Assembly (NCBI GenBank): GCA_026014485.1 | Contig: JAOZIE010000008.1 | Span: 224,716 to 288,715 of the forward strand | Origin: Candidatus Bathyarchaeota archaeon | Lineage (GTDB): Archaea; Thermoproteota; Bathyarchaeia; Bathyarchaeales; Bathycorpusculaceae | Direction: 5' to 3' | Length of the DNA: 64,000 nt | In this document: piece after piece, positions 1-64,000 of the stretch | Layout: each line of letters opens with the position of its first letter | Position numbering within the stretch: the stretch's first letter is position 1 | Program-made: the position numbers and the translations under genes | Notes under the pieces: model-generated | The model's input: the letters and a program-made list of their open reading frames with translations, nothing else | Database searches by the model: none | Told to the model about the DNA's origin: nothing

Positions 1-1916
1 CACAACAAGGATTGAAACCATTCACCTTCTCGGTTTGAAAGGATTCTTCAGCGGTCCAAAAAGGTAATCCAACACAACAAGGATTGAAACTAGTTTGCTC
101 CTGAAACCTTAACTTGTGATTGTGGGGGTCCAAAAAGGTAATCCAACACAACAAGGATTGAAACTCTTAACACCACCAAAACAAAATAAAATATCACACG
201 TCCAAAAAGGTAATCCAACACAACAAGGATTGAAACACACATTTAGGCAGGCTTTTTTATGCAAAAAACATGTCCAAAAAGGTAATCCAACACAACAAGG
301 ATTGAAACTCTTTTTGTCTCGTGAAGTATTTCCAGAGTTAAACGTCCAAAAAGGTAATCCAACACAACAAGGATTGAAACAAAATCCAAATCACTATAAA
401 TGGTTCATAAATGGAGTCCAAAAAGGTAATCCAACACAACAAGGATTGAAACTGTAGCATTTGGAATTAACGTAACGTTGCTTGGTTGTCCAAAAAGGTA
501 ATCCAACACAACAAGGATTGAAACTTTCATCTGGTGTTTTTCCAGTTAACCGCGTCGAAGTCCAAAAAGGTAATCCAACACAACAAGGATTGAAACCTTT
601 CATCCTGGCAAGGCTACCATATTCAAGTGCGCGTCCAAAAAGGTAATCCAACACAACAAGGATTGAAACATTTTTTATTTAAAGAAATGTGGGTGATTTG
701 TTCAACGTCCAAAAAGGTAATCCAACACAACAAGGATTGAAACTTCATTTTTTCTCATTCCTCACTCTTATGTCATTTTTGTCCAAAAAGGTAATCCAAC
801 ACAACAAGGATTGAAACAGCCTTTGATTTCAATTTTAATTAGTCCGCGTGCGAGTCCAAAAAGGTAATCCAACACAACAAGGATTGAAACCTGGGATACC
901 GCCTCTGCTGGGGTCGATTTCGTAGTAGGTCCAAAAAGGTAATCCAACACAACAAGGATTGAAACAACAATAACGAACTCCGAGGTTGAAACAAAATGGG
1001 AGTCCAAAAAGGTAATCCAACACAACAAGGATTGAAACAAAGTCTCAGAAAAACAGAGAGCCGCTTATATCGCCGTCCAAAAAGGTAATCCAACACAACA
1101 AGGATTGAAACTAGTATGACAGACGAAGTGGTTTCAGCACTTCTCATGTCCAAAAAGGTAATCCAACACAACAAGGATTGAAACTTAAGTCAGGTTGTTT
1201 ATGTCGCTTTAGCCATTTGTCCAAAAAGGTAATCCAACACAACAAGGATTGAAACTAATATCAGTGTGCCCAAATCCTCCAGCGGAGAACGCCACAGTCC
1301 AAAAAGGTAATCCAACACAACAAGGATTGAAACTAGTATTCAGCGATGATGTCGTGTATATTGGTACCGTCCAAAAAGGTAATCCAACACAACAAGGATT
1401 GAAACTATACGCACATGATGGAGCATACGACGAAACTAACTGTCCAAAAAGGTAATCCAACACAACAAGGATTGAAACTACGCTTCCTTAGTCTTAACAT
1501 TCACCAATAGTCTCGTCCAAAAAGGTAATCCAACACAACAAGGATTGAAACTTCCGAACAGAGAATTTTCGTTTCCGATTTAAATCTGTCCAAAAAGGTA
1601 ATCCAACACAACAAGGATTGAAACAGTTTGCTGGAACGGGAGTTTCATGGAAAAAAATCGTCCAAAAAGGTAATCCAACACAACAAGGATTGAAACTTGA
1701 TGGTAACAAAATGCAACCCAGTTTTACCAACCGTCCAAAAAGGTAATCCAACACAACAAGGATTGAAACATGATTTCCTTAAAACCACAAGCCAACGCAA
1801 CATATGTCCAAAAAGGTAATCCAACACAACAAGGATTGAAACCTTTGGTTTTGGGGGATCGTACGCACCCGACTTCAGTGTCCAAAAAGGTAATCCAACA
1901 CAACAAGGATTGAAAC
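1..1916 (+). CRISPR. CRISPR array, 26 full repeats plus one cut by the window edge
   Basis: A 37-nt direct repeat starts GTCCAAAAAGG and ends AAGGATTGAAAC. Full copies begin at 54, 128, 200, 272, 344, 416, 488, 560, 633, 707, 781, 854, 929, 1002, 1075, 1148, 1219, 1297, 1369, 1442, 1515, 1588, 1660, 1733, 1806 and 1880; an 18-nt partial copy fills 1-18. I saw no variant copy. The 26 spacers are all different, 34-38 nt except one of 41 nt (1256-1296). The ATTGAAAC end is typical of the 3' end of class 1 (type I or III) repeats, whose last 8 nt become the crRNA 5' handle. Transcription is therefore probably left to right, with the leader outside the window. Each repeat can form a 5-bp AATCC/GGATT stem with a 10-nt loop. 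No cas gene is visible, so the subtype is open. Short reading frames across the array are repeat artefacts. Confidence 0.98.
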
Positions 1917-1978
1917 TGTTGCTCGTTTCACGCTCTTCTTTAGATAGTTGCATAGCTTAAACAGTTAATTTGTTTCAG

Positions 1979-2657
1979 AAGTAGTCGTCCTAACCATTTC
2001 TACGCCGACTACTACCAAAAGGTGAAGGCTTCGACTCAGAAACGGGTAAACGATTTTTATGATGCTTTAGAAGTAGTAGAACATAGAAAAAAATCACGTT
2101 CTACTACTTCTATTTAATTAGCTCTAAGGACCACAGAAATCAAGATTGTGCCTCCAAGCAACCAAAGAAGTCGATGCAGACATTCTACGGTAGATTTCAT
2201 TATAGCAATCAATTTACCGCATAGTAACCGCAGCCAAAGCTAAACATGAGCAAAAACAAAAGAAGAAAAACCATAAAACAACCAATTTTTCTTCTTATAA
2301 TCTCGATTCTACTTTTCGGCAGAAAATCGGGGGGAGTAGCATTGAAGAAGACATATATGCAACTTGGTTTCCTTCTCCTTTTAAATTACCGATGAAGCGT
2401 TAAAAAGAAGAAGAAACAACTTTTCAGCACGCTTCTTCTTCTACTTAAATCAGTGTTAATAAGCCTAAAAGAAGAACAACAACACGCTAATTTTTCGAAC
2501 TGTTGTTGTTCTTTTGAGCCGTTTAAAGCCAAAATTAAAAGAGGAAGAAGACAATTGGTGTGGTGCAAGCTTGTCTTCTTCTTTTTTCCTTTAATTCCAA
2601 AACGCGTTCAATGGAAAAGAAAAACAGGATTTGCCAAGGAAAGCAACCGTTTTTCTT
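1979..2657. repeat. Series of long inverted repeats in gene-free DNA beside the CRISPR array
   Basis: Inverted repeats (left arm / right arm): 1980-1987/2006-2013 (8 bp); 2068-2082/2098-2112 (15 bp, perfect); 2260-2270/2286-2296 (11 bp); 2406-2415/2433-2442 (10 bp); 2472-2484/2501-2513 (13 bp); 2544-2554/2571-2581 (11 bp, extendable with G-T pairs to about 17); 2617-2625/2649-2657 (9 bp, weaker). Five of them have loops of 15-17 nt. Left arms are purine-rich (GAAGAAG-like) and right arms pyrimidine-rich, but arm sequences differ between copies. The last four are centred about 70 nt apart. Both strands carry T-rich arms, so stacked bidirectional terminators between the array and the converging minus-strand gene are one explanation; a structured RNA or a DNA-structure element are others. 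No convincing gene lies in 1917-2760. Confidence 0.75.
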
Positions 2658-2760
2658 CTACAGAAAAAGAGGCAGTAGCAAAATAAAAAAATATTTTTTC
2701 CTGCATGCTGCCTTTTATTGTTTTATCAAGAGACGGGATAACAAAGTCTAATTAGTGGAG

Positions 2761-3552
2761 CTATTTTGTCTTTGCTTGCTTGCCGAATAACTGTATAGCC
2801 AGTTCTAGTATTGATGCTTCATGTTTTTCTTCCTCAAGCTCTTCCTGAGCTAACCGTTGTAACCTAAAATTTACAGTTGCTTTGGCATTATGCTTCATAA
2901 AGGGGATGGTTTCAAAGAAAAGTCGGTTAAACTCTCGTCTATAAGCATCTTGCAACCGCTCAATCATCTCCTGATGAGTCGAAGTCTCTCCTTTTTCTCT
3001 CGTATTAAGCATGTGACGCCCTCTTCCCATCGCCTTGGCTACTAGAATCAGATTATCATACGGTGGGGGTGGGTCTTCACAAATTATATGAGCAAGAATT
3101 GCATATACCGCTGCAATTTTTGGATAACGCTCAACTAGCCACTTGCTTTCTGCAAAAATTGCATATTTAAGTAACTTCCCTTGTCGGGCAAGAAACTCAA
3201 TAATTTCCTCTTGTGCCTCTTCATCGAAGTGTTTCCAGCGTTCCTCTATCTGGCTATCAGTCAACTCCAAATCTTGCCAATAAAGTGTGCTAGCAACATA
3301 GGTTACTGTCCCTACGAAGGTAAGGTAATATTGCTTTTTTGTTTGCTTCTTTTTGTGTTTACTTTGAACGTAGGTTATGGCGCCACGTTCGACCAGCTTG
3401 TTTAGGCAATAATGTATTGTTCCATGGCTTAATTTTGGAAATTGCTTGTAGAGGTCGTATTCTGTTTTGGGGCCTTGCTCTGCTAAAAAGTATAGAATAA
3501 GCTCTGTTTTTGGGATTTCTTCTTCGCCTGCATTTGCCTCATCAGCAGCCAT
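2761..3552 (-). CDS. Winged-helix transcriptional regulator, PadR/ArsR-like N-terminus
   Basis: 263 aa. Residues about 14-80 read as a winged helix: a helix beginning TELILYFLAEQGPKTEYDL, a recognition helix around LSHGTIHYCLNKLVERGAI, then a basic wing with SKHKKKQTKKQYYLT. The rest is long, mostly helical, and matches no family I can name; it may dimerise or sense something. A TATA-like sequence on the minus strand (3586-3597) sits about 35 nt before the ATG, which fits a short-leader transcript. It is divergent from the integrase cassette that starts near 3631 and shares its upstream region, so it could regulate that cassette. This role is an inference from position only. DNA binding is well supported; the target is unknown. 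Confidence 0.7.
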   Translation of the reverse strand: MAADEANAGEEEIPKTELILYFLAEQGPKTEYDLYKQFPKLSHGTIHYCLNKLVERGAITYVQSKHKKKQTKKQYYLTFVGTVTYVASTLYWQDLELTDSQIEERWKHFDEEAQEEIIEFLARQGKLLKYAIFAESKWLVERYPKIAAVYAILAHIICEDPPPPYDNLILVAKAMGRGRHMLNTREKGETSTHQEMIERLQDAYRREFNRLFFETIPFMKHNAKATVNFRLQRLAQEELEEEKHEASILELAIQLFGKQAKTK

Positions 3553-3585
3553 ATCTCAGTAACCAATTGGGATATGCTGAAACAT

Positions 3586-3597
3586 TGCTTAAATAAT
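3586..3597 (-). promoter_or_regulatory. TATA box for the wHTH regulator
   Basis: On the minus strand ATTATTTAAGC lies about 35 nt upstream of the ATG at 3552. AT-rich boxes at this distance are typical archaeal core promoters. Confidence 0.4.
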
Positions 3598-3630
3598 TAT
3601 CGACCAATATTATCTCATTCAACCGCTGAG

Positions 3631-3909
3631 ATGAACCAAATGGGTATTCCCAAAATCGTCGAGCATAAAATAATCACAATGCGAAAACGCGACGGCTCAA
3701 CACAATACACCCTAACTCTGCCAAAAGAGTTCGCTGAAACGCTAAGAAAAGAAGGAATCGACTCCCTATACATCGTCTTCGACAGAGGACTAGGCGCATT
3801 CCCAAAGATACCTGGCTTCACAGAAAAAGCACTAACCAAGTTCATGCAAGAACACGAAGAAATCCAAAAACTCTTCATAAACACAACTGAACACACTGGA
3901 GGCAACTAA
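3631..3909 (+). CDS. AbrB/SpoVT-like swapped-hairpin protein
   Basis: About 92 aa from the ATG at 3631; a further in-frame start at 3574 would add an unconvincing 19 residues. The core, VEHKIITMRKRDGSTQYTL followed by TLPKEFAETLRKEGID, has the pattern of a SpoVT/AbrB swapped-hairpin DNA-binding domain: a beta strand, a short turn, then LPKE starting a helix. It is followed by a short helical tail. Such proteins are archaeal transcription factors or antitoxins. It is the first gene of a short plus-strand run that leads into the integrase at 4300, with 16 nt to the next gene. This arrangement suggests a regulator belonging to an integrated element. No toxin partner is recognisable next to it. 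Confidence 0.6.
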   Translation: MNQMGIPKIVEHKIITMRKRDGSTQYTLTLPKEFAETLRKEGIDSLYIVFDRGLGAFPKIPGFTEKALTKFMQEHEEIQKLFINTTEHTGGN

Positions 3910-3925
3910 GAGAGCTTATTGTCTG

Positions 3926-4303
3926 GTGGACCTATTGGGTTGTCAGGCTTTTTCTTTGGGTTCTGCCGTTTACATCCGCTACAAAGACCACGTCCTATTC
4001 AGAAACCTTGAGCAGCCCATAGAAGAAGCAATAGAAAGAGAAACCATAGGTTGGCTATCAAAAGAAACAGACGAAATCCTTCTAGTTGAACATGACAGGA
4101 CAATGCCAAATCTACAAGTGGCAAGCGGTCAATGCAATGGATTGATTATTCTTAAGAGTTGCATACTCGAAATTCAGCCGATACTCTTACAAGAAAGTTC
4201 AAAGTGGCTTTTAAATTCCCAGAACGCTAAAGGTAAAGGTGAGTTCGCGCTTCAGCCAAAGAAGCGAAAAACTCCAAAAAACGGGACGGGAGCAAATAGA
4301 TGA
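3926..4303 (+). CDS. Hypothetical protein of integrase cassette
   Basis: 125 aa from a GTG start (3926). No family recognised. The first 90 residues are of mixed alpha/beta character; the last 25 are strongly basic (KKRKTPKNGTGANR), which suggests nucleic-acid contact. Its stop overlaps the ATG of the integrase gene by 4 nt (ATGA), so the two are probably translationally coupled. This makes it a candidate accessory factor for recombination, such as a directionality or DNA-bending protein; that is inference from position. The start is uncertain because no strong ribosome-binding site is visible and there is no ATG near the beginning. Confidence 0.5.
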   Translation: MDLLGCQAFSLGSAVYIRYKDHVLFRNLEQPIEEAIERETIGWLSKETDEILLVEHDRTMPNLQVASGQCNGLIILKSCILEIQPILLQESSKWLLNSQNAKGKGEFALQPKKRKTPKNGTGANR

Positions 4304-5685
4304 GAACCGTAACCATAACGGAGAGCTCCCGAGGCCACAAACTCCAAACACCACTGACTCTCACTTTGCCAGAAGCAGAAACAGCCGCAGACAAAAAACT
4401 CCAGCAATACATAATCGATGCCCTGCTAACAAGAATGCCCAGCCTAATAACCCTAACATTCGATAACACCACAGCTATAGAACTAGCCAAACACCTACTA
4501 AGACACAGAACAGGCAGCCCACAAACACTCTACCAGTACATCTATGGTGTCCACCGCTTTTGCCTATGGACCAACTCTCAACCAGACCAACTAGTCAAAA
4601 CCTGCAAAGATGAAGACGGCGACCCCAACCCTAAAGCTCTATCACAAACCAGCCGCATGATAGACGATTTCATAGCAAACCTACAAGCCGAAAACTTAGC
4701 TCCCGGAACAATAGGCAACCACGTCAAAGGCGTCAAAGCCCTATTCCGATGCAATAACCTAAAACTCGAACTGCCCTATAGCCTAAGCAAAAGAGTAATC
4801 TACGAAGACCGAGCGCCATCACCTGAAGAACTACAGAAAACCTTAGACATCGCCGACCTGCGAGAACGAGTAATAATAACGCTCTTAGCACTCGGTGGAT
4901 TCCGCATCGGCACTCTATCTAAGCTGCAGTACCGCCATGTCAAGCGAGACCTAGAAAACGGCATAATCCCAATCCACATCCATGTCGAATCAGAAATAAC
5001 CAAAGGCAAATACCATGACTACGATACTTTCATAGGACAAGAAGCAGCCGAATACCTAAAAGCGTACTTGGATATACGCAGGCAAGGCAGCCCAACTGGC
5101 AGAAAACACCCTGAAATAATCAACGACAACTCGCCACTAATCCGAGATGGACAAAGCAACATCGTCAAACCCATAACTACTGGCAGAATCCACTCAATCA
5201 TCCACAACCTCTACGTCAAAGCAGGATTAGTAACCCAAAACCCCCGAGGAAGACGCTATGATCTAAGAGCACACAGCATACGCAAATACTTCAGAACCCA
5301 GCTAGCATCATTAGGCATCCAAACAGATTACAGCGAATATATGATGGGGCACACAATCAGCACCTACCACGACATACGCATGAAAGGCACAGAATTCCTC
5401 AGAGGCGTTTACATCTCCTCAGGGCTGAGCATAAGACCAAAAACACGACTAAACAAACTTGACGCACTCAAAGAACTAATACGCGCATGGGGTTTAAACC
5501 CTGACCAAGTTCTATCTAAAGAAGCACTACTGCAATCCAACGCAACAGTCATCGACCGAGCACAGCTTGAACAGACACAAATCATGCAGCTTACCGCCGC
5601 TCTTAAACAGCAGATGATTAAGGAAATCAAAGAGAGCCAGTTTGAAAAAAGTACAAATCCATGCCGAGGAGGATATAGCCCGTGA
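4300..5685 (+). CDS. Tyrosine recombinase / integrase adjoining tRNA-Gln
   Basis: 461 aa. The N-terminal core-binding region (about 60-160) is helical and SAM-like. The catalytic domain follows: Arg202 in GGFRIGTLSKL, Lys235 in EITKGK, His325 and Arg328 in HSIRKYFRTQ, and His351 in MMGHT. The nucleophile is Tyr356 (STYHDI) or Tyr371 (GVYISS); spacing from His351 does not decide between them. A helical tail of about 80 residues follows. The last codons lie inside the 3' end of the tRNA-Gln gene on the other strand, the usual geometry when an archaeal element integrates into a tRNA 3' end. All catalytic positions are filled, so the enzyme may be active. The gene overlaps its upstream neighbour by 4 nt. 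Confidence 0.85.
   Translation: MRTVTITESSRGHKLQTPLTLTLPEAETAADKKLQQYIIDALLTRMPSLITLTFDNTTAIELAKHLLRHRTGSPQTLYQYIYGVHRFCLWTNSQPDQLVKTCKDEDGDPNPKALSQTSRMIDDFIANLQAENLAPGTIGNHVKGVKALFRCNNLKLELPYSLSKRVIYEDRAPSPEELQKTLDIADLRERVIITLLALGGFRIGTLSKLQYRHVKRDLENGIIPIHIHVESEITKGKYHDYDTFIGQEAAEYLKAYLDIRRQGSPTGRKHPEIINDNSPLIRDGQSNIVKPITTGRIHSIIHNLYVKAGLVTQNPRGRRYDLRAHSIRKYFRTQLASLGIQTDYSEYMMGHTISTYHDIRMKGTEFLRGVYISSGLSIRPKTRLNKLDALKELIRAWGLNPDQVLSKEALLQSNATVIDRAQLEQTQIMQLTAALKQQMIKEIKESQFEKSTNPCRGGYSP
5676..5685. other. Probable attachment site: integrase 3' end overlaps tRNA-Gln 3' end
   Basis: The last 10 nt of the integrase gene are also the discriminator and the 3' acceptor strand of tRNA-Gln read on the other strand. 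Archaeal tyrosine recombinases commonly use tRNA 3' ends as att sites. I did not see a second copy of the tRNA 3' end to the left within this window, so the other end of the element, if it still exists, lies outside or has decayed. Confidence 0.5.
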
Positions 5686-5748
5686 GAGATTCGAACTCTC
5701 GTCAATGGCTCCAAAGGCCACTATGCTTGACCACTACACCAACGGGCT
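5676..5748 (-). tRNA. tRNA-Gln (anticodon TTG)
   Basis: On the minus strand the sequence folds as a full cloverleaf. The acceptor pairs AGCCCGT with ACGGGCT, the anticodon stem is GTGGC/GCCAT with loop CTTTGGA (anticodon TTG), and the T arm is GAGAG-TTCGAAT-CTCTC. The discriminator is A and CCA is not encoded. There is no intron. Confidence 0.93.
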
Positions 5749-6085
5749 TCTTTAAGCTCTCCTCAGATAATTTCTCAGCTTCCTAATAAATCTCCCATTA
5801 CGGAACCTAAAAATCTGGCTTTTAGGGTCGCGCCTTCCAGGTTGGAAGTGGGTGTGTGGCGGTGCGTTTGGGGTGTTTGTTATTGAGAAGGTTTTTAAGG
5901 TGCCTGTGTATACTTTTAGTTGTGAGTTCTGACACTGAATCTTCTTCTCTAAACCACAAACCTTTTATATAAGGTCTGTGCCTCTGCTAAGAATGCGCGG
6001 GCCGAATATACACTTTTCTCAGCCCCTATATTAAGGGAATGATGATGCTGTAGAGGTTTTGCGCAGGCGAAATGGAGTCGGAAAA
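5749..6085. promoter_or_regulatory. Gene-free region with TATA boxes upstream of TFB
   Basis: About 340 bp without a gene. On the plus strand CCTTTTATATAAGG (5961-5974) is a strong TATA element, and a second, CCCCTATATTAAGGG (6025-6039), lies closer to the TFB start. Use of the first would give a leader of roughly 90 nt, unusually long for archaea; the second would give a short one. The minus strand must hold the tRNA-Gln promoter just above 5749. Confidence 0.5.
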
Positions 6086-7027
6086 ATGAGCAAAAAAGAA
6101 GCAACCAGCACTCATCAACGGTTAGTTGACAAGTGCCCCGAGTGTGGGAGCCAAAATCTCGTTCATGATTACGACACGGGTGAAACTGTGTGTGGGGACT
6201 GTGGTCTTGTTCTTTATGAGCAAATGTTAGACAAAGGTCCAGAATGGCGTGCTTTCACGCAGGAAGAGAAAGCTTCCAGAAGCAGGGTTGGTGTTCCCAC
6301 ATCGTACTCTGTGCACGACAAGGGGTTATCCACTGCAATTAGCCAAGTTGACCGAGATGCTTTTGGGCGGAAACTGCCGCTTTCCACAAGGCTACAGATG
6401 TGGCGTCTGCGCAAGTGGCAGATTCGTAGTCGTGTGCATTCTTCCATTGACCGTAACTTGGCTCAAGCGATGGCTGAGTTGGATAGGCTTTCAGATAAGG
6501 TTTACATTCCGCCTCCAATTAAGGAAAAAGCCGCTGTGATTTACCGCAAAGCCCTCGACAAAGGTTTAGTTCGGGGCAGGTCAATTGCCGCCATAGCTGC
6601 TGCGGCGCTTTATGCAGCTTGCCGCGGAAGTGGCACGCCAAGGACGTTGCGGGAGATTGCCGAGGCCAGTTTGGTTGACAAGAAAGATGTTGCTCGTTGC
6701 TATCGGCTTTTGCTGCGTGAACTTGACGTTCATATGCCAATTGCAGATCCACTGACGTATGTGTCCAAGATTGCAGAGAAAACAGGCATTTCCGGTAAGA
6801 CTCAGGGTGCGGCTATTGCGATTTTACGTGATGCTAGGCGGAGGCGTGCTGCTGCGGGTAAAGACCCGATGGGTTTAGCTGCTGCGGCTTTATACATTGC
6901 TTGCTTGCAGAATAATGAGAAGAAGACGCAAAAGGACATTGCTGAGGCAGCTGGCGTAACCGAAGTCACCGTTCGGAACAGGTATAAGACGCTTAAGAAG
7001 CAGCTTAATTTAGAGTTGCCCGATTAA
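6086..7027 (+). CDS. tfb: Transcription initiation factor TFB
   Basis: 313 aa from ATG 6086; an in-frame TTG at 6059 would add nine residues before a normal TFB start and is less likely. An N-terminal zinc ribbon (Cys17, Cys20, Cys36, Cys39; CPECGS and CGDCG) is followed by a B-reader/linker segment with GPEWRAF. Two cyclin-like repeats cover about 118-205 and 212-305; the second ends with the helix-turn-helix (AEAAGVTEVTVRNRYKTL) that reads the BRE. The protein bridges TBP-TATA and RNA polymerase at promoters. Length and domain order are normal for the family. It converges on the zinc-ribbon gene at 7024 with a 4-nt overlap. Confidence 0.97.
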   Translation: MSKKEATSTHQRLVDKCPECGSQNLVHDYDTGETVCGDCGLVLYEQMLDKGPEWRAFTQEEKASRSRVGVPTSYSVHDKGLSTAISQVDRDAFGRKLPLSTRLQMWRLRKWQIRSRVHSSIDRNLAQAMAELDRLSDKVYIPPPIKEKAAVIYRKALDKGLVRGRSIAAIAAAALYAACRGSGTPRTLREIAEASLVDKKDVARCYRLLLRELDVHMPIADPLTYVSKIAEKTGISGKTQGAAIAILRDARRRRAAAGKDPMGLAAAALYIACLQNNEKKTQKDIAEAAGVTEVTVRNRYKTLKKQLNLELPD

Positions 7028-7257
7028 GTCGGGTTATTTGTTTTCTTTTCTTCTTGTTCTTTTTCTTCTTCGAGTTCCATGTACAGTTGTCCTTGGTATC
7101 CGCATTCGCTGCATATGTATGTCTGTGGCGTAAGCCAGTAATCAAGACTGCTGGATAAATGGAGTTTTGGGCTTGCACATCTGGGGCAAAACTTCTGGGC
7201 TGGTTTTTTATGTTTTAGAGTTTTGAGTATGTCACGTATATTCGCTATGGTTCCCAT
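7024..7257 (-). CDS. Small zinc-ribbon protein
   Basis: 77 aa. A zinc ribbon is formed by CPRC and, 25 residues on, CSEC; a very acidic, charged tail ends the protein (LEEEKEQEEKKTN). The ORF opens with MGTIANIRDILKTLKHKKPAQKFC. Proteins like this often accompany archaeal transcription or translation genes but no specific function can be given. It lies 11 nt downstream of aIF1 on the same strand, so the two are probably one transcript driven by the promoter at 7605. Confidence 0.7.
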   Translation of the reverse strand: MGTIANIRDILKTLKHKKPAQKFCPRCASPKLHLSSSLDYWLTPQTYICSECGYQGQLYMELEEEKEQEEKKTNNPT

Positions 7258-7268
7258 TGTTTTGGCTC

Positions 7269-7577
7269 TTATTGACGTTGGATGTTTTCTTGTGGGTAGC
7301 CGATTTTTATAAGGTATTCTTTTACTCGGTCGCGGTGGTCGCCTTGCAACATAATTAATCCACCTTTAGATGTTCCTCCACATGCACATACTGCTTTGAG
7401 TTTATGTGCCATATCTTGGAGGTTGGTGGTTTTTTCGTCCATGCCGTCGATGACGGTGGTGGGTCTGCCGAACTTTCGGGTTTCAAGTCTTATACGGATA
7501 CGTTGTTGCTCTTTTTCTATTTCGCCACAAACGCAAAGGTCTTTAGGGAGTCCGCATGTTGTACAAACTTCAGCCAT
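7269..7577 (-). CDS. Translation initiation factor aIF1 (SUI1 family)
   Basis: 102 aa, normal length. An N-terminal Cys motif (CTTCGLPKDLCVCGE) is typical of archaeal aIF1, followed by the SUI1 fold: strand IRIRLETRKFGRPTTVIDGM, helix LQDMAHKLKAVCACGG, strand GGLIMLQGDHRDRV and the terminal helix EYLIKIGYP. It binds the small ribosomal subunit near the P site and monitors start-codon pairing. A clear TATA box lies 28 nt upstream, implying a leaderless or nearly leaderless mRNA. It is followed by the small zinc-ribbon gene. Confidence 0.93.
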   Translation of the reverse strand: MAEVCTTCGLPKDLCVCGEIEKEQQRIRIRLETRKFGRPTTVIDGMDEKTTNLQDMAHKLKAVCACGGTSKGGLIMLQGDHRDRVKEYLIKIGYPQENIQRQ

Positions 7578-7604
7578 GACTTTCTCACCCTAACGATAAC
7601 TGTT

Positions 7605-7616
7605 GGCATATATAAG
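7605..7616 (-). promoter_or_regulatory. TATA box of aIF1
   Basis: On the minus strand CTTATATATGCC ends 28 nt before the aIF1 ATG (7577), a textbook spacing for a leaderless archaeal transcript. Confidence 0.65.
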
Positions 7617-7777
7617 AGTTTCAAGACGGTTGAACCGTTTTTGCGCCTGTTTTTTTCGGCGTTTTGCCGTTTTTAGGCATGGAACTCGTTGCTTGAAGCA
7701 GTTTATAGCCCTCCTATTTTGATAACTCACGTTTCTTGGGGTTTCTGCACCGCATTTCCATGTTGGTTTGGCTGCAG

Positions 7778-7819
7778 AAAACGCCAATAGCGACCCTCCC
7801 CCTATAGATTTTTGTATCG
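7778..7819 (+). repeat. Dispersed intergenic element, copy 1
   Basis: About 42 bp: AAAACGCCAATAG, a short variable C-rich stretch, CCCCTATAGATTTTTGTATCG. Nearly the same sequence occurs at 48373-48415 and, reversed, at 42739-42778. It lies in the roughly 310-bp gene-free gap between aIF1 and the membrane protein at 7890. Nothing else is recognisable in that gap. Confidence 0.8.
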
Positions 7820-7889
7820 GGGGCTGTCAAGTCTGTGTAAGATTGGCGACATGTCAAAAAACGTCTGTTACCTTTCAATTAATGAAAAA

Positions 7890-8249
7890 CTACCTTTTGA
7901 GGGACGCACCACAGAAAGGACAGAACTCAAAAGTGCCTTTTGGTAATTCTTTTCCACATTTAGGGCATTTAGGAACAGAGGTAGCCAATTTTTCTAATTC
8001 TATAATTAAGTTTTTATATTGACCCGCATAATGCTCCGCCGCATAGATTCCGAATGTGCAAAGAAAGATGCCGACTGCAATTAACGAAATTGCTGCAAGG
8101 AAATTAACACCGCCCCCGAGCGCATTGAATACGATGCCAACGCCGACAAAAACGCCCCCCATAACAATTCCTAATGCTCCTGTTCTCTCGTTTCTCTTTA
8201 CATCGTTAATTTTTTCTTGTAGATAAGCTAACTTCGCTTCTTCAGACAA
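7890..8249 (-). CDS. Two-TM membrane protein with C-terminal zinc ribbon
   Basis: 119 aa. A short charged helix (residues 1-25) is followed by two hydrophobic segments (about 26-48 and 50-70), a coiled helix, and a C-terminal zinc ribbon with CPKCGKELPKG and CPFCGASLKR. This layout is common in uncharacterised archaeal proteins, with the ribbon in the cytoplasm. No function can be assigned. A TATA element on the minus strand (about 8281-8291) sits just over 30 nt before the ATG. The gene stands alone. Confidence 0.7.
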   Translation of the reverse strand: MSEEAKLAYLQEKINDVKRNERTGALGIVMGGVFVGVGIVFNALGGGVNFLAAISLIAVGIFLCTFGIYAAEHYAGQYKNLIIELEKLATSVPKCPKCGKELPKGTFEFCPFCGASLKR

Positions 8250-8280
8250 AACAAGACCTGACTTTTAGGTATGATTCAGG

Positions 8281-8291
8281 AAATATAAACC
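8281..8291 (-). promoter_or_regulatory. TATA box of the zinc-ribbon membrane protein
   Basis: Minus-strand GTTTATATTTC about 32 nt upstream of the ATG at 8249. Confidence 0.5.
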
Positions 8292-8500
8292 TTTTATCCT
8301 TTTTCAATTGCCAGTAGCCGAAGAATTGTCAAAACAGCAAAATTCTACTCAACCACACGGTGACTTAGAATCTTGCATCGGGTCAACTTTTGAAGACAAT
8401 ATGTATATGTTCCCATTTTTCTGCGTGATTTCACGCTTTCCTCATTCTTGTTTGTTGCGGTGATTGGTTCTGTCCCTGAAAAATTGGGTGTCATAACTGT

Positions 8501-8508
8501 TTTATATG
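8501..8508 (+). promoter_or_regulatory. TATA box of rtcB
   Basis: TTTATATG, about 34 nt before the rtcB ATG at 8542, preceded by a GTGTCATAACTG segment that may hold the BRE. Confidence 0.5.
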
Positions 8509-8541
8509 GTTGCAGTCTCTTTTTACCTGTAGTGTTGAGTT

Positions 8542-10020
8542 ATGGGTGATGATTCAGGTCGGCGACCAAGAGAGAAGGTTCCGCTGGAGAAAATTGACGA
8601 TTGCATATGGCGCATCCCCCAGTACAGGCAGGGTATGCGTGTTTCAGGATTAGTTTTTGCTAACGACGCGCTCATGGAGAAGATGAAAACCGACCGCACC
8701 TTAGAGCAATGCGCCAACGTTGCGCATCTGCCGGGCATCTACAAGAACGCCATCACGCTACCTGACGGGCATGAGGGCTACGGGTTCCCCATCGGCGGCG
8801 TAGCTGCCACCGACTACGAGGAAGGCGTCATCAGCCCAGGCGGTGTCGGATACGACATCAACTGCGGAGTGCGCCTGCTCAGCACGAATCTCACGGAAGC
8901 GGATGTGAAACCCAAGCTTGGGCAGTTGGCAGCCAAAATCTTCGAGAACGTGCCCTCGGGGTTGGGCAGCCGCAGAAAAGACTTCAGTGTGAGCTCCCGA
9001 GACCTTGACCGCATGGTCACGGAGGGCGTACCGTGGCTAATCAACAAAGGTCTGGGCTGGCCGGAGGATGCGGAGCACTGCGAAGAGCAGGGGCACATGC
9101 AGAACGGCGACCCCGACAAGGTTTCCTCAACAGCCAAAAGCCGCGGATTAACGCAGATTGGAACGTTGGGTTCAGGTAACCATTTTCTGGAGATTCAAAA
9201 AGTAGACAAGATTTTCCAGCCTGAAACCGCTAAGGTCTTTGGTCTCACCGAGGAAGGGCAAGTTACGGTTATGATTCACTGCGGCAGCCGCGGCTTTGGG
9301 CATCAAGTGTGCAGTGACTACCTGCGCGTGATGGAGCGCGCCGTGCAAAAATATGGCATTTCGCTGCCTGACCGGGAACTTGCGTGCGCGCCCGGAAGCA
9401 GCCCTGAAGCAAGGGATTACGTGCAGGCTATGGCTTGCGCCGTGAACTACGCGTTCTGCAACCGCCACGCCATCATGCACTGGGTGCGCCAGAGCTTCCA
9501 GCAGGTTTACAATCAAGACCCCGAAAAGTTCGGGTTAAAACTCGTCTACGACGTAGCCCACAACATCGCCAAGGTCGAAACCCACAAGGTCAACGGCGGC
9601 ACCACAAAGGTTTGGGTACACCGCAAAGGCGCCACCCGAGCGTTTCCAGCAGGACGCGAAGAGATTCCGCAGGATTACCGCCAGAAAGGACAGCCAGTGC
9701 TAATCCCGGGCAGCATGGGCACAAGCTCGTGGGTGCTGGTCGGCGGCGAGAAATCTATGGACTTAACGTTCGGCAGTACAGCGCATGGCGCGGGCAGAAT
9801 GATGAGCAGGTCAGCGGCGAAACGCAAGTTTTGGGGCGGCGACATAAAAGCCTCTTTGGAGAAACGCGGTATAGCGGTGCGTTCGGCAAGTGCGATGATT
9901 TTAGCTGAGGAAGCTGACTCTGCATACAAGAACGTTGATGTGGTGGCTGAAGTCAGCGACACCGTAGGCATCGCAACCAAGGTTGCACGGCTGGTTCCGT
10001 TAGCAGTCGTCAAAGGATAG
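8542..10020 (+). CDS. rtcB: RNA-splicing ligase RtcB
   Basis: 492 aa, normal for RtcB. The enzyme joins 2',3'-cyclic phosphate and 5'-OH RNA ends with GTP and Mn2+; in archaea it seals tRNA exons after intron removal. The metal-binding Cys is Cys108 in GYDINCGVRLL, the motif HCGSRGFGHQV is present, and the guanylylated His is His415 in STAHGAGR, matching the known P. horikoshii site. No intein interrupts it, unlike some archaeal copies. Its activator archease is encoded 2.8 kb downstream (12814), on the other strand. The ATG at 8542 has a TATA box 34 nt upstream. Confidence 0.97.
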   Translation: MGDDSGRRPREKVPLEKIDDCIWRIPQYRQGMRVSGLVFANDALMEKMKTDRTLEQCANVAHLPGIYKNAITLPDGHEGYGFPIGGVAATDYEEGVISPGGVGYDINCGVRLLSTNLTEADVKPKLGQLAAKIFENVPSGLGSRRKDFSVSSRDLDRMVTEGVPWLINKGLGWPEDAEHCEEQGHMQNGDPDKVSSTAKSRGLTQIGTLGSGNHFLEIQKVDKIFQPETAKVFGLTEEGQVTVMIHCGSRGFGHQVCSDYLRVMERAVQKYGISLPDRELACAPGSSPEARDYVQAMACAVNYAFCNRHAIMHWVRQSFQQVYNQDPEKFGLKLVYDVAHNIAKVETHKVNGGTTKVWVHRKGATRAFPAGREEIPQDYRQKGQPVLIPGSMGTSSWVLVGGEKSMDLTFGSTAHGAGRMMSRSAAKRKFWGGDIKASLEKRGIAVRSASAMILAEEADSAYKNVDVVAEVSDTVGIATKVARLVPLAVVKG

Positions 10021-10026
10021 ACCGAT

Positions 10027-10236
10027 ATGACCCAAAAAGACAGCGCCCAAAATGACCCATCACGGGGAAGCCGAAGAACCTTAGGAGCCCTCGCCATCGT
10101 GCTCATTGTAGCGCTGTTTCTGCTGCTGTTCTTTAGGCTCATCTCGTTTTTGGAGTGGATAATTGGCGTTCTCCTTGTCTGGGTAATTGCCAATTTCCTG
10201 CTTCGAAGGATGAAAAAGCAGCATGAAACCCTCTAA
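10027..10236 (+). CDS. Small membrane protein
   Basis: 69 aa, starting 6 nt after rtcB. A polar basic N-terminus (about 18 residues) is followed by two closely spaced hydrophobic helices (about 20-38 and 42-60) and a basic tail ending RRMKKQHETL. No family recognised. Spacing suggests co-transcription with rtcB, though a link with RNA ligation is not evident. Confidence 0.6.
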   Translation: MTQKDSAQNDPSRGSRRTLGALAIVLIVALFLLLFFRLISFLEWIIGVLLVWVIANFLLRRMKKQHETL

Positions 10237-10296
10237 CTCAGGGTTTTGTTGGGCTGCTTGTTTTTTGGGTTAAGTTAATACCCTGCTAGCTCCTTT

Positions 10297-11007
10297 TTGT
10301 TATTGAAGCGGCTAACCCGCAATGATGCTGAGGACTGTGGCGCCGTGAAGGATGAATGTGGCATCTGCAAAAGAGTTCTCTCATACAGCCGACTGCGCAA
10401 GTGTGAACGCTGCAAGAAGCTGTACTGCCGAGACTGCATGGTTCCCGACGTAGCCACAGGCGACCCAACCGTCCTGCTGTGTTTGAACTGCGCCCGCAGA
10501 GTCGTCTCGCCCAGACCCCACTCAAAATATGAAGGCCTGACAAGGCACCTAAAATTCCGCGGCGCCTTCACCAGCCAAGTCAAACTAACCTTCGCCCGCA
10601 TCGACGGCTTAATCGGCACCAACCTACCCATGGCAGCGTACCGCAACCAGACCTGGTGGAGCAACTCCGCCTCCGTTGCCCACGCAAAGGGCTGGCTGGA
10701 CGCAGGCTGGGAAGTGCAGGAAGTCAACCTCAAAGAAGGCTTTGCCATCTTCAAAAAAGTCCGAGTTCTACCAAAGACGCGGGGAAGCAGAAAAAAAGCA
10801 ACCAGCGAAATCACCCAACCGTTCACGCCTGTGCCCGTTTGTCCAGTAAAACGAAATGTCCCCTCCAAAACCAAGGCTTCCAAGCTCTACGCACGCATCC
10901 TGAACATGGAGCGGCAACGCAAACAGGGACACAGCGGCGCCCGAGGATTCAAACCGAAATCTCCCTACGAGAAACGGCTGTTTGGCTCCGACAAGAAACC
11001 GCATTGA
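10297..11007 (+). CDS. Treble-clef zinc protein with DUF7662-like domain
   Basis: About 236 aa from a TTG at 10297 (an in-frame TTG at 10303 is equally possible). Residues about 20-65 carry eight Cys in CGICKR, CERCKKLYCRDC and CLNCARR spacing, a treble-clef/RING-like double zinc site. Residues about 75-150 (LTRHLKF to FAIFKKV, with the tryptophan-rich NQTWWSNSAS and GWLDAGWEV) resemble, from memory, the small DUF7662 domain. The C-terminus is basic and low-complexity. The mix suggests a nucleic-acid-associated protein; the function is unknown. It follows the rtcB pair on the same strand after 60 nt. Confidence 0.6.
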   Translation: MLLKRLTRNDAEDCGAVKDECGICKRVLSYSRLRKCERCKKLYCRDCMVPDVATGDPTVLLCLNCARRVVSPRPHSKYEGLTRHLKFRGAFTSQVKLTFARIDGLIGTNLPMAAYRNQTWWSNSASVAHAKGWLDAGWEVQEVNLKEGFAIFKKVRVLPKTRGSRKKATSEITQPFTPVPVCPVKRNVPSKTKASKLYARILNMERQRKQGHSGARGFKPKSPYEKRLFGSDKKPH

Positions 11008-11097
11008 GCAACCCAGTCTGGCTGCATCAGGTAGAATCCTAAAAAGACCTAAAACCTCACGCTTAACCCCATAAAACAAAATCGTGCCGCATACGCT

Positions 11098-12009
11098 TTA
11101 GCTTTTGGCGTTTTTGGCGTAATTGATGAAGCCTTGTATGCTGTTTTTGATGAGCGTTTTTTCCTGAACAGGATTCGTCTTGAGCATTGCCACTACGTCT
11201 CGAATGGATTTGTCTTCTCTTAGCACCGTTTCCCGTATTGATGCGTCGCTTTCGCCTCGTTTCAGCGCTTCCTGCACGAGGTTGAGCCACAGCTTAATTT
11301 GCTCCTGATAGCTGCGTAGCCGATTCACGGCGTCTGTGGCTTTGCCGAAATGGCTGTAAAACAGAAACTTCGGGTTGAGGCTGATGAGTTTGTCCAGCGA
11401 AGCCACGGCGATGTCGGGGCGGAAGGGCGGTGGAGTCGTGGGAAAAACCACGTCGAACTCGGCAAGGTAGGCTCCCGCAGAGTCTCCGGGGAAAACTCCC
11501 CTGTTGAGTTGCTCGTAGAAGCTTAAGTTGTGGGCGGCATGTCCAGGCGTCGTCAGAGTTGTTAGCGTTAATCCGTCTCCGAGGTCAAAGCTCATGTTTT
11601 CATGTGCCACAATCATCCGTTCTTCGGGCACAGGTTCGGGTTCACCGAAAATCTCGGCTGTTTGGTCAAGGGTTTTTTTGGAGGCTTCCCAGAGTACAGC
11701 GGGGTTTTTCAGGTGTGGGGCGCCTTTTGGGTGAACGATGATCTTGGCGTTTGGCAGCTTCTTTAGGAGGGTGCCTGCGCCGCCTGCATGGTCTAAATGG
11801 ATGTGGGTTAAGGCGATGTAGGTGACTGCTTCAGGTTTCACGTTTATTTCTTGTAGACCTGAAAGCAGGTTAGGGATGGAGGAGGTTGGTCCAGTCTCCA
11901 CGATAAGCGTTTCTTTCCCTTTGAGGATGTAGCTGGATATCAGTTTTCGGAATCCGCCTGTTTGCAGGTCCACCAGAAACAGGTTTGACCCGATTTTCGT
12001 TGTGTGCAT
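11098..12009 (-). CDS. Metallo-beta-lactamase fold hydrolase
   Basis: About 303 aa from the ATG at 12009. An upstream in-frame ATG (12084) would place the start inside the TATA region, so the shorter form is preferred. The metal motif is HIHLDHAGG (residues 69-77), followed by further ligands in the segment TTPGHAAHNLSFY and by GDSAGAY. This is the layout of glyoxalase II-like and related hydrolases. Residues after about 210 form a helical C-terminal domain typical of a larger subgroup of unknown substrate. A TATA sequence on the minus strand at about 12058-12068 fits the shorter start. It is divergent from adk. Confidence 0.85.
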   Translation of the reverse strand: MHTTKIGSNLFLVDLQTGGFRKLISSYILKGKETLIVETGPTSSIPNLLSGLQEINVKPEAVTYIALTHIHLDHAGGAGTLLKKLPNAKIIVHPKGAPHLKNPAVLWEASKKTLDQTAEIFGEPEPVPEERMIVAHENMSFDLGDGLTLTTLTTPGHAAHNLSFYEQLNRGVFPGDSAGAYLAEFDVVFPTTPPPFRPDIAVASLDKLISLNPKFLFYSHFGKATDAVNRLRSYQEQIKLWLNLVQEALKRGESDASIRETVLREDKSIRDVVAMLKTNPVQEKTLIKNSIQGFINYAKNAKS

Positions 12010-12158
12010 TTCTCGCCCATCCTGCCTAAACCAACGGCTGTATGACTCTTGCTGGCAGCATATATATTTCCTTGAGATATTCAACTCACACGCATAATAC
12101 TTAATTACACCCGCTTTTTCTTCATAGAAGGAGAAATTGAGAGGCGGCTCTGCACAAA

Positions 12159-12812
12159 ATGAACGCAGTCATTTTCGGCGCGCCAGGCTCTGGTAAAGGG
12201 ACCTACTCAACTAGGCTACAGGATAAGCTCGGCGTTGACGTAATTTCCATGGGCGATATTTTCCGAACGATGCTTAAAGAAAACACCATTCTGGGCAGAA
12301 TAATCAAAAGATACGTGGAAGCAGGGCTTCTCGTGCCCGACCCCATCGTTGTAGAAGTCCTCGCCGACATCATAGCCCACAATCCCAAAGGAAAAGGCTT
12401 CATCTTAGACGGCTTTCCACGCACGCTGGCGCAGGCAGAGGCGTTGGAGAACATCGCTAAAATCGACGTTATAATCGAGTTGGCTGTTCCCGACTGGATA
12501 ATCATCGAGCGGCTGTCTTCACGTAGAATCTGCAAAAGCTGTGGGGCAGCCTACAACTTGCGGTTCATGAAGCCCCAAGTGGAGGGCATCTGCGATAGGT
12601 GCGGAGGCTCCCTGTTTCAACGTTCAGACGACAACCCCACCGTCATAAAGATGCGGCTTGAAGTCTACCAAAACGAAACCAGCCCCCTCATATGCTTCTA
12701 CGACACCAAAAGCGTGCCCATCATAAAACACACCACCGACGCATTGGCGATGCCGCCTGAAAAAGTAGTTGACCACATCGTGAAGGAACTCACGCGGCTC
12801 ACCCTCATATAG
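12159..12812 (+). CDS. adk: Adenylate kinase
   Basis: 217 aa, long-type adenylate kinase. The P-loop is GAPGSGKGT (7-15), the AMP-binding segment SMGDIFRTML, the core motif GFILDGFPRT, and the LID domain carries a zinc site with CKSC and CDRC. It interconverts ATP plus AMP with two ADP. In many archaea adk lies in the ribosomal cluster next to secY; here it stands about 33 kb away from secY (45193), and convergent with archease (1 nt between stops). The LID zinc site and bacterial-like length are common in Bathyarchaeia-like genomes as far as I recall. Confidence 0.95.
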   Translation: MNAVIFGAPGSGKGTYSTRLQDKLGVDVISMGDIFRTMLKENTILGRIIKRYVEAGLLVPDPIVVEVLADIIAHNPKGKGFILDGFPRTLAQAEALENIAKIDVIIELAVPDWIIIERLSSRRICKSCGAAYNLRFMKPQVEGICDRCGGSLFQRSDDNPTVIKMRLEVYQNETSPLICFYDTKSVPIIKHTTDALAMPPEKVVDHIVKELTRLTLI

Positions 12813-12813
12813 T

Positions 12814-13272
12814 CTAGATGTCTAAAATAAACATCAAGGTAACTTTTTCCCTTTCTTTAACAATCTCCATCTGATGGTAAGTGGCTGCTTTGACGCCTAC
12901 CTTCTGAGAATGCTTCTGAGGGTCAAATTTCTCTCCGTAAACCGTGGCTTTCAGTTTGAAGCCGTCTTTGTCTTCCTTGATGCTGTGAACATCAAACTTG
13001 GAGTAGAACACACCTTCCAGCTCAAACTTAACCAGCAACGCTTCTAGCCAACTGTAAAGCAGCGCATACTCATCTTCAGCTTCAACCTCAACGTTTTCTT
13101 GCTGGGTCGCCGCCACTTTTTCGGTGTCCGTCATGACTTCGAACATGGCAAGCGCCGCGTTTCCCATGGCTTCCTCCAAAGTTGCCCCGTGAGCAGCGAT
13201 GTAGGCGTCTGCAGTGTGTTCCAGAAACTCGAATTTTCCCTCAACCTTATCCGCCGTATCCAAACTCCGCAC
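12814..13272 (-). CDS. Archease, RtcB activator
   Basis: 152 aa. The archease core starts at about residue 14 (FEFLEHTADAYIAAHG) and ends with the family's acidic C-terminus (LMFILDI); a metal site formed by the conserved Asp in HTADA and the C-terminal Asp is known for this family. Archease speeds RtcB guanylylation and allows multiple turnovers. The first dozen residues are not conserved, so the true start may be internal. rtcB lies 2.8 kb away, a loose but meaningful neighbourhood for tRNA splicing. Convergent with adk. Confidence 0.93.
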   Translation of the reverse strand: MRSLDTADKVEGKFEFLEHTADAYIAAHGATLEEAMGNAALAMFEVMTDTEKVAATQQENVEVEAEDEYALLYSWLEALLVKFELEGVFYSKFDVHSIKEDKDGFKLKATVYGEKFDPQKHSQKVGVKAATYHQMEIVKEREKVTLMFILDI

Positions 13273-13353
13273 CCGTCTACAGTTTGAGAGATAGCGCTAT
13301 AAACAGTTTCGCCTCATCTCAACCTGCAAAAGAAGAAAAAAGGTTTAGCCTTT

Positions 13354-14397
13354 TCAGAATCGGTTCTGGATTTTCTGGACCGCCCGGGTCGCCAGTTTCG
13401 CAGCGTTCTCGACGTCTTGGAGGTTGACTAGGCCTAATGGGCTGTGTATGTACCGTGCTGGGACGGATATGGCGCCGCTTGGGACTCCCTGCCTAGACAG
13501 CGACATGCGAGCCGCATCCGTTGTGCCCGGCAACCCTGTTTCCAGCTGGTAGTTGATTTCGTTTTCGGCTGCCGTGTCTATTAGCCAGCGCAGAACCTTT
13601 GGGTGAGTGATTAAACCTGAATCCGAAACCGTCAAGGTAGGTCCTTTTCCCATCTTCACGCCAGTGTCAAATTCCCTCACTCCTGGCGTGTCGCCTGCAA
13701 CGGTTACGTCTAACGCTATGCCCACATCGGGGTCTACACCGAAAGTGGCAGTTGCCGCGCCCCGTAAGCCAAGTTCCTCTTGGATTGTACCCACCGCGTA
13801 GACGGTGCAGTCGGTTTGCTCCAGACACTTGAGAACTTCAACCATGACGGCGCAGCCTGCACGGTTATCAAACGCCTTACCCATAACCACGTTGTCATTT
13901 AACTTCACGAACTGAGCATCAAACGCCACGGGGTCACCCACTTTGACGTCCATAGCTTTGGCTTCATCGCGGTCTTTGGCTCCTATGTCCAGAAACATCT
14001 CGTCGTAGTGGGTGATTTTTTTGCGTTCATCCTCTTTCTGGATGTGTATCGGCTTGGAGCCGACTACGCCTGGCAACGCAGCTTTTTCGGTTAGTACTTT
14101 GACTTTCTGGGCGAGCAGGATGCGGTCGTCGATGCCGCCCATTTTGGCGAACTTTACAAAGCCGTCTTTTGTGATGTTTTTCACCATCAAGCCGACTTCG
14201 TCCATGTGCGCGGCAAACATGACTTTGGGCTTGTCTTTGCTGCCTTTTTTTATGGCAATAACATTTTCTAGCCTGTCCAACACAACTTCGTCTGCATACG
14301 GCTTAAGCAGGTTAACCATGAGGCTTCTGACTTCGCCCTCTCTACCCGCGACCCCACAGGCATTGGACAATTTCTCAAGGTTCTCAACTAACGACAT
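13354..14397 (-). CDS. M42 family metallo-aminopeptidase
   Basis: About 347 aa from the ATG at 14397; an earlier ATG (14418) adds seven residues. The M42 signature is seen in order: FAAHMDEVGLMV (first metal His and Asp), GKAFDNRAGCAV (bridging Asp), IQEELGLRGA (catalytic Glu pair), ALDVTVAGDTPG (metal Asp) and PARYIHSPLGLV (metal His). These cytosolic tetrahedral TET peptidases trim peptides from the N-terminus and often form dodecamers. The gene is monocistronic as far as visible, with 81 bp to archease and 188 bp to aRF1. Confidence 0.93.
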   Translation of the reverse strand: MSLVENLEKLSNACGVAGREGEVRSLMVNLLKPYADEVVLDRLENVIAIKKGSKDKPKVMFAAHMDEVGLMVKNITKDGFVKFAKMGGIDDRILLAQKVKVLTEKAALPGVVGSKPIHIQKEDERKKITHYDEMFLDIGAKDRDEAKAMDVKVGDPVAFDAQFVKLNDNVVMGKAFDNRAGCAVMVEVLKCLEQTDCTVYAVGTIQEELGLRGAATATFGVDPDVGIALDVTVAGDTPGVREFDTGVKMGKGPTLTVSDSGLITHPKVLRWLIDTAAENEINYQLETGLPGTTDAARMSLSRQGVPSGAISVPARYIHSPLGLVNLQDVENAAKLATRAVQKIQNRF

Positions 14398-14585
14398 AAA
14401 CATCTCTCCCCAATGCAAAGGGAACTGTAGCCTGCCAAATTATTAAACAACTAGGTTCTCAAACCTGAAAACACACTTAACATCCAAGTTGCCTTGAGCG
14501 CGTATACCTTTTCTTCTCAACCAACAAAAACGGTGGCGGAAACGACAGCGGAAAACAGGCGGTTGCCTGCTGACTGCTCTGACTT

Positions 14586-15854
14586 TTAGTTTTGCTGTTT
14601 AAACCGCAGAACCGCTGCTATGCCGCCGAACGCGTTCTTTAGCATAAGCCCTTCCTCGGTTTCTGAGGAGATAACCTCTACATCCGTGCTGGAGTACTCG
14701 GCAATCTGAGCTAAATCGTCAACTATGTCGGTTTTTTCTTCGATGGTAAGAGATGGCGCGGTGCATTTGGGGCACGGTTTGCCTGAGAGTCCCTGCTCGA
14801 AAGCGGGCAGATCCACGTTTTTCACGGTGTGCTGCTCCGTGTAGCCGCAGGCGCTGCATTTGATGGTGACGCGGTAAAGGTCCAGTCCCTCCGACAGCAA
14901 AAGCGTTTTGACAGCGCCCGCTTCGAGGGCTCGGCGGACTTCTACTTCGCCGTACGTAATCAAGCCAGTGTCGTGTCCCACTTCGTAGAGGAATTTTTGC
15001 ATGAGTTCTTTTTCTTCGATGTAGCGGACTTTCCGCATGATTTCAGGCGCTTTCTCCACTACTTCTTTGACGCCTTGCTCCTCCACGTATGCGGTGTCAA
15101 CCACGTCTAAGATTTTGTTTTTCAACTGGTAATTTATGTAGTCGCCTTTCTGGAAATCGTATTTGGTCGGTCCAGGACCAGCAAGGATTATGCCTTTGAG
15201 CGTGTCGATGGGCAAAAAGATGTCGTTGGCGTGTTCGCCTATGCGGTGGAAATACTCGTTTAGCTGCATTTCTCTGAGCCGTTCATAACGCCTCGCTGAC
15301 TGTCCGCCTGCCCGGGTTTTTCCAGTGACCCCCGAGTACATTTGGCGTACGATGTCGAGTTTTTTGCCCTGTAACGTGGCTATAGTTGCGTCTGAGGCGT
15401 CCACGAGGAGTATGCCGTAGGTTTCTTTTTCCCGAAGCATCTCCTGCAGGTGTTCCGTGTGAAAGCGTGAGTCGCATCGGTAGAGGAAAATCTTGATGGG
15501 TTCAGGCGGCACAATAACGTAGGTTTCCATGCGTTCAGTTCCTGGTCCGCCGCCTTCTTGAGGTAGAGCACCTGCAAAAATCACTATGCCTTTTTCGCCG
15601 GGGTCTTTGAAGAGTTTGAGCTTCTGTTGGACTTTGACGATGGCGTCTAACACGTTTTTGCGTGTCACATTGGATTTGATGTTGCTGGCTGTCCCGTACT
15701 CCTCGCGAAGCAGGTTCACGGCGTCGCTGATTTGTTTGCCCGGCGGAACATAAATAGTAATCAGCTCGGTGTGGCTGCCTTCCTTGTTAGCTAACGCATT
15801 TAGCGTCTTTCGTAAGCGGAACAGTTCCAAAGAGGATTTTTTTGCGGTGCTCAA
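14586..15854 (-). CDS. prf1: Peptide chain release factor aRF1
   Basis: 422 aa, full length. Stop-codon recognition motif NIKS at 58-61, catalytic GGQ at 183-185 within the segment TRAGGQSARR, and a C-terminal domain with a zinc site formed by CSACG and CPKC. It recognises all three stop codons and triggers peptidyl-tRNA hydrolysis, and with Pelota/ABCE1 partners it belongs to the eukaryote-like termination machinery. The ATG at 15854 gives the family's usual N-terminus (SSLELFRLRKTLNALANKEG). Confidence 0.97.
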   Translation of the reverse strand: MSTAKKSSLELFRLRKTLNALANKEGSHTELITIYVPPGKQISDAVNLLREEYGTASNIKSNVTRKNVLDAIVKVQQKLKLFKDPGEKGIVIFAGALPQEGGGPGTERMETYVIVPPEPIKIFLYRCDSRFHTEHLQEMLREKETYGILLVDASDATIATLQGKKLDIVRQMYSGVTGKTRAGGQSARRYERLREMQLNEYFHRIGEHANDIFLPIDTLKGIILAGPGPTKYDFQKGDYINYQLKNKILDVVDTAYVEEQGVKEVVEKAPEIMRKVRYIEEKELMQKFLYEVGHDTGLITYGEVEVRRALEAGAVKTLLLSEGLDLYRVTIKCSACGYTEQHTVKNVDLPAFEQGLSGKPCPKCTAPSLTIEEKTDIVDDLAQIAEYSSTDVEVISSETEEGLMLKNAFGGIAAVLRFKQQN

Positions 15855-15938
15855 ATTCCTTCACAATTTTATTGCTTAAGTTATAAACTACGTTGCTTCT
15901 GCTCAAATAAAAGTTACGTAGGAAAAGAAAGGGAAAGG

Positions 15939-16910
15939 CTATGTGGCGCCTATTGCGTCCTTTAGGAACGCCTTGAAGGGACCGAGTTTTCCACCGTAGT
16001 TGCCTGAACTGATTTTTACCACGCCAGGCTGACCTGCTGCGGCGGTTACACCTTGCTTGAGACCGTTTTTAACTGCGTCCAAGGTGAGTCCGTTCATGAC
16101 GATTTCGTAAACGCATTGTACGCCTTCAGGAACCACCGAATCGGGAACGAGGGTACGCAACGTCGGGCAGTAAGGATGATTAGTTGACGCCTTCAATTTG
16201 TATTTGAGGCTGCCTGCTTTGCTGCCTGCACGGCAGACGCCGCCTGGAAACTGCATAATTACGTCGGGCGCGTTGGCGCGGATGGCGTCTGCGGCTGCTT
16301 CTGCCGCTTTGAGACCTGCCTCCTGAGTTGCAGCGAATATCATGAAGTTGCCGCCTGCAACTGCTTGTGTGGCTCCAAAGCCGTCTTCCACGATGAAGTT
16401 GCCTTCCATGACGGGGATTTTCCAGCATTTTCTGCCGCCGACCATGGTTTTCTTTTGGAAGCCGTCGCCGAAGTATCGTAGACTGCTGCCTACGTTTAGG
16501 GTTCGTTTGCCTGTTAGTCCGTTGAAGGCTGCGGTTGTTGGGCAAGTCAAGGTACATTGACCGATACGTTGCATTAGTTGTTGCTTGAGTTCGAAGCGGT
16601 CACGGTTGTAAATTTGGATGAGTATACCGGGTCGTTTGTCAGGTGTCTGGTCTGCTGGAACGGTTCGTTCGATTGCGGCTTCTGCAGTTGCCTCAATTAC
16701 GCTTGTGGCAAAACCCGTGGTTAAGCTTGCGGCGATTTGTGCCCATTTCTCGTTTTGGGCGGTTATGAGGACTCTTCCTGCCCAAAGGCCGAACATTTCG
16801 GCGAAAGTATCTTGAATTTTCACAGTGTTTCCTGCAGGGGATTTAACGTTGAAAACTTTTTCTTTGTCGTCGTAACTGAGAATTTCCAGCTTGATATTGT
16901 CGCTTGACAT
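15939..16910 (-). CDS. ftr: Formylmethanofuran--tetrahydromethanopterin formyltransferase
   Basis: 323 aa. Two Ftr lobes are visible: N-lobe with TFAEMFGLWAGRVLITAQNE and the segment TCPTTAAFNGL, C-lobe with QFPGGVCRAGSKAGS and HPYCPTLR. It passes the formyl group from formylmethanofuran to tetrahydromethanopterin in the cytoplasm, an early step of the archaeal methyl branch of the Wood-Ljungdahl pathway (or of the reverse direction). It is slightly longer than methanogen Ftr because of an N-terminal extension of about 20 residues. No other C1 gene adjoins it; the MtdB-like dehydrogenase is at 25945. No methyl-CoM reductase is in the window. Confidence 0.95.
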   Translation of the reverse strand: MSSDNIKLEILSYDDKEKVFNVKSPAGNTVKIQDTFAEMFGLWAGRVLITAQNEKWAQIAASLTTGFATSVIEATAEAAIERTVPADQTPDKRPGILIQIYNRDRFELKQQLMQRIGQCTLTCPTTAAFNGLTGKRTLNVGSSLRYFGDGFQKKTMVGGRKCWKIPVMEGNFIVEDGFGATQAVAGGNFMIFAATQEAGLKAAEAAADAIRANAPDVIMQFPGGVCRAGSKAGSLKYKLKASTNHPYCPTLRTLVPDSVVPEGVQCVYEIVMNGLTLDAVKNGLKQGVTAAAGQPGVVKISSGNYGGKLGPFKAFLKDAIGAT

Positions 16911-17176
16911 GAGTGAGACCTTGAAGTGTGTTATGTCTGGTATGATTTAAGAGTTTTCGTGAAAGAATCGGCAGTTTAGTAAGGAATTAAGGACGCTTTT
17001 TGTGTTTTCGTAATTTTCTTTTTCAAGGTTTGGGCGCTACTGATGCACAATTCTTCGTTCTGCACCCATTTCTGTACCTAAACCCCGATTTTGAGGGCTG
17101 TGCAAAAGCTTTTGTGCAGCAGTATTATATGCAGAAACGCTTTTTGGGTAAACAAAAGGATTGGTGAAAAGTGTTT

Positions 17177-17512
17177 TTAGTCCATCAGCACTGATGCTAA
17201 GGTTTGTCCTTGGTCTTTGCCTTTCTCGACCACAACGGCAAATATGTAGACGCCATGTTTCCATGTGCCCATGTTTGCGGGTGTCACGTTGAGGTAGTAG
17301 AAGCCTGGCAGTCTGCCTTTGAAGAAGCTGTTTATTCTCAAGGCTGCTCCTCCCGGCGCGGCAACCATCGGGTCCACTTTGAAGTTGTCTGCGGTTAAGC
17401 CCGCTACGGGGGTGCCCTCAGCGTCGGTTACGGAGACGCAGATGTAGTTTGAAAGGCGGTTGCCCGGAGCCGCCACGGTGTCTTCGGATAACGCGGTTAC
17501 GATTAGTCTTGC
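17177..17512 (-). CDS. Small Ig-like beta-sandwich protein
   Basis: About 111 aa from ATG 17512 (an earlier start at 17527 adds five residues). The pattern is a bacterial Ig/carboxypeptidase-like beta sandwich: LSNYICVSVTDAEGTPVAGL, then FKVDP, GRLPGFYYLNVTP and HGVYIFAVVVEKGKDQGQT. There is no signal peptide or membrane segment, so it would act in the cytoplasm unless exported with a partner. I recognise no named family. It is the second of four small minus-strand genes between Ftr and dapA. The 266-bp gap to Ftr (16911-17176) shows nothing I can name. Confidence 0.65.
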   Translation of the reverse strand, partial: ARLIVTALSEDTVAAPGNRLSNYICVSVTDAEGTPVAGLTADNFKVDPMVAAPGGAALRINSFFKGRLPGFYYLNVTPANMGTWKHGVYIFAVVVEKGKDQGQTLASVLMD

Positions 17513-17588
17513 CATCTGTTTCACCAAAGTTGCTTTTCAGGAATTTACTCTGGGTCTTCTTAAAAGCTTTCCGAGCCTGAATCTTGGT

Positions 17589-17792
17589 TTACTTCTTTTT
17601 TCTGAGGAAATCGTTAACGTATTTGAAGATGAGGCTTGCCGCGATGAGGAGGAATATGCCGACGGTGAAAAGCGTGCTGGAAATTGCACCCGTCAAGTTC
17701 AGGTAAGTCAGCAAAATGCCCACGACTATGTAGAATGCTGCAAAGGCAAAGGTTGTCAGGTCGCGTCTGCGGCTTTCGCTGAGGGAATTCAT
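17589..17792 (-). CDS. Small two-TM membrane protein
   Basis: 67 aa. A short polar start (MNSLSESRRRDLTT) leads to two hydrophobic helices (about 15-35 and 39-57) and a basic end (NDFLRKKK), so both termini are probably cytoplasmic. No family recognised. It may be co-transcribed with the Ig-like gene 76 bp downstream. Confidence 0.6.
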   Translation of the reverse strand: MNSLSESRRRDLTTFAFAAFYIVVGILLTYLNLTGAISSTLFTVGIFLLIAASLIFKYVNDFLRKKK

Positions 17793-17862
17793 CGTTTCAT
17801 CTTCTGTTCATGGAAGGAAAAGGTGTCTAAAGGGTTTTCCGCTTCAACGGACAAAATCGGGT

Positions 17863-18090
17863 TTACGGTTCAATTTTTCGGCGGAGTTGTTCTTCTATGG
17901 CTTTCTGCTGTTGGGGCGTGAACTGCTCGTCTTGGCAGATGGGGCATCGAAGCACTTTAACGTCGCGTAGAATCTGTCCGTCTAACTCAAAATCAACTTC
18001 TATTTCCACGTACTCAACGCAGCAGACGGGGCAGAGTAGGGCTCCAGCTTTGAGGGTTTGTTCATGTTTGGGGTTGGTGTGTTGAGGCAC
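17863..18090 (-). CDS. YgiT/MqsA-type small zinc-finger protein
   Basis: 75 aa. CPVC and CPIC sit about 31 residues apart with a beta hairpin between them (VEIEVDFELDGQIL), followed by a charged helix; this matches the YgiT-type zinc finger, which also forms the N-terminal half of MqsA antitoxins. There is no HTH half and no neighbouring toxin, so an antitoxin role is not supported. Divergent from dapA. Confidence 0.6.
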   Translation of the reverse strand: MPQHTNPKHEQTLKAGALLCPVCCVEYVEIEVDFELDGQILRDVKVLRCPICQDEQFTPQQQKAIEEQLRRKIEP

Positions 18091-18268
18091 GGTTATCGTG
18101 CTTCCAAAACGTTTAAGGTGTTATTTTGTCTTTACTTTGCTTTGTGATGCATGGTTTTTCTTTGTTTGTGTGCTTTTTGGTGCGGAAAGCGCTAAATGAT
18201 TGGTTTAGTGTTGGTTATATGGTTAATTTTGGTACGAAATGCGTGAAATAAGTGATGAAATCGGAAAG

Positions 18269-18278
18269 CCTTAAATAA
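18269..18278 (+). promoter_or_regulatory. TATA box of the lysine operon
   Basis: CCTTAAATAA, 38 nt before the dapA ATG, with AGAGGTTT as a ribosome-binding site 7 nt before the start. The 225-bp region from 18091 shows no lysine riboswitch that I can recognise. Confidence 0.5.
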
Positions 18279-18315
18279 TCCCCCACACAGAGCTAAACTG
18301 CAAGAGGTTTAACAA

Positions 18316-19353
18316 ATGACACTATTCAGCGGTTGTTACACAGCCCTTATCACGCCTTTTCGCGCGAATCGCGAAGTAGACTACGAGGGCTTACAAAGAC
18401 TCGTCGAGTTCCAAATGGAAAACGGCGTCAGCGGCATCTTAGCCTGCGGTACCACAGGCGAAAGCGCCACGTTAGATTGGAACGAACACAACAAGGTCAC
18501 CGAACGCATCCACGAATACATCCGTGGCAAGGGCATAACCATAGCGGGCACTGGTAGCAACAGCACCCAGGAAGCCATCGAAGGAACCGTTCACGCCCAG
18601 CACACAGGCATACAGGCGGTTCTTCTTGTTGACCCATACTACAATGGGCCCAGCAGCCTAGAAATCCGCCGCGAATACGTAGAGCCCGTTGCCAAGCAGT
18701 TCCCCGAAATGCAGGTAATCCCCTACATCATCCCTGGCAGAACAGGCACCCAGCTTCTGCCCCCTGACCTAGCCGTTCTACACGCAGAATACCCCAACGT
18801 GCGTTGTGTGAAGGAGGCAACAGGCAACTTAGATAACGTGCGTTTAACCCGCAAGGTTTGCGGAGCGGACTTTGATATTCTTTCAGGAGACGACGACAAG
18901 ACGTTTGAAATGATGTCTTCGCCAGACATGGCGGCAACTGGAGCCGTCTCTGTAACAAGCAACATCGCACCCCGCGCCGTCAGCGACATGCTCCAACTCC
19001 TTTTAGACGGCAAAGTTGACCAAGCAAAGCAGATAGCCGAAGCACTGCAGTCCCTCTTCAACTCAATCACCGTAAAAACCCAAGAGCAGACGCCGTTTGG
19101 ACCCGTGCTATGTAAAGCAAGGAATCCGCTGGCAACCAAGACCCTCATGAACGTGCTGGGTCTGCCCTCTGGACCCTGCAGGCAACCGCTGGGCAAGATG
19201 ACCCGCAGCGGGCTTGAAGTTGTGGTGCAGGCTGCAAGAACAGTCTACCAGACACACCCTGAAATCTTCAAGCCAGCGGAGGAATTCTTCGACGTGGACC
19301 TGAATGAGCGGCTCAGCAACGCGCGTTACTTGGAGGGTCTCTGCTACGCTTAA
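18316..19353 (+). CDS. dapA: 4-hydroxy-tetrahydrodipicolinate synthase (DapA)
   Basis: 345 aa. Condenses aspartate semialdehyde with pyruvate, the first committed step to lysine. Active-site residues are in place: Thr46-Thr47 in CGTTGES, Tyr137 in IPYIIPGRTG and the Schiff-base Lys166 in CVKEATG. The protein is about 45 residues longer than typical DapA because of a C-terminal extension (PEIFKPAEEFFDVDLNERL and beyond). A good ribosome-binding site precedes ATG 18316. First gene of a six-gene lysine operon; its end overlaps the dapB start by 50 bp. Confidence 0.96.
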   Translation: MTLFSGCYTALITPFRANREVDYEGLQRLVEFQMENGVSGILACGTTGESATLDWNEHNKVTERIHEYIRGKGITIAGTGSNSTQEAIEGTVHAQHTGIQAVLLVDPYYNGPSSLEIRREYVEPVAKQFPEMQVIPYIIPGRTGTQLLPPDLAVLHAEYPNVRCVKEATGNLDNVRLTRKVCGADFDILSGDDDKTFEMMSSPDMAATGAVSVTSNIAPRAVSDMLQLLLDGKVDQAKQIAEALQSLFNSITVKTQEQTPFGPVLCKARNPLATKTLMNVLGLPSGPCRQPLGKMTRSGLEVVVQAARTVYQTHPEIFKPAEEFFDVDLNERLSNARYLEGLCYA

Positions 19354-20137
19354 GCTCTGTGTCGCTGGCGCCGCAGGTAGGATGGGTCAGGCGATTATTC
19401 AAGAAGCCACAGCCAAGGGACACCAAATTGCGGGTGCAGTAGACGCTGCAGGTCACCCAGCCATAGGCAAAAGCCTCAGGGAACTTGGCATCGCCAACTC
19501 AGATACCTGCATTATGGGGCCTGATAACCTTTGTGACGCTGTGGCCGATGCTGATGTTTACATAACGTTCACGTCGCCCGACGCGGAAGTGCTTAACTTG
19601 CCCGCCGTTGCGAAGCTGGGGAAACGAATTGTTTTGGGAACTACGGGGTTGACTGCGGAGCAGAACCAGATAATCCGCGCTGCCGTCGAAACCAAGGTTC
19701 CCGCCGTGTTCTCCCCCAACTACAGCGTTGGCGTAAACATGCTCTTCAAGCTTGCCGAAGTGCTCAAGGCTCTACCCCCCGACTACACTTTCAGCATAAG
19801 CGAAATCCACCACACCGCCAAGAAAGACGCCCCCAGCGGAACCGCCGTGAAGCTGGCAGAAATCGTTTCAAACATCCGAGGCTACACCACAACCGTCCAC
19901 GGCAGAGACGGCATCAGCGTCCGAAAACCCGAAGAACTCGAAGTTGTCACAATGCGTGCAGGCGGCGTCCCAGGCATCCACGACATCATCGTCGCGGGAC
20001 CCCACGAGATGCTGCGTATTGAGCACACGGCGTTTGACCGTAACGTGCTTGCTCAAGGTGCAGTGATCGCGGCGGAGTGGCTCAGCAAGCAGCAGACCCC
20101 AGGAATCTACAGCATGGCAACCGTGCTGGGGTTCTAA
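19304..20137 (+). CDS. dapB: 4-hydroxy-tetrahydrodipicolinate reductase (DapB)
   Basis: 277 aa. NAD(P)H-binding motif GAAGRMGQ (about 22-29) and the catalytic motif EIHHTAKKDAPSGTA with the paired His and the Lys used in hydride transfer. The only standard start codon before the nucleotide-binding motif is ATG 19304, inside dapA, which gives a 50-bp overlap and a non-conserved 17-residue extension; a non-standard start closer to LKLCVAG cannot be ruled out. Reduces the DapA product to tetrahydrodipicolinate, which DapL uses. A diverged paralogue is encoded at 49818. Confidence 0.95.
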   Translation: MSGSATRVTWRVSATLKLCVAGAAGRMGQAIIQEATAKGHQIAGAVDAAGHPAIGKSLRELGIANSDTCIMGPDNLCDAVADADVYITFTSPDAEVLNLPAVAKLGKRIVLGTTGLTAEQNQIIRAAVETKVPAVFSPNYSVGVNMLFKLAEVLKALPPDYTFSISEIHHTAKKDAPSGTAVKLAEIVSNIRGYTTTVHGRDGISVRKPEELEVVTMRAGGVPGIHDIIVAGPHEMLRIEHTAFDRNVLAQGAVIAAEWLSKQQTPGIYSMATVLGF

Positions 20138-20192
20138 GCATCAAAGTTTTTATCCAAGAATCCTACTCAAAAATGCAAAGGAAGCAACAAAA

Positions 20193-21251
20193 ATGCCCTC
20201 AAAACGTAAAGTAGCCATCTTGGGCGCCACAGGAGCCATCGGGCAACGATACATCCAGCTCCTACAAGGGCACCCGTGGTTCCAAATCGAAGTGCTCGCA
20301 GCCTCTGAGCGGTCAGCAGGCAAAAAATACCGCGATGCCTGTAACTGGACGATGGAATCTGAGTTACCTAAAGAAATCGCAGATATGACCGTAGCAGACG
20401 CAAACGTTGAAGCCGTTCAGAAGGCCGGTAACGTTGACCTTGTCTTCAGTTCGCTGCCTGGCGATTTAGCGGGTCCAGTGGAGGAAGAATTCGCCGCTGC
20501 GTATCCCGTGTTCAGCAAGGCATCCGCGCACCGAATGGAAACCGATGTGCCACTGCTTATTCCTGAAGTTAACCCCGATCACTTGGCGCTTATACCTGTA
20601 CAGCAGAAGAACCGTGGCTGGAAGGGCTTCATAACCACTGACCCTAACTGCAGCACCATCCAAATGGCTATGACGTTAAAGCCGCTTATGCAGTTTGGGC
20701 TAACGCAAGTTATGGTTACCACTATGCAGGCGCTCAGCGGCGCAGGCTACCCAGGTGTGCCCTCGCTGGATATTCTTGACAACGTGGTGCCCTACATAGG
20801 AAAAGAAGAGGATAAAATGGAGTCGGAGTCCAACAAGATACTGGGCTCCTTCGACGGCAAGGCAGTACATGACGCCCGATTTGTTGTGAGTGCAAGCTGC
20901 AACCGAGTCCACGTTAAGGACGGACACTTAGAATCTGTCTTTGTCAGCTTAGCCCAGAACCCGTCTGTTGAGGCAGTGGCGGAGGCTTTCCGCAGCTTCA
21001 AAGGTGAACCCCAACAGCTCAAGCTTCCGTCTGCCCCAGAGAACCCCATAGTCGTCAGGGAGGAGGCGAACCGCCCGCAGCCCCGATTCGACAGGGACGC
21101 AGGCAAAGGCATGAGCGTCTCGGTGGGCAGACTCCGCAAAGACCCCCTCATGTCGCTGAAATACATGTGTTTGGGGCACAACACCATCAGAGGCGGCGCA
21201 GGCGCAGGCGTCTTAAGCGCGGAGCTTGCAGTGGCTAAAGGGTTAGCTTAA
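20193..21251 (+). CDS. asd: Aspartate-semialdehyde dehydrogenase
   Basis: 352 aa, the archaeal/fungal-type enzyme by length. Dinucleotide motif GATGAIGQR (11-19), SSLPGD, and catalytic Cys153 in TTDPNCSTI; the substrate-binding segment LSGAGYPGVPSLDI follows. It makes the aspartate semialdehyde that DapA consumes, and also feeds threonine and methionine synthesis. Located third in the operon, 55 nt after dapB. Aspartate kinase is not in the window. Confidence 0.96.
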   Translation: MPSKRKVAILGATGAIGQRYIQLLQGHPWFQIEVLAASERSAGKKYRDACNWTMESELPKEIADMTVADANVEAVQKAGNVDLVFSSLPGDLAGPVEEEFAAAYPVFSKASAHRMETDVPLLIPEVNPDHLALIPVQQKNRGWKGFITTDPNCSTIQMAMTLKPLMQFGLTQVMVTTMQALSGAGYPGVPSLDILDNVVPYIGKEEDKMESESNKILGSFDGKAVHDARFVVSASCNRVHVKDGHLESVFVSLAQNPSVEAVAEAFRSFKGEPQQLKLPSAPENPIVVREEANRPQPRFDRDAGKGMSVSVGRLRKDPLMSLKYMCLGHNTIRGGAGAGVLSAELAVAKGLA

Positions 21252-21302
21252 AAGCTCCCCGCAGCCATAATGTCTGAAGATATACGATACTGGTGAGAAT
21301 GA

Positions 21303-22592
21303 GTGAACACTTTAACTGAACCTTTAGAGAACCGAAACGGTCAACTTTTCATCGACGGCGTCTCCGCCCGAGACCTCGCGGAAGAGTTTGACACGCCCCT
21401 CTACGTCATAAGCGAGCGGCGCATCCGAAGCAACTACCAACGCCTATACAGTGCACTGACGTGTAACTACGAGAAAGTCAAGCTTAACTACGCGATGAAG
21501 GCTAACTCGAACTTTGCAGTGCTCAAGATTCTGGAGACCGAAGGCGCCTACGTGGACGCAGTGAGCCCAGGCGAGGTTTTCACGGCTTTAACCAGCGGCT
21601 TCACACCCGACCGCATCCTTTTTACAGGAACCAGCGTGCGAACCGACGAGCTCAAGTTCCTTGTGGACAGCAACGTCACCATAAACATAGACAGCCAATC
21701 ACAGCTGGATAGGCTTCTGCAAATCAGTGTTCCCAAGACCCTGTCGGTGAGGGTTAACCCCGAAGTCGGCGCGGGGCATCACGACCACTGCATCACCGCG
21801 GGAAAGCAGTCCAAGTTCGGCATCTGGGAACCAGACGTCCTAACCGCCTACGAAACAGCTAAGAAGGCAGGAGTCGGAAAATTCGGAATCCACATGCACA
21901 TAGGCTCAGGCATCTTGGAAGTGAAACCGTTTTTGGGTGCCCTTGAAAAGTTTCTGTCGGTTGCCAAGCGGGTTCATGAGCAGGTCGGCGTTGACTTCGA
22001 ATTCATTGATGTCGGCGGCGGTTTAGGTGTCCCCTACAAGCCTGAGGACAAGCCGCTGGATTTGCAGGTGTTCTCTGACAAGGTTCTCTCCCTTTTCAAG
22101 GCAAGGACCAGCCAGTACGGGCTTGGTGAACCGTTTTTCTGCATGGAGCCAGGCAGGTACTTGGTTGCTGATGCTTGTGTTCTTTTAACCGCTGTTAACA
22201 CTATAAAGAAGACGCCGTTCAAGAAGTTCGCGGGTGTTGACGCAGGCTTCAACACGTTGCTTCGACCCGCCATGTACGGCAGCTACCACGGTATCCTTGT
22301 TGCCAACAAGATGTTTGCTACTGAAGAGGAAAAGTACGATGTTGCAGGTCCAATCTGCGAGTCAGGCGACTTACTAGCCAAAGACAGGCGTCTACCCATC
22401 CTTGAGGAAGGCGATTTACTGGCTGTTCTGAACGCGGGTGCCTACGGATATAGCATGAGCAGCCAATACAATACGCGTCCCCGAGCCGCTGAAGTTCTCC
22501 TAAATGACGGCAAATGCAAGTTGGTCAGGGAACGCGAGCATCTGGATGATTTAACGCGGGGTCAACGGCAGTCCGCGGAGTGGAGTAAATGA
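21303..22592 (+). CDS. lysA: Diaminopimelate decarboxylase
   Basis: 429 aa from GTG 21303, preceded by GGTGAGA. A PLP-dependent alanine-racemase-type barrel: Lys66 in YAMKAN forms the internal aldimine; HIGSGI, the glycine-rich DVGGGLGVPY and EPGRYLV bind PLP and substrate, and the C-terminal barrel contains CESGD, where the Cys comes from the partner subunit. Removes CO2 from meso-diaminopimelate to give lysine. Its last 4 nt overlap dapF (ATGA), so the two are coupled. Confidence 0.96.
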   Translation: MNTLTEPLENRNGQLFIDGVSARDLAEEFDTPLYVISERRIRSNYQRLYSALTCNYEKVKLNYAMKANSNFAVLKILETEGAYVDAVSPGEVFTALTSGFTPDRILFTGTSVRTDELKFLVDSNVTINIDSQSQLDRLLQISVPKTLSVRVNPEVGAGHHDHCITAGKQSKFGIWEPDVLTAYETAKKAGVGKFGIHMHIGSGILEVKPFLGALEKFLSVAKRVHEQVGVDFEFIDVGGGLGVPYKPEDKPLDLQVFSDKVLSLFKARTSQYGLGEPFFCMEPGRYLVADACVLLTAVNTIKKTPFKKFAGVDAGFNTLLRPAMYGSYHGILVANKMFATEEEKYDVAGPICESGDLLAKDRRLPILEEGDLLAVLNAGAYGYSMSSQYNTRPRAAEVLLNDGKCKLVREREHLDDLTRGQRQSAEWSK

Positions 22593-23416
22593 TTTTCTGG
22601 AAGATGCATGGGTTAGGCAACGACTACGTCGTCATCGACAACCGAGACGGCAAAATAACCGATGCCCAAGCGCCAGCCCTAGCCAAAAAGCTTTGCGAAC
22701 GTAAATTCAACGTAGGCGCAGACGGGCTGCTGCTTGTTTACGGCTCCGAAACGGCTGATGTGCGGATGCGAATTTTCAATGCAGACGGCAGCGAAGCGGA
22801 GATGTGCGGCAACGGCGTTCGATGCTTCGCCAAATACTGCTACGAAAACGGAATCGTACAAAAAACCGAGTACACCGTGGAGACCTTAGCGGGGGTAAAG
22901 CCTGTTTGGCTAACCGTCGAAGGCGAGCAGGTTCAGCTGGTTAAGGTTGACATGGGCGCGCCTAACTGGGACAGAAAATCCCTGCCTATGCTGGGCGAAG
23001 GCACCTGCATAAACCAAGTCCTCCAAGTTGAGGATGAAGAAACCTATACAGTAACCTGTTTATCCATGGGAAACCCCCACTGCGTCATATTCGTAGAAAA
23101 CGTCAACGAGTTCCCCGTAGAATACATTGGACCTATGATTGAAAACAACAAGGCTTTCCCAAAGCGGACCAACGTGGGCTTCGTCCAAGTTCTAAGCAAG
23201 AAAGAGTTGCAAGTGCGTGTTTGGGAGCGGGGCTGCGGCGAAACCCTTGCGTGCGGTACAGGAACATGCGCTGTCGTTGCAGCGGCAAATAGGCTGGGCA
23301 AGGTAGGTAACAAAGTGAACGTTCACTTGTTAGGCGGCGACTTGCAGGTTGAAGTGACGAAAACTCTGTTTCTGAGTGGACCTGCAGAGAAGGTTTTTGA
23401 AGGAAGACTGTTTTAA
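22589..23416 (+). CDS. dapF: Diaminopimelate epimerase
   Basis: 275 aa. The two catalytic cysteines are present: Cys73 in MCGNGVRCF and Cys222 in ETLACGTGTCA, each in one of the two mirror-image lobes, with the N-terminal substrate motif KMHGLGNDYVVID. It converts LL- to meso-diaminopimelate. Overlaps lysA by 4 nt and is followed by dapL after 19 nt. Archaea lack peptidoglycan with meso-DAP, so its role here is lysine synthesis. Confidence 0.97.
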   Translation: MIFWKMHGLGNDYVVIDNRDGKITDAQAPALAKKLCERKFNVGADGLLLVYGSETADVRMRIFNADGSEAEMCGNGVRCFAKYCYENGIVQKTEYTVETLAGVKPVWLTVEGEQVQLVKVDMGAPNWDRKSLPMLGEGTCINQVLQVEDEETYTVTCLSMGNPHCVIFVENVNEFPVEYIGPMIENNKAFPKRTNVGFVQVLSKKELQVRVWERGCGETLACGTGTCAVVAAANRLGKVGNKVNVHLLGGDLQVEVTKTLFLSGPAEKVFEGRLF

Positions 23417-23435
23417 CCTAAGAAGTGAACTGAAA

Positions 23436-24599
23436 ATGACTGTTGAGTTTGCTGACCGAATCAAGAGGCTTCCCCCTTACCTTTTTGCGGAAATTGAGAA
23501 GCAGATTAAAGCCAAGAAAGATGCAGGCGTTGACCTGATTTCCCTCAGTATAGGTGACCCTGACCTTTCGCCTCCGCAATTCGTCACTGATGCGCTAAAG
23601 GAAGAAGCAGCAAACCCCAAGAACCACAACTACAGCTTCAGCCAAGGCGAACCCGACTTCCGTGAGGCTGTAACCGCATGGTACAAGAAACGCTTCAACG
23701 TGGATGTCACGCAGGATCAGGTGGTTGCGTTACTTGGCAGTAAAGAAGGCATAGCTAACGTGGCGCGGGCGTTCGTGAATCCAGGCGACAGAGTTCTGTG
23801 TCCTGACCCTGCTTACCCCGTTTACGCCAACGGCAGCACAATTCTCTGCGACGGCGTACCCGAGGCGGTGCCGTTGCTGGAGGAGAACGGCTTCAAACCC
23901 AATTTCGAAACGCTAAAGCCGCAGGGCGCCAAAATGATGTTCCTCAATTACCCAAACAACCCCACCGCCGCCACAGTCGACATGGCCTTCCTCAAGGAAG
24001 CAGTTGACTTCGCCAAGGACAACAACATCATCCTCTGCTATGACAACGCGTACTCAGAAATTACCTATGACGGCTACACGGCACCCAGCATCCTTGAAGT
24101 CGACGGAGCCATGGACTGCGCCATCGAATTCCACTCGCTTTCCAAAACCTTCAACGTGACCGGTGACCGCATCGGCTTTGCCGTGGGCAACAAGCAACTC
24201 GTCAGCGGATTAGCCAAAGTCAAATCCCAAATAGACTCCGGTCCCCCAGTCTACACTCAAAGAGTAGCCGTGAAAGCACTAGCTTCATACACGAGCGCTG
24301 AGCCACCGGAGTTTCTGCGGAAAAATAACCAGATTCTTCAGGAACGCCGCGACCTCTTAGCAGAGACGCTAAGCGATATCGGGTTCCCATGCGAAAAACC
24401 AAAGGCAACCTTCTACGTGTGGGTAAACTGCAAGGGTGACAGCATGAAGTTTGCTTCTAAGCTACTCGAAGTGGGAGTTGCAGTTACGCCAGGGGTCGGT
24501 TTTGGTAAATGCGGCGAAAGCTACGCGCGGATAACCTTCACCCAGCCCGCCGAACGAATACGAGAAGCCTGCGAACGAATCCGCAAACTCTACAAGTAG
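23436..24599 (+). CDS. dapL: LL-diaminopimelate aminotransferase
   Basis: About 388 aa from ATG 23436; a start inside dapF (23376) is less likely because residues before MTVEFADRIKRLPPYLF are not family-like. A fold type I aminotransferase: SIGDPDLSPP, NYPNNPT (PLP-contact Asn), DNAYSEI, and the PLP Lys in SLSKTFNVTGDRIGF. It converts tetrahydrodipicolinate directly to LL-diaminopimelate, skipping acylated intermediates, which completes the pathway with the other five genes. The assignment as DapL rather than another class I/II aminotransferase rests on sequence character plus operon context. Confidence 0.93.
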   Translation: MTVEFADRIKRLPPYLFAEIEKQIKAKKDAGVDLISLSIGDPDLSPPQFVTDALKEEAANPKNHNYSFSQGEPDFREAVTAWYKKRFNVDVTQDQVVALLGSKEGIANVARAFVNPGDRVLCPDPAYPVYANGSTILCDGVPEAVPLLEENGFKPNFETLKPQGAKMMFLNYPNNPTAATVDMAFLKEAVDFAKDNNIILCYDNAYSEITYDGYTAPSILEVDGAMDCAIEFHSLSKTFNVTGDRIGFAVGNKQLVSGLAKVKSQIDSGPPVYTQRVAVKALASYTSAEPPEFLRKNNQILQERRDLLAETLSDIGFPCEKPKATFYVWVNCKGDSMKFASKLLEVGVAVTPGVGFGKCGESYARITFTQPAERIREACERIRKLYK

Positions 24600-24730
24600 C
24601 TCACGCTACGCCTTTTTTCCTTCTTTTCTTTTCGTGAACTGAAGATTGCTTCTCTTTGGCGCTGTTTTGTGTCACGTATGCTTCGTAAACTTGGCTCTTT
24701 GTTAGGTGTGTTTTACAGGGAATCCGAAAG

Positions 24731-24740
24731 CTATAAAAGC
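24731..24740 (+). promoter_or_regulatory. TATA box of the RCK channel gene
   Basis: CTATAAAAGC ends 30 nt before the ATG at 24771, indicating a leaderless transcript. Confidence 0.6.
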
Positions 24741-24770
24741 GGTTTTTGGCGCTGTTCTTCGAGCACTTAG

Positions 24771-25865
24771 ATGACCCAGCCAAAAGAGATTTTCAACCGC
24801 GCACCTATCAAGCGCAGAATGAAAAGAGAAAGCCGTAAGTTCAGCTTTCTTTTCTATCAGGCTCTCTATGGTCCCTTCGTTTTTATTCGTGCAATTTACC
24901 GTCAGATTATCCTGTTGGGGCTCATGTTTGTGTGGGGTGCTTTGATTTTCTCCTATTTTGATCATCTGCCGTTTATTGGGGCTCTTCTCGCCGCGGTTTC
25001 CACCGTTACCACGCTTGGGTTTTATGGTCCAAACAACGGGAACCTCTTCACGATTCATCCTGTTGAGGCAGTGCTCTTAATTATCATGATTGTGATTTCA
25101 GTTGGAGCAGGTGCATCCATATTGCAAAGCAGCGTTAACACCATAGCTAAAGGTGACCTTGCCAAAGGGCAGGCGGAGAAGCGTTTGATGAAGAAGCTCA
25201 AAGGGCACGTTATCGTTTTAGGTTACACTCATCTGGGCAAGTACGTGACCGACAAGCTGGATGAGATAGGCTTAGACTACGTGGTGGTTACCAAAAACCC
25301 GATTAAATATGATGAGTTGCTGAAGAGGAACTGCTTTGCCGTTCTCGAATCTGAAAACCAACCGATGGATGCCATGACAACCGCAGGCATAGAACGCGCT
25401 TCCATGATTGTGGTCGCCCACGAGAAAGACCCCGACAACATGCTCTCCATCTTGAGCTCCAGAAAAATGCGCCCCGACATCCGCATAATCAGCGTAGTCC
25501 ACAACCCAAGCCTAACGGAAACCGCCAAAAACGCAGGCGCAGACATGGTCATACCCTCCTCAGTGACGGTCGGTCATCTGCTGGCTCTCTCGGCAGTGAC
25601 CAAAAACATAGTCGGCGTGGTTTTCTCAGAGAGAATCGGCGCCCAAGAAATCGCTGAATTCTCGGTTTTCAAATCATCCAAGCTAATCGGGAAAAGCCTG
25701 CAGGAAATCGCCAAACACGCCACTGTAATCGGCGTGTTACGCGAGGGCAAAGTGGTGCGGAACCTTTTCGACCCCACTTTCACCGTAAAAGAGGACGATA
25801 CCCTGCTGGTTTTTGGCGACCCCGCATGCCTCCTGTCACTGGAAGAAGAAGCAAAAGCCCTCTAA
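24771..25865 (+). CDS. RCK/TrkA-domain ion channel with atypical pore
   Basis: 364 aa. Two membrane helices (about 42-65 and 92-115) flank a pore region, followed by a Rossmann RCK domain (VIVLGYTHLGKYV, then DYVVVTKNP) and a TrkA_C ligand domain (EIAEFSVFKSSKLIGKSL to the end). This is the plan of MthK-like two-TM channels gated by ligands on the RCK ring. The filter position reads TTLGFYGPN rather than the canonical TVGYG, so ion selectivity is uncertain. The nucleotide loop is GYTHLG instead of GxGxxG in its centre, but the ends are kept. Monocistronic, with its own TATA box. Confidence 0.85.
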   Translation: MTQPKEIFNRAPIKRRMKRESRKFSFLFYQALYGPFVFIRAIYRQIILLGLMFVWGALIFSYFDHLPFIGALLAAVSTVTTLGFYGPNNGNLFTIHPVEAVLLIIMIVISVGAGASILQSSVNTIAKGDLAKGQAEKRLMKKLKGHVIVLGYTHLGKYVTDKLDEIGLDYVVVTKNPIKYDELLKRNCFAVLESENQPMDAMTTAGIERASMIVVAHEKDPDNMLSILSSRKMRPDIRIISVVHNPSLTETAKNAGADMVIPSSVTVGHLLALSAVTKNIVGVVFSERIGAQEIAEFSVFKSSKLIGKSLQEIAKHATVIGVLREGKVVRNLFDPTFTVKEDDTLLVFGDPACLLSLEEEAKAL

Positions 25866-25944
25866 CAAACGGTCTTTTTGTTTTCAACGAAAAAGTTTCA
25901 GGGAACGTACGTAGACAAAGAAAAGAATAGAGAGTTGGGGCTGT

Positions 25945-26910
25945 CTATGGAGGCAGCCAGTTTTTGGGTTGTTCTTTAGGTGCGGCTGCTTTGTCTTTGG
26001 CGAGTTTCTTGAGAATCTGTGCTTTGCCGATTTCGTAGGCTATGGCGTAGTCGAATAGTCCTGAGGCTGCTTCAGTTGCCCGCTTTATCATGTTAGTTTC
26101 GATTTTGATTTTCAGCTTGCCGATTGCGAGTGCGCCTATACCGAACACGCCTGCCGCCAGTTCTTTGCTGTCATCGTTTGAGCCTAAGCCTTCCACGCCT
26201 AACGGTTTAATGGCGTTTATGTCGGCAACTATCTTGCATTTCGACGCGTTCTTGAGGTCGGCTGCGCTGAGCAGTTGAATGCCTCCTGCGCCTGCGGCAA
26301 GGATGATTTCTGCATCTTTAACAGCTTCAGCGGTCTGCTCTGGTTTGCTGACTTCGACGACTTTGACGCGTTCTGCGCCTGCTTCCTTGTTGATTTTGTC
26401 AGCTACGGCTTGCCCTTTGGCCATGGTGCGTGAGGTGATGACTACATTGGCTTTTTCCGCCGCGTAGATTCTGGCTGCTGTCTGCCCGACTGGTCCCGTG
26501 CCCGCGAGGACAGTCACGTTTTTGCCTTCCAGCGTACCCCAGTCTTTTGCAAGGGATGCGCCGAGGGTTTTTGCGACTGCGGCAGCAGCGGTTGAGTATC
26601 CACCTCTGGGGTCAACAATTATGCTGTTTCCCCACGGCGCCGAAGCCATGCATTTTTGGGTGGCTTCAACGACTTTTTCAACCATGTCAAAGTTGCTGCC
26701 GTTGATGAAGATTTTTGTGTGCGCCGCGCCCATGGGTCCACGGGGGAAAAGCAGGTCAAAGACAATTTTTGGGGCGTCTACGTCGGTGACGTTTTCGTAT
26801 TTGAATATCATGGAGTCAGGGAAAGCATCTATGGCTACGAGCATGTCAAAGGGGCTGCAGTACTTGTCGGTGTCTAGGAAAACGAAAACTGTTTTGAAAC
26901 TTGGTTGTGC
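25945..26910 (-). CDS. mtdB: Methylene-tetrahydromethanopterin dehydrogenase, MtdB-like
   Basis: About 321 aa from ATG 26910 (a longer start at 26955 adds 15 non-family residues). The N-terminal pterin part contains FLDTDKYCSPFDMLVAIDA and FPRGPMGAAHTKIF; the C-terminal Rossmann domain has VLAGTGPVGQTAARIYA and TSRTMAKGQA. This is the MtdA/MtdB family of NAD(P)-dependent dehydrogenases that oxidise or reduce methylene-H4MPT, different from the F420-dependent Mtd of methanogens. Together with Ftr (15939) it argues for a tetrahydromethanopterin methyl branch driven by NAD(P)H. The lysine-rich C-terminal tail is unusual. Cofactor choice cannot be read from sequence by eye. Confidence 0.88.
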   Translation of the reverse strand, partial: AQPSFKTVFVFLDTDKYCSPFDMLVAIDAFPDSMIFKYENVTDVDAPKIVFDLLFPRGPMGAAHTKIFINGSNFDMVEKVVEATQKCMASAPWGNSIIVDPRGGYSTAAAAVAKTLGASLAKDWGTLEGKNVTVLAGTGPVGQTAARIYAAEKANVVITSRTMAKGQAVADKINKEAGAERVKVVEVSKPEQTAEAVKDAEIILAAGAGGIQLLSAADLKNASKCKIVADINAIKPLGVEGLGSNDDSKELAAGVFGIGALAIGKLKIKIETNMIKRATEAASGLFDYAIAYEIGKAQILKKLAKDKAAAPKEQPKNWLPP

Positions 26911-27074
26911 CATTTTATGTACACCTTGGATATGCTGTTGACGCAGATGACGCATTTAAGAATTACCACCCGCCGACGCCGCTTAATCGCCCGTAAACTC
27001 CCCTTCGGCGGCTCAATTCAATAGGTATATATTTAGCAAAAGAAAAGGTTCTAGTGTTATTTGCTGGTTTTTAC

Positions 27075-27581
27075 ATGAAAAAGCTGTTAATTCTAACCGC
27101 ATGGATAATCATAATCGCCACTGCAATAGTTGTAGCTTCGGTTTTTCTGGATGTTTTCCGAATACCCTTCTTCTATGTAACCTTCCTTGGCGCGACGCAT
27201 TCGGCTGTTCATTGGATTGGCTGGGCGGGAACTTTGTACATAGCCTTTGTAACCCCCGTTTATCCTATTGTAAAACGCCGATTCCCCAGACATTTGAAGT
27301 CAACTCTAGCACTTCATATAGTTGGGAATTTGCTTGCGGTGCTGCTGGTTTCCATCCATTTCGCTCACCAAGTGACAAGACCTTCAGGCTTCTATCCTGA
27401 CTTGGGAACTGGGATAGTGCTGTACGCCGCCATGATTCTGCTGGTTGCAACAGGTCTATCCACGTATTCTATTGGAGCAACCAAACATGCCAAGCTACTG
27501 CGTTTCCTTCACGCATCGTTTGCCCTGACATTCTACACAGTTATAATAGTGCACATTCTGCAAGGAATATACCTCATTTGA
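27075..27581 (+). CDS. Four-helix membrane protein, cytochrome b-like
   Basis: About 168 aa from ATG 27075 (MKKLLILTAW). Four to five hydrophobic helices are visible. Histidines lie within or next to helices in pairs: HSAVHW, LHIVGNLLAVLLVSIHFAH and LHASFALTFYTVIIVHIL. That spacing is what one sees in b-type haem proteins of the cytochrome b561/ferric-reductase-like type, so haem binding is plausible but unproven. No redox partner gene is adjacent. Divergent from the MtdB-like gene. Confidence 0.55.
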   Translation: MKKLLILTAWIIIIATAIVVASVFLDVFRIPFFYVTFLGATHSAVHWIGWAGTLYIAFVTPVYPIVKRRFPRHLKSTLALHIVGNLLAVLLVSIHFAHQVTRPSGFYPDLGTGIVLYAAMILLVATGLSTYSIGATKHAKLLRFLHASFALTFYTVIIVHILQGIYLI

Positions 27582-27648
27582 CCTTGCTTGTTTGGGTCAA
27601 TCTTTCATCTTAGTAAAGGGCAAGCCGCAATAGACCGATTGACTCTCG

Positions 27649-27924
27649 TTATTTTTCGCTTAAAAAGCGTTCAACCTCTTCTTTCTTGACGCCCTTTATC
27701 AGCAGCCGTTTTTGCCGTGACGTAGCGCCTGAAGCAATCTCCACTGTTGCATGGAAACGTTTTGTTAGCTCTTTCATGATTTCCCTGTTCACTTTGCCTT
27801 TCTCGGGCTCTTCAGTGCATCGGACAACGATTTCGTCGTCTTCCACGCTAACTTGGAACTTCTGCGAGTTGGGTTTCACGTAAACTTCGATTACTGCACC
27901 GTCTTTTGTCTGGGTCAGTTTCAT
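27649..27924 (-). CDS. DUF167/YggU family protein
   Basis: About 91 aa from ATG 27924; earlier codons back to 27969 lie within the topoisomerase gene. The family pattern is clear: VIEVYVKPNSQKFQV, EIVVRCTEEPEKGKVNREI and GATSRQKRLLIKG. DUF167 proteins are small alpha/beta proteins of unknown function found widely in archaea and eukaryotes. Its ATG overlaps the stop of the topoisomerase IB gene by 4 nt, so the two are coupled; a functional relation is possible but not established. Confidence 0.85.
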   Translation of the reverse strand: MKLTQTKDGAVIEVYVKPNSQKFQVSVEDDEIVVRCTEEPEKGKVNREIMKELTKRFHATVEIASGATSRQKRLLIKGVKKEEVERFLSEK

Positions 27925-29564
27925 GCGGTGATGCACTCGGGTTCCGCCGATTTGCCCTGCAGCGCCCAACTGAACTTTTTCTGCAACGTCTTGGGGTAAA
28001 ACTTTGCGATGTCAAATTTGACTTTTTTAGACCACTTCACGTACGCCGTCGGGTCAATGTACGACTTCAGCGAAGTGCCCAAATTATACTCTCGGGTCTG
28101 CTCGGTCAACTCTATATCCAGTTTGGCTTTCGCTATTCTTTTTTCCAGCCCAGCCGTTTTTTTGCCCTCCGCCTTCTTTGTCTCCAACTGCGCTTCTGCA
28201 TCCTTGAGTTTTTCTTGCTTCTTGGCTAAGCGTTCGTCAAACGTGGCGGGAATCTTGCGTTTGTGGTTTGCTACTTCCGCAACCTTCAGGTTAGCCATCT
28301 TCGCCGCGAATTTCTTCACGTATTCAGGGTCGTCTTTTTTGACTCCGCGTTTCTCCAGTTCTTCTTTGAGAGTTTTGGTGCACCGCCAAGTACGGAAAAC
28401 CTTGGCTGTGAGTTTGGGCATTTTCTCGGAGAGGAAACGTGAGACCTTTTTGCTGTCTATGCCTTCGAAGAGGTATTCTTTGCTGTTTTCGGAGAAATAC
28501 CTGATGTTTTCGATGACTTCAGCAGGCGCCTGCACTTCTTTTACCCAGCGCACGGAGTCTTTGCCCAAAAAGTCAAAATGAAGCGTGTCACCCAAAATGG
28601 TTATGTGCTCTTTCCGAAGCGTTATGGCGCCCACGGTGTCGGCTTCTTCAGGGTCCTTTTCGTCGCCTACCCTCATGTTCGGGTTCAAGATGAGCCAGCA
28701 AACTGTAGCGACCTTCCTTCGGCTTTCGTCCTTCGATTTCAGATTTCTGAGGATGTGGGTTTCAACTGTCTTTATGTTCTTGCCCAAGGTTTCGGCTTTT
28801 TGGAATTTCTCTTTCTCGCGGTTCTGCTTCAGAAAAGCCGTGTCGCTGAACCAGACGTACTTGATTTTCCCCGTCAGCTTGTCTTCCCACTTCGCCACGT
28901 ACATTTTGTCTTTTTCCCACGTTACCTTCCAGCCTTCAGGCTTTGGCGCGTCTGGTGACAGGTTAAGAATTATGTCTTCTTTTCGGGGGCCTTCCTTCCA
29001 TCTGCCCCGCTGCGGATGGTCTCCGCGTCCAGCGAAAAGACAGGACGGCTCAGAGGTCCAGTTGGCTATTTCCAGTTTCTGTCCGTCAACCTCGGCGAAG
29101 CCAAAAATTTCTTTGAGTTCTTCCCGTTTAGTCTTCCGTTCTGCAGCTAACTGCTTTTTGATTTCTTTGGGCATGTCTGCTTTCTTCTGCTTCTCCTCCT
29201 CAACGAAGCTGGAGATTTCAGAGAACTCTATGTCCTGATGGATTGAGGCGTCAGCGTCGCCTACGTCACCGCCATTGTAGTTTTCTATCTTGTCAAGGTA
29301 CTCTGCGGTGAAGCCTTCCAGAAACTTGAGCTGCGGGTTTTCCTGTTTTAGCTGGGCAAGAAACTCGCGCATAAAGTTCTTCATGAAAACCTTGTCTGGC
29401 GGGGAAGCAGCTGACTGTCTTTTGCGTATCCAAGCGACTGCCATCTGCTCGCTTTTTTGGGTTAGTTTCACGGTTTGGTTTTGGATTTTTACGTTGAATC
29501 CTTTGGGTTCGTATTCGGGGACGTATATGCCGTTGTGTACGAGGCTGGTTAAAACGTGCTTCAT
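27921..29564 (-). CDS. DNA topoisomerase IB (eukaryote-like)
   Basis: 547 aa. An N-terminal region with the Topo IB cap (PSCLFAGRGDHPQRGRWK, then LSPDAPKPEGW and KYVWFSDTAFLKQ), the catalytic core and a linker coiled coil (about 440-490, rich in K, E and A). The active site is complete: Arg in NMRVGDEKD, Lys in DFLGKDSVRW, Arg in FRTWRCTKTL, His in VANHKRKIP and the nucleophile Tyr502 in LGTSLKSYIDP. It relaxes both supercoil signs without ATP. Among archaea this enzyme is known in Thaumarchaeota and related lineages, so it is a lineage clue. Followed by DUF167 with a 4-nt overlap. Confidence 0.96.
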   Translation of the reverse strand: MKHVLTSLVHNGIYVPEYEPKGFNVKIQNQTVKLTQKSEQMAVAWIRKRQSAASPPDKVFMKNFMREFLAQLKQENPQLKFLEGFTAEYLDKIENYNGGDVGDADASIHQDIEFSEISSFVEEEKQKKADMPKEIKKQLAAERKTKREELKEIFGFAEVDGQKLEIANWTSEPSCLFAGRGDHPQRGRWKEGPRKEDIILNLSPDAPKPEGWKVTWEKDKMYVAKWEDKLTGKIKYVWFSDTAFLKQNREKEKFQKAETLGKNIKTVETHILRNLKSKDESRRKVATVCWLILNPNMRVGDEKDPEEADTVGAITLRKEHITILGDTLHFDFLGKDSVRWVKEVQAPAEVIENIRYFSENSKEYLFEGIDSKKVSRFLSEKMPKLTAKVFRTWRCTKTLKEELEKRGVKKDDPEYVKKFAAKMANLKVAEVANHKRKIPATFDERLAKKQEKLKDAEAQLETKKAEGKKTAGLEKRIAKAKLDIELTEQTREYNLGTSLKSYIDPTAYVKWSKKVKFDIAKFYPKTLQKKFSWALQGKSAEPECITA

Positions 29565-29675
29565 GGTGTGTGCATCTCAACAATCATGTGCGTGGAAACT
29601 TTGCCGTTTTTCGCTGTTTTTATGATTTGGGTGTTTTCCCCCTTAAAAACTTTCACCACCCACTTAACGCTTAAC

Positions 29676-30080
29676 TTATAAAGGCAGCTTGGATTTCCGT
29701 TCCGCCCGAGCCTTTTTCAGCTTCGCGTAAACTTCATCCACCATCTTACGCTCCACATAACCTTTGTGGGGTCGAAAACCGCCTGAAAACCCGCCGGGTA
29801 TGTGCATAAGCTCATGCACCAGCGTCTTCTCTTTGTCTTCGTCAGACATTTTGTCAAAAATCTCCGAGATAACCTCGATGGTGTAGGCTGGCGGCATATT
29901 CAGCACACCCTGCCACAGTTTACCCAAGCCGTGAATGCGGGCGATGGTGCGTTTGGCTTTGCTGCCTCTGCTGCGGACGCAGTAGACGAATTGGGGAACA
30001 ACGTGGAAGAATTCGCATTCCTCTGCAAGCTGGTCAATTTGCTTTTTGATTTCGGGAGCTTCATAGTACTTTATGGGCAT
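29676..30080 (-). CDS. Putative zinc metallopeptidase, HELMH type
   Basis: 134 aa. HELMH at 89-93 gives the two zinc His and the catalytic Glu; a candidate third ligand is His in FRPHKGYV shortly after. The N-terminal part is of mixed strands with VYCVRSRGSKAKRTIARI. From memory this resembles the small putative phage-type metallopeptidase domain (PF18894-like) found in archaea and viruses. Cytoplasmic: no signal or membrane segment. Lies 111 bp upstream of topoisomerase IB on the same strand. The 330 bp above it (30081-30409) hold only possible promoter elements and a small hairpin (30289-30306). Confidence 0.65.
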   Translation of the reverse strand: MPIKYYEAPEIKKQIDQLAEECEFFHVVPQFVYCVRSRGSKAKRTIARIHGLGKLWQGVLNMPPAYTIEVISEIFDKMSDEDKEKTLVHELMHIPGGFSGGFRPHKGYVERKMVDEVYAKLKKARAERKSKLPL

Positions 30081-30409
30081 GACTTGTTTCCTCAGGGTCG
30101 ACTGTGTGTTAGGTGTCCCTCAGTTAAAGCTTCTTCCATTTTCCACGCAGCACCATACACGGGTTTTAAGGAATACTTTTTAGAGCTTCACGGGAACTTT
30201 TGATTTAAAACTGGGTTGCAAGCCGTGGGCGTCTGGTTTTCTTGGATTATAGTACAATTCTTATACTACCTGCGAAAAAATGGTGTCTACCACCTGTCGT
30301 TAGGTGGCGACGTTTGATTCGATTCGCGAGTGCGTGATGAACGTACCATCACGTTGGGGGGGCACGTACGATAACGAAAACAAAAAGGACGATACACGCT
30401 GCGTTAGCG

Positions 30410-31852
30410 TTGCTTGTACTCTTGTTACTTTCTATGACCCTGCAGCTTGGGGTTTCCCACGTAGAGCCTGCTGTCAATGTTTCTGTGGACCAGAAGTTTT
30501 CGATAATGCAAATCACCGACACTCAGTTTCTAAGCATGCGTTACCCCAATTATTTTGATAGTTTGGCAGACTGGATTATCCTAAACAGCGCCGGCTATAA
30601 CTTGAAAATGGTCGTGCACACGGGAGATATAGTTCACTATGGCGATGACACTGGTCAATGGATTAACGCGAACGCTGCGATGAGTCGTCTTCTGAACGCG
30701 GGGGTTCCCTACTGTTGGAACGCTGGGAACCATGACCAATCCTCGATTGACCGCAGCTATGATTCAAACCCCAACGGGGGCTGGCTGGGCTCCCAGTTTA
30801 TAGCATTTAACGCGGTGCATATGCGCGACCTGCCTTATTGGGTGTCAGATATGAACGACGGGAAAAGCACAGCCGCCCAATTCAGCTGCGGAAACTACAG
30901 TTTTCTTGTGATAAACATGGAGTTTCATGCAACCCATTCAACCCTTAATTGGATGGTTAACCTGATTGAGCAGTTCCCCGACTACAATGTTATAGTGGCT
31001 ACCCACAGTTACCTCAACGGGTTAGGCACCTACGGTTACCCTGACTCTCCGGAAACACCCGAATGGGAAAACTCCTTGAAAGCGATACTAGACGAGTATG
31101 ATAATGTCTTCTTGGTGTTAAGCGGGCACTGCCTCCCAACCAAGCATGCTGCAGATGGAACTGATGAAACCTCCTGCAATATCCGCGTCAACAACCGGGA
31201 GGAAACCTTCTTCAACCGGCAAAACGCCCTTGGCAATCTGGGCGCGGCCTCAGTTCGGATATACGAGTTTGACTTAGCTGACCCCCAGTTGACTGCTCAA
31301 GCATGTACCTACGACTTGTTCACGGGTGCCTTTCTGGGTGACCGTTTAGACAGCTACGTTTTTCCAAATACGCTGCAGAAGCAGGTGTCTTCTCAGCGGA
31401 TAGCTTTCCCGTTACCTTCTTTGGCGCCTTCCCCCACGGAAACGCCGTTGCCTCCAGCTTCTGTGGATACTTCACGCACAGCTTCGGTTTCAACGCCTAC
31501 ACAGGCTCCTGCGGCAACCGTTTCTTCTCCTCCAACGCCTGACCCGACAGCTTCTCCTACGCCTGTAACCTCAGCATCTACCCCAACGCACAGCCCGAAC
31601 CCTACAGATGTTGTTCTTCCAACGGCAACCCATAGCCCCCCGCCAGCATCCCCTACATCGCAATCGTCAACCGAATACCCGAACTCTACCCTCCCAAACA
31701 CCCCGCAGCCTATCCAAACCCAAAAAACCTCTTCTTCAACTGGTAAATCTCATACTTTCCAAACTGGAGACTATCTTGCCCCCATTGCAGTCGGCGCCGT
31801 TGTTGCGGTTGCGTTTTTTGCAGCTTTGTTTGCTTTTAGAAGAAGAAAATAA
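30410..31852 (+). CDS. Cell-surface metallophosphoesterase with C-terminal anchor
   Basis: At least 480 aa from TTG 30410, but the real start is probably upstream. A signal-peptide core (LLVLLLLSMTLQLGV) is followed by calcineurin-like motifs: ITDTQF, VVHTGDIVHYGDD, GNHDQSS, ATHSY and SGHC (about 25-250). Then comes a Thr/Pro/Ser-rich stalk of some 110 residues and a membrane anchor (APIAVGAVVAVAFFAALF) with RRRK tail. It should sit outside the cell, tethered by the C-terminal helix. ATG 30337 gives a perfect basic signal-peptide N-region, but only if a run of seven G (30356-30362) is read one base short. Confidence 0.8.
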   Translation: MLVLLLLSMTLQLGVSHVEPAVNVSVDQKFSIMQITDTQFLSMRYPNYFDSLADWIILNSAGYNLKMVVHTGDIVHYGDDTGQWINANAAMSRLLNAGVPYCWNAGNHDQSSIDRSYDSNPNGGWLGSQFIAFNAVHMRDLPYWVSDMNDGKSTAAQFSCGNYSFLVINMEFHATHSTLNWMVNLIEQFPDYNVIVATHSYLNGLGTYGYPDSPETPEWENSLKAILDEYDNVFLVLSGHCLPTKHAADGTDETSCNIRVNNREETFFNRQNALGNLGAASVRIYEFDLADPQLTAQACTYDLFTGAFLGDRLDSYVFPNTLQKQVSSQRIAFPLPSLAPSPTETPLPPASVDTSRTASVSTPTQAPAATVSSPPTPDPTASPTPVTSASTPTHSPNPTDVVLPTATHSPPPASPTSQSSTEYPNSTLPNTPQPIQTQKTSSSTGKSHTFQTGDYLAPIAVGAVVAVAFFAALFAFRRRK

Positions 31853-31857
31853 GGGTG

Positions 31858-34443
31858 TTACTGCTTTAGCAGTTTTTTGAGTTCCATCCAGAACGTTGCT
31901 GTAAACGAGACCGCCAGCACAACCGCCCAGTTAGCCCAGCCGAGGTTTGTTGTCTTGAGGGAATCGTTCAGGACGGGTAGACTGGTTGCTGCAATAATGG
32001 TTACCGCAACCACCAGCGCCCACAGCAGCATCAGCTTGTTTGACCGCAGTCCCAGCTTCACCAGAGGCTGCTGCTCAGAGCGGAAGTTCAAGGCGAGGAA
32101 GATGTGGCCTACCATCCAAGTGGCGAAAGCCATAGTCTGCGCCAACCCCAGATTTCCCGTTGTGTACCATGCAAAGAGGTAGCTGGTGGAGACGGCGGCA
32201 AACAGGCTCAGGGCTCCCAGCGCCATGGTGGTTATCATGGGTTTGTTCATGAATTTCTCCTTCGGGTTCAGCGGCGGCTTATGCATGGTGCCTGCTTCTT
32301 GGGGTTCAGCCACAAACGTCGCCGACGCCGCCAAATCCATGAACAGCTCCAGCACGATTATCTGGATGGGAGCAAACGGCAGCGGCACGTCAAGCGCGAT
32401 GGGCAGCAGGAAGCTGGCTACAAGGGCGATTTTGCAGGCGAGGTAGTAGCGTACGCCTTTGCGCAGGTTAGCAAAGATTTTTCTGCCCTCCTCCACCGCC
32501 GTGGTTATAGTGGCGAAGTTGTCATCTGCCAAAACCATATCCGCCGTTTCCCTCGCAACATCGGTTCCTCGGATACCCATAGCTATTCCGATGTGTGCTT
32601 CTTTGAGGGCGGGCGCATCGTTTACGCCATCACCCGTGACCGCCACGATTTCGCCGTTCTCCCGCAGCAGCCGCACCAGCCGCAGTTTATCTTCAGGGGT
32701 GGTTCGGGCGAATATGGCGGTGTTTTTGAGTTCTGCTTTGAGTTCTTGGTCGTTCATTTTGGCGATTTCGGGTCCGCGCAGAACTTTGTTGCTGTGAATC
32801 CCCACTTGGGCGGCTACTGCTCGGGCGGTTTCTGGGTGGTCGCCTGTCACCATGATTACTTTTATGCCTGCTTCTTGGCAGGTGAGGATGGCTTCTCGTA
32901 CTTCTTTTCTTGGCGGGTCAATGAAGCCGACAACGCCGACGAAGACCAAATTCTGCTCAAGTCCCTGCTTTTCCAGCTGCTGCGCTGGAGTTATTCTGCG
33001 GTAGCCGAAAGCCAAAAGCCGCTGCCCGCTGCGAGCCAAATTGACCATGGCGGTTGCTGCTTGCGCTCGGATTTGGTCGGTGAGTTCAGTTTCTTGACCT
33101 TGCAGAAGAATTTTTGTGGAGTTGACAAGGATGTTTTCGGGTGCGCCGCTGCTCATCAGGATGAAGCCGCTGCCGAACTGGTAAATGTAGGAGGCAAGTT
33201 TGCGTTTGTTGTCAAAGCTGACTTCGTCTTTGAGAACCCACGTTTGCGTCAGCTTCTGGATATCAAAGCCGCTTTCCCTGACGGTTTCCAGAATCGCCTG
33301 CGCCATGGGGTTGCTGATAGCCGCGTTCACCGACAGGTTTTCCACGGCTTCAGCTGCCAGCAAAGCAGTTTTCACCGCTTCCTTCTCGTTTGGTCCAAAA
33401 CCTTCTTTCTGGGTGACTTTGCCGTCGAAGTAGAGGCTTTCCACGCGCATTTTGCTCTCGGTTATGGTGCCTGTTTTGTCGGTTGCAATTACGGTGGTGC
33501 TTCCCAAGGTTTCTGCTGCCCGTAGCCGCTTTACCACGGCTTTCTTTCTGGAGAGCGCAAAGGCTCCGACGCCCAGCACCATGGTGATTATAATGGGCAT
33601 CTCTTCGGGGACGGTGGCAAACGAAAGGGACAGCCCGTAAAGAATCGCCTGCGTCGGCGCCATTCCCCTCAGTAAACTCAGCACGGGAATGAGGATGCTG
33701 AAGAACAGCGCAATCCAAATCAGCGTCTTGGAAAGCTGCTTCATGCTCAGCTGCAGAGGCGTTTTTGGCTCTTTAGCCGCTTTGGTTATACCCGCTACCT
33801 TGCCTAACTCGGTTCCTGCGCCCGTGGCTGTGACTGCGGCTTTTGCATGTCCTTTGGCGATGACGGTTCCCGCGAAAACCCTGTTCTGCTTCTCCCCGCG
33901 CCCTGCCTCGTCTGCGTTTGCGTCTTTGGCTACGGGGAACGACTCACCCGTTAACGTGGATTCATCCACCTGCAGTCTTTGAGCGTCTAAGAGTTTTGCG
34001 TCTGCGGGAACGCGTTCACCCACTTTAAGCAGCACAATGTCGCCTACAACGACCTCTTGGGTGGGCACCTGAACTGCCTGCCCGTTTCGGAGAACGGTGG
34101 TTGTTGGGGACGCCAGCTTTTTGAGGGCGGTGATGGATTTTTTGGCGCGGTACTCATTCCAGACCTCCACCAAAACCAGAACAGCAACCACCGCGACTAT
34201 AGTCAACGAGTCGGTGGGGTTGCCTTGGTTGATGACTCCGTAGAGGATTCCGATGGCGAGTAGCAGCAGAATCATAGGCTCGGTGATTTCCTCGCGTAGA
34301 ATCGCCAAAAAGTGGATTTCATGTTCCTCCACCAGCCTGTTCGGACCGTAAACGGCTAGGCGGCGTGCAGCTTCCCCGCTGGTCAGCCCAGTTTGGGGGT
34401 TTGCGTCTGTTTCCACTGGCTGCTTTTCGGGGGGGCGGCTCAT
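31858..34443 (-). CDS. Cation-transporting P-type ATPase
   Basis: 861 aa from ATG 34443; longer frames run upstream into sequence with no family character. Order of features: N-terminal cation ATPase domain (TGLTSGEAARRLAVYGPN), TM1-2, actuator loop with DESTLTGES, TM3-4 with PEEMP instead of the calcium-pump PEGLP, phosphorylation site DKTGT, nucleotide domain, hinge VTGDGVNDAPALKEA, then a C-terminal six-helix bundle. This is a type II pump (calcium, proton or monovalent cation). The PEEMP variant and LELFMDLAAS in TM6 prevent choosing the ion. Convergent with the metallophosphoesterase, 5 bp apart. Confidence 0.92.
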   Translation of the reverse strand: MSRPPEKQPVETDANPQTGLTSGEAARRLAVYGPNRLVEEHEIHFLAILREEITEPMILLLLAIGILYGVINQGNPTDSLTIVAVVAVLVLVEVWNEYRAKKSITALKKLASPTTTVLRNGQAVQVPTQEVVVGDIVLLKVGERVPADAKLLDAQRLQVDESTLTGESFPVAKDANADEAGRGEKQNRVFAGTVIAKGHAKAAVTATGAGTELGKVAGITKAAKEPKTPLQLSMKQLSKTLIWIALFFSILIPVLSLLRGMAPTQAILYGLSLSFATVPEEMPIIITMVLGVGAFALSRKKAVVKRLRAAETLGSTTVIATDKTGTITESKMRVESLYFDGKVTQKEGFGPNEKEAVKTALLAAEAVENLSVNAAISNPMAQAILETVRESGFDIQKLTQTWVLKDEVSFDNKRKLASYIYQFGSGFILMSSGAPENILVNSTKILLQGQETELTDQIRAQAATAMVNLARSGQRLLAFGYRRITPAQQLEKQGLEQNLVFVGVVGFIDPPRKEVREAILTCQEAGIKVIMVTGDHPETARAVAAQVGIHSNKVLRGPEIAKMNDQELKAELKNTAIFARTTPEDKLRLVRLLRENGEIVAVTGDGVNDAPALKEAHIGIAMGIRGTDVARETADMVLADDNFATITTAVEEGRKIFANLRKGVRYYLACKIALVASFLLPIALDVPLPFAPIQIIVLELFMDLAASATFVAEPQEAGTMHKPPLNPKEKFMNKPMITTMALGALSLFAAVSTSYLFAWYTTGNLGLAQTMAFATWMVGHIFLALNFRSEQQPLVKLGLRSNKLMLLWALVVAVTIIAATSLPVLNDSLKTTNLGWANWAVVLAVSFTATFWMELKKLLKQ

Positions 34444-34707
34444 GCGAGTGCACCTAAAGTGTGTTATTGAATCGGCGGTTTTAGAGTTTTGCCTAATAAC
34501 CCCGTTTGCAGCAGCCATGTATTGTGACTTGCAAGTGGCTTTTCTGCTAAGAATCGGCGTTGATTTGTCTTCTGAAGAGTTTTCCGCGGGAAAGTTTGTT
34601 CTGAAAGGCTGGGCAACAGATTTTTCTGGTTTTGCTTCATGGAGTACAGTTTTACACAAAACTTTATTATGTCGCCTAGCGTTTTGCATGATAAAAGGTG
34701 CAACAAA

Positions 34708-35631
34708 TTGAAACTAGGCACATACGTGTTCCTACCCGAGAAAGCTGAAGGTTTTGACTTTCACCTGTTCCGCGTAAAGCCTGAAGTGGGCAGACGCATG
34801 CCCCCGATGGAAGACATGTACAGCAACATCGCCATCTTCGGAGACAACGTCACGGCGCGCAACCACCCCGACTGGATTTCGCAGTCCCCATTGGGTCCAG
34901 CTTGGCGTACAAACAACAACTTCAACGTCCGCTGGGACATCCTCTGCCACACGCAGCCTGAACACAGAGCAGAACAGCTAGACTACATTGAAGACGTCGC
35001 AAGGCACAGCCCAGGCGTTTGGCTCAACAGCATTCACTTTGCAGAGCACGGACACTGCACTTGCCCCCGATGCAACGAGAAATGGAAGAAAAGCGGCTTA
35101 AGCTGGCTAGAATGGAGACGCAAAGAAGTCACTGATTACATGGCGGAAGTAAGCGAACGAGTACGCGACCGCGCCAAGAAGAAATTCGTCATCGGCGTCC
35201 TTCCAGACCCCGTCACAAGCTATGAGCGCTTCGGCATAAACTTCGACGACCTTGCCCCATTAACCGACGAGTTCCTTGTGGTCATGTTCAGCAAGAACTA
35301 CGCTACTCCATGGTACTGGGAAATGCTCACCCGCGCCTTCAAGAAGACATTCAAAGAAGTGCCGCTGAACATTTCACTTTACGTTTTCGGTCCAGGCGAC
35401 GACCCCAAAGAGGTTCCCACGCCAACCGAGTTGCTCACGGTCTCTACGCGTATGACACGCGCAGGAGTAGACAACATCCTCTACCTGACGGAGAAAGCCA
35501 GTCAGATGAAGGACTTCCAGAAGGCAGCCATCGAAAAGGTGGAACTTCGCGAACGCCTCAGAAGCTACGGCGGACAGCGGGTTCAGGAATACCTTGACAT
35601 GGTTAAGGGCTGGGAGAAAATCGTAAAGTAA
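34708..35631 (+). CDS. TIM-barrel-like glycoside hydrolase-related protein
   Basis: About 307 aa from TTG 34708, where the family-like sequence begins (LKLGTYVFLPEKAEG); frames up to 34639 are possible. The alternation of strands and helices fits a TIM barrel, with the segment WLNSIHFAEHGHCTCPRCNEKW in the middle. Barrel proteins with a Cys-x-x-Cys after this strand are known among hypothetical glycoside-hydrolase-like families, so a sugar-related role is a weak inference. There is no signal peptide, so it would be cytoplasmic. Its catalytic residues cannot be fixed. It is the last gene before the RGWLPKE operon, convergent with it. Confidence 0.55.
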   Translation: MKLGTYVFLPEKAEGFDFHLFRVKPEVGRRMPPMEDMYSNIAIFGDNVTARNHPDWISQSPLGPAWRTNNNFNVRWDILCHTQPEHRAEQLDYIEDVARHSPGVWLNSIHFAEHGHCTCPRCNEKWKKSGLSWLEWRRKEVTDYMAEVSERVRDRAKKKFVIGVLPDPVTSYERFGINFDDLAPLTDEFLVVMFSKNYATPWYWEMLTRAFKKTFKEVPLNISLYVFGPGDDPKEVPTPTELLTVSTRMTRAGVDNILYLTEKASQMKDFQKAAIEKVELRERLRSYGGQRVQEYLDMVKGWEKIVK

Positions 35632-35729
35632 ACCGACAGCAGCCAAAACCCAACGCAGGCAGTACAGTAACTGCCTTTTTTATTTGTTTAAAACTTTTTT
35701 ATGTTCCTCAAGTAGGTTTAACACTGCTT

Positions 35730-36287
35730 CTATGCTCTGGCTTTGAGGGCGATGTGCACGGTTGGGGATGTACCTGTTAATCTGATTTTCACGTTGTTTA
35801 GGTAGAGTTCTGGCGTTGGCAGGTTAACGACTGCTTCTTGCCCTCCGATTGCCTTCAGCAGGTATTTGAGTTGGGAGGTTCCGCCATAACCAGCTGTTTG
35901 GTAAATATTTGTGCCATTTAAGAGTAGAAATGCGTTTTCGTCGAGTGGGTCAATGATTTGAACTTCCCGTTTGAACTCTGGAAGGACATATCCATGCCAG
36001 CCCACAGTGACTTTTACTTCGATGGTGTCGCCAACGTTTGCTGATGTGCTGTTCGTTGTTTTTTCAAAGTAAGCTGCCGTTATGTCCGCCTGTGGGTTGC
36101 TGTAGCGCAGATACGTTTGTGCGCCAAAGAATGTGGCGACCACAAGAACAGAAATAGCTGCTATGGTTACGAATGCTTTCAAGTATGGCTTTGACCGCGG
36201 TTTTGGCGGTTCATGCGCGCATATGACGCTTGACTCTTTCGGGAGCCAACCTCTAACAAGGCTCTTCAGGTGCCTCTTAGAGTTCAT
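35730..36287 (-). CDS. RGWLPKE protein 10: single TM plus exported domain
   Basis: 185 aa from ATG 36287. The motif RGWLPKE is at about 11-17, after MNSKRHLKSL. One membrane helix (about 38-58) is followed by roughly 125 residues predicted outside, beta-rich and Gly/Thr-containing (GDTIEVKVTVGWHG, then AGGYGG-like turns), suggesting an Ig-type or receptor-like domain. It is the only member with a large exported domain. It overlaps the stop of its upstream neighbour by 11 nt, so translation is coupled. Last gene of the operon. No homologous family recognised. Confidence 0.75.
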   Translation of the reverse strand: MNSKRHLKSLVRGWLPKESSVICAHEPPKPRSKPYLKAFVTIAAISVLVVATFFGAQTYLRYSNPQADITAAYFEKTTNSTSANVGDTIEVKVTVGWHGYVLPEFKREVQIIDPLDENAFLLLNGTNIYQTAGYGGTSQLKYLLKAIGGQEAVVNLPTPELYLNNVKIRLTGTSPTVHIALKARA

Positions 36288-36921
36288 TTTTTGTTCCTCT
36301 GTTAGGTTGCGTTTGCTTCTTGGCGTACTCATACAGCAACAGGTTAACCAAAACCAACACAACAGCAAAGCCCCCCCAAAACGCGACGGTTGATGGTGTG
36401 CTCCACGCAGTTACATCTGTGAAAACGTGAATGGCAAGGAAAACGCTGAGCATGACGGCATTTGCGGTGGTGGCGGCAATTTTGAAGGCGTTTCTTCCTC
36501 TGTCAGTTTGGATTCTTGGTGTGAACCATTTTGATGTTTTGTACAGTGTGCCTTCAGCGTTGAGTCTTAGTCCCCACAAAATGAAAGACACCGAAGAGGA
36601 CACAATGAGAACTAGACCTGTAATCAGCATAGTCCACCCTTCCAACGTCGCAGGCGCTGTGTACCCCCACCCCGGATTAGCCTTCGGAGTATACCACTGC
36701 GGCGAAATATAATAGGGGATAAGTATGAAAAATAGCCCCGCCAAGAGCGTCGTGATTGCTGCTCCGCCATAAACTCGCGTAGGCAAAGCTTTCCGCTTTG
36801 GCTTCACCTGAACCATTCGGTTTTTCGGTTGATTTGGAAAGGCTACATCTTTTGGAAGCCAGCCTCGAATACCTGCTTCCCTTTGTTTTTTTCGGTCCTC
36901 GTTTTTAACTGGTTTTTTCAA
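36277..36921 (-). CDS. RGWLPKE protein 9: four-TM membrane protein
   Basis: About 214 aa from TTG 36921, chosen because GAGGGAG stands just before it and because codons further up (to 36999) are not protein-like. The basic start (LKKPVKNEDRKKQREAG) ends in IRGWLPKD at about 18-25; four hydrophobic segments follow near 47-70, 88-115, 140-160 and 175-200. Between the second and third lies KTSKWFTPRIQTDRGRNAF, probably cytoplasmic. No further domain. Overlaps the next gene by 11 nt and starts 84 nt after its predecessor. Confidence 0.75.
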   Translation of the reverse strand: MKKPVKNEDRKKQREAGIRGWLPKDVAFPNQPKNRMVQVKPKRKALPTRVYGGAAITTLLAGLFFILIPYYISPQWYTPKANPGWGYTAPATLEGWTMLITGLVLIVSSSVSFILWGLRLNAEGTLYKTSKWFTPRIQTDRGRNAFKIAATTANAVMLSVFLAIHVFTDVTAWSTPSTVAFWGGFAVVLVLVNLLLYEYAKKQTQPNRGTKNEL

Positions 36922-37005
36922 ACGGTTCTCCCTCTTTTTTTCGAGATTTTGTTTCCAGCAAATGTGGCCCGCCGTGGATGCGGCTTTGCAGTGAGTCAAG
37001 CATTT

Positions 37006-37323
37006 TCATGCTTCTGTTTCCCTTTGCTGCTTTTCTTTGCGCCTAGCCCAAACAGAAACAGCCCATATCATGGTCCAGGTCATTCCACATACCGCGGTAG
37101 GCCAGATATATGCGCCAACCCCTTTGGTTAAACCCCCTATGCTTCCAACAATGAGAAGCAATCCGCTTGCAACCGCTCCCACCATGACAGCTCTTGCCAT
37201 CCAGCGAACCATAGGTGAAAACCTTTGTTCCGCTGCTTTTTGGGCAATGGGGTACGTTGGCTCTTTCGGAAGCCAACCACGAACTCGGTTTTTTAAGCCA
37301 TCTAAATACTTGAGCGACTCCAC
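37006..37323 (-). CDS. RGWLPKE protein 8: two-TM membrane protein
   Basis: 105 aa from GTG 37323 with AGAGGTGAT a few nt before it. RGWLPKEPTYP at about 15-25 follows MESLKYLDGLKNRV; two hydrophobic helices (about 40-62 and 68-92) and a highly charged end (RRKEKQQRETEA). Both ends are probably in the cytoplasm. The gene begins 4 nt after the stop of protein 7. Beyond the N-terminal motif it does not resemble its neighbours. Confidence 0.75.
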   Translation of the reverse strand: MESLKYLDGLKNRVRGWLPKEPTYPIAQKAAEQRFSPMVRWMARAVMVGAVASGLLLIVGSIGGLTKGVGAYIWPTAVCGMTWTMIWAVSVWARRKEKQQRETEA

Positions 37324-37327
37324 AACA

Positions 37328-37645
37328 TCACCTCTTTTTGCATTTTCCCTTTAGATTTGCTCGGTTATGATTTCTTGAAAGCATAACGCTTGAAAATACA
37401 GCAACAAAACCTCCCACCACTCCTGCGGCGAACGATGCATAAGACCCTGCACCTAGAACTTGCAGTGCGCCCATTGTGATGGACACGGCAGCGAATGCAG
37501 CAGCAAAAACGCCGATGTAGACTGCCTTTTCTGGTTTTTTGTTTTGTTGATGCACTTTGTTTCTTCTGTTTTGGAGATTCGGAAAAGACGGCTCCTTAGG
37601 AAGCCAGCCTCGAATCTGATTCTGCAAGGTCTTCTTAGCGTTCAT
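37328..37645 (-). CDS. RGWLPKE protein 7: two-TM membrane protein
   Basis: 105 aa. MNAKKTLQNQIRGWLPKEP is the best representative of the shared N-terminus, with SFP after it. A hydrophilic linker (about 22-40, rich in N, Q, K) precedes two hydrophobic helices (about 42-62 and 68-90). GAGGGGAAAG lies just before the ATG as a strong ribosome-binding site. The tail is basic (KGKCKKR). Confidence 0.78.
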   Translation of the reverse strand: MNAKKTLQNQIRGWLPKEPSFPNLQNRRNKVHQQNKKPEKAVYIGVFAAAFAAVSITMGALQVLGAGSYASFAAGVVGGFVAVFSSVMLSRNHNRANLKGKCKKR

Positions 37646-37702
37646 GTTCTTTCCCCTCGGTTGTTCTATAGTTTTTAGTTCAGTTTCTTGCGTGTTTTTT
37701 TG

Positions 37703-38179
37703 TTAATATAGCCCCGCTTTTTTTCCAACTTTGTCGCCGATGAAGGCTCCTGCCCCGACTAAAGTGACGAAGAGCAGCAGAGAGTATGGAAACAGAAGCG
37801 GACGGCCCAAGATGCTGACTGCTATGGCGGGAATCGCGAACCCACACAATAACCCCGAGCATAACACAAAGACCCTTCTGCTCTCCTTTGGGTGCCTCTT
37901 GTAGTATTCTCGACCGTAGGCAAGGTAAAAGGCTACGGCAACCCCTGCATATATTACCGTTGCAACTAGGCGGTTGACGACGTTTTCCGCTATAAAAGGC
38001 ATGTAAACTGTAACAACCAAGACTACTATAAGCGATAACACCGCGATTACGCCTATGTACCGCAGAACTTTCAAAGCCTTAGATGGGGCTTCAGCCGCCT
38101 TTACCGTGTTGCTTGGTGGATTACTCTCTTTTGGAAGCACCCCTCGAATGTGCCCTTGGAGGTGTTTTTTGAGGTTCAT
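37703..38179 (-). CDS. RGWLPKE protein 6: four-TM membrane protein, Trp replaced
   Basis: 158 aa. The motif reads RGVLPKES (residues 12-19) after MNLKKHLQGHI, so the otherwise conserved Trp is Val. Four hydrophobic helices follow (about 42-64, 70-90, 103-122 and 126-148), with a charged loop (GREYYKRHPKESRR) between the second and third. Its ATG overlaps the stop of protein 5 by 4 nt. Confidence 0.75.
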   Translation of the reverse strand: MNLKKHLQGHIRGVLPKESNPPSNTVKAAEAPSKALKVLRYIGVIAVLSLIVVLVVTVYMPFIAENVVNRLVATVIYAGVAVAFYLAYGREYYKRHPKESRRVFVLCSGLLCGFAIPAIAVSILGRPLLFPYSLLLFVTLVGAGAFIGDKVGKKAGLY

Positions 38180-38511
38180 GTTTTCACTTCTCCATCTGTT
38201 GTGTGTGCTTGCTTTTTGAAGTGCCTGTACGAAATGAAGTTGGCTAAAATCATTACAAGTACAAGGGCACTAAATGCGGTGACGGATACTGCGGTGCTCT
38301 TGCTGAATGGGTCAACTAAGAAGCGGATGCCCCCGACAACGGCAAAAACAATTGCGTTAATCTTGATTGATGCTTTGAAGAATCTATTTTCCCAATCTTT
38401 CGCTTCTTTATGTCTAAGCCTTGACGCTTTGCTTAATGGCAGACGTGGCATAGCCTGCTCTTTGGGTAGCCAACCGCGAATTCGATCCCCAACTTGTTTC
38501 TTTACATTCAT
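38176..38511 (-). CDS. RGWLPKE protein 5: two-TM membrane protein
   Basis: About 111 aa from ATG 38511; ATG 38520 adds three residues. MNVKKQVGDRIRGWLPKEQ, then a basic stretch (LSKASRLRHKEAKDWENRFFK) and two hydrophobic helices (about 50-68 and 76-98), ending SYRHFKKQAHTTDGEVKT. The stop overlaps the start of protein 6 by 4 nt, and the gene begins 9-18 nt after protein 4. Confidence 0.75.
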   Translation of the reverse strand: MNVKKQVGDRIRGWLPKEQAMPRLPLSKASRLRHKEAKDWENRFFKASIKINAIVFAVVGGIRFLVDPFSKSTAVSVTAFSALVLVMILANFISYRHFKKQAHTTDGEVKT

Positions 38512-38529
38512 GGATTTCATGTACCCCTG

Positions 38530-39057
38530 TTATCTGTAGGGTTCAAAGTTTCTTCGTTTGCCAATCAAGTACCCTATTAATGCGCCTGCCATAATGGGTA
38601 AACCTAGCAGAAGAATTACAGTAGGCCAATATCCTACGTAGCTGCTTAATGCTTTCATACGTTCCGCGCCAAAGATGAAAAATACCAAGACAAAGCTAAT
38701 TGGGAAGGCTATTAATGCAGGACCTATTATGAATGCGGCTCGGTTTGCAATTTGGATAGCCTTTGTTGCACGGTATTTTGTTTGGATATGCCAGATTACG
38801 AAGGGCAACGGAAGAAATAGAAGAAGTACAAGAACGCCGCCAAGCAATGTAGTCTCGTTAATGTAGGACAGGAAATACAAAATGACCTGTATGGCTGCCA
38901 GAATGATATAAGATATGGCAAGCAGAGTCAAATAGTGTCTCCATGACCTAGACGCTTCCAGCGGCTCGCAATTGTTTTTCAGATTGCTGCTTGCAGGCTT
39001 AGGCTCTTTTGGAATCCAGCCTCTGAGACGATTTTCCAACGTTTTTAGAGCGTTCAT
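38530..39057 (-). CDS. RGWLPKE protein 4: four-TM membrane protein
   Basis: 175 aa from ATG 39057. The longer open frame up to 39318 runs through protein 3 in another frame and is not real. MNALKTLENRLRGWIPKEP, then a polar linker, then four hydrophobic helices (about 40-62, 65-88, 105-128 and 138-160) with a basic loop (HIQTKYRATKAIQIANR). The ATG overlaps the stop of protein 3 by 4 nt. Confidence 0.77.
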   Translation of the reverse strand: MNALKTLENRLRGWIPKEPKPASSNLKNNCEPLEASRSWRHYLTLLAISYIILAAIQVILYFLSYINETTLLGGVLVLLLFLPLPFVIWHIQTKYRATKAIQIANRAAFIIGPALIAFPISFVLVFFIFGAERMKALSSYVGYWPTVILLLGLPIMAGALIGYLIGKRRNFEPYR

Positions 39058-39356
39058 GTTATGGCGCTCCTTTTCTTGCTCTGCCTCAGAACGGCAACAA
39101 CTGCGACAACGGATATGCAGACAACCAAAAGCACGACAAAAACGTACAGTCCTATTCCTGAGAGTAGCCCTAAACCTAAAGCCGCGTCTAAACTGCCCAA
39201 TAATGAGCCTGCAAAACCCATAACAAAAATCAAAATTCCGAAGCGAACGCCTGCTACTGGATTTTGGGGTTTTTTCGTTTGTTGATATTTTGATACCCTT
39301 AATTCTTCTGGCGCCCAACCTCTGGTTTGTAGTTCGGTGTTTCTCTTGTTTGTCAT
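39054..39356 (-). CDS. RGWLPKE protein 3: divergent motif, three hydrophobic segments
   Basis: 100 aa. The motif is RGWAPEEL (about 12-19), the most divergent copy, after MTNKRNTELQT. A very hydrophobic, glycine-rich body (about 36-92) can hold two to three helices; the end is basic (RQSKKRSAIT). It is the first gene after the ABC permease, 88 nt downstream of it, with nothing recognisable in that gap. Confidence 0.7.
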   Translation of the reverse strand: MTNKRNTELQTRGWAPEELRVSKYQQTKKPQNPVAGVRFGILIFVMGFAGSLLGSLDAALGLGLLSGIGLYVFVVLLVVCISVVAVVAVLRQSKKRSAIT

Positions 39357-39444
39357 GCTTTCAACTCCCGAGTCAGCTTACAAATGGCATGGCTTAACTT
39401 TGGTCGAAAGATGCTTGTGACAAACAACTCAAAAAATAGTGTAG

Positions 39445-40180
39445 TCATAGAATCTTCAGCACCAGGTTTTCTTTATTTAGTCTGTTTTTGAGGTAGGGTG
39501 AGATTGATAGTAAGCTAAGAGCCAGTAGCCCTTCAACACCGGCAATGAGCAGATTGCTGGAAGCGACAAACCCCGTTAAGTTTTGTAGGTATGGTACCGC
39601 CATAAATATGCCATAACTTAGGAAAAATGACATAACCAAAGTTACTGAACCAAGTCTGGGCGATTTAAGGAATAAACAGCCGATAACCTCTACCAAACCA
39701 ATTCCGAGCAGTAACAAAATGATAAATTGAAAAATTGAAAGAATATCCGGCAAGAATAGGGTATGATAAATAAACGAGTTAGCTACACCAACAAGCACTA
39801 AAACCATTACAATTGTAGCCAGGTACAGTGAATAAAACTGTTGATAGGGTCTTGCCTGTTACGATGTCTTTTAAGGTTATAGACGTAGCTAAATCGCCTT
39901 CTAGAGTTGTTTTCAGCCTGTGTGATTGATAGCTTTGGTTCAAGAAAAAGAAGCTTGCTAACAAAAAGAGAGGCAGCGAGAATACCGAGAAAATGCTGTT
40001 GAGTTTTGTCTGCATGAAAGCAGCATCAACCGTAATTCCGCTTGTGTTTAAAAGGGCAATTACTCCAAAAATTAAGCCGTAGGCGAAAATGAATATATTC
40101 ATACGCAGCAGGGAAGATTTTCTTGCTTTCACATCCTGCACTTCCCGCCAGAAAATAGCCTTAGCTTCATTTCGTAACAT
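39445..40180 (-). pseudogene. ABC-2 type permease with a frame disruption
   Basis: Two overlapping frames together make one permease. The first (40180 down to 39779) holds MLRNEAKAIFWREVQDVKARK, a helix, and ends in non-membrane sequence after GKTLSTVLF. The second (39445 up to about 39840) resumes with YSLYLATIVMVLVLVGVANSF and four more helices. The switch falls in an AT-rich stretch near 39825-39845. Joined, the product would be about 245 residues with six helices, normal for a small NatB/ABC-2 permease. It may be a real mutation, an assembly error, or a translational frameshift; neighbours are intact. It overlaps the ATPase stop by 14 nt. Confidence 0.7.
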
Positions 40181-41114
40181 CAACCGCCGCCTCAACTTTT
40201 TTCTTGTCTTCCCTTATTATATCCAAATAGACCTCCTCTAAACTGCTTTGAATAATGCTTGAACTAAACACCTTCACACCTTCTTTGATGAGCACTTCCA
40301 GCAAGTCGGGTGCGTTTTCGTAACTTTTCAGGGTAATCAGCAGCCTATTCGCAGTTGCTGCTTTAAAGTCGGATACAAAACCCAGCCTTGACAGTATCTT
40401 TTCAGTAACAGCTAATTTATCGACAGATACCTCAAATAAGGGCACATTATGTCTACTTCGCAGGTTACCAAGCGAATCGTTGACTATTATCCTGCCTTTT
40501 TTTAGAATAATTATCTGTGTAGCTATCTTCTGGATTTCCTCCAGATCATGGGAGCTTAGAAGGATCGTTTTTTCCAGGTTCTCAAGCTTCATTATGGCCT
40601 CTCTAACGATGATTCGGGCTTCAGGGTCTAAACCCGATGTTATTTCATCAAAAATAAGCAGTTCTGGGTCATGCAGTAAGGATTTAGCGATTGCGAGTTT
40701 TTGGCGCATACCTTTTGAAAAGGTGCCGACTTTGTCGTTGCGTCTGTCCCAGAGGTTCATGAATTCTAATAGTTCTTTGACTCTGCCCTCTTTATCGCGA
40801 ATATTGTAAATTCGGCTGTAGTAGCTGAGGTTTACTTCGGCGCTCAGATTATCGTAGAAGCCTGCGTTTTCTAATACGACTCCTACCCTTCGCCGGTCTG
40901 CCTCGGATGCCTTCTTATCAAACAAAAATGCGTTGCCCGAAGTCGGTTTTAGTAAATCAAGGATAATTCGTATTGTTGTGGTTTTTCCTGCGCCATTTGG
41001 TCCTAGGTACCCTAAAGTTTCGCCTTTTTTTAGGGTAAAGCTGACATCGGTTAAAATGTTACGTTCACCGATTGATTTGGTGACATTCTTTAAAACCAAG
41101 ATGTCTTCTACCAT
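40167..41114 (-). CDS. ABC transporter ATP-binding protein (CcmA/NatA type)
   Basis: 315 aa from ATG 41114. Walker A GPNGAGKTT, Q-loop region GVVLENAGF, signature TFSKGMRQKL (a variant of LSGGQ), Walker B LLIFDEITSGLD and the switch His in SSHDLEEI. The C-terminal 90 residues form the extra domain common in ABC-2 exporters of the DrrA/NatA kind. It powers the permease encoded directly downstream. It sits inside the RGWLPKE operon, overlapping protein 2 by 7 nt, which implies a shared task; the substrate is unknown. Confidence 0.9.
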   Translation of the reverse strand: MVEDILVLKNVTKSIGERNILTDVSFTLKKGETLGYLGPNGAGKTTTIRIILDLLKPTSGNAFLFDKKASEADRRRVGVVLENAGFYDNLSAEVNLSYYSRIYNIRDKEGRVKELLEFMNLWDRRNDKVGTFSKGMRQKLAIAKSLLHDPELLIFDEITSGLDPEARIIVREAIMKLENLEKTILLSSHDLEEIQKIATQIIILKKGRIIVNDSLGNLRSRHNVPLFEVSVDKLAVTEKILSRLGFVSDFKAATANRLLITLKSYENAPDLLEVLIKEGVKVFSSSIIQSSLEEVYLDIIREDKKKVEAAVDVTK

Positions 41115-41662
41115 GAAGCACCCGCTCTCTTTCTTAGGGGTCTTGTTTGTTTTATGCGAACCAGCAGAATGATGGATGATACTCCGATGATTATGCCTGT
41201 GGCAGTGAAATACAGGCTCCAACTGCGTTCTGGTGCATAAGCTGGAGATAGTGCTCCCTGTATTCCCCACACAACCGCCAAAGTAACGCATATACTGACC
41301 CACATTTTCAATTTGTATCCGCTCGCTTTATGAGGCGTCGTTTGCTGTTGGGTTGGTAGATTCATGTCTTTTGGCACCCAGCCTAAATCGACTATCTTAA
41401 AGCGGTTTTTCTGTTTTCTTTTGATAGAGAGAACGCTGGCAAGGTCAGTTACGACTATTGCAGCAATCACCCTGCTCAGGGGGTAATGGAAGAGGAAATA
41501 ATTGGCTGCAAGAGAGGCAAGCGTTATTACCAGTGGCGCCATCAAAAGGGGCTTCCAGCTCACTAATTGAGGAAGTTTGCGTTCTTTGAATCCTCTCATG
41601 GTGTCACTTGGTACATTTGCTTTTTTAGGAATCCAGCTGTGAAAATGATTTTTTAAGCCCAC
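41108..41662 (-). CDS. RGWLPKE protein 2: tandem module with two motifs
   Basis: 184 aa. It holds the motif twice: FHSWIPKKANVP at about 7-18 and, after two hydrophobic helices (about 38-58 and 63-82), DLGWVPKDMNLP at about 93-104, again followed by two helices (about 120-140 and 148-168). The protein looks like two single modules fused head to tail, which defines the unit as motif, short linker and two helices. The basic segment before the second motif (KRKQKNRFK) puts both motifs on the cytoplasmic side. Starts 3 nt after protein 1 and overlaps the ATPase start by 7 nt. Confidence 0.77.
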   Translation of the reverse strand: MGLKNHFHSWIPKKANVPSDTMRGFKERKLPQLVSWKPLLMAPLVITLASLAANYFLFHYPLSRVIAAIVVTDLASVLSIKRKQKNRFKIVDLGWVPKDMNLPTQQQTTPHKASGYKLKMWVSICVTLAVVWGIQGALSPAYAPERSWSLYFTATGIIIGVSSIILLVRIKQTRPLRKRAGASW

Positions 41663-41665
41663 TTT

Positions 41666-42166
41666 TTAGTCCCTCCGTGGAGCCAACCAGTTGAGAAGTT
41701 TTTTAGAGAGCTCTTTTTTACCACAAACGTAAGCTGCCACCGCAAACAAAAGAGGCACATGAACCGCTGATAGTAATCCAATCATAACGGCTCTCAAAAG
41801 AAAACTAGAGGGCACAGAAAAAATAGTCAGTGCAACTAAGATGCCGCCTAAACTGATAACCGCCAGTTGCAGAGCCACCTCAAGCTTAGGATTCAACTCT
41901 TTGCCCAGCTGCGCCAAAGCATCCAGCGCCAAAGCACCACCCCAAACGGATGCAGTCCAAAGAAAAAGCACGCCCACAACGTCGTCCCTGAGAAGATTGA
42001 TGGCAGATAGAATTATCCAGCCCACTGTTATCAGCAGTCTTCTTTTTGGAAGCTGAATTTTTTGTGGGGCTCTAACTTTAGGGTTAACTATAGAATAACT
42101 TGGCAGTCTCGGCTCTTTTGGAACCCAACCTCTAATCTGGTCTTTCCAGCTCTTTCTTACATTCAT
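41666..42166 (-). CDS. RGWLPKE protein 1: four-TM membrane protein
   Basis: 166 aa. MNVRKSWKDQIRGWVPKEP, a proline-rich linker (RLPSYSIVNPKVRAPQK), then four hydrophobic helices (about 45-63, 66-85, 95-118 and 122-145) and a basic end (SKKLLNWLAPRRD), which oddly carries a second LNWLAPR echo of the motif. Its ATG overlaps the stop of the HTH gene by 4 nt, so it is translated from the same message. Confidence 0.77.
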   Translation of the reverse strand: MNVRKSWKDQIRGWVPKEPRLPSYSIVNPKVRAPQKIQLPKRRLLITVGWIILSAINLLRDDVVGVLFLWTASVWGGALALDALAQLGKELNPKLEVALQLAVISLGGILVALTIFSVPSSFLLRAVMIGLLSAVHVPLLFAVAAYVCGKKELSKKLLNWLAPRRD

Positions 42167-42645
42167 GCTCTCAACTCTGGAATAAGCTTAGAGAATATTT
42201 GGTGTGCTAGTCTGGATGGGTGAATGTTGTCTGTGTTTTCTATTTCTATGCCTCTTTCTTTGGCGATGTCTAGAAGGTATTGTTTTATTTGGTTGAGAAA
42301 TGCGGGGTCGGTGACTTCTTCGGGGTTGTCGTGCCAGTACCACACTTTGATGCCGTGGCTGGTGGTGTAGGTGACGACGGCTTTGCGTTTGAGTGCGGGG
42401 TGGTAGCCGAGTAGCACGGCGTTTTTGGCGTTGAGTCGGGTGACTTGGAGTTCGTTGACTTGTGCTACTTCCAGAAGTGCCTTGGAGATTTTTGCCTCTG
42501 CTGCCAGCCGCGTCTGGTTGACGTATTGTCTGCTGGTTTTGAGTTTTTCAGCTATGGCTGCGATGGAGTTTCCCGCGGTGGTTAGGGACCAGACTGCCAT
42601 CTGTTTGGGGCTGAGTGGGGTGGCGAAGGAGCAGTTTGGTTTCAT
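42163..42645 (-). CDS. Tfx-like helix-turn-helix protein, first gene of RGWLPKE operon
   Basis: 160 aa. Residues about 11-60 form a sigma-region-4/Tfx-like HTH (LSPKQMAVWSLTTAGNSIAAIAEKLKT, recognition helix SRQYVNQTRLAAEAKI). The C-terminal 95 residues are alpha/beta (KAVVTYTTSHGIKVWYWHD) and may sense a ligand. It is the promoter-proximal gene and overlaps protein 1 by 4 nt, so autoregulation of the operon is likely though not shown. Archaeal Tfx binds near a molybdenum-responsive operon in Methanothermobacter; only the fold, not that role, is transferred here. Confidence 0.7.
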   Translation of the reverse strand: MKPNCSFATPLSPKQMAVWSLTTAGNSIAAIAEKLKTSRQYVNQTRLAAEAKISKALLEVAQVNELQVTRLNAKNAVLLGYHPALKRKAVVTYTTSHGIKVWYWHDNPEEVTDPAFLNQIKQYLLDIAKERGIEIENTDNIHPSRLAHQIFSKLIPELRA

Positions 42646-42674
42646 ACAGCATCATGTAAACACCTAAGTATTTA

Positions 42675-42686
42675 CAAATATTTAAG
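42675..42686 (-). promoter_or_regulatory. TATA box of the RGWLPKE operon
   Basis: Minus-strand CTTAAATATTTG ends 30 nt before the ATG at 42645; it is the only good promoter I see for the whole 6.9-kb gene run. Confidence 0.6.
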
Positions 42687-42738
42687 CCTTCAAGCTAACC
42701 ACAAACCCACACCATAACGTTAGAACGCAGATATTGTT

Positions 42739-42778
42739 CGTTGCAAAAACCTGTAGGGGGTCTACCCTATTGGCATAT
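42739..42778 (-). repeat. Dispersed intergenic element, copy 2 (reversed)
   Basis: Read on the minus strand: TGCCAATAGGGTAGACCCCC then TACAGGTTTTTGCAACG, matching copies 1 and 3. The next bases, GAACAATATCTG, also match copy 3 (GAATCAATATTTG), so these two copies share about 13 bp more (to 42728). Lies about 50 bp upstream of the RGWLPKE operon promoter. Confidence 0.78.
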
Positions 42779-42819
42779 TCACCGTTCATAAAACAAAGAA
42801 AAGAGGGAAAGCAAAGCTG

Positions 42820-43770
42820 CTAATGCCGTTGTGGGACTCTGGAGTTTTTGGTATGCCTAAAAATCAGGATACCTGCCGCTACCACCGCTGCAACCGCTAC
42901 GACGATGAGCAGGTAGTTATAGTTCCCTGTTGACGCTGACGGGGTAGCTTCGGGCTCTTCCTGCTGGTTGCTTAAGCCGCTGGGGGCGGGCGTCGGGGTG
43001 GTTTGGTTTTGCTGTTGTGGCGAGGGGGGTGCAGTTGGGGGACTTTGTGTATTTGTCGGAGTTGGCTGTGCAGTTTGGGTTGGCTGGACAGAGCGGGTTG
43101 TCTGTGGTGTTTCGGTAGCTGTGGGTGCGGGGGTGGGGCTGGGGGTTTGTGTTGGAATTGCGGTCGGCGTGGGGGTAACCGTTGGCTGCAGCGTTGGAGC
43201 AGGAGTAGGCGGAGGTGTTGAATGAATTGTCGGTGTCGGTGAGGGCGTTTGGGTTGGTTGCGGAGTAACGATTATTCCAGGCAGGGTCACGTCGATTTCT
43301 GTTATCAGCCCAATCCAGTAGCTGCCTGGCCATCCTGGAAGAATCAGCTTTGGAGATTGGAGGGGCGTGTTATCGAATTCGTAGGCGATTATCTGCTGCT
43401 TTAGCTCAGGGGTTATGCCGACGTTTACGTGGTACCCGTCGGATGCATAGAAGTCAATGTTTGCCGCTGCATAGTTTACCCCAGCCAAATCCAAGATGTA
43501 GTCCAATTTGACGCCCCCCCAATCAGCCACGCCCACAAACCTGCCTTCACAGTACAACTCTGCATTGACAACGGTTTTAGGCATCACCGTCAAATCGCTC
43601 ATGGAAATGTCGAGGGGTTGCGAAACTGCGCCGACAACTCGAAAGCTCCACTCGCTACCGCTTTGAGCAGAAACAGTAACGGGAACTGCACTAAAAGGTC
43701 CAGCGAAGCTGAATGTGATTAGCGCAAACGTCAAGGCGAAAGCAACGGTTGTCTTGAAAGTTTTGTTCAT
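42820..43770 (-). CDS. Anchored surface protein with molybdopterin-binding-like domain
   Basis: 316 aa. Signal peptide (about 1-36, cleavage near VSAQSG), a domain of about 130 residues with VVNAELYCEGRFVGVADWGGVKLDYIL, which matches the core of sulfite-oxidase-type molybdopterin folds (Cys plus WxGVxL), then a Thr/Pro-rich stalk of about 110 residues and a C-terminal helix (LLIVVAVAAVVAAGILIF) with a basic tail. It should be fixed to the outside of the membrane. The domain is shorter than catalytic sulfite oxidases, so cofactor binding is uncertain. The stalk and anchor resemble those of the metallophosphoesterase at 30410. Confidence 0.75.
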   Translation of the reverse strand: MNKTFKTTVAFALTFALITFSFAGPFSAVPVTVSAQSGSEWSFRVVGAVSQPLDISMSDLTVMPKTVVNAELYCEGRFVGVADWGGVKLDYILDLAGVNYAAANIDFYASDGYHVNVGITPELKQQIIAYEFDNTPLQSPKLILPGWPGSYWIGLITEIDVTLPGIIVTPQPTQTPSPTPTIHSTPPPTPAPTLQPTVTPTPTAIPTQTPSPTPAPTATETPQTTRSVQPTQTAQPTPTNTQSPPTAPPSPQQQNQTTPTPAPSGLSNQQEEPEATPSASTGNYNYLLIVVAVAAVVAAGILIFRHTKNSRVPQRH

Positions 43771-44287
43771 TAGCTTACCTTCAAATAATATAAAATATTA
43801 CCTATGTCATACTCTTAAATATTGCCTTTAACACAACAAAAATGAAACATTCGCAAAATAACAAACCAAAAACACTGCAACCAAAAAACAGAACTGAGAA
43901 AAAACCCAACGCAAAAAACATACCCCTCCAAAGCCATTTTCCCCCAAAAACACCCGTTCCCCACCATTTTTGGACCTATGAAAAGCCCAAAATGTAACCA
44001 GAAGCAAAAAAGCAGCTCAAACCAAACCCCGCAGAAAACGAGGGGGCGGGTTTTTTTAGCCGAAAAATCGTCTTAGAGCGTAACAGTGTGTGCGCATCAT
44101 GGGCGTAACGTGGCGTAAAGTTGCGTGAAACTGCCTGTAGCAGCCTAAACTGCTCAATTTGGCGGCTGTGAAGCTGCTTTTTTTGGTGTGGCAACAGCAG
44201 AACATCAACATGGGTTTTCCTGGCTTTTTTGTGCGATATCTTTTATAGTTACTCCACAAATTGCCTCTGTATATCGGGGTTGAAAGC
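43771..44287. other. Gene-free region with two hairpin/T-tract structures
   Basis: About 517 bp without a convincing gene. On the plus strand an AAACCC(C)GC/GCGGGTTT stem (44024-44053) is followed by seven T, and AGCAGC/GCTGCT (about 44142-44178) by another T run; both look like factor-independent terminators although no upstream plus-strand gene needs them. They could mark the end of a small RNA. A TATA box for the Hsp20-like gene lies at 44240-44248. Confidence 0.4.
44240..44248 (+). promoter_or_regulatory. TATA box of the Hsp20-like/L15/SecY run
   Basis: CTTTTATAG about 40 nt before ATG 44288. Confidence 0.45.
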
Positions 44288-44758
44288 ATGAGCGCAAAAT
44301 GGCGAAGAAGCAGAAAAAACCAGAAATGGCTAGACTTTAGCAACATCAAGATTGCTCGCCCAAAAACTGCCCCGAAAAACGCGCGCATGGAAACCCCGAA
44401 AACAACTCGAACAATTCCTCCTCCAAAGTATCGGCTGCCAAAAAAGCTAAACAACGGAAAATACACTGAACCAAAGCCGCTCATCGACATGTTCCAAGAC
44501 CAAACCTGGGTCACCGTAGTTGCCCAAATTGCGGGGTTCAACCAAGAAAACTTCAAAATCGCCATAAAAGATCAAAAACTTACGCTTTCAGCAAAAGCAA
44601 GAGACCGCAAATACTATAAAAGTTTAAATCTGCCGAAGGTAGTCATACCAACGGTCGCACACACAACATTCAAGAATGGCGTGCTTGAAATCAAGCTCAA
44701 AAAAGCCATAAAACCCCAAACAATAAAACAACAAACAAGGTATAGCGATGCCACATAA
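44288..44758 (+). CDS. Hsp20-like (alpha-crystallin fold) protein
   Basis: 156 aa from ATG 44288. A basic, Lys/Arg/Pro-rich N-terminus of about 60 residues precedes an alpha-crystallin-like domain: TWVTVVAQIAGFNQENFKIA, KLTLSAKA, VVIPTVAHTTFKNGVLEIKLKK, the last being the typical strand of small heat-shock proteins. The usual C-terminal IxI motif is not seen. It overlaps the start of the L15 gene by 11 nt, so it is co-translated with ribosomal protein and translocon genes, an unusual place for such a gene and suggestive of a role in protein quality control there. Confidence 0.75.
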   Translation: MSAKWRRSRKNQKWLDFSNIKIARPKTAPKNARMETPKTTRTIPPPKYRLPKKLNNGKYTEPKPLIDMFQDQTWVTVVAQIAGFNQENFKIAIKDQKLTLSAKARDRKYYKSLNLPKVVIPTVAHTTFKNGVLEIKLKKAIKPQTIKQQTRYSDAT

Positions 44759-45179
44759 ACTCAGAAAACACAGAAAAATGCGAGGCTCCCGAACACAGGG
44801 ATACGGAAGGATCGGACAGCACCGAGATGCAGGATCCAAAGGGAACCGTAAAGTCGGAAGGCACAAGCACCTCTGGAGCAAAGTTGTTAATGAAAAAGAA
44901 CACTACTTTGGCAAACACGGTTTCACCTCGCCCAAGGCACTGCACAGCAGAGAGCAAACCATCAATCTCAGGCAACTTGTTGATCTCGCACAAAATCAGA
45001 CAACCATCGACCTGACAGCTATGGGCTACACCAAACTGTTAGGAACAGGTAAAATCGCCAAACCTCTAAACGTAACAGTCCCAGCCTGCTCAAATGCAGC
45101 TCAAGAGAAAATCAAAGCAGCAGGCGGAAAAATCATAACCCAAACAGACGAAGAACAAACAGCGGAACCTGAACAGTAA
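44748..45179 (+). CDS. rpl15: Ribosomal protein uL15
   Basis: 143 aa, archaeal/eukaryotic L15 (L27a) type. The basic start KLRKHRKMRGSRTQGYG and the central segment RKVGRHKHLWSKVV are diagnostic; the C-terminal LTAMGYTKLLGTGKIAKPLNV binds 23S rRNA. An acidic tail (TDEEQTAEPEQ) is added. It precedes secY by 13 nt, as in the conserved spc-type cluster, but L30 and S5 are missing upstream and are replaced by the Hsp20-like gene. Confidence 0.96.
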   Translation: MPHKLRKHRKMRGSRTQGYGRIGQHRDAGSKGNRKVGRHKHLWSKVVNEKEHYFGKHGFTSPKALHSREQTINLRQLVDLAQNQTTIDLTAMGYTKLLGTGKIAKPLNVTVPACSNAAQEKIKAAGGKIITQTDEEQTAEPEQ

Positions 45180-45192
45180 AGGATAGTTCAAA

Positions 45193-46626
45193 ATGGCCGG
45201 TAGATTCCTAAACCTCTTCAAACCTGTTGCGAGAATTCTACCTGAAATCAAGGTTCCTGAAAGAAAAGTCAAATTCAACGAAAAAATCTTCTGGACAGCA
45301 CTTGTCCTTATTGTTTTCCTTGTGATGTCCGAGGTTCCTCTCTACGGAATCAGTGGCGAAATAAGCGACTACTTTGGCGGGCTCCGTGTCATCTTCGCCT
45401 CGAGCCGCGGAACCCTCATGGAACTCGGCATCGGACCCATAGTCACTGCAGGCTTAATTCTTCAGCTCCTCGCAGGGTCTTCGCTTATAAACTGCGACAT
45501 GAGCAAACCCGAAGACCGAGGACTCTTCACCGTCGCAAGCAAAGTCCTCTCCATACTCCTGACCGCCGTGCAAGGCGGTGCATACATCCTCAGCGGCATG
45601 TACGGCACAGACTTGGGCGTAATCGCCGTAGTCATATTCTTCCAGCTTGTAGCCGCAGGCATAGTGGTGATGCTGCTTGACGAACTAGTGCAAAAAGGGT
45701 GGGGACTAGGCAGCGGCATAAGCCTCTTCATCATGGCTGGAGTTGCACAGAACGTTCTCTGGTCCACGTTTAACCCAACCACAGGCTTATTCGTCGGTGG
45801 CATACAGCAACTTCTGGCTACACCGGCAGCTAACCAGACTGCTTTCACTCTTGTCGACTGGACCATTGGAACCCAAGCCGGAAACTACCCGTCGCTGATA
45901 GGGTTCATAGCTACAATAGCCACCTTCCTAATTATCATCTACCTGAACGGCTACCGCATCGAACTGCCCATGTCCTACGCTGGCTACAAAGGCTTCCGCA
46001 GCAAATACCCCATCAAACTCCTCTACGTCAGCAACTTGCCCGTGATATTTGCATCTGCACTGTTTGCTAACGTGTACTTCTTTAGCCAACTCATCTGGAG
46101 CACCAGCAACAAAAGCAACTCCAACTTCTGGCTTAACCTGTTAGGCACATACGGCGTACTTGACCCCTCAGTCAGCAACAACACTGAACCCACAGGCGGA
46201 TTAGCATACTTCGTGACGGCGCCACACAACATCCAAAGCGTAGGCGCAGACCCGCTTAGAGCCCTAGTGTACCTGGGTATACTGGTGGTTTTCTGTGCCT
46301 TGTTCTCGCTGGTTTGGCTTGAAGTCGGCGGTTTGGGACCTGAAAAAGTGGCCAAGCAGTTAATGGACAGTGGCATGCAGATTCCTGGTTACAGACGGTC
46401 AGGAAGACCCATCGAAGCCATCCTGAAAAAGTACATTCCGGTAGTGACGGTCTTGGGCGGCATAATCGTGGCGCTCATCGCGGGCGTTGCAGATTTCTTT
46501 GGTGTCTTCGGTTCAGGCACCGGTATCCTGCTAGCCGTAGGCATAATCTACCAGTACTACGAACTGCTCATGCGTGAGCGCGCAGCAGAAATGTATCCCG
46601 CCTTCCGAAGAATCATCGGTGAATAA
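45193..46626 (+). CDS. secY: Protein translocase subunit SecY
   Basis: 477 aa with about ten membrane helices. Recognisable parts are the N-terminal amphipathic helix (FLNLFKPVARILPEIKVPER), the plug region after TM1 with PLYGISG, the TM7 segment with NLPVIFASAL, and the cytoplasmic loops with GYRIELP and the segment MQIPGYRRSGRPIEAIL. It forms the membrane channel for secreted and membrane proteins with SecE and Sec61beta, which are not in the window. Co-transcribed with L15. Confidence 0.97.
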   Translation: MAGRFLNLFKPVARILPEIKVPERKVKFNEKIFWTALVLIVFLVMSEVPLYGISGEISDYFGGLRVIFASSRGTLMELGIGPIVTAGLILQLLAGSSLINCDMSKPEDRGLFTVASKVLSILLTAVQGGAYILSGMYGTDLGVIAVVIFFQLVAAGIVVMLLDELVQKGWGLGSGISLFIMAGVAQNVLWSTFNPTTGLFVGGIQQLLATPAANQTAFTLVDWTIGTQAGNYPSLIGFIATIATFLIIIYLNGYRIELPMSYAGYKGFRSKYPIKLLYVSNLPVIFASALFANVYFFSQLIWSTSNKSNSNFWLNLLGTYGVLDPSVSNNTEPTGGLAYFVTAPHNIQSVGADPLRALVYLGILVVFCALFSLVWLEVGGLGPEKVAKQLMDSGMQIPGYRRSGRPIEAILKKYIPVVTVLGGIIVALIAGVADFFGVFGSGTGILLAVGIIYQYYELLMRERAAEMYPAFRRIIGE

Positions 46627-46769
46627 CCCAAATAAGCAGACGGCTGAACCAACCAAACATTTTGGGCAGCCTATGCGTTTTCCCCTTTTAGAGAGCTTTG
46701 CATCATTTTTTATGTTACCTTGTGATGGGCGTGAGGGTTAAAGGTACGTTTTAAAGGAGAAGGTTTAAA

Positions 46770-46811
46770 ATGTTCTGTTCAGGTAATTTGTTCAATCACA
46801 AAGGAAGTTAA
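46770..46811 (+). CDS. Possible 13-codon upstream ORF before EMC3 gene
   Basis: ATG 46770 to TAA 46811 encodes MFCSGNLFNHKGS and is preceded by AAAGGAGAAGG, a better ribosome-binding site than the one of the next gene (TTG 46830). It could be a leader ORF or chance; nothing else supports it. The rest of the 203-bp gap after secY shows no gene. Confidence 0.25.
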   Translation: MFCSGNLFNHKGS

Positions 46812-46829
46812 CTACAGGAGCCAGTTGAT

Positions 46830-47660
46830 TTGAAAAACAAAATGTTAATCCTTGCCGTTTTCATTTTGGTGAGCGGCGCATTTCTCTGTCTGCCTTTTGT
46901 CTCGGCTCAGACGCAGCCAACTGGCACAGCTATTACTGCAGTTGACCCTTTGTCGGGACCCGCTGGTAAGGATTTCAACGTAACCGTTTCTGGTACCCTA
47001 AGCACCCCCGACGGTTCCTTTGTGGTGTATTTCAGTAATTCACAGGCAAACTACTCTCAATTTGAGGGTAATGCGACTGGTTACAGTGTGACTGCGAATT
47101 TTGAGGTGCCTGCGCTTCAGGCTGGTAACTATTCTATAATCTTGAAGGACGTTGCTACTGGCGCTGAAGCTGTTTATGGCGGTTCTCTTTACAGTTACCA
47201 TCTGGCTGCAGAAGGCATAGCGGTCATTCCTATGGCTACACTGCTGATAATGGGGATTGCCCTTGCCATCTCGTTTGGTAACATGGTCCTTAACCGTTTG
47301 CTGATTACCCGCATGATTGGCTGGCATGAATACCGCTCCATGCAGAAGGAGATTTCCGAGTTTAATTCCCAGCGTATGGCTGCTATGCGTGCAAAGAACG
47401 ACAAAGCACTTGAGAAGCTGAAGAAGAAGGAATCTCAGATTCAGGCTATGCAGACAAAAATGTTTAAGCCACAGCTGCTCCTTTTGCCCATGACAGCGAT
47501 TTACTTTGTTATTTGGCCCATTTTGTATGGTTTCTTCACTCAGCCCGCTGCGTATCTTCCTGGTTTGGGTGTTCTGCCCTTCTTGTACTGGTACATGATT
47601 TGCTCGTTCTTCTTTGGAACGATTGCTTCCCGCATAATCGGTGTGACGCCTATTCAGTAG
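46830..47660 (+). CDS. EMC3/TMCO1-family (DUF106) insertase with exported N-terminal domain
   Basis: 276 aa from TTG 46830 with CAGGAG before it. Residues 1-27 are a signal peptide (VSAQTQ), then an Ig-like domain of about 85 residues (VDPLSGPAGKDFNVTVSG, ending YSIILKDVATGAEAVYGG). From about 125 the Oxa1-superfamily part follows: a TM helix, cytoplasmic coiled coil (MQKEISEFNSQRMAAMRAKND, then LEKLKKKESQIQAMQ), and two TM helices. Archaeal EMC3-like proteins insert membrane proteins next to SecY. The exported domain is an addition to the usual archaeal protein of about 180 residues. Confidence 0.88.
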   Translation: MKNKMLILAVFILVSGAFLCLPFVSAQTQPTGTAITAVDPLSGPAGKDFNVTVSGTLSTPDGSFVVYFSNSQANYSQFEGNATGYSVTANFEVPALQAGNYSIILKDVATGAEAVYGGSLYSYHLAAEGIAVIPMATLLIMGIALAISFGNMVLNRLLITRMIGWHEYRSMQKEISEFNSQRMAAMRAKNDKALEKLKKKESQIQAMQTKMFKPQLLLLPMTAIYFVIWPILYGFFTQPAAYLPGLGVLPFLYWYMICSFFFGTIASRIIGVTPIQ

Positions 47661-47682
47661 TGTGTGAGGGGCGAAGGGGCTG

Positions 47683-48315
47683 ATGAATGGGGAAAAGTCA
47701 ACTCGGTGTGAAACGGAAAGAATCGTTATTTGCATTTCGGGGATGGCTGGAACTGGCAAGAGCACGTTGGCAAAGAAGCTTGCGCAGAAGTACGGTTTGA
47801 AGTATTATTCTGGTGGTGATGCCCTGCGAGCGGTGGCTGCTGAGAAAGGCTACGATTCCTTCAACAATGGTTGGTGGGAAAGCGGTGAAGGGCTAAAGTT
47901 TTTGGAGCAGCGGAAAGCGGACACGAGTTTTGACAAGGCAGTTGACGAGAAACTGTTAGAGTATGCTGCCAAGGGAAATGTGCTTTTGGACAGTTGGACG
48001 ATGCCTTGGCTGTTTTCTGGTGGCTTCAAAATTTGGCTTGCAGCTTCCGTGGCAAAGCAAGCAGAACGGATAGCCAACAGAGACCACATGACGGTTGAGG
48101 AGGCTTTTTCGGCTCTTGAAGCAAAAGAAGCCCGAACTAAAGCCATCTACAAGCAGCTATACGGTTTTGCGTTGAGCGAAGACTTTTCGCCGTTCGACTT
48201 CATTTTAGACACCGATAACTTGAGTGCAGACGAAGTTTTCACTGTCCTATGCAGGGTTATCGACAATGTGGTCATCGCCAAAGGCGAATCTGGCAAAACA
48301 GCTCCCTGCCCGTAA
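47683..48315 (+). CDS. cmk: Cytidylate kinase
   Basis: 210 aa. P-loop GMAGTGKST (20-28), then GGDALRAVAAEKG, the NMP-binding part with VLLDSWTMPWLF, the LID RIANRD, and DFILDTDNLSADEV near the end, all typical of the archaeal CMP kinase family. It phosphorylates CMP/dCMP. Placed after the EMC3 gene by 22 nt, as in many archaea (L15-secY-adk-EMC3-cmk); adk is absent here. The N-terminus has about ten extra residues before the P-loop strand. Confidence 0.93.
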   Translation: MNGEKSTRCETERIVICISGMAGTGKSTLAKKLAQKYGLKYYSGGDALRAVAAEKGYDSFNNGWWESGEGLKFLEQRKADTSFDKAVDEKLLEYAAKGNVLLDSWTMPWLFSGGFKIWLAASVAKQAERIANRDHMTVEEAFSALEAKEARTKAIYKQLYGFALSEDFSPFDFILDTDNLSADEVFTVLCRVIDNVVIAKGESGKTAPCP

Positions 48316-48372
48316 CCTTTCCTCACAGAAGACCTTACTCTCTGCGGTTTTTCAACATGTTAATGACTCGGA

Positions 48373-48415
48373 AAAACGCCAATAGTGACCTACCCCTCTA
48401 TAGGTTTTTGTATCG
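48373..48415 (+). repeat. Dispersed intergenic element, copy 3
   Basis: AAAACGCCAATAGTGACC, then TACCCCTCTATAGG and TTTTTGTATCG; differs from copy 1 in only a handful of positions and shares its flank GAATCAATATTTG with copy 2. Sits in the 217-bp gap between cmk and the DUF3795 gene. Confidence 0.8.
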
Positions 48416-48532
48416 AATCAATATTTGGCGGCAAATAGGTTTGTGTTTGGGGTCTGCGGTGTTTTGGTGCCGGAAAACGCGGGTGGGTGTTTGATGCGTA
48501 AGGCTATTAGGTGTCTTGTGCCATTGGTTGGT

Positions 48533-49006
48533 ATGGCTAATCCGCTTTCTGCTGACTTGGTTGCGCCGTGTGGCATGAACTGCGGAATCTGCAAAGCTTA
48601 CCTTGCGTACTCGCGGGGTGTGCCCTACAAGAAGGGCGAAGTGTCCCACTGCAATGGCTGCTTGGTGCGCAACAAAAACTGCGCGTTCATCAAAAAAGGA
48701 TGCGAAAAAATCCGAAAACGGCAGTTCCGCTTCTGCTATGAATGCCCCGACATGCCCTGCAAAGAACTCGCCAAAATAGACCAATACTACATTGCACGCT
48801 TCGGCATGAGCATGGTTGAAAACCAAAAAACAATCAGAGAAAAAGGCATGGACGAATTTCTCAGGCAGCAAGCCGAGCGGTATCGGTGTCCAAGCTGCGG
48901 CGACCTAATCTCAGTTCACGACGGAAAATGCTACACCTGCGGCTACCAAACAGAAAAACCAAAAGGCACCAACCCAAAGCAGCGGTGGATACCCAACAGA
49001 AAATGA
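48533..49006 (+). CDS. DUF3795 zinc-binding protein
   Basis: 157 aa from ATG 48533; in-frame starts at 48494 and 48425 would add residues without family character. DUF3795 signature: APCGMNCGICKAYLAY, HCNGCLVRNKNCAFIKKGC, FCYECPDMPCKEL, then a C-terminal zinc ribbon (CPSCGDLISVHDGKCYTCGYQ). Fourteen cysteines suggest two or three metal sites. The family is common in anaerobic archaea and bacteria, of unknown function. Confidence 0.85.
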   Translation: MANPLSADLVAPCGMNCGICKAYLAYSRGVPYKKGEVSHCNGCLVRNKNCAFIKKGCEKIRKRQFRFCYECPDMPCKELAKIDQYYIARFGMSMVENQKTIREKGMDEFLRQQAERYRCPSCGDLISVHDGKCYTCGYQTEKPKGTNPKQRWIPNRK

Positions 49007-49071
49007 ACCAACAAAAACGGTTCTTTTGGCTTTTGCATATTGTATGGTGCATAACTGCCCTCAGTTATGGT

Positions 49072-49572
49072 TTAGTTTTTGTGTTCGGTTAGGAAGTTTT
49101 GTATGTCTTTGATGAATTTTAGGGTGCCGTTTTCGATTTGGTTTGTTAGGGCGTGGGGGTTGCTGAAGTCTGGTTTGTCTACTAATATGGAGTCGGTGAT
49201 GGTGTCGCCTTCTTTTGGGTTTGGTGCAAGGTGGTGTTTGTTCCAGCCGTTTTCTTTGAGTAGCTTCCAGTATTTTGCTTGGGTGTCTTTGTTGTATCCT
49301 GCTAGTAAGACTTGGACTGTGAATGTGTCGTGGATGAACAGTATGGCGATTTTTAGGTTTTGCCGTTTTAGCGCTTTCGGAAAGAAATAGAAATATGTGT
49401 AGTCCATTTGCCCAAAGTGGACGTTGCCTGACAAGAAATAATCCGGATACTTCTTTTTCAGGTAAACCCTCAAGTCACCAAAGTACTCCATCAACCCTTG
49501 ATATGCTGCTCTAACGGTGCCCTTTGCCAGTTGCTTTCTGTACTCGCCTAAGTGTTCATGAAACGGCTCCAT
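49072..49572 (-). CDS. DUF7000 family protein
   Basis: 166 aa from ATG 49572 (ATG 49584 adds four residues). Mixed alpha/beta, with AYQGLMEYFGDLRVYLKKKY, VHFGQMDYTYFYFFP, FTVQVLLAGYNKDTQAKYW and a terminal helix. From memory this is the DUF7000 family of bacteria and archaea, whose function is unknown. No signal or TM segment. Convergent with DUF3795. Confidence 0.7.
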   Translation of the reverse strand: MEPFHEHLGEYRKQLAKGTVRAAYQGLMEYFGDLRVYLKKKYPDYFLSGNVHFGQMDYTYFYFFPKALKRQNLKIAILFIHDTFTVQVLLAGYNKDTQAKYWKLLKENGWNKHHLAPNPKEGDTITDSILVDKPDFSNPHALTNQIENGTLKFIKDIQNFLTEHKN

Positions 49573-49817
49573 CACATTTCCCATCCAGCCCGCCTCGCCT
49601 TCTTTTGCGGGACGGCAGTGTCCTTTATGGGTTGGCGGTGACTAATAAGCCTTTAACGCCGTGAACATCCCCGAAAAGGCAATTTATGCAAACCCAAACT
49701 CTGCAAGGGGGCGCCCTTCCCCGAAAAAGCGTTCAGTTGGCTAATTGGCGCGCGGTTTAGAAAACAAATGATACACAGATATATGGCGTAGGTGAATATG
49801 TTGTGGGGAAATTTCAG

Positions 49818-50570
49818 ATGAAAGTGGGACTTTTCGGATTTGGCAGGGCAGGAAAAGCCGTTGCAACCGTATTACTGCAAACTGAGGAAGCGCATCTTTG
49901 CTGGGTTATCAGAAAATCTAACGTTCTGAAGCATCGGTCCGTTCCTGAGTTTCTCGGCATTAAACGTGGGGAACAAGGCTTAATTTTCCCCAAGGATGAA
50001 TGGACCCCCCAACAACTTTTCGATAAACACCCCGTAGATGTTGTTATAGACTTTTCTTCTACACAGGCCATATTGGCTTACGGTGAGGAAGCAGCCAAAC
50101 GAGACATAGCCATAGTAACTGCGATATCCGCGTACCCTCCCGAAACGGTTGCTTTTCTAAAAAGCTTATCCCGAAAAACAAGAGTCCTCTGGTCGCCTAA
50201 CATAACCATAGGCATCAACTTCTTGATGTTAACCGCTAAAATCCTCAAAACCATCGCTCCCTACACCGACATCGAGATAATTGAAGAACATTTCAAAAAC
50301 AAAAAAGACGTTTCCGGCACCGCCAGAAAAATTTCGGAGGTGCTGTGCTTGCGAGACATAGACATCAAATCCATCAGGGCAGGTGGCATCGTGGGTCGTC
50401 ACGAAATAATCTTCGGTTTCCCCTACCAAACAGTACGCTTAACTCACGAATCAATAACTCGAGAGGCATTTGGCAACGGCGCACTATTTGCCGCCAAAAA
50501 CATAGTTGATAAAGAAAAAGGCTTCTACTCCATGGAAGACATCCTAATACCCTACTTCAACCTAAAATAA
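49818..50570 (+). CDS. Diverged DapB-like reductase
   Basis: About 250 aa from ATG 49818. Rossmann motif GLFGFGRAGKAV, VIDFSS and the C-terminal reductase domain are those of dihydrodipicolinate reductase. The catalytic motif, which is EIHHTAKKDAPSGTA in the operonic DapB (19304), reads EEHFKNKKDVSGTA here: the second His is Phe and the Pro is lost. The hydride-transfer Lys and the SGTA loop are kept. It stands alone, far from the lysine operon. It may reduce another substrate or have a regulatory role; it is not needed for lysine synthesis. Confidence 0.8.
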   Translation: MKVGLFGFGRAGKAVATVLLQTEEAHLCWVIRKSNVLKHRSVPEFLGIKRGEQGLIFPKDEWTPQQLFDKHPVDVVIDFSSTQAILAYGEEAAKRDIAIVTAISAYPPETVAFLKSLSRKTRVLWSPNITIGINFLMLTAKILKTIAPYTDIEIIEEHFKNKKDVSGTARKISEVLCLRDIDIKSIRAGGIVGRHEIIFGFPYQTVRLTHESITREAFGNGALFAAKNIVDKEKGFYSMEDILIPYFNLK

Positions 50571-50667
50571 CCGCACACGCCCGTCCCGCTAAGCGACCGC
50601 GCGGTTGCTGCTTTGCTTTTTTGTCAAGCTGCCGTGGAGCTTATTTCTTGGCGTGCACAAAACTGCG

Positions 50668-50859
50668 TTAGTTGGCGGTTTTTTCGACAATTAGCAGGTA
50701 GTCTACTCTTGATGTGATTCCATAGATTTGTGCGAGGGTCAGTTTCTTTATTTTTGGTATGATGGAAACAACTTCGCCCTCTAAACTGTTCAAAAAATTC
50801 TCTAACTCATACAGGGCATTATCGCCGTTAATTTTAAAGACATGCACCTTATAACGCAT
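50668..50859 (-). CDS. Small conserved-looking hypothetical protein
   Basis: 63 aa. Strand-helix-strand-strand pattern: MRYKVHVFKI, ALYELENFLNSLEGEVVSIIPKI and VDYLLIVEKTAN, which suggests a small ferredoxin-like or ACT-like fold. No cysteines, no TM segment. Coding bias and the clean strand pattern support it as real; the function is unknown. Confidence 0.55.
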   Translation of the reverse strand: MRYKVHVFKINGDNALYELENFLNSLEGEVVSIIPKIKKLTLAQIYGITSRVDYLLIVEKTAN

Positions 50860-51001
50860 TATAGTTTTCTCCGAACTAGACTATACCCGCTTCATGTAAT
50901 ATAATTTACGAGTACCTGCAAACCGACAAAGGATTGTGGATGTTTTGCTCATTTAGGCTGTCGGCTGTTTATTTATCCGTAAGGAATAAAAGATTTTTAG
51001 G

Positions 51002-51214
51002 GTGTTTAAGGGGCGGTGGAAAAGTTTGGATTCGGCTAGGGCTGTGGTAATCGTGGGCTGCTGGTTTGCACTGGCGATAATCGCTTCGGTCTACATGATA
51101 ACGTTCGCGAACATAATAGGCGACATACTCTTTGGCGTTTTAGTCCCGATTGGGCTCCTAGTTCTCGTGGGCATGATAGTCACCTTCGTTATGTCAGAAA
51201 AACCAGAAAAATAG
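51002..51214 (+). CDS. Small two-TM membrane protein
   Basis: 70 aa from GTG 51002. A basic start (MFKGRWKSLDSARAV) precedes two hydrophobic helices (about 16-37 and 40-63) and a charged end (SEKPEK). No family recognised. No clear ribosome-binding site; the start is tentative. Confidence 0.5.
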   Translation: MFKGRWKSLDSARAVVIVGCWFALAIIASVYMITFANIIGDILFGVLVPIGLLVLVGMIVTFVMSEKPEK

Positions 51215-51247
51215 TGCCTGCCCTTTTTTCGATGCCCGCATGTTGCG

Positions 51248-51457
51248 TTAGTCTTTTACGGCTTTCTTGGTTTTTTCGACGCCTTTTTTGCCTAGTTCTA
51301 CGCCTTCTTCGCCGACCTTCTTTCCGACCGCCACACCCTTCTTTCCCGCAACCTTACCGACCTCCACACCTTTCTCTCCAACCTTCTTGCCCGCCTCCGC
51401 AGTCTTCTTAGCCGCTTCCTCAGTCTTATCCTTCAACTTCTTAAACACAAAAACCAC
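51248..51457 (-). CDS. Lys/Gly/Val repeat protein, LEA/apolipoprotein-like
   Basis: 69 aa. After MVFVFKKLKDKTEEAAKKTAE the protein is a run of near-repeats of about 7-11 residues built on KKVGEKGVEVGK, KKGVAVGKKVGE and EGVELGKKGV. Lys and Glu alternate with Val and Gly so that an amphipathic helix forms. Such proteins resemble late-embryogenesis-abundant or membrane-surface proteins connected with desiccation or stress; the parallel is structural only. A leaderless gene may start at 51457; the next 250 bp (to 51707) show nothing else. Confidence 0.6.
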   Translation of the reverse strand: MVFVFKKLKDKTEEAAKKTAEAGKKVGEKGVEVGKVAGKKGVAVGKKVGEEGVELGKKGVEKTKKAVKD

Positions 51458-51707
51458 CTCAAAACAAAACTAGAATTAACCACATATATAAAAATGAACA
51501 ATGGGCGCGTTTGGAATCGGCTGGAACGTACGAGGCAGAAGCGCAAGCGACGCCGAGCGATTTAATGTAGGTTGCGTGTTTTTACAGGGTCGTTTGTAGA
51601 TGAAAAAGCAAAATTCTGCCATAACCCTGTTAATATGTTAATTTGGAATTAGTTCGCAAAAAGCTTATTTCGCGAAAAGAATATTTGTTATATGAGAGTC
51701 AGGTTAC

Positions 51708-52928
51708 ATGAGCATTAGGCAGATTGATAAAGAAAATTCAGAGTTCTATAACGAAAACGTCACCAATATTGAGAGAGGAAAACTTTCAATAAAGGACATC
51801 TTGGGCTTCGAAATTGAAGGTGCGCCAGTGTTTCTTCCTCGTGTACCTTGTGCTCACGTAACCCCAAACAGAGAAATTTGCCATACCGCTGAAGAGGGGA
51901 TAAAATCTTCTTCAATCTTTTCATTAGCCCCAGTATACGATAGCATAATTTACCCCATAGAAATGGGCTACAATGACCGCCCACTTACTGAAAAGAGTTT
52001 TAAAGAATTAAACAGTGTTTCCCTTGACGATTTTCTCGTTTTTGTCGAGAAGAAGCGAGTTATTCCCTATTTTCCATACAAGTATGGTCGATATGAACAA
52101 GAATTTGTGAAAAAATTCCTTGAGCCGGGCTTACCGAGAATATCATCTTTACATTTGTTTTTGTTACTTCTAAAAGACAACTGCAGCACAGTTGGTGGAG
52201 ACTGCAAAGTCTGTGACGGATGCAACGAACGGGCTAAAGCGGATATTAGCAAATTTGTAACAGGAGAACAAAGCGAATCTTGTTTGCATTGTCTAATGAA
52301 GATTTACTCTTCAGGGATAAAGAGAGACTTCATTCTTCAACAAGAATCAATAAACACAATTTGCGCTATAAAGGACATCTTGACTGCGAGAAACCTTAAT
52401 GCTATAGTCAAAACAAATTGCCGAATAGCAAAAGCGGCGCTCGGAGCTTTTACCAGCTCTGTAGAGAGTAGTCACACTATCGATTGCGTGGTAAAGGGTT
52501 TGAAAGTCAACTATTCACCGGATATAGACCTTGAGAGTTATTTAGATTTTCTTGATGGGAAAACAACGAGAGCGGTTCGGGAAATCGTTAAAAAATTAAT
52601 GGAAGACCCTTATACGAGAAAGTATTCCGAGCGTCTAAGTGCTAGGCTCTGTGAATTGAACAAGGAAATAGAGGAGATTGGGAAGACAAAAGCTGCAAAA
52701 TTCTACAAAGCTGTATCTGATATCGCTGTCTATGGAGGAAGTAAGTATGTGGAAGCGCAATCTGGCTCGATGACTAAAATTCCAAAGAAAGAAGCTCATA
52801 GAACGTCAGAGTGGATGGCTTCCAAACTTCTTGACCTTCATGCTAAGGCAACAGGAAAAGATTGGACATTAGCTCAAATTAGCAAAACGAGAAACAAGAT
52901 TGAGAAATGCAGAGATATGTCTAAGTGA
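51708..52928 (+). CDS. Unknown protein with cysteine cluster
   Basis: 406 aa, no family recognised. The N-terminal half is mixed; residues about 162-205 hold a cysteine cluster (DNCSTVGGDCKVCDGC, then ESCLHCLMK) that may bind zinc or an iron-sulfur cluster. The C-terminal half is helical and basic. DNA here is AT-richer than in the core genes, and the gene lies next to a lone tyrosine recombinase on the other strand, both signs of a transferred segment. Confidence 0.6.
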   Translation: MSIRQIDKENSEFYNENVTNIERGKLSIKDILGFEIEGAPVFLPRVPCAHVTPNREICHTAEEGIKSSSIFSLAPVYDSIIYPIEMGYNDRPLTEKSFKELNSVSLDDFLVFVEKKRVIPYFPYKYGRYEQEFVKKFLEPGLPRISSLHLFLLLLKDNCSTVGGDCKVCDGCNERAKADISKFVTGEQSESCLHCLMKIYSSGIKRDFILQQESINTICAIKDILTARNLNAIVKTNCRIAKAALGAFTSSVESSHTIDCVVKGLKVNYSPDIDLESYLDFLDGKTTRAVREIVKKLMEDPYTRKYSERLSARLCELNKEIEEIGKTKAAKFYKAVSDIAVYGGSKYVEAQSGSMTKIPKKEAHRTSEWMASKLLDLHAKATGKDWTLAQISKTRNKIEKCRDMSK

Positions 52929-53026
52929 TGGAACTGAGCTTCGAATAGCGTTAAGTTTTAATTTCAAACTGGCGCGCGTTAGAACAAGTTCTTTTAAAAT
53001 TTGGGGAAAAGGTTGAGAAGTACGGT

Positions 53027-53977
53027 TTAAGCTGGTTTTTTGAAGTACCATGTTCCGTTTTCGTGTCCGACTAAGATGCAGTCGTCTTTGATGGCTTGTT
53101 GGATTTCTTCGTCTGTTGTGCATTTTATGGGTATCCATGTTATGTTTGCTTCAGTGTCGATGTATTGAATTGTTGCTCTTAGGTCGTGTTCTTTGTGTCC
53201 TAATGTGTGAGCAACTTCTAAGATTTTTCCGCCTGATATGTGGTATGTTCTTGTTCCTTTGAAGCGTCTAAAGTCATAGAGTTGGACTTGTTTTAATTCG
53301 GGTCTGTTGGTGACTTTTGCTAAGTTGTTTCGTGCATGTCTGTATTCTTGGCTTAGGTTGTCGGACGTTGTTGGAAAAATTAAATTTTCTGAGTTTAGGT
53401 TGTTCCGTTGAATCAGTCTTTTTAGCAGTTCTATTGATTTTTGTTTAAGTTTGCCTTCTCGTCCGATTGTGTGTTTTGCTCCTGTTAGTGATGTTGCTCC
53501 TGTGGATAGGTCAATGTCTTTTACTTTTAGCCATGTTAATTCGATAGGTCTGTTTCCTAGGTCTTTGTGCATTGATAATTTGAGGTTTAGTGGAAAGTTG
53601 ACGTTGTCTATTATGAAGTTTATTAGTTCTTCTTTTGGTGCTCGGCGTTTTTTCCGTTTTCTTTGGTAAAATGGTTTTTTCCAGTTTAGTCCGAGTGATT
53701 GTATGACTTTGTCGTATGCTTCGGCTAAATTTTCTTTTCTTCCTGCTTCGCATTTTTTGTTTGATATGAATAGTTTTACTTCTTCGGGTTTTCTGCTGTC
53801 ACAATGGCGAATGATATGTTTTAATTCTTTCATTACTCGTTTGATTGTGGTTTCTTCATAGGCTTCTTTTTTCATCCAGATTTGGACGTTGGTTAAGTTT
53901 ATGTTTCCTATATCTTGGGGGTCTTTGGTTTCTTGTTGGAGTTGTTCCAACAACTGTTTGACTAATTCTTTTTTCAT
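53027..53977 (-). CDS. Tyrosine recombinase
   Basis: 316 aa. N-terminal helical core-binding region (1-115) followed by the catalytic domain: Arg in LGNRPIELTWLKV, a Lys near TGAKHTIGREGK, RRF in LYDFRRFKGTRTYH (a Tyr-Asp-Phe-Arg variant of the HxxR box), His in TLGHKEH and Tyr in ATIQYID. It belongs to the XerC/D-like superfamily, of the archaeal sort often found in integrated or integron-like elements. There is no tRNA directly beside it. The region above it (53978-54257) holds a 12-bp stem-loop. AT-rich codon use differs from nearby core genes. Confidence 0.82.
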   Translation of the reverse strand: MKKELVKQLLEQLQQETKDPQDIGNINLTNVQIWMKKEAYEETTIKRVMKELKHIIRHCDSRKPEEVKLFISNKKCEAGRKENLAEAYDKVIQSLGLNWKKPFYQRKRKKRRAPKEELINFIIDNVNFPLNLKLSMHKDLGNRPIELTWLKVKDIDLSTGATSLTGAKHTIGREGKLKQKSIELLKRLIQRNNLNSENLIFPTTSDNLSQEYRHARNNLAKVTNRPELKQVQLYDFRRFKGTRTYHISGGKILEVAHTLGHKEHDLRATIQYIDTEANITWIPIKCTTDEEIQQAIKDDCILVGHENGTWYFKKPA

Positions 53978-54011
53978 TCTTTATCTCTCCTTTTTTTACC
54001 AAAGCCCTTTT

Positions 54012-54061
54012 AGACTGGGATGGTGCAGAATCAATAGGGGATGATGTCGCCGTCCCAGTCT
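54012..54061. other. Stem-loop upstream of the recombinase gene
   Basis: AGACTGGGATGG (54012-54023) pairs with CCGTCCCAGTCT (54050-54061): 12 bp with one G-T pair and a 26-nt loop. Located about 35 nt above the start of the recombinase gene. It might be a recombination site, an operator or an RNA hairpin in the leader. No direct copy was seen elsewhere. Confidence 0.6.
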
Positions 54062-54257
54062 GATCGGGAAAGATGAAGAAACTTGACATTTGACAGACCC
54101 CAACGCAGCCCAGACCTGAGGCGGCACTTTTCTGTTGCTGGCTTCTTCGCCACTGTTTTTTCGTTTTTGGTGTAATTCTGAAGGTGGGTAGTAATGCTTA
54201 TCTTTGTAAGGGTTTCTTTCCTTCAGTTGCATTAAACTCAAACAAGCTTGGATACGC

Positions 54258-54905
54258 ATGTATGTTTACCGCAGTTTACATGAACTGTCAAGGTCGCAGA
54301 AACGTTTTGTCCAAACCATAATAGGATACTTTACTGGTTGCAATATGATTCTGGATGCAGGCAGCGGCTCAGGCTGGGTAGGCGATGCACTTAAAGACAG
54401 CCTCTCCGCCACCCTCACATCCGTTGACATCAAAAGCGAGTTACTCAAGGGAAACAGCAGCCGCTACACCTACGCCGCCGCCATGGACGTACGGCACCTC
54501 GGATTCTCTGAAGCCTTCGACCTCATACTAGCCAAAGACATCATAGAACACATGGTTAACCCCGCAGCCGCCATGGAACAGTTCCGCCAAGCGCTCAAAG
54601 AAAACGGCAAAATATTCATCACCGTCCCCTCCCCCCAAGCACCCTACTTCTGGGACGACTACACCCACATCCGCCCCTTCACCAAAGCCTCCCTTAGCCA
54701 CCTGCTGATGGAGTCCGGCTTTGAGATACTTCACATGCACTACCTTGCAAGACCCACAATAGGCGCCTCGCTGCTAAGACTCAAAGGCGCATTTGACGCG
54801 CTGGCAGAACACGGCTTCAGAAGAGGAGACCTCATGGCAATCGCCCAAAAAAACAGCATGTTAAGGCAAAACCTCCACGTGATGTCGCCCATTTCCACCT
54901 TATAA
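54258..54905 (+). CDS. Class I SAM-dependent methyltransferase
   Basis: 215 aa. SAM-binding motif I is MILDAGSGSGWVGDAL (about 32-47), motif II around SVDIKSELL, motif IV as DLILAKDIIEHMVNP, and GKIFITVPSPQ afterwards, the layout of the Methyltransf_11/UbiE-like group. The substrate is unknown. It may be the end of the transferred segment or a core gene; codon use is closer to core genes than to the recombinase. Confidence 0.85.
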   Translation: MYVYRSLHELSRSQKRFVQTIIGYFTGCNMILDAGSGSGWVGDALKDSLSATLTSVDIKSELLKGNSSRYTYAAAMDVRHLGFSEAFDLILAKDIIEHMVNPAAAMEQFRQALKENGKIFITVPSPQAPYFWDDYTHIRPFTKASLSHLLMESGFEILHMHYLARPTIGASLLRLKGAFDALAEHGFRRGDLMAIAQKNSMLRQNLHVMSPISTL

Positions 54906-54968
54906 TCTTCTTTTTCTGGGAAAACAAAAGAAATAAGCAACTAACCCCACTTACACATGTGAATCGTT

Positions 54969-55340
54969 ATGGCAAATTGTAACCGATGCAACGTACCCCT
55001 CGATGAAGGCGAAAGCTACAATTTCCACGGCGAAACCCTCTGCGAAGACTGCTACATGAACCTCACCAACCCCCCCAAAGCCTGCGACCCCCTAGCGGTA
55101 GCATCCGCACTCTCCGTCCGCAAACAGCTTGGACAGTCAGGCGACGAAGGGTTAACCGAGCAGCAGAAAAAAATCTACCACCAAATCCAAAAAACAGGCA
55201 GAATAACCCGACACGAACTCGAAGCCGCACTTAACCTAAAACCTGCAGTGCTCGAAGCCGAATTCGCCGTCCTACGCCACTGCGAACTCATCCGCGCACA
55301 CAGAGAAGAAAACGGCGCCGTCTACCTCACCCTATGGTAA
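54969..55340 (+). CDS. LIM-like zinc finger fused to winged helix
   Basis: 123 aa. Residues 1-32 contain CNRCNVPLDEGESYNFHG then CEDCYMN, one half of a LIM/treble-clef zinc finger. Residues about 62-123 are a winged helix (QQKKIYHQIQKTGRITRHEL, recognition helix AVLEAEFAVLRHCELI, wing ENGAVYLTLW). It is probably a DNA-binding regulator with an extra zinc interaction module. Stands 63 bp after the methyltransferase gene. Confidence 0.7.
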   Translation: MANCNRCNVPLDEGESYNFHGETLCEDCYMNLTNPPKACDPLAVASALSVRKQLGQSGDEGLTEQQKKIYHQIQKTGRITRHELEAALNLKPAVLEAEFAVLRHCELIRAHREENGAVYLTLW

Positions 55341-55578
55341 ACCTAACCGCCCCGCAGAAAAACCTGCCAAAGAACACACAAAACCGCCGTTAACAGGACA
55401 TTAAGCAGCGCTTTTTCCAAACCAAGGACAAAAATCCTGCCCCAAATAAGCTTACACTGCAAATCGGCAACTGCAATAATCGTAAATAGGGGAAAACGGC
55501 ATAACCTCCCCTTAAATGAAATGCATTTCACACAAACCCTTAGGGTTGTTTCAGGCATTGTGAGCTTACCGAAAAAAG

Positions 55579-56298
55579 GTGATGAAAAAAATGGTGAAAC
55601 CAAAAAGAATTGCCCTATTGGGTCTGTTGCTCTTAGCCTCAATCGGCTTTGCCTTTGCTGCACAAGCAACAAGCATCCTGCCAAGCAACGTTGAAGATGC
55701 CGAAATCAAAATTCAATCAACGTCAATTACTCTCATACTCTCAGAGCAACAACGACAAACCGCCATAAACCTCGTATTAGCGGTGCCCCAAATCCAGCAG
55801 TTGATAAGCGCTGCAGACAGCTACACCGCAGTGGCTTCCGAAATCTTTGACATACAAGAAAACAACGGCTTCATAACCCTTGTTCCCAAAGAAGGCGTCG
55901 CGAAAGTAACCATAGACCTCTACACAGACTACGGCGAAGAATTCGGCGAGCAAACAATAACCGCAACCGTAGACCTAACCCAAAACACGATAACCCAAAC
56001 CGACATAGACCCTCAAATCCGCAAACCCAAAGTCCAAACCAGCCCCCTGCTCCCTCAGGAACTTCTACAAACCCCCGAAGAATACGACGGCGTAGTGGTG
56101 ACGGTAACAGGCAAAGTGAGCCTGCTAGGGGAAGTCTTCGGCTACTTGTTCATGCTTGACGGCGACTTAACAGTGTTCTACAGCCACCAAGACGCATCCG
56201 TGGACGTATCCAACATCCAAAACGGCGACACTGTAATCGTTACAGGAAAATTCGCTGCGCCAAACAACCTATACGCCCTATCTATCCAGAAAACCTAA
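55579..56298 (+). CDS. Secreted protein with C-terminal OB-fold
   Basis: About 239 aa; ATG codons at 55579, 55582 and 55591 are all possible. A signal peptide (KRIALLGLLLLASIGFAFA) is followed by a domain of about 120 residues with STSITLILSEQQRQTAINLV and, at about 165-239, an OB-fold-like domain (VVVTVTGKVSLLGEVFGYLF, then VIVTGKFAAPNNLYALSIQ) resembling tOB/nucleic acid or ligand-binding folds. It lies 8 bp before a membrane-anchored winged-helix gene, so the pair may form one sensing unit. Confidence 0.65.
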   Translation: MMKKMVKPKRIALLGLLLLASIGFAFAAQATSILPSNVEDAEIKIQSTSITLILSEQQRQTAINLVLAVPQIQQLISAADSYTAVASEIFDIQENNGFITLVPKEGVAKVTIDLYTDYGEEFGEQTITATVDLTQNTITQTDIDPQIRKPKVQTSPLLPQELLQTPEEYDGVVVTVTGKVSLLGEVFGYLFMLDGDLTVFYSHQDASVDVSNIQNGDTVIVTGKFAAPNNLYALSIQKT

Positions 56299-56306
56299 AC
56301 GGGGAC

Positions 56307-56909
56307 ATGAACGGTGAAACCAAACCCAACGTGGACACCCCACCTTTTCTTTATCCAGCGGAGGCCCCCCAAATGAAGACCCAACAAAAAACCCTGCTCA
56401 TGACAGTGCTGTTCGCAGTTTCAGCATTCACATTCGCCGCCAAAATCCTCATGCCCACCTCAACCCGCATCATCATCCCCGGAGAAGAACCCATAATCGT
56501 AGGCGAAATCCTACGCTACACCCACATCGACGTAGCAATCCTTAGCGTCGCCACCATAATCCTATCCACCAGCAGCTTCTATCTGCTATTCGCAAACAGC
56601 TTTGACGCAAAACACGCGCCCGCAAACCCCAACTCCGACTCCTCAGAACTTGACGTGGAATTCGCCCTGCGCCTGCTTGACGGCGACAAACGAAGAATCT
56701 TTTCCGAAATCGCCCAAGCCAACGGCGAAATCCTACAAAATGACCTGCACGTAAGAACGGGCTTTCCCAAAGCAAAAATAACCCGAACCCTCGACTACCT
56801 CGAAGTCAAAGGACTAATAACCCGACAAAGCCACGGCATGACAAACAGAATCGTCCTCAACAGAAAAAAACCCACCGCAAACACAAAACACCCAACAGAA
56901 CCCAACTAA
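56307..56909 (+). CDS. Membrane-anchored winged-helix regulator
   Basis: 200 aa from ATG 56307, or about 178 from ATG 56373. Two membrane helices (about 29-50 and 73-95) and then a cytoplasmic winged-helix domain (about 115-190: ALRLLDGDKRRIFSEIAQ, recognition helix FPKAKITRTLDYLEVKGLI, wing TNRIVLNRKK). Such one-component membrane regulators are frequent in archaea. The exported loop between helices is short (about 22 residues), so the secreted neighbour at 55579 might supply the sensor. Confidence 0.72.
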   Translation: MNGETKPNVDTPPFLYPAEAPQMKTQQKTLLMTVLFAVSAFTFAAKILMPTSTRIIIPGEEPIIVGEILRYTHIDVAILSVATIILSTSSFYLLFANSFDAKHAPANPNSDSSELDVEFALRLLDGDKRRIFSEIAQANGEILQNDLHVRTGFPKAKITRTLDYLEVKGLITRQSHGMTNRIVLNRKKPTANTKHPTEPN

Positions 56910-56967
56910 CCCTGCAAAACCCCCAAACAAAACAAGACAGCAACGCTTCCTCTCAGAGGGGGCATGG

Positions 56968-57041
56968 TGGGCCGTACCGGATTTGAACCGGTGATCTTCG
57001 CCGCGTGAGGGCGACGTCCTAGCCAGCTAGACTAACGGCCC
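56968..57041 (-). tRNA. tRNA-Val (anticodon CAC)
   Basis: Minus strand. Acceptor GGGCCGT/ACGGCCC, anticodon stem TCGCC/GGCGA with loop CTCACGC (anticodon CAC), T arm ACCGG-TTCAAAT-CCGGT. Discriminator A; CCA not encoded; no intron. Confidence 0.93.
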
Positions 57042-57133
57042 GCAGTTTTTGCTGTGGATTGAAACTACATATTCGCCCTTCATAAAACCTTTCCCCTCCC
57101 AAACCCAAACAAAAAGCAGGAGCATACTCAACC

Positions 57134-57247
57134 ATGAAAAACCCCGTCGTTGAAGCAGCAAAGAACCATGAGGGCTTCATGATTTTCCTCTGCTTCGCAA
57201 CCAGCGGACTCGTCGGCTACTTCCTGACCCCCGTAATCGCGTTTTAG
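57134..57247 (+). CDS. Possible 37-residue single-TM protein
   Basis: ATG 57134 to TAG 57247. MKNPVVEAAKNHEGFMIFLC and then a hydrophobic stretch ending VGYFLTPVIAF; the helix covers about 15-36. It has the composition of a genuine micro-membrane protein, but length gives little support. Lies in the gap between tRNA-Val and the secreted protein at 57361, on the opposite strand to both. Confidence 0.4.
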   Translation: MKNPVVEAAKNHEGFMIFLCFATSGLVGYFLTPVIAF

Positions 57248-57360
57248 AGTGCTGCCTACGCAGTTGGCTGGCGGCTCAGCAAACTTAGCGCTCTTTTTCT
57301 CATTCTTGATTTTGTAAGTATTTCCAGTCTACGTAAATTATTAACTTGCGGGCGTGAAGC

Positions 57361-58104
57361 CTACCCAAAGGCGGTAAGTTCAATTGAATATAGCAGGATA
57401 TTTCCCTCGGTGACCTGTTGCTTGACTATACCCCAGAATGGGACATTTGCGCTTACCCAAGTAGATGTGACCTCTGTGTCCATTGTGCTCACTGCTTTAT
57501 CGCAATCTATGAACATTCCTGCAGGGACAGTGACAGTTTCTATTCCCGTGTATGTTGATACGTAGATTCTTTGGATGGCTGTTTCTGGGTTGTCCACGTT
57601 AGAGGTTTCAAAGTCACCGCTAAATGTGTCGTTTACGATCTGTACAACGGTAAGGTGGAGCGCGGAAAGATCAGTCTTGTTCAATTTCCATTCGTTAATG
57701 GTCACGTAGGGAACGTTGTCAACAGTTGAATTAGTGACCTCGTCCCATACCCACGCGGGATCACCATCAAAGGTTCCTTCTGTAAGAGTGTATTTCACGT
57801 CCAGTTCAAGGTCTAAGCTACCCGTTGTGCTGTTGTATTGTTTAATGTTGTATTCGGCTGTTTTTCCGGCAGCGAAATTCTGGATGAAATTGCCATTTGG
57901 AGACGCAGAGGGCAAAGGTGTAAATGTTTGGGCTGATGGATTCGGAGTTGCGGTTGGTGTCTGCGTTGGAGCTGGTGAGTTAGCGGTAGTTGAAGGCAAC
58001 GTTCCGTAGTACAGCGCTGTGGTGGCCACAAGTATTATGGCGACTGTTGCGATTGCAATAATGATTTTTGAAATTGCTTTTTTGTGGTTTGTGCCTTTGT
58101 ACAT
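57361..58104 (-). CDS. N-terminally anchored extracellular protein
   Basis: 247 aa. A basic start (MYKGTNHKKAISK), one membrane helix (about 14-34) and a short Thr/Pro/Ser linker (PAPTQTPTATPNPSA) lead to an exported domain of about 170 residues rich in beta strands (GKTAEYNIKQYNSTTGSLDL, then TGIETVTVPAGMFIDCDKAV). The latter segment recalls domains found in uncharacterised archaeal surface proteins. No catalytic motif. The linker has the same style as those at 31400 and 43100. Confidence 0.65.
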   Translation of the reverse strand: MYKGTNHKKAISKIIIAIATVAIILVATTALYYGTLPSTTANSPAPTQTPTATPNPSAQTFTPLPSASPNGNFIQNFAAGKTAEYNIKQYNSTTGSLDLELDVKYTLTEGTFDGDPAWVWDEVTNSTVDNVPYVTINEWKLNKTDLSALHLTVVQIVNDTFSGDFETSNVDNPETAIQRIYVSTYTGIETVTVPAGMFIDCDKAVSTMDTEVTSTWVSANVPFWGIVKQQVTEGNILLYSIELTAFG

Positions 58105-58325
58105 TCTTCCATCTCGAATGGCGTTAGTAAGGCATGTTCAGCTTGTATGATATGAATATTTTCCCAATTCGTCCGTTATTATGGAAATGATAAGGTGTTG
58201 ATGTTGCCTGAGCAGGAGTTATCTGCCATAACGACAATTTAATATTCCTACGAAAACGTAAATAAAGCCGAATGCTAAACAGCATATAGTTCTCCCTAAA
58301 TAAGTCCGAGGCTGCCCAAAAAAGT

Positions 58326-58402
58326 GCCGAGGTAGCTCAGCCTGGGAGAGCGCTCGGCTGAAGACCGAGTTGTCGCATGTTCAAACCCTGCCCTCGGCAC
58401 CA
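58326..58402 (+). tRNA. tRNA-Phe (anticodon GAA), CCA encoded
   Basis: Acceptor GCCGAGG/CCTCGGC, D arm GCTCAGCCTGGGAGAGC, anticodon loop CTGAAGA (anticodon GAA), T loop TTCAAAC. The T stem has one mismatch (GCATG with CCTGC). The discriminator A is followed directly by CCA in the DNA, unlike the other two tRNA genes here. Confidence 0.92.
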
Positions 58403-58474
58403 CCAAATTCTCCTGAAATCAGCTTGTTTTAAGCTCTTTTTCGCTATCCAGACGATATAATTACTGTTTCAAAA

Positions 58475-60139
58475 ATGCGGTATTTTTCTATTTCACTTTT
58501 GTGTTTATACCGTCGGTTTTATAGCATAGAAGCGCTATACAGGCGCTGGGGATGGAAGTTGTCTCGTGAAGGCTCGACCCAGATAAGGATTCTCACCGTC
58601 TTGAGCGACGGCAAGCCAAGGACTTCAAAGGAGCTTAACTGGGAGCTACGGCTCGGCAGCAATGCAGTAGAGAGCGCTCTCGGGCGCATGTGGCGCGGGG
58701 GCAGAATTCTCAGGACTGACAAGCCCAGCATTAGCCACGATACGGTATTCAAGGGAAGGGCTGGCAAGGTTTCCAACCAAAGGCAGTATCATTCCTACTT
58801 ACTTGGTCAAAGAGCAACCGTCTTCCAAGGTCAACGTTTCGTTCCTTACAACAAAGAATTCCTCGACAAGCGTGGCTCCAAGGACGGCAAGAGCAAAGCC
58901 GAACTAATCCGTGAGTTCATCGAGAAGAACCGCGAGCGCGCCTTTTACTCGAAGGAGCTGGTCGAGAGGCTCAAGGGCAAGGGCGTGAAGCCGTCTGACA
59001 TAATGTCCAACGTGAGACGGTTTGAAAAAAAGGGCCTGATCTATGTCCGGGGCTATAGAATGCATGACAAGCAGACGCCCTTCAAGGACGGCTACCTGCT
59101 GACATGGATAGACAAAGGCAAACCAAGAGAGCAGGCAATCGAGGAAGCCATCCAAAGGACAAGCGCGGTTCTGGACAGCACCGCTTCCACCAGCCCAATA
59201 ATAGAGCGAATCCACATGATACGCGACCTGATTATCGAAGCAACAAAGCTGCGCGACCTGCTGAGCTTTGAGTTCATCCAGAACAAGCTCAACTGCTCTC
59301 CCTACGAGGCGGAAAGCGCGATCTCACGGGCGCTACAGCTATACCCAGACCTCCAAGCCGTCAAGCTGTTTGGCGCATACAACTACTATTACCACACTTC
59401 TCTAGCTGAAGAGGAGCTGAAGGTAGCCACCACCTTCAAGCAGAACTATGTCCGTCAGATGAAGGGCCAGCAGAATCGCATCGGGCACAACTGGGAAGCC
59501 GCAGTCGAGTGGTTCATCGACAAGTTCACCGTCGGCGCGGTATTCCAAACCCAAAAGCACAGAACAAAGGCAATGGACCCGCGAAGGATTACTCTGCACT
59601 TGATGAAGAGCGTCGGCGACCGGAAGCACAACGCGGAGGTTGACAGGGTCTGGAGCGTCACGCCAGGGATATTCGCCCAGCCAATAACCTACGTACTTGA
59701 ATGCAAGTGGGGGCTGGTCCAAAAAAGGCAGATTGATGACTTTCTCGAAGTCCTCAGATGGAGCACAGAGTTCGGAGTCAGCACGTCCGAGGGGCGGTCG
59801 ATAAAGCAGGGCGTGGTAGGCGTGTTCGCGGGCTCGGCATTCGATCCCAAGGAGAGCGTCAAGCTCAAGGATCAGAAGATAAGCCTGGCCGCTTACGCCG
59901 CAAGGATAAACATCCAGTTGCTGAGGGCTGCTGACTTCAACCAAAAACTGAGAGAAAAGGGGGTTCCCAAGGACGTCACAGTTCAGAGCGTTTGTCGAGT
60001 AGCCAAGAACGAGAAGGAAGTACGCGAGACACTTACTGCCATCTGGGAAAAGCCCGAGAAGAGCGGCAAAATCTTAGCTAAGGTCGTGAACAGGAACGAG
60101 GGCGTCTATGAGTTCGAGAAGATGCTTAAGACAAGTTAA
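58475..60139 (+). CDS. PD-(D/E)XK nuclease with winged-helix repeats
   Basis: 554 aa from ATG 58475, or about 526 from TTG 58559, where coding quality improves. The N-terminal half has at least two winged-helix segments (IRILTVLSDGKPRTSKEL and AELIREFIEKNRERAFYSKEL). The C-terminal half has the nuclease core: Glu341 in GHNWEAAVEW, Asp390 in NAEVDRVW, Glu409 and Lys411 in YVLECKWG. This matches the restriction-endonuclease-like fold and suggests a DNA-cutting enzyme with sequence-reading modules. G/C-ended codons set the gene apart from its AT-rich neighbours. It starts 72 bp after tRNA-Phe, a common insertion point for mobile DNA. Confidence 0.7.
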   Translation: MRYFSISLLCLYRRFYSIEALYRRWGWKLSREGSTQIRILTVLSDGKPRTSKELNWELRLGSNAVESALGRMWRGGRILRTDKPSISHDTVFKGRAGKVSNQRQYHSYLLGQRATVFQGQRFVPYNKEFLDKRGSKDGKSKAELIREFIEKNRERAFYSKELVERLKGKGVKPSDIMSNVRRFEKKGLIYVRGYRMHDKQTPFKDGYLLTWIDKGKPREQAIEEAIQRTSAVLDSTASTSPIIERIHMIRDLIIEATKLRDLLSFEFIQNKLNCSPYEAESAISRALQLYPDLQAVKLFGAYNYYYHTSLAEEELKVATTFKQNYVRQMKGQQNRIGHNWEAAVEWFIDKFTVGAVFQTQKHRTKAMDPRRITLHLMKSVGDRKHNAEVDRVWSVTPGIFAQPITYVLECKWGLVQKRQIDDFLEVLRWSTEFGVSTSEGRSIKQGVVGVFAGSAFDPKESVKLKDQKISLAAYAARINIQLLRAADFNQKLREKGVPKDVTVQSVCRVAKNEKEVRETLTAIWEKPEKSGKILAKVVNRNEGVYEFEKMLKTS

Positions 60140-60184
60140 AGACAGTGATCAGTGCAAAAAGGTATTCAAGAGATAGACTAAGAG

Positions 60185-60556
60185 TTATATTCTATGGATT
60201 ATAGGGAGGAGATTATGATTGTCATTGATATCCTCAGAAAGGGTTTCCAATAATTTGTACATAGCAGATATTGTCCGCAGAAATTGTTTAGATAAAACAT
60301 CAGTTAACATATCTTGCTTTGTAGAAACGTAAATTTTATCAGGGTTAATTTGTAGGCACAAAGTACAGTACCTTCCGCTCTTAATGGCCAGGATTCGTTC
60401 AGCACGTTCAAAGACAAGAAAGTTCAAACGCCTGAGCTTTTTCACCATAAGCCTTCGACCCTCAGTATACTCCCAAATTTTCTTTGTTGTAACGGGGCTT
60501 GCTAAGGGAATAATCAATTCCGAATATGATCCTTCACCCATTGCATCTGATGACAT
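60185..60556 (-). CDS. Hypothetical protein
   Basis: 123 aa, no family recognised. N-terminal part charged and mixed (SSDAMGEGSYSELIIPL, then TEGRRLMVKKLRRLNFLVF), central CTLCLQINPDKIYVST, and a helical end (LSKQFLRTISAMYKLLETLS). No TM or signal. It is followed after 45 bp by the end of the nuclease gene (convergent). A TATA-like stretch on the minus strand lies at about 60580-60590. Confidence 0.5.
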   Translation of the reverse strand: MSSDAMGEGSYSELIIPLASPVTTKKIWEYTEGRRLMVKKLRRLNFLVFERAERILAIKSGRYCTLCLQINPDKIYVSTKQDMLTDVLSKQFLRTISAMYKLLETLSEDINDNHNLLPIIHRI

Positions 60557-60773
60557 AAGAATAATGCACCCCCGCTTTCTTTAAATTTCTCAAATTGGCT
60601 ACGTAGAGCAGTGATAGAGAGCAAATTTGTTTTTGCATTTCAAGTCAATTCCTTTTATATTTCTAAATTGTATGTGCTAAAGACGCATTAAAAATAGATG
60701 GGAATATTAATGAGAAGTATCATTAAGGCAAGTTTTTTAAACATATTTCGCTATTAATATAATGGTTGGCGCA

Positions 60774-61958
60774 ATGGAATATTCCTCTCAGGACATAAGC
60801 AAGATCAAAGTATATCAGTCAATAAAAGACGAAAGAAAGCTAAAAATACTTGTTGCCGTTTCAGAAAAACCGTTAACCTCCTATGGCATAAAAAGGAAAA
60901 CGGGGTTAAGTGAACATAATAAAGGAACCAAAATCCATAATCTTGCCGAAGATTTAATAAAAAATGGTCTTCTCGAAAAGAAAACAATAATACGTAACGG
61001 TACAACAAAACCCGCAGATCCCCGAATAGAATATACAATCACCCAGTTAGGAAAAAAGGTTCTTAGAAATATTTTTTCATGGGCTAGTTCATCCATGGTT
61101 CAGCCAGAAATAATACAGGATTCAGTGTTATGTGATGTTTTATCGCTTAAATTAGGAGGACGAACTCCACTATCACCCGAAGCGGCGCCCACAAGCGCTC
61201 TTCTTAAAAGAGTTGATACAGAGGTGTTTTTAGATATAACGGGCTCTTGTTACTTTAACCAAAATATGGAGCTTCTAATGCTCCGTGAAGTCCAAGAAGT
61301 TGTTACGCCCATCTTGGGAATGCCAAAAAACCTCAAGGTTTCATGGAACGGAGAAGACATTACAAAAAATTTGAACCGTTGCGAACCCGACTCGCTCTTC
61401 AAATTTACTTCTTCGCAAAATGGTTTAGTTTATTATGCGGGGGAGCTAACACCTAAAAATGTTCCTGAACTGAACAAAGGCACAATTTATAATCTTAATA
61501 TGAGCTTTAAGGCTAAACTCCCAATTTGTGAACTCCGGAAGAACTGTGACTACGCATTTTGTATCCCCTGTATCTATGCACAGACTGGTAAGATGAAGCT
61601 TAAGATCGACTCGGTCAATGGTTGTATTTTACATCCATCATATGGCATATCGAAATTAAGCAGGTCTGTGAATAGCACTGAATGTTGGAACGCAGAATAT
61701 CTCGCAGACAATATTAAGCGAGAAAATTATTCAGAGACCGTGACTATTCCGAACGGAGGTAACCTTCTTGAGGCTATTGATAAACGCTATATGCCTGACC
61801 TTATTCGCATAAGGTTTCAGATAAATAAAGACCAAGATCTAAATGATATTTTGAGAGGAACCCCCATTTTTCAAGGGGATATTGTGAGACCTCTACGGTC
61901 TGGCAAGAGCGCTAGTTATTTCTGCGGTAGAAAAAGCTGCCCCGATATACCCCCATAG
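60774..61958 (+). CDS. Winged-helix protein with large unknown C-terminal domain
   Basis: 394 aa from ATG 60774 (ATG 60762 adds four). Residues about 8-105 contain a winged helix (LKILVAVSEKPLTSYGI, recognition helix around KGTKIHNLAEDLIKNGLLEK). The remaining 280 residues are alpha/beta and include a cysteine group (LPICELRKNCDYAFCIPCIY) likely to bind zinc or iron-sulfur, and a terminal FCGRKSCPD. Matches no family I know. It begins a plus-strand run with the swivelling-domain protein 6 nt downstream, so it may regulate or work with it. Confidence 0.6.
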   Translation: MEYSSQDISKIKVYQSIKDERKLKILVAVSEKPLTSYGIKRKTGLSEHNKGTKIHNLAEDLIKNGLLEKKTIIRNGTTKPADPRIEYTITQLGKKVLRNIFSWASSSMVQPEIIQDSVLCDVLSLKLGGRTPLSPEAAPTSALLKRVDTEVFLDITGSCYFNQNMELLMLREVQEVVTPILGMPKNLKVSWNGEDITKNLNRCEPDSLFKFTSSQNGLVYYAGELTPKNVPELNKGTIYNLNMSFKAKLPICELRKNCDYAFCIPCIYAQTGKMKLKIDSVNGCILHPSYGISKLSRSVNSTECWNAEYLADNIKRENYSETVTIPNGGNLLEAIDKRYMPDLIRIRFQINKDQDLNDILRGTPIFQGDIVRPLRSGKSASYFCGRKSCPDIPP

Positions 61959-61964
61959 ATGTAG

Positions 61965-62315
61965 GTGAAAAATTTGGCTGATAAGATCCTAATTAAAGGG
62001 TTGGGTGCAAGTTCAGGAATAAGTTCAGGAATAGCGAAGGTGGTTTTTTCGCCAGAGGAAGCCACAAAAAAAATAGGTAACGGCGATATTTTAATCACGA
62101 TAGCCACAGACCCGGATTTTGCTCCTTTCATGAGCAAGGCTTCTGCAATAGTAACAGACATTGGTGGCATGCTATCACATGCTGCGATAGTGGCGAGGGA
62201 ACTTGGAATCCCCTGTGTAGTTGGATGTGTAGACGCAACGAAGGTCCTAAAAGACGGCATGAAGGTTACGGTTGACGGCTCTGCAGGATTAGTATTTCAA
62301 GAGGTAGAGAAATGA
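61965..62315 (+). CDS. Stand-alone PEP-utilising enzyme swivelling domain
   Basis: 116 aa from GTG 61965. A complete phosphohistidine domain: GLGASSGISSGIAKVVFSPE, DILITIATDPDFAPFM, and the catalytic stretch IGGMLSHAAIVARELGIPCV with phospho-acceptor His72, then DGMKVTVDGSAGLVF. In PEP synthase, PPDK and rifampin phosphotransferase this domain shuttles phosphate between a nucleotide-binding and a substrate domain. Neither partner domain is fused or adjacent, so it must act with a separate protein or serve another purpose. It overlaps the next gene by 4 nt. Confidence 0.85.
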   Translation: MKNLADKILIKGLGASSGISSGIAKVVFSPEEATKKIGNGDILITIATDPDFAPFMSKASAIVTDIGGMLSHAAIVARELGIPCVVGCVDATKVLKDGMKVTVDGSAGLVFQEVEK

Positions 62316-63472
62316 CCGTTTTTTCGGAATGTGGAGTTTCGAACAAAGCGGTCAATGATATTCGAAGAAAGGGTTTCTTTGTTCCAAAAAACCACGAGCG
62401 TTTCCCACGAGCTTTAAGGTCGATAGGTTTTCCTGAACTTGTTTACGCTTGGGCTGACTCATTTACACCACCTTTAACAAAGCTTGAAAGCTCTCGGTAT
62501 ATTGATCGACCAAGCGCATTCTACTATGACGCTATTAAGAGCGTTCTATACCTTAGGCAAATATCAAAACTACTCCTCAAAGTATTAGACAACATAGAGT
62601 CGCTGGGTGATTTAGAAGCTGTTGCAGCATGCCTTGCAATTCTGCGAGTTTACTATGCCGCATTTGACTATGAACTTTACAAATACGACAGACACTTTGA
62701 GTTTTATGAGTATCCAGAAAGCCCTGTTGGATATTACTATATATCCCTTAAAGCGCTATGTTTCGAGGCTTCTAAGTCCAATAAAGAAAACGACGAGTGG
62801 GCAAGGCAAAAATTCCTATCTTTGCTAAATTGTCCCGCCAAACCTTCACTGTCCTCCCAGTATCAGACTGTCCTTCATAACTTACACGAAGAGATAGTCG
62901 CTAGGAATCTTGCAAACGCATCAACTGATGGCAGTAGACTGCGAAAGCTAATCGAAGTTACCGACCCTACATTGTACAAGGAAATTGATCGAAGAGCGAA
63001 AAACTATTACAAGCAACCCGATGATTTGCTGAAAGACTGCCTAAGGGCAAAAGGACAAAGTCAGCTGGTGCTAAGAAGCAAAGAAATAGCGAAGACTGAT
63101 TTCCTCACTATTCAAAAGTTGTTAACGACGCAGCAAAAAAGAGAGTTAGGGAAATGCGTGAATGCGTTAGGCTGGTTCTACAAGGCACAGGAAGAAATCG
63201 CATTCGTCATGGGCAGCAAGGTAGGAAAGCATAATTTAAGAGACGCCGAATTCAAAACCTTTGAATATCTAAAAGAAGGTTTAACCACAAAACCTGAAAT
63301 AATAAAAGAAAGTCAACGTGACGCAGCTTTGGCTATTTTCAACTATTCAGGTTTAGAGGCCTTTGTTGCACCGAGAATCTTTGTCTACAATGCTGAAAAT
63401 AAACAATATTTTACTCAAGAAGTTAGCGACTTGTATTTTGAAGAACTAGAACGGTGGTTTCCCAGAGCATAG
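62312..63472 (+). CDS. Unknown mostly helical protein coupled to swivelling domain
   Basis: 386 aa. Almost wholly helical by eye, rich in Tyr, Lys and Leu (RQISKLLLKVLDNIESLGD, RVYYAAFDYELYKYDRHFEF, SSQYQTVLHNLHEEIVARNL). No metal or nucleotide motif is visible. Overlap of 4 nt with the swivelling-domain gene implies coupled expression, so it may be the partner or substrate of that domain. The gene ends inside the 3' end of the radical SAM gene on the other strand (58-bp overlap). Confidence 0.6.
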   Translation: MTVFSECGVSNKAVNDIRRKGFFVPKNHERFPRALRSIGFPELVYAWADSFTPPLTKLESSRYIDRPSAFYYDAIKSVLYLRQISKLLLKVLDNIESLGDLEAVAACLAILRVYYAAFDYELYKYDRHFEFYEYPESPVGYYYISLKALCFEASKSNKENDEWARQKFLSLLNCPAKPSLSSQYQTVLHNLHEEIVARNLANASTDGSRLRKLIEVTDPTLYKEIDRRAKNYYKQPDDLLKDCLRAKGQSQLVLRSKEIAKTDFLTIQKLLTTQQKRELGKCVNALGWFYKAQEEIAFVMGSKVGKHNLRDAEFKTFEYLKEGLTTKPEIIKESQRDAALAIFNYSGLEAFVAPRIFVYNAENKQYFTQEVSDLYFEELERWFPRA

Positions 63473-64000
63473 CCTACACATAAAGATTTGGGAATACCAA
63501 TTTCTCGGATAGAATCCTCAACAATAAATCTGGTGTTTTCAAGTTCCTGATTTGGCAATGCTGTTGCAATCGCTGTTCCTGGAAAGAATGTCAATTCCTG
63601 TACTGAGATTTCTTCCGGTTCTAATTCTTGAATAAGTGACAAAGTTTTTCTTAAATCCTCTTCTTTCTCATTAGGCAAGCCATAAATAAAGTTTAACTTT
63701 AGCTCAATTCCTAAATCTTTTATTGTTTTGGTAATTGTTTTTATGTTTTCTATAGAAATACTCTTGCCAACTGCGTCTAAAACCCTTTGAGAACCTGATT
63801 CGACTCCCATAGCAATTCTCATACACCCAGCGTCACTCATTTTCTTCAAAAGACTTTCATTCAACCGATCAGCTCTTGTCGTGCAGTTCCAAGCAAAATC
63901 AAAGTTTTGATTGATAAAAAGACTGCACAATTGGCTAACTCTTTCCATGTCAAAAGTAAAGATATCATCGATGAAAGTGAAGTGATTGACCTTGTAATTA
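63415..64000 (-). CDS. B12-binding/radical SAM enzyme, C-terminal part, cut by window edge
   Basis: At least 194 residues to the window edge; the frame stays open beyond 64000. VNHFTFIDDIFTFD, RIAMGVESGSQRVLDAVGKS and KLNFIYGLPNEKEEDLRKTL are typical of the second half of the radical SAM barrel of the B12-binding elongator-like group. The CxxxCxxC cluster lies outside the window. Substrate unknown. ATG 63948 is internal, not the start. Confidence 0.85.
   Translation of the reverse strand, partial: NYKVNHFTFIDDIFTFDMERVSQLCSLFINQNFDFAWNCTTRADRLNESLLKKMSDAGCMRIAMGVESGSQRVLDAVGKSISIENIKTITKTIKDLGIELKLNFIYGLPNEKEEDLRKTLSLIQELEPEEISVQELTFFPGTAIATALPNQELENTRFIVEDSIREIGIPKSLCVGYALGNHRSSSSKYKSLTS

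Follow-up and report, generated by a model that had tools for sequence, protein, structure and literature searches.

An array of inverted repeats next to a CRISPR array

We analyzed a 64,000-nucleotide stretch (hereafter, the window) of contig JAOZIE010000008.1 from a Candidatus Bathyarchaeota archaeon (class Bathyarchaeia; assembly GCA_026014485.1, positions 224,716 to 288,715), referred to below as genome G000. The window begins with the end of a 51-repeat CRISPR array, located downstream of a cas operon. The array is followed by a series of about ten inverted repeats and then by a regulator gene whose 3' end faces the repeats. The features are as follows (no strand is assigned to the palindromes; "words" denote arm-pair types):

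1..1916 (+), end of the CRISPR array (37-nt repeat), with a cas8b-7-5-3-6-1-4 type operon upstream (cas names by inspection); context, not part of the palindrome system
1980..2013, palindrome H1, AGTAGTCG / CGACTACT, stem 8, loop 18 (word A type; virus peptide EVVV..TTT)
2068..2112, palindrome H2, TAGAAGTAGTAGAAC / GTTCTACTACTTCTA, loop 15 (word B)
2188..2219, weak palindrome with G-T pairs, seen in the fold and not above the scan threshold
2260..2296, palindrome H3, AAGAAGAAAAA / TTTTTCTTCTT, loop 15 (word E)
2301..2340, weak palindrome, seen in the fold
2400..2448, palindrome H6, core 2406-2442, AGAAGAAGAA / TTCTTCTTCT, loop 17 (word F)
2472..2513, palindrome H7, AAGAACAACAACA / TGTTGTTGTTCTT, loop 16 (word D)
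2538..2587, palindrome H8, core 2544-2581, GAAGAAGACAA / TTGTCTTCTTC, loop 16 (word C)
2617..2657, palindrome H9, AAGAAAAAC / GTTTTTCTT, loop 23
2667..2716, palindrome H10, GAGGCAG.. / ..CTGCCTTT, with a bulge, seen in the fold
2761..3552 (-), winged-helix (wHTH) regulator, TFIIE-alpha/PadR-like but below Pfam cut-offs
3640..3909 (+), small AbrB-like protein (by inspection, no Pfam hit), 80% identical to the neighbor of the wHTH gene in the relative G007
4300..5685 (+), tyrosine recombinase (Pfam PF00589, E 3.6e-10; PHROG integrase)
5676..5748 (-), tRNA gene overlapped by the 3' end of the recombinase gene

The recombinase gene runs into a tRNA gene on the other strand, which is an SSV-type arrangement, but no second copy of the tRNA end was found within about 60 kb to the left or in the window, and an SSV-type element boundary was rejected on this ground. 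A toxin-antitoxin-like pair (AbiEi/AbiEii by inspection) lies just upstream of the cas operon (positions 6229-7802 of L009, a separately retrieved stretch of the same genome).

To determine whether the repeats exceed chance expectation, we scanned the window for inverted repeats with a stem score ≥9. Six were found between 2068 and 2657 (H2, H3 and H6 to H9), and half of all such repeats in the window fall in these 0.6 kb. In 388 kb of sampled stretches of this genome the density elsewhere is 0.085 per kb, and 300 local-composition shuffles of the array gave a mean of 0.09 and at most 2 repeats, compared to the 6 observed in 0.8 kb. The region folds at z = -6.3. The start spacings of the last four strong repeats are 66, 72 and 73. 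The arms are purine-rich on the left and pyrimidine-rich on the right, and they also repeat with period 3: lag-3 identity is 41/51 (0.80), compared to 73/261 (0.28) in other hairpins of the genome. Aligned hairpins covary, with 12-16 double-changed cells and none as many in 500 shuffles (0/500).

An earlier note, made from the sequence alone, had described at least six hairpins of conserved shape and differing sequence directly after the CRISPR array, and had named a shuffled-sequence control and conservation of pairing in relatives as its tests; its observation is confirmed. Its interpretation is only partly supported. It was right that pairing is conserved and that this is an unrecognized repeat class, whereas its alternatives, stacked bidirectional terminators or a multi-hairpin RNA, failed the tests described below. 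The position directly after the CRISPR array holds for this window but is not general in relatives, and the closeness of the repeat spacing to the CRISPR unit of about 73 nt looks like a coincidence. The key fact, that the arms are shared with a viral gene, could not be seen without tools.

The repeats recur across one order of Bathyarchaeia and are not CRISPR-specific

A covariance model and arm-pattern searches found the same arms, mostly between genes, across one order of Bathyarchaeia. Palindromes of word A (GTAGTAGTC..GACTACTAC) occur at 37 places in 15 of 162 genomes of the order and those of word C in 7 of 162, with zero hits for reversed-pattern controls. A search for word B in 257 Gb of named genomes hit 13 stretches, 8 of them from Candidatus Bathyarchaeota. 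Word E palindromes are also present in relatives, and word F occurs in arrays of the relatives G108 and G129. Loci hold either single repeats or arrays of up to about seven different words.

In relatives, the repeats mostly lie away from CRISPR and are mostly not at array ends, and a CRISPR-trailer role was rejected on this ground. In G006, one of six congeners (G001-G006), H1- and H2-type repeats, including one with the same arms as H1 (locus L049, 1793-1828), lie between an AbiE-like toxin gene and cas6, about 9 kb upstream of the CRISPR array. In G007, a repeat lies 3' of a homolog of the window's wHTH gene with no CRISPR nearby; palindromes sit just 3' of wHTH genes on contigs G007:C23, G007:C25 and G112:C147 (G112 being another relative). 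The relative G086 has at least 15 loci with mosaic, conserved multi-palindrome modules between ordinary genes, so a link to defense islands is not general. In G129 (contig C72, locus L153, 2127-5972), an AbiE-like toxin-antitoxin pair is flanked on both sides by palindrome arrays that share words and loops.

The same arms lie inside a terS-like gene of tailed viruses

Among IMG/VR viral contigs, all 7 with the word-C palindrome and all 13 with the word-D palindrome (20 of 20) carry it inside one gene directly upstream of a large terminase (TerL), which was identified by Pfam (PF03237) and PHROG. Four of seven word-B contigs are alike; the other three look like unrelated viruses. This terS-like gene encodes an HTH, a linker and a C-terminal domain, and the palindrome encodes the linker. 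AlphaFold predicts an HTH (residues 8-44), a low-confidence, apparently disordered linker (53-63 below pLDDT 50) and long helices (70-136) in the C-terminal domain; the HTH resembles the GcrA DNA-binding domain. Position, size and architecture fit a small terminase subunit, although no family model names it: there was no Pfam hit, and only one of nine members weakly hit a terminase small subunit PHROG.

As an unbiased test, we retrieved 45 such genes by protein similarity alone. In 41 a palindrome of score ≥9 sits at the linker (43 at ≥8), compared to 28 (1.3%; 98 at ≥8) of 2176 equal windows elsewhere on the same contigs. The arms differ between viruses while pairing is kept: 19 distinct arm pairs are 93.6% paired, against a mean of 62% and at most 73.7% when partners are swapped. 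The linker peptide follows the arms (EVVV..TTTS, REEDK..LSSS, KEQQQ..CCCS), so that the nucleic acid and not the peptide is conserved. Location inside a reading frame explains the period-3 arms and the loop lengths, which step mostly by three. Among 28 distinct viral stems there are 338 Watson-Crick pairs, no G.U and 3 A.C, a pattern that does not look like an RNA helix and is as for double-stranded DNA. In two viral contigs (L200, 1803-2285, and L203, 6449-6892) a word-D HTH plus palindrome is joined to a TerL resembling that of word-C viruses, suggesting that the terS N-terminal module is exchanged between viruses.

In the window, H7 and H8 carry the word-D and word-C arms exactly, whereas H1 and H2 are of the related word A/B type. 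The closest viral match of H2 is the terS palindrome of the G006 provirus (L104; local score 30 against a background of 13). No clear viral counterpart was found for H9, H10 or the weak units. Outside the arms, H7 and H8 are no more similar to terS than chance (36-161 of 200 shuffles as good) and H2 is only marginally so (10/200); descent of the window units from the sampled terS genes is thus not supported by loop and flank similarity. No terS HMM hit was seen at E<0.05 in positions 1-6000 of the window, where the units are about 70 nt with no HTH or TerL remains. In contrast, single palindromes do sit in recognizable, degenerate terS fragments in G021, G018, G129 and palsa_986.

All six congeners carry at least one terS-bearing provirus, while G000 has none. 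This does not amount to mutual exclusion of provirus and array, since G001, G005, G006 and G007 have both; their arrays contain the arm word, or most of it, of a provirus in the same genome.

A tentative model: a bank of viral packaging-type sites

Our analysis establishes the sharing of arms with the terS-like gene, the location of the viral repeat at one fixed place in the linker, the covariation of its arms, and, in the window, intact arms whose loops and flanks have no detectable terS similarity. Intact arms without terS context suggest that the arms themselves are kept, as expected of recognition half-sites rather than decayed gene debris, although unsampled viruses with other loops remain possible. 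Everything beyond this is inferred, including binding by TerS, a role in packaging and any benefit to the host. We favor, tentatively and with less than even confidence, a double-stranded DNA site probably bound by the HTH of the TerS-like protein as a packaging-initiation (pac) site. A pac site inside terS is known in the archaeal virus phiH1 (PMC6210493). In this view the chromosomal array would be a bank of such sites for several viruses that engages incoming packaging machinery, either as a decoy that misdirects TerS/TerL or as packaging-start sites through which the neighboring CRISPR/toxin-antitoxin/integrase DNA is transduced; the data do not choose between these uses. Arm words correlate equally with the HTH and the C-terminal domain (partial r 0.33 and 0.29), so recognition by the HTH is not singled out, and about ten chromosomal sites may be too few to titrate TerS against many virus genomes. 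A broader version, that Bathyarchaeia chromosomes keep curated arrays of the packaging-initiation palindromes of many viruses as a virus-matched DNA library that is not CRISPR, serving as decoys or as multi-helper packaging signals that let viruses transduce neighboring CRISPR and toxin-antitoxin islands, is possible but less likely than not.

The main rival is passive debris, in which repeated provirus integration and deletion left short terS fragments with no function in the host. The terS fragments around single palindromes in four genomes and the proviruses of all congeners fit this view, but the window's arms are perfect over 10-15 bp with loops and flanks at chance similarity, its units lack HTH or TerL remains, and G086 holds its modules between ordinary genes; we consider debris less likely than the favored model. 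A dispersing extragenic palindrome (REP/BIME- or MITE-like) that also sits in terS is less likely still: mosaic modules in G086, duplicated arrays in G129 and mostly intergenic locations are consistent with it, but the arms are many different words with no common consensus, the viral site is fixed at one codon region, unlike insertions, and no transposase was noticed near the loci examined (no RAYT noticed in the ORF lists of 30+ loci).

An RNA-level function (a multi-hairpin RNA, processing sites or bidirectional terminators at the end of the CRISPR array) is likewise unlikely. It could draw on the strong fold, the pyrimidine-rich right arms and some G.U pairs in the host set. However, the viral stems lack G.U pairs, no Rfam family reached its gathering threshold, a search for intrinsic terminators (GC-rich stem, short loop, T-run) returned 0 sites, and the repeats occur inside coding regions and in convergent, tandem and divergent contexts alike. 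Least likely are recombination sites, either integron attC-like or used by nearby tyrosine recombinases. These enzymes lie near some arrays, the array is a series of folded hairpins, and arrays flank cargo in G129; nevertheless, the units are spaced 66-73 bp with no gene cassettes between them, no GTTRRRY cores were seen by eye, no IntI-type integrase was noted (the window's enzyme is a general Phage_integrase), the sites are shared with virus terS, and no second att copy of the tRNA end was found within about 60 kb to the left or in the window.

Relation to known systems

Like the phiH1 pac site, the viral element is a DNA element inside the small terminase gene, and array units share its arms in this lineage; it differs in being an inverted repeat with virus-specific arms, copies of several words of which lie together in host chromosomes, and its packaging function is inferred. 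Phage satellites (SaPI/PICI, PLE) also place a virus packaging-type signal in chromosomal DNA, and in the window, G007 and G112 the repeats lie near an integrase and regulators. The window has an integrase at a tRNA and pac-like sites, but no satellite boundaries or att repeats were found, many different words occur in one array, and some arrays lie among housekeeping genes. REP/BIME arrays share the mosaic, extragenic arrangement at many loci per genome, but here there is no common arm consensus and the arms are shared with a virus gene. Units of about 70 nt next to a CRISPR array and a link to viruses recall CRISPR; however, each unit is a palindrome, a repeat search found no shared repeat in 1979-2720, and most relatives' arrays are not near CRISPR. 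CRISPR spacers compared with the retrieved loci gave no convincing match. Archaeal integrons (PMC9668308) are also series of folded sites in archaeal MAGs, but with cassettes, which are absent here, where the arms are tied to terS.

The repeats thus lack those defining features of CRISPR, attC, REP/BIME, terminators and Rfam families that were tested, and we regard the class as new while making no firm claim on function. The papers on Bathyarchaeia viruses that we could search describe neither the viral repeat nor the chromosomal arrays. The repeat inside the small-terminase-like gene provides a candidate packaging site for a large group of uncultured archaeal tailed viruses, the arrays suggest a new layer of virus-host interaction (packaging decoy or packaging hijack) beside CRISPR and toxin-antitoxin genes, and the arms could be used to link viruses to hosts.

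Two further loci show the palindrome in unusual surroundings. In palsa_986 (L179, 5205-6319), tandem HTH repeats are joined by palindrome linkers and end in a piece of the ABC-type ATPase found downstream of TerL in the viruses, representing either a rearranged provirus or an unusual gene. In the genome G056 (contig C5, L054, 4292-4381; also L055 and L058), a terS-type palindrome (TTGTTGTTGTTG..CAACAACAACAA) lies about 16 nt from a solitary CRISPR-DR7-like repeat, followed by a capsid-like gene fragment, possibly a provirus remnant with a mini-CRISPR unit.

Follow-up and report, generated by a model that had tools for sequence, protein, structure and literature searches.

The left end of the window, by which is meant the whole 64,000-nucleotide stretch analysed from genome G000, an uncultured member of the class Bathyarchaeia, and starting at C23:224716, is very probably the tRNA-proximal end of a 21-kb mobile element inserted in tRNA-Gln(TTG), with a cargo that is mainly defence. 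A reading of the sequence alone had proposed an element integrated at a tRNA att site with its integrase gene at the junction, and had noted that the far end was not visible. This far end was found in the parent contig, and the integrated element measures 21,018 bp (C23:209385-230402). The features at its tRNA-proximal end are as follows.

1 to 5687: in-window part of the integrated element, delimited by 12-bp direct repeats at both ends of the element and by GC contrast
3631 to 3909, plus strand: 92-aa protein of unknown family, with no supporting family match and not conserved beside the integrase
3926 to 4303, plus strand: 125-aa basic integrase-partner protein, predicted to form a small beta-barrel followed by a basic C-terminal tail of low confidence
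4300 to 5685, plus strand: tyrosine recombinase (integrase) of 461 aa, matching Pfam Phage_integrase (3.6e-10), PHROGs integrase (7.2e-16) and XerA in Foldseek (1.9e-8)
5676 to 5687: tRNA-side att core TAGCCCGTGAGA, the 3' end of tRNA-Gln, with its twin at C23:209385-209396
5676 to 5748, minus strand: tRNA-Gln(TTG), the chromosomal target gene, with no encoded CCA (ARAGORN; comparison with 13 other loci)

The repeat of the tRNA 3' end that was to be looked for on the left exists as this 12-mer, which has two forward and no reverse copies in the 2,366,298-bp genome (control 0). Both copies have the same orientation, the far one lying 21 kb further left, outside the window. Read in the tRNA sense, the far copy consists of the core, CCA and ACACCTAA, and is identical at 23/23 positions to congener G006 across the 3' end of its tRNA-Gln; it thus carries the tRNA's former downstream sequence, CCA included, displaced by the insertion. 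The pre-insertion match covers 11 nt of flank, made up of the CCA and the next 8 nt, and comes from G006 alone, while four other congeners share the CCA only and G005 shares 1 nt. The tRNA-Gln of G000 now abuts element DNA; CCA is encoded at 10 of the 13 other tRNA-Gln loci compared and in five of the six congeners. G005 has no integrase at its tRNA-Gln, yet lacks the CCA too, so that CCA loss alone is not diagnostic. Paired direct cores were also found at three other tRNA-Gln elements of the integrase family (G019, G086 and G043), with a 15-bp pair in locus L132, and an AATTTATAC motif is common to four of six element left ends, about 20 bp inside the core. Because the core is defined in sister elements and the CCA is displaced, the 12-bp repeat is taken as the att core rather than a chance match. 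No direct repeat of at least 14 bp of window positions 5601-5760 was found elsewhere on C23 1-235000.

In all six congeners a block of tRNA-Gln, TFB and SUI1 genes is present, and in none of them does the stretch fetched contain an integrase match there, in line with the unoccupied tRNA-Gln sites anticipated in relatives. The pattern that would have spoken against an element, a three-gene set kept at this tRNA by every relative and no second att copy, is not what is seen. The gene names L15e, SUI1, rubrerythrin and homocitrate-synthase-like (hcs410) are provisional labels. At the far att, the neighbouring L15e block has the opposite orientation to that in relatives; it adjoins tRNA-Gln in no congener examined, and the far-side gene order is matched by none. 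A clean occupied/unoccupied pair based on gene order was rejected, since L15e and SUI1 lie apart in each of the five congeners having both; G003 gave no L15e match.

A fixed host gene set, in which a domesticated chromosomal recombinase sits at tRNA-Gln and the 12-bp repeat arose by chance, is scarcely credible. It would fit the lack of mobility genes and the abundance of related recombinases in the order, where 59 of 100 genomes gave matches, a count that takes in own and remote recombinases; against it stand a repeat that is unique genome-wide and is then followed by the displaced CCA and flank, a tRNA-Gln that carries no integrase match in any congener, and an integrase family whose members occupy Gln, Asn, Arg and Lys tRNAs and bring differing cargo.

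Base composition also sets the island apart, with 41.1% GC against 45.6-52.0% outside (227 sliding windows on C23). This contrast is not uniform along the island: host-like values at the integrase (46.4%) and at the leftmost gene (48.1%) flank a cargo of 35.9-42.7%, and low GC is common to the cargo, the array and the regulator, as far as the basic-protein gene. Host-like end genes around a low-GC cargo would also fit a composite island, in which a small integrase element and separately acquired CRISPR-Cas and AbiE genes accreted at the same tRNA, lost an internal att later and never travelled as one unit. Such an origin is unlikely; in its favour are the single integrase for 21 kb, the tandem elements at one tRNA-Gln in G019, and a tblastn search with this system's proteins that found no cas operon in 116 fetched, partly overlapping loci of related integrases and flanks, a weak absence in that many flanks are at most 10 kb. 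It is opposed by the continuity of the low GC throughout the cargo, the array and the regulator, and by the finding of no third core with at most two mismatches inside the 21-kb island.

The insertion was most likely done by the recombinase in the window. As the sequence-only reading had recognised, its gene runs into the tRNA: the codons at the very end, Tyr-Ser-Pro-stop (5674-5685), share 10 nt with the tRNA-Gln 3' end, and the stop lies inside the att core. Only this stop and the last codons fall within the core, and int is one 461-codon open reading frame, which differs from the SSV-type suicidal arrangement of an att site inside int and a split gene. By the usual position rule a tyrosine is expected at +9 after the MGH motif; none is present there, and two other tyrosines, Tyr356 and Tyr371, are both invariant in the family. 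ARAGORN placed a tRNA at the integrase 3' end in 9 of 88 loci, many contigs stopping at that point. At several loci (e.g. G086, G005 and G001) a candidate tRNA-3'-like sequence in the other orientation was read from the sequence. Sister elements carry primase or restriction genes as cargo, and one of them is probably a tailed provirus; a G019 contig has tailed-virus genes beside an integrase of the family. In L096, whose integrase is 87% identical and which has the same tRNA-Gln and TFB, a second exact copy of the core is absent from the contig.

The basic protein seen upstream of the integrase is indeed encoded there, by an open reading frame with a 4-nt overlap with int. Of 88 loci, 50 have a full-length integrase, counted as an open reading frame of at least 400 codons with E<1e-60 and over 700 bases of sequence ahead of it; the basic protein comes before 46 of these 50 and is missing at L126, L164, L177 and L178. 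A set of 79 loci represents the kept part of 90 relatives. AlphaFold2 predicts five strands, and comparison of this predicted model gave a best Z of 7.9 with GerQ, followed by 7.5 with Hfq (2.7 A over 61 residues). A Foldseek search of the predicted fold gave no match at E<=0.001, and the best match of the sequence to solved structures had only E=0.61. Its position, conservation and basic tail make the protein a candidate directionality factor. The 92-aa open reading frame, which had been called AbrB-like, gave only a weak unrelated match in Pfam to E=1 (an 86-aa version gave none to E=10) and none in PHROGs to E=0.05, and the annotation was rejected. By tblastn the gene was found in none of 20 relatives' loci and in none of the 116 fetched, partly overlapping loci. 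The proposed three-gene cassette is therefore a two-gene module of basic protein and integrase with a variable neighbour.

The remainder of the element is made up of its cargo, and the CRISPR array and hairpin DNA that were suspected to belong to it both fall within the island.

C23:214478-222800, left of the window: type I-B cas operon
1 to 1916: distal part of the CRISPR array, the whole of which spans C23:222937-226631
2067 to 2585: cluster of five hairpins between the array and the regulator (stems of at least 12, at most one mismatch)
2761 to 3552, minus strand: 263-aa winged-helix regulator-like protein (Pfam PadR 4.7e-4 and TFIIE_alpha 1.8e-4, both under the curated cut-offs)

Besides the integrase and regulators, the recognised contents are an AbiEi/AbiEii toxin-antitoxin pair, two Holliday-resolvase-like nucleases, a complete type I-B cas operon and an array of 51 identical 37-bp repeats with 50 spacers. 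PADLOC identified the effector genes Cas8b1 (9.4e-129), Cas7b (1.9e-34), Cas5b (2.3e-25), Cas3b (4.1e-82) and Cas6 (4.1e-51), and the adaptation genes Cas1, Cas2 and Cas4 are present with the array, which together make up a type I-B system. NCBIfam gave no match for Cas8 or Cas6, its type I-B Cas7 and Cas5 models scored under their cut-offs, and Pfam gave no match for the island Cas8. None of the 50 spacers matched over 70% of its length in the 206 loci fetched, which overlap in part and total 2,601,599 bases. Within the element no genes for transfer, replication or virions were recognised, and no capsid, terminase or tail genes among the element proteins examined (seven in PHROGs; all listed open reading frames of at least 80 aa outside the array in Pfam, PADLOC or NCBIfam). 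A casposon was considered and rejected, since Cas1 belongs to a full cas operon with an array and the ends are tRNA direct repeats.

The distribution of the Cas system is sporadic. Relatives of Cas8b were found in 11 of the 299 other genomes searched, ten of genus g12 and one of g32, and in none of the six congeners, and the island Cas1 is the sole Cas1 match in G000. In a five-Cas tree rooted on G037, G000 groups with G129 (91) within g12 (clade 100), on branches that are not short; the broken G124 copy was omitted, Cas6 was cut to 2 residues in G119 and 4 in G051, Cas3 of G125 is partial, and G129, which by its coordinates and size is the same genome as G100, is listed as 9% contaminated. 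Identities to G129 are 68% for Cas8, 84% for Cas1 and 97% for Cas2, against 79-81% for host proteins. One host protein, presumably the release factor aRF1, shares 84-92% identity with the six congeners and 80-82% with eight g12 orthologues, a range that omits G105, which gave only a 37% paralogue. The tree suggests that the CRISPR-Cas system came from, or shares a common source with, the related genus g12, and this origin forms part of the explanation held here to be very probable. Since the Cas identities are not clearly above those of host proteins and the branches are not short, the transfer was not very recent. The system could instead be an ancient resident of the family that all six sampled congeners have lost, the element having inserted beside or around it. 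Such an account is improbable: Cas identities near those of host proteins agree with it, as do the Cas1 matches elsewhere in G004-G006 (full-length, three of six) and G003 (partial), which imply that turnover is common, while the position of the system between two att copies, the absence of Cas8b from all congeners with its concentration in one other genus, and the nesting of G000 within g12 all oppose it.

With the element taken as one mobile unit, a site-specific mechanism can be proposed. The integrase, with the basic barrel protein as a putative helper, would most likely recombine the 12-bp core at the tRNA acceptor end with the same core on a circular form of the element. Recombination would rebuild the tRNA and carry its former CCA, along with the DNA downstream of it, to the far end, with the element in between. 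The element may still be mobile today, and its CRISPR-Cas system may provide active immunity.

A tyrosine recombinase located at a tRNA gene, exchangeable cargo and a lack of evident transfer genes also characterise tycheposons and other tRNA-targeted cargo islands, which were described in bacteria; their likeness to the G000 island is one of description. Archaeal integrated elements bearing type I-B CRISPR-Cas are already known from Thaumarchaeota, where the cryptic elements NitVie-E4 and NitEve-E4 carry complete type I-B cas genes with an array. The att sites of that survey are short, many of them lying in the 3' ends of tRNA genes, and one of its figure legends marks a Holliday-junction resolvase and also a winged-helix protein, as in the island (PMC6563490). 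For those two systems distinct sources were inferred, for that of G000 a related genus; they belong to another archaeal group, the G000 island adds AbiE, and a conserved integrase partner, seen for the G000 family, has no mention in the available portions of that study (PMC6563490). As in classical non-suicidal archaeal tyrosine recombinases, int stays intact after integration; the characterised archaeal integrases are described in the accessible part of PMC8371274 as working without a directionality factor, whereas the G000 family nearly always has a partner gene. Tailed proviruses and viruses of Bathyarchaeia have integrases, some with defence or CRISPR parts, as far as the available sections report (PMC11705971, PMC10848311, PMC11697101); in contrast, the G000 element has a complete type I-B system and no recognised virion genes.

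In conclusion, the G000 island appears to be an immune system of archaea captured aboard a vehicle that can move it. Whole CRISPR-Cas systems are patchily distributed, but a carrier with both of its ends defined is, to our knowledge, seldom observed. In G000 one can see the att sites and the displaced end of the tRNA as well as the integrase and a likely source genus, which makes the transfer of a complete type I-B system into the species directly testable. Tentatively, the integrase and an obligate Sm/SH3-like barrel accessory or directionality partner may be a common two-gene module in Bathyarchaeia and their neighbours, used by tailed viruses, primase plasmids, and restriction and CRISPR-Cas islands, and might serve as an interchangeable vehicle that ferries complete adaptive immunity between archaeal genera. 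The near-constant partner gene furthermore offers a test for the view, stated in the accessible part of PMC8371274, that archaeal integrases need no helper.

The end of the integrated element proximal to the tRNA consists of three plus-strand ORFs (from ORF calls) running into a tRNA gene found by ARAGORN, as follows in window positions:
3631-3909, plus strand, 92-aa protein
3926-4303, plus strand, 125-aa basic protein
4300-5685, plus strand, 461-aa integrase
5676-5748, minus strand, tRNA-Gln(TTG)
The integrase ORF and the tRNA gene have 10 nt in common, and the integrase stop codon lies inside the tRNA 3' end. This bears out the sequence-only reading, in which the final integrase codons were also the tRNA 3' end; the name AbrB-like, given there to the 92-aa protein, was unsupported by Pfam and PHROGs family searches. 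The integrase was identified as a tyrosine recombinase by Pfam (Phage_integrase, 3.6e-10) and PHROGs (integrase, 7.2e-16), and archaeal XerA was closest to its predicted fold (Foldseek E=1.9e-8). A second tyrosine recombinase ORF of 316 aa (Pfam Phage_integrase, 1.3e-6) was found at 53027-53977 on the minus strand.

The window corresponds to 224716-288715 of C23, the parent contig in G000. The best leftward repeat beginning at the tRNA 3' end was a 12-mer, TAGCCCGTGAGA, at C23:209385, to the left of the window, where a search for a repeat of the tRNA 3' end had been suggested. With a 160-bp query searched against 235 kb, a 12-bp match is by its length alone close to what chance would give. Genome-wide (2,366,298 bp), exactly two copies were found on the same strand; the reverse strand and the control gave none. 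In the sister elements, which carry integrases of this family, tRNA and far end have only this stretch of the acceptor end in common; their cores are paired as direct copies at:
G019, 34544 and 48430
G086, 719995 and 736949
G043, 209969 and 220553
In the orientation of the tRNA, the far copy reads TCTCACGGGCTA and continues into CCAACACCTAA, identical at 23/23 positions to the congener G006 over its tRNA-Gln 3' end; in the remaining congeners the flank agrees over CCA alone in four and over one base in G005. The sister-element cores, the genome-wide count of two and the displaced flank identical to G006 are together decisive for the far 12-mer as the true att, delimiting an island of 21,018 bp. 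CCA is encoded after the discriminator base in 10 of 13 other tRNA-Gln loci compared, including 5/6 congeners, although G005 has no CCA and no integrase there. The tRNA-Gln of the host genome G000 is without CCA, with element sequence directly 3', and the far copy carries CCA plus flank; the insertion therefore moved the encoded CCA and flanking DNA 21 kb away. A AATTTATAC motif, a possible arm site or promoter, lies ~20 bp inside the core at 4/6 element left ends (e.g. from C23:209385); G086 has a variant, and it is absent at one G019 site. Two integrase ORFs of G019 (loci L046, L048) continue through the att core, the C-terminal tail being set by sequence beyond the site; the G000 integrase differs in its stop codon within the core.

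Relatives with tRNA-Gln lacking the integrase, the comparison that had been suggested, were provided by all six congeners: TFB, zinc-protein and SUI1 genes lie near tRNA-Gln in 6/6, and the integrase in none of the stretches fetched. In other genomes of the family (G019, G009, G026), an integrase or fragment was found near the same tRNA-Gln, which is thus a target hit repeatedly. Past the far att, the chromosome of G000 is rearranged, the L15e-to-hcs410 block (L043, C23:204519-209089) being inverted relative to the adjacent rubrerythrin-like gene, as judged against four congeners having both; because of this, the exact unoccupied arrangement was found in no relative compared. The names L15e, SUI1, rubrerythrin, homocitrate-synthase-like (hcs410) and aRF1 are presumed.

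The island has 41.1% GC versus 45.6 to 52.0% in 227 equal-size sliding windows outside it on the same contig, unevenly distributed: the stretch of cargo that starts with AbiE and ends with the basic protein has 35.9-42.7%, the integrase 46.4% and the leftmost gene 48.1%. Its contents, from the left, are:
346-aa protein, weak RPA_C match
AbiEi and AbiEii (PADLOC 1e-53, 1.2e-60)
two Holliday-resolvase-like endonucleases (PF10107)
type I-B operon: Cas8b1 (PADLOC 9.4e-129), Cas7b, Cas5b, Cas3, Cas6, Cas1, Cas2, Cas4
CRISPR array: 51 identical 37-bp repeats; 50 spacers, 49 distinct
hairpin cluster, 263-aa winged-helix protein, 92-aa protein, basic protein, integrase
The CRISPR array and hairpin DNA, thought earlier to be possibly inside the element, thus lie between the two att copies. 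No transfer, replication or virion genes were recognised among the island genes. The hairpin cluster (2067-2585, also 2612-2662) has five hairpins with stems of at least 12 in 900 bp versus two in window 4001-64000, several starting ~70 nt apart, near the CRISPR period; no comparable cluster was found in other fetched loci of 8 kb or more.

Cas8b matches were found in 12/300 genomes including G000: ten in genus g12, one in genus g32 and 0/6 in congeners; a genus-wide search gave one Cas1 match in G000, inside the island. The cas gene order is identical in nine fetched g12 loci. In a five-Cas concatenated tree rooted on G037 (broken G124 copy omitted; Cas6 of G119 and G051 cut to 2 and 4 residues; G125 Cas3 partial), G000 grouped with the g12 genome G129 (support 91), nested in a clade (100) excluding the g12 member G127. 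A host protein taken for aRF1 has 84-92% identity to six congeners versus 80-82% to eight g12 orthologues, and this conflict with the Cas tree is best read as horizontal acquisition of the island CRISPR-Cas from a g12-like source. Identity levels (G129 to island Cas8 68%, Cas1 84%, Cas2 97%; two host proteins 79 and 81%) by themselves do not demonstrate such acquisition.

Integrase relatives comprised 79 loci from a named-genome scan (the kept part of 90) and nine from viral contigs, recorded mostly as Bathyarchaeota, with some Hadesarchaea, Thermoproteota, Nitrososphaerota and others. In this family, the 3' end of the integrase gene faces the 3' end of tRNA genes for Gln, Asn, Arg and Lys; ARAGORN placed a tRNA there in just 9/88 loci, many contigs stopping nearby. 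Locus L132 has a reversed layout, with the tRNA upstream, the integrase at the far end and a pair of 15-bp repeats spaced by 6.8 kb. The cargo enclosed by paired cores differs between elements: a D5-type primase in G043 and in G019, type I restriction genes in G086. The island Cas proteins had no match in 116 partly overlapping fetched loci. A 70% identical integrase of G019 has genes for terminase, neck and tail proteins on its contig at a distance of 11 to 19 kb, probably marking a tailed provirus, whose far end was not found. An AbiEi/AbiEii pair, a cargo type common with the island, lies in G007 (L059:14658-16035) within 10 kb of a related integrase at tRNA-Asn. C-terminal-only fragments (~residues 279-445, 64% identity) at L055:14466-14966 and L062:7990-8490 in G086 and G071, with a similar one in G080, are either relics or a separate small protein.

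In 46/50 cases, a full-length integrase is directly preceded by a relative of the basic protein; the 92-aa neighbour was found in 0/20 and 0/116 related loci. Six residues of the basic partner are invariant across 49 sequences; its predicted structure has five strands in a core modelled with confidence, and a basic tail modelled with low confidence. Among solved structures it comes closest to GerQ (Z 7.9) and then to many Hfq/Sm proteins (Z ~7), a similarity below the level where fold alone would be diagnostic. We infer a putative accessory DNA-binding or directionality factor. Characterised archaeal integrases are described in PMC8371274 as acting without directionality factors, with SNJ2 modulated by two proteins.

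A Thaumarchaeota survey (PMC6563490) reports att sites that are mostly short, and two cryptic integrated elements that both carry arrays and a complete set of type I-B cas genes; CRISPR parts on Bathyarchaeia viruses, as well as tailed proviruses of Bathyarchaeia, are described in PMC11705971, PMC10848311 and PMC11697101. Among the literature matches listed, by title and abstract start, neither the basic partner nor a Bathyarchaeia element integrated at a tRNA with a complete type I-B system was found, which leaves absence unproven. From this precedent and these negatives, CRISPR-Cas on an integrated archaeal element is already known in kind, and G000 thus offers a well-resolved island of that sort, whose integration module of integrase and partner is possibly new.

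What the first reader, a model, noticed from the sequence alone, without database searches (positions are those of the whole stretch)
35730..42645. Operon of ten membrane proteins sharing only an N-terminal RGWLPKE motif, with a Tfx-like HTH and an ABC transporter
All genes lie on one strand with 4-11-nt overlaps or short gaps. Ten products begin with a basic segment of about 10 residues (typical MNxKKxL) and then RGWLPKEP or a close variant, followed by otherwise unrelated bodies with one, two, three or four membrane helices; one has a large exported domain. A conserved N-terminal tag on different membrane bodies suggests a docking, sorting or processing signal on the cytoplasmic side, perhaps read by the ABC transporter or an unknown partner. 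It faintly recalls the GWCPN start of Methanosarcina DUF1673-type membrane proteins (from memory, unverified). I know of no described system like this.
Basis: partly seen in the sequence, partly recalled or inferred. Interest (0 to 1): 0.88.

Follow-up and report, generated by a model that had tools for sequence, protein, structure and literature searches.

The report
Membrane proteins sharing a regulator-linked tail
In Bathyarchaeia, a small DNA-binding protein appears to control only itself and a set of otherwise different membrane proteins that all carry the same short inner tail, which looks like a previously undescribed archaeal way of linking the cell membrane to a gene switch.

Summary
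Ten minus-strand genes carry the motif (11 copies; one gene has two), usually 11 residues after the start and before differing membrane bodies. In this genome, exact matches to the main form lie only in this cluster. The constant partner is the HTH gene, not the ABC transporter. Orthologous HTH genes are usually followed, typically with a 4-nt overlap, by RGW-motif genes (1 to 10). Divergent HTH paralogues carrying CxxC...C are followed by membrane proteins with a Cys version of the tail (WCPQP, GWCPG, ACPKPP) and interchangeable ectodomains (NosD, PQQ propeller, Ig-like). No cross-pairing in 63 pairs. A palindrome, TGTAAR-N10-YTTACA, sits between TATA box and start codon of the HTH gene (42655-42676) and is unique in the 2.37 Mb genome. 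Across 24 genomes its type I form marks HTH operons and six RGW operons without a local HTH, two found blind from the operator. So a Tfx-like regulator and its tail-bearing membrane proteins form a closed circuit. That the tail docks on the regulator's C-terminal domain is inferred (about 0.6). It works like sigma/anti-sigma (RsgI) signalling but belongs to neither. Methanosarcina DUF1673 ('MGWCP motif') may be a cousin; untestable here.

The parts
42655..42676 (.). Operator palindrome TGTAAATA-N6-TGTTTACA on the minus strand (consensus TGTAAR-N10-YTTACA)
   Evidence: Only exact match in the 2.37 Mb genome; same position in 22 of 28 type I and 19 of 38 type II HTH promoters with at most 1 mismatch, shuffled sequences 0.1%
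42679..42685 (-). TATA-box-like TTAAATA directly upstream of the operator
   Evidence: Sequence; conserved in the upstream regions of orthologues
42163..42645 (-). HTH regulator, 160 aa: Tfx-like HTH (about residues 10-63) plus a C-terminal alpha/beta domain with no family match
   Evidence: TIGR00721 E 1e-3, below cut-off; AF2 model pLDDT 86, pTM 0.77; orthologues in 24 genomes of the class
41666..42166 (-). Motif gene 1, IRGWVPKEP tail, 3-4 TM; overlaps the HTH gene by 4 nt
41108..41662 (-). Motif gene 2 with two motif copies (HSWIPKK, LGWVPKD), each before hydrophobic segments; GTG start
40167..41114 (-). ABC ATPase (DrrA-like); accessory, not conserved in the module
   Evidence: PF00005 3.5e-28; present near only some clusters
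39445..40195 (-). ABC permease-like membrane gene, broken by a frameshift near 39800
39054..39356 (-). Motif gene 3, TRGWAPEE tail, 2 TM
38530..39057 (-). Motif gene 4, LRGWIPKEP tail, 4 TM
38176..38511 (-). Motif gene 5, IRGWLPKEQ tail, 2 TM
37703..38179 (-). Motif gene 6, IRGVLPKES tail, 4 TM
37328..37645 (-). Motif gene 7, IRGWLPKEP tail, 2 TM
37006..37323 (-). Motif gene 8, VRGWLPKEP tail, 1-2 TM; GTG start
36277..36921 (-). Motif gene 9, IRGWLPKDV tail after a longer basic N-terminus, 4 TM
35730..36287 (-). Motif gene 10, VRGWLPKES tail, 1 TM, exported beta-sandwich (Ig-like) domain
   Evidence: AF2 model pLDDT 77 with low-confidence tail; Foldseek to Ig-like/adhesin folds, best E 6e-5

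Best explanation
This is a closed, self-regulated membrane-to-gene circuit. The HTH protein (42163-42645) is a local transcription factor, probably a repressor, that binds the palindrome at 42655-42676 between the TATA box and the start codon. In relatives the same palindrome also stands in front of separate RGW operons. Its regulon is essentially itself plus membrane proteins carrying the RGWLPKE tail. The tail, a short basic amphipathic segment ending in GW-x-P, lies on the cytoplasmic side and is the docking site for the regulator's C-terminal alpha/beta domain. The different membrane bodies or outer domains sense different things and change how the tail holds the regulator, so many membrane inputs converge on one switch. 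In the ancestral form (type II) the regulator has three cysteines and the tail one; together they could form one metal or redox site, and all four appear to have been lost together in the RGW branch. Shown by sequence: module, conserved operator, its distribution, pairing of tail type with regulator type. Inferred: DNA binding to this site, physical docking, sensing, sign of regulation, metal site.
For: (1) HTH orthologues (at least 56% identity) in 24 of 257 Bathyarchaeia genomes; the strict motif occurs in 16 genomes, all among those 24, 0 of the other 233 (Fisher 7e-20). (2) 21 type I HTHs are directly followed by GWxP-tail genes, 32 three-Cys HTHs by WC/AC-tail genes, 10 type III by IKPP-tail genes, no cross-pairing; 13 genomes hold two or three types side by side, each with its matching tail. 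(3) Operator; unique in this genome. In 25 genomes 37 sites with at most 1 mismatch: 24 at type I HTH operons, 6 at RGW operons without a local HTH, 7 elsewhere against 12 for the reversed pattern; the RGW genes of L279 and L286 were found only from the operator. (4) All 11 exact type II sites in 14 genomes lie at type II HTH promoters (coordinates). (5) Tail divergence follows the regulator's C-terminal domain (r 0.71; partial 0.55) and not its DNA-binding part (partial -0.07). (6) Type II tails often precede one TM helix and swappable outer domains: NosD 8e-46, PQQ 1e-40, CarboxypepD_reg 5e-32. (7) Charge distribution puts the tail in the cytoplasm in 86 of 88.
Against: No physical interaction was tested. 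The Cys co-loss is one event on the tree (type I monophyletic within type II), so it is not replicated, and type III HTHs keep three Cys while their tails have none. Linked genes share a history, so mirror-tree correlation is expected in part without contact. A tail could serve another partner while the HTH only controls expression. One regulator for ten membrane proteins is unusual for a sensor pair. Two separate RGW operons (L076, L128) have no operator in front, and in G460 the operator stands before an extra first gene.
Confidence: 0.6

Rival explanations
1. The tail is a docking, sorting or membrane-insertion tag read by some other partner (insertase, scaffold or ABC system); the HTH merely controls expression of the tagged set.
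For: The tag bearers are membrane proteins with the tag on the cytoplasmic side; the HTH and its operator would then only define co-expression.
Against: No other gene is constant: the ABC pair is in only some clusters and no peptidase or insertase recurs. Tail type changes with the regulator's subtype, not with genome; up to three tail types coexist in one genome, each with its own regulator. A general reader would not predict that.
Confidence: 0.22
2. The operon is an ABC-linked envelope stress or peptide-resistance cassette; the small membrane proteins are accessory subunits that bind the transporter through the tail.
For: ABC ATPase and permease inside this operon, and ABC genes beside RGW genes in L081, L127, L128 and in type II L152. 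PMC4158269 describes ABC pairs with variable membrane proteins in archaeal dark-matter islands.
Against: Most clusters have no ABC genes; here the permease is frameshifted; PADLOC finds nothing convincing.
Confidence: 0.08
3. The shared N-terminus is a duplicated start cassette (promoter-proximal or translation-initiation sequence) spread by recombination, with no function in the protein.
For: Clustered tandem genes, constant distance from the start codon.
Against: Synonymous positions are free while G, W and P are nearly invariant; an internal copy in motif gene 2; unlinked copies keep the motif; the motif persists in divergent forms across Bathyarchaeia.
Confidence: 0.05

Closest known systems
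Tfx family regulators, e.g. EnfR TON_1525 (PDB 8hno, PMC10570040) and MTH0916 (1nr3)
   Same: Tfx-like HTH, long third helix, C-terminal alpha/beta head; EnfR binds a pseudo-palindrome in a promoter as a dimer and represses.
   Different: Similarity covers only the HTH and scores far below the family cut-off; the C-terminal domain has no match; strict linkage to tail-bearing membrane proteins was not found described for Tfx.
RsgI / sigma-I and other sigma / membrane anti-sigma pairs (e.g. PMC12203970)
   Same: Cytoplasmic N-terminal element, one TM helix, interchangeable outer domains, gene next to its regulator; the Tfx-type HTH resembles sigma region 4 (PMC10570040).
   Different: Archaeal, no sigma factor; the cytoplasmic element is about 20 residues rather than a folded domain; one regulator can go with ten membrane partners; the operator is found only at the module's own genes.
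DUF1673 / arCOG06827 of Methanosarcina ('MGWCP motif', PMC4158269; SC.00027 in PMC4390880)
   Same: Expanded archaeal membrane proteins with a GWCP motif (N-terminal placement is from memory), like the LGWCPG and LKWCPN tails of type II partners.
   Different: No DUF1673 profile match in this genome or in type II partners. Whether they sit beside a related HTH could not be checked.
Transmembrane transcription regulators (PMC10269533)
   Same: Couples membrane state to transcription.
   Different: There HTH and TM lie in one chain; here they are separate proteins apparently linked by a tail.

Membership tests
Tfx family (TIGR00721) | Full-length profile score over the curated cut-off (60.25 bits) | tested here: not met
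   19 bits, HTH region only, residues 9-67
Tfx family (TIGR00721) | HTH + long alpha3 stem + alpha/beta head | tested here: inconclusive
   AF2 model shows this order; Foldseek to 8hnp E 0.14, TM 0.32-0.36
DUF1673 (PF07895) | Profile match over cut-off | tested here: not met
   No match in own genome at E<=10; among 14 control genomes 6 ring, one over the cut-off, Methanosarcina acetivorans being among the six; no match for GWCPG-type partners
DUF1673 (PF07895) | Neighbouring HTH with CxxC...C and TGTAAR operator (a prediction of this report, not part of the family definition) | not testable with these tools
   No Methanosarcina genome could be reached
Sigma / RsgI-type anti-sigma pair | Tail-TM-ectodomain partner encoded beside an HTH regulator | tested here: met
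   Type II partners and motif gene 10
Sigma / RsgI-type anti-sigma pair | Regulator is a sigma factor; partner has a folded anti-sigma domain | tested here: not met
   HTH is Tfx-like; no anti-sigma Pfam domain reported
Zinc-binding anti-sigma (ZAS) | HxxxCxxC in the cytoplasmic part of the membrane protein | tested here: not met
   Type I tails lack a conserved Cys; type II tails share a single conserved Cys
Transmembrane transcription regulator | HTH and TM helix in one protein | tested here: not met
   Separate genes in the intact modules examined

The most novel reading that the evidence does not exclude
A new archaeal signalling principle: a repertoire of up to ten or more differing membrane proteins reports to one transcription factor through a shared ~20-residue cytoplasmic tail, with an ancestral metal or redox site built from three regulator cysteines and one tail cysteine; the circuit regulates only itself, and the Methanosarcina DUF1673 expansions belong to the same system.
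Probability: 0.3. Interest if true: 0.93.

Novelty: new variant of a known kind. Interest (0 to 1): 0.85.

Why it matters
Few ways are known by which archaea carry information across the membrane to a gene, other than two-component systems and single-chain membrane regulators (general knowledge; PMC10269533). Here a short tail on differing membrane proteins is tied, by gene order, operator and regulator subtype, to one family of small regulators across Bathyarchaeia, an abundant and largely uncultured group. If the docking step holds, it gives an archaeal counterpart of sigma/anti-sigma receptors, lets one predict which 'dark matter' membrane proteins are sensors, and offers a way to find them by tail and operator alone (two RGW operons were found that way here).

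Tried and rejected
Known domain for the bodies: nothing over cut-off. Spread on viruses or plasmids: the strict motif in IMG/VR gives six chance hits without a membrane protein; a search with one type II HTH in phages and plasmids gives none. Motif as common short sequence: in the inspected hits outside Bathyarchaeia it lies in short chance frames or inside a soluble protein. Defence system: PADLOC nothing convincing. DUF1673 membership: no profile match. A universal Cys-Cys pairing: broken by type III, so kept only as an ancestral type II feature. Larger regulon: the operator is unique in the genome and two-mismatch sites are at control level. Structure of the HTH C-terminal domain: no PDB match at E 1e-3 or better.
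Full report
What is there. The window is part of a 2.37 Mb archaeal assembly (G000 contig 23); named relatives that carry the motif in clusters are Candidatus Bathyarchaeota and Bathycorpusculum. On the minus strand from 42645 down to 35730 lie an HTH gene, ten genes with an N-terminal RGWLPKE-like motif, and an ABC ATPase with a permease-like gene broken by a frameshift. Motif gene 2 has two copies, each before hydrophobic segments. All seven exact DNA matches to the main form of the motif in the genome fall in this cluster.

The motif. In 88 homologous genes from this and related loci the tryptophan is residue 14 in 67; R-G-W-x-P is nearly fixed, then K/Q, E/D, P, preceded by a basic stretch with hydrophobic residues at -7 and -3 from W, an amphipathic pattern. 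Codon third positions are free, so the protein is selected. The bodies form 24 groups by blastp, the largest of 36 members, with one to ten predicted membrane helices. Charge puts the tail on the cytoplasmic side. The AF2 model of motif gene 10 has a short helix at 3-12, a low-confidence linker, a long TM helix and a beta sandwich resembling Ig-like folds.

The constant partner is the HTH. Of 257 Bathyarchaeia genomes, 24 have a close orthologue (at least 56% identity, against 39% or less for the other matches). A strict motif pattern occurs in 16 genomes, all among those 24. In most loci the first motif gene overlaps the end of the HTH gene by 4 nt. The number of motif genes is 1 to 10 per locus. 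ABC genes accompany only a few.

The wider family. About 40 more distant HTH paralogues were examined. In type II the C-terminal domain carries C-x2-C-x(5-7)-C (invariant in 17 aligned), and the next gene encodes a membrane protein with a related tail containing Cys: WCPQPP, WNWCPKP, LGWCPG, ACPKPP, ACPFAP. Many of these proteins have one membrane helix near the N-terminus and very different outer domains: NosD beta helix, PQQ propeller, CarboxypepD_reg/Ig-like, and weakly GH43-like. A third HTH type, with KLCPxCPKExEC, precedes a ~240-residue protein with IIKPP. There is no cross-pairing in 63 pairs, and 13 genomes carry two or three types, each with its own tail. The tree puts the RGW type (no Cys in regulator, none in tail) as one clade (100/100) inside the Cys type, next to the LGWCPG branch (92/82). 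So the four cysteines appear to have been lost together once; this is suggestive, not replicated, and type III shows that regulator cysteines can exist without a tail cysteine.

The operator. Upstream regions of the HTH genes share TTAAATA followed by TGTAAA-N10-TTTACA just before the start codon. In the window it is 42655-42676. TGTAAR-N10-YTTACA fits type I and most type II promoters; type III does not have it (the control there is a simple shuffle). It occurs once in the 2.37 Mb genome. In 25 genomes (24 with a type I HTH from the class plus G246, which has none of these sites), 37 sites of the type I form with at most one mismatch were found. By coordinates, 24 are at type I HTH operons, six at RGW operons that have no local HTH (L079, L082, L132, L135, L279, L286), seven elsewhere; the reversed pattern gives 12. 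L279 and L286 were unknown before this scan. The perfect type II form gave 11 sites in 14 genomes, all at type II HTH promoters. The position between TATA box and start fits a repressor (inference from archaeal promoter anatomy and from EnfR, PMC10570040).

Mechanism. Directly supported: one regulator, one operator, and a set of sites confined to the regulator and tail-bearing membrane proteins, even when unlinked; tail sequence follows the regulator's C-terminal domain rather than its DNA-binding part. Inferred: the regulator binds this operator; the tail binds the C-terminal domain and membrane proteins thereby tell the regulator about their state or ligand. Sign of regulation, ligands and a metal site are open. 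Alternatives (general docking tag, ABC accessory, neutral start cassette) explain less, but the first cannot be excluded without a binding test.

Comparison. It works like sigma/anti-sigma receptors such as RsgI (PMC12203970), but has no sigma factor and no known anti-sigma domain. The HTH resembles Tfx only in about the first 60 residues and misses the family cut-off. DUF1673 is described as a Methanosarcina membrane protein expansion with an MGWCP motif; the resemblance to type II tails is a lead, not a test. Searches of the open-access library found no paper describing such a module in Bathyarchaeia, which does not exclude one in journals not held.

Noticed in passing
window 39445-40195: ABC permease-like open reading frame is split by a frameshift near 39800; assembly error or decay cannot be told apart here.
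   Followed up: partly
window 41108-41662: Motif gene 2 looks like an in-frame fusion of two motif-plus-TM units, so the motif also persists in an internal loop.
   Followed up: partly
L207-L210, L213-L218: Third module type: HTH with KLCPxCPKExEC followed by a conserved ~240 aa two-TM protein with IIKPPxxxVTSGxIFKPSKA; its upstream regions lack the type I/II operator and show a GTAAATCTTTAC element instead.
   Followed up: partly
L220 (G112:C3:6000-13000): A decayed HTH gene whose last ~35 residues are in frame with a WCQKP-tail membrane protein, an apparent stop-loss fusion.
   Followed up: no
L122 (G460:C147): An extra small membrane or secreted protein gene lies between the operator and the HTH gene, as if captured by the promoter.
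   Followed up: no
window 34639-35631: A plus-strand gene flanking the cluster is also found at the end of the clusters in G482 and G483 (L121, L120), so the locus looks syntenic in the genus.
   Followed up: no
window 42820-43770: Upstream same-strand gene: apparently exported protein with a long Pro/Thr-rich linker and a C-terminal TM anchor.
   Followed up: no
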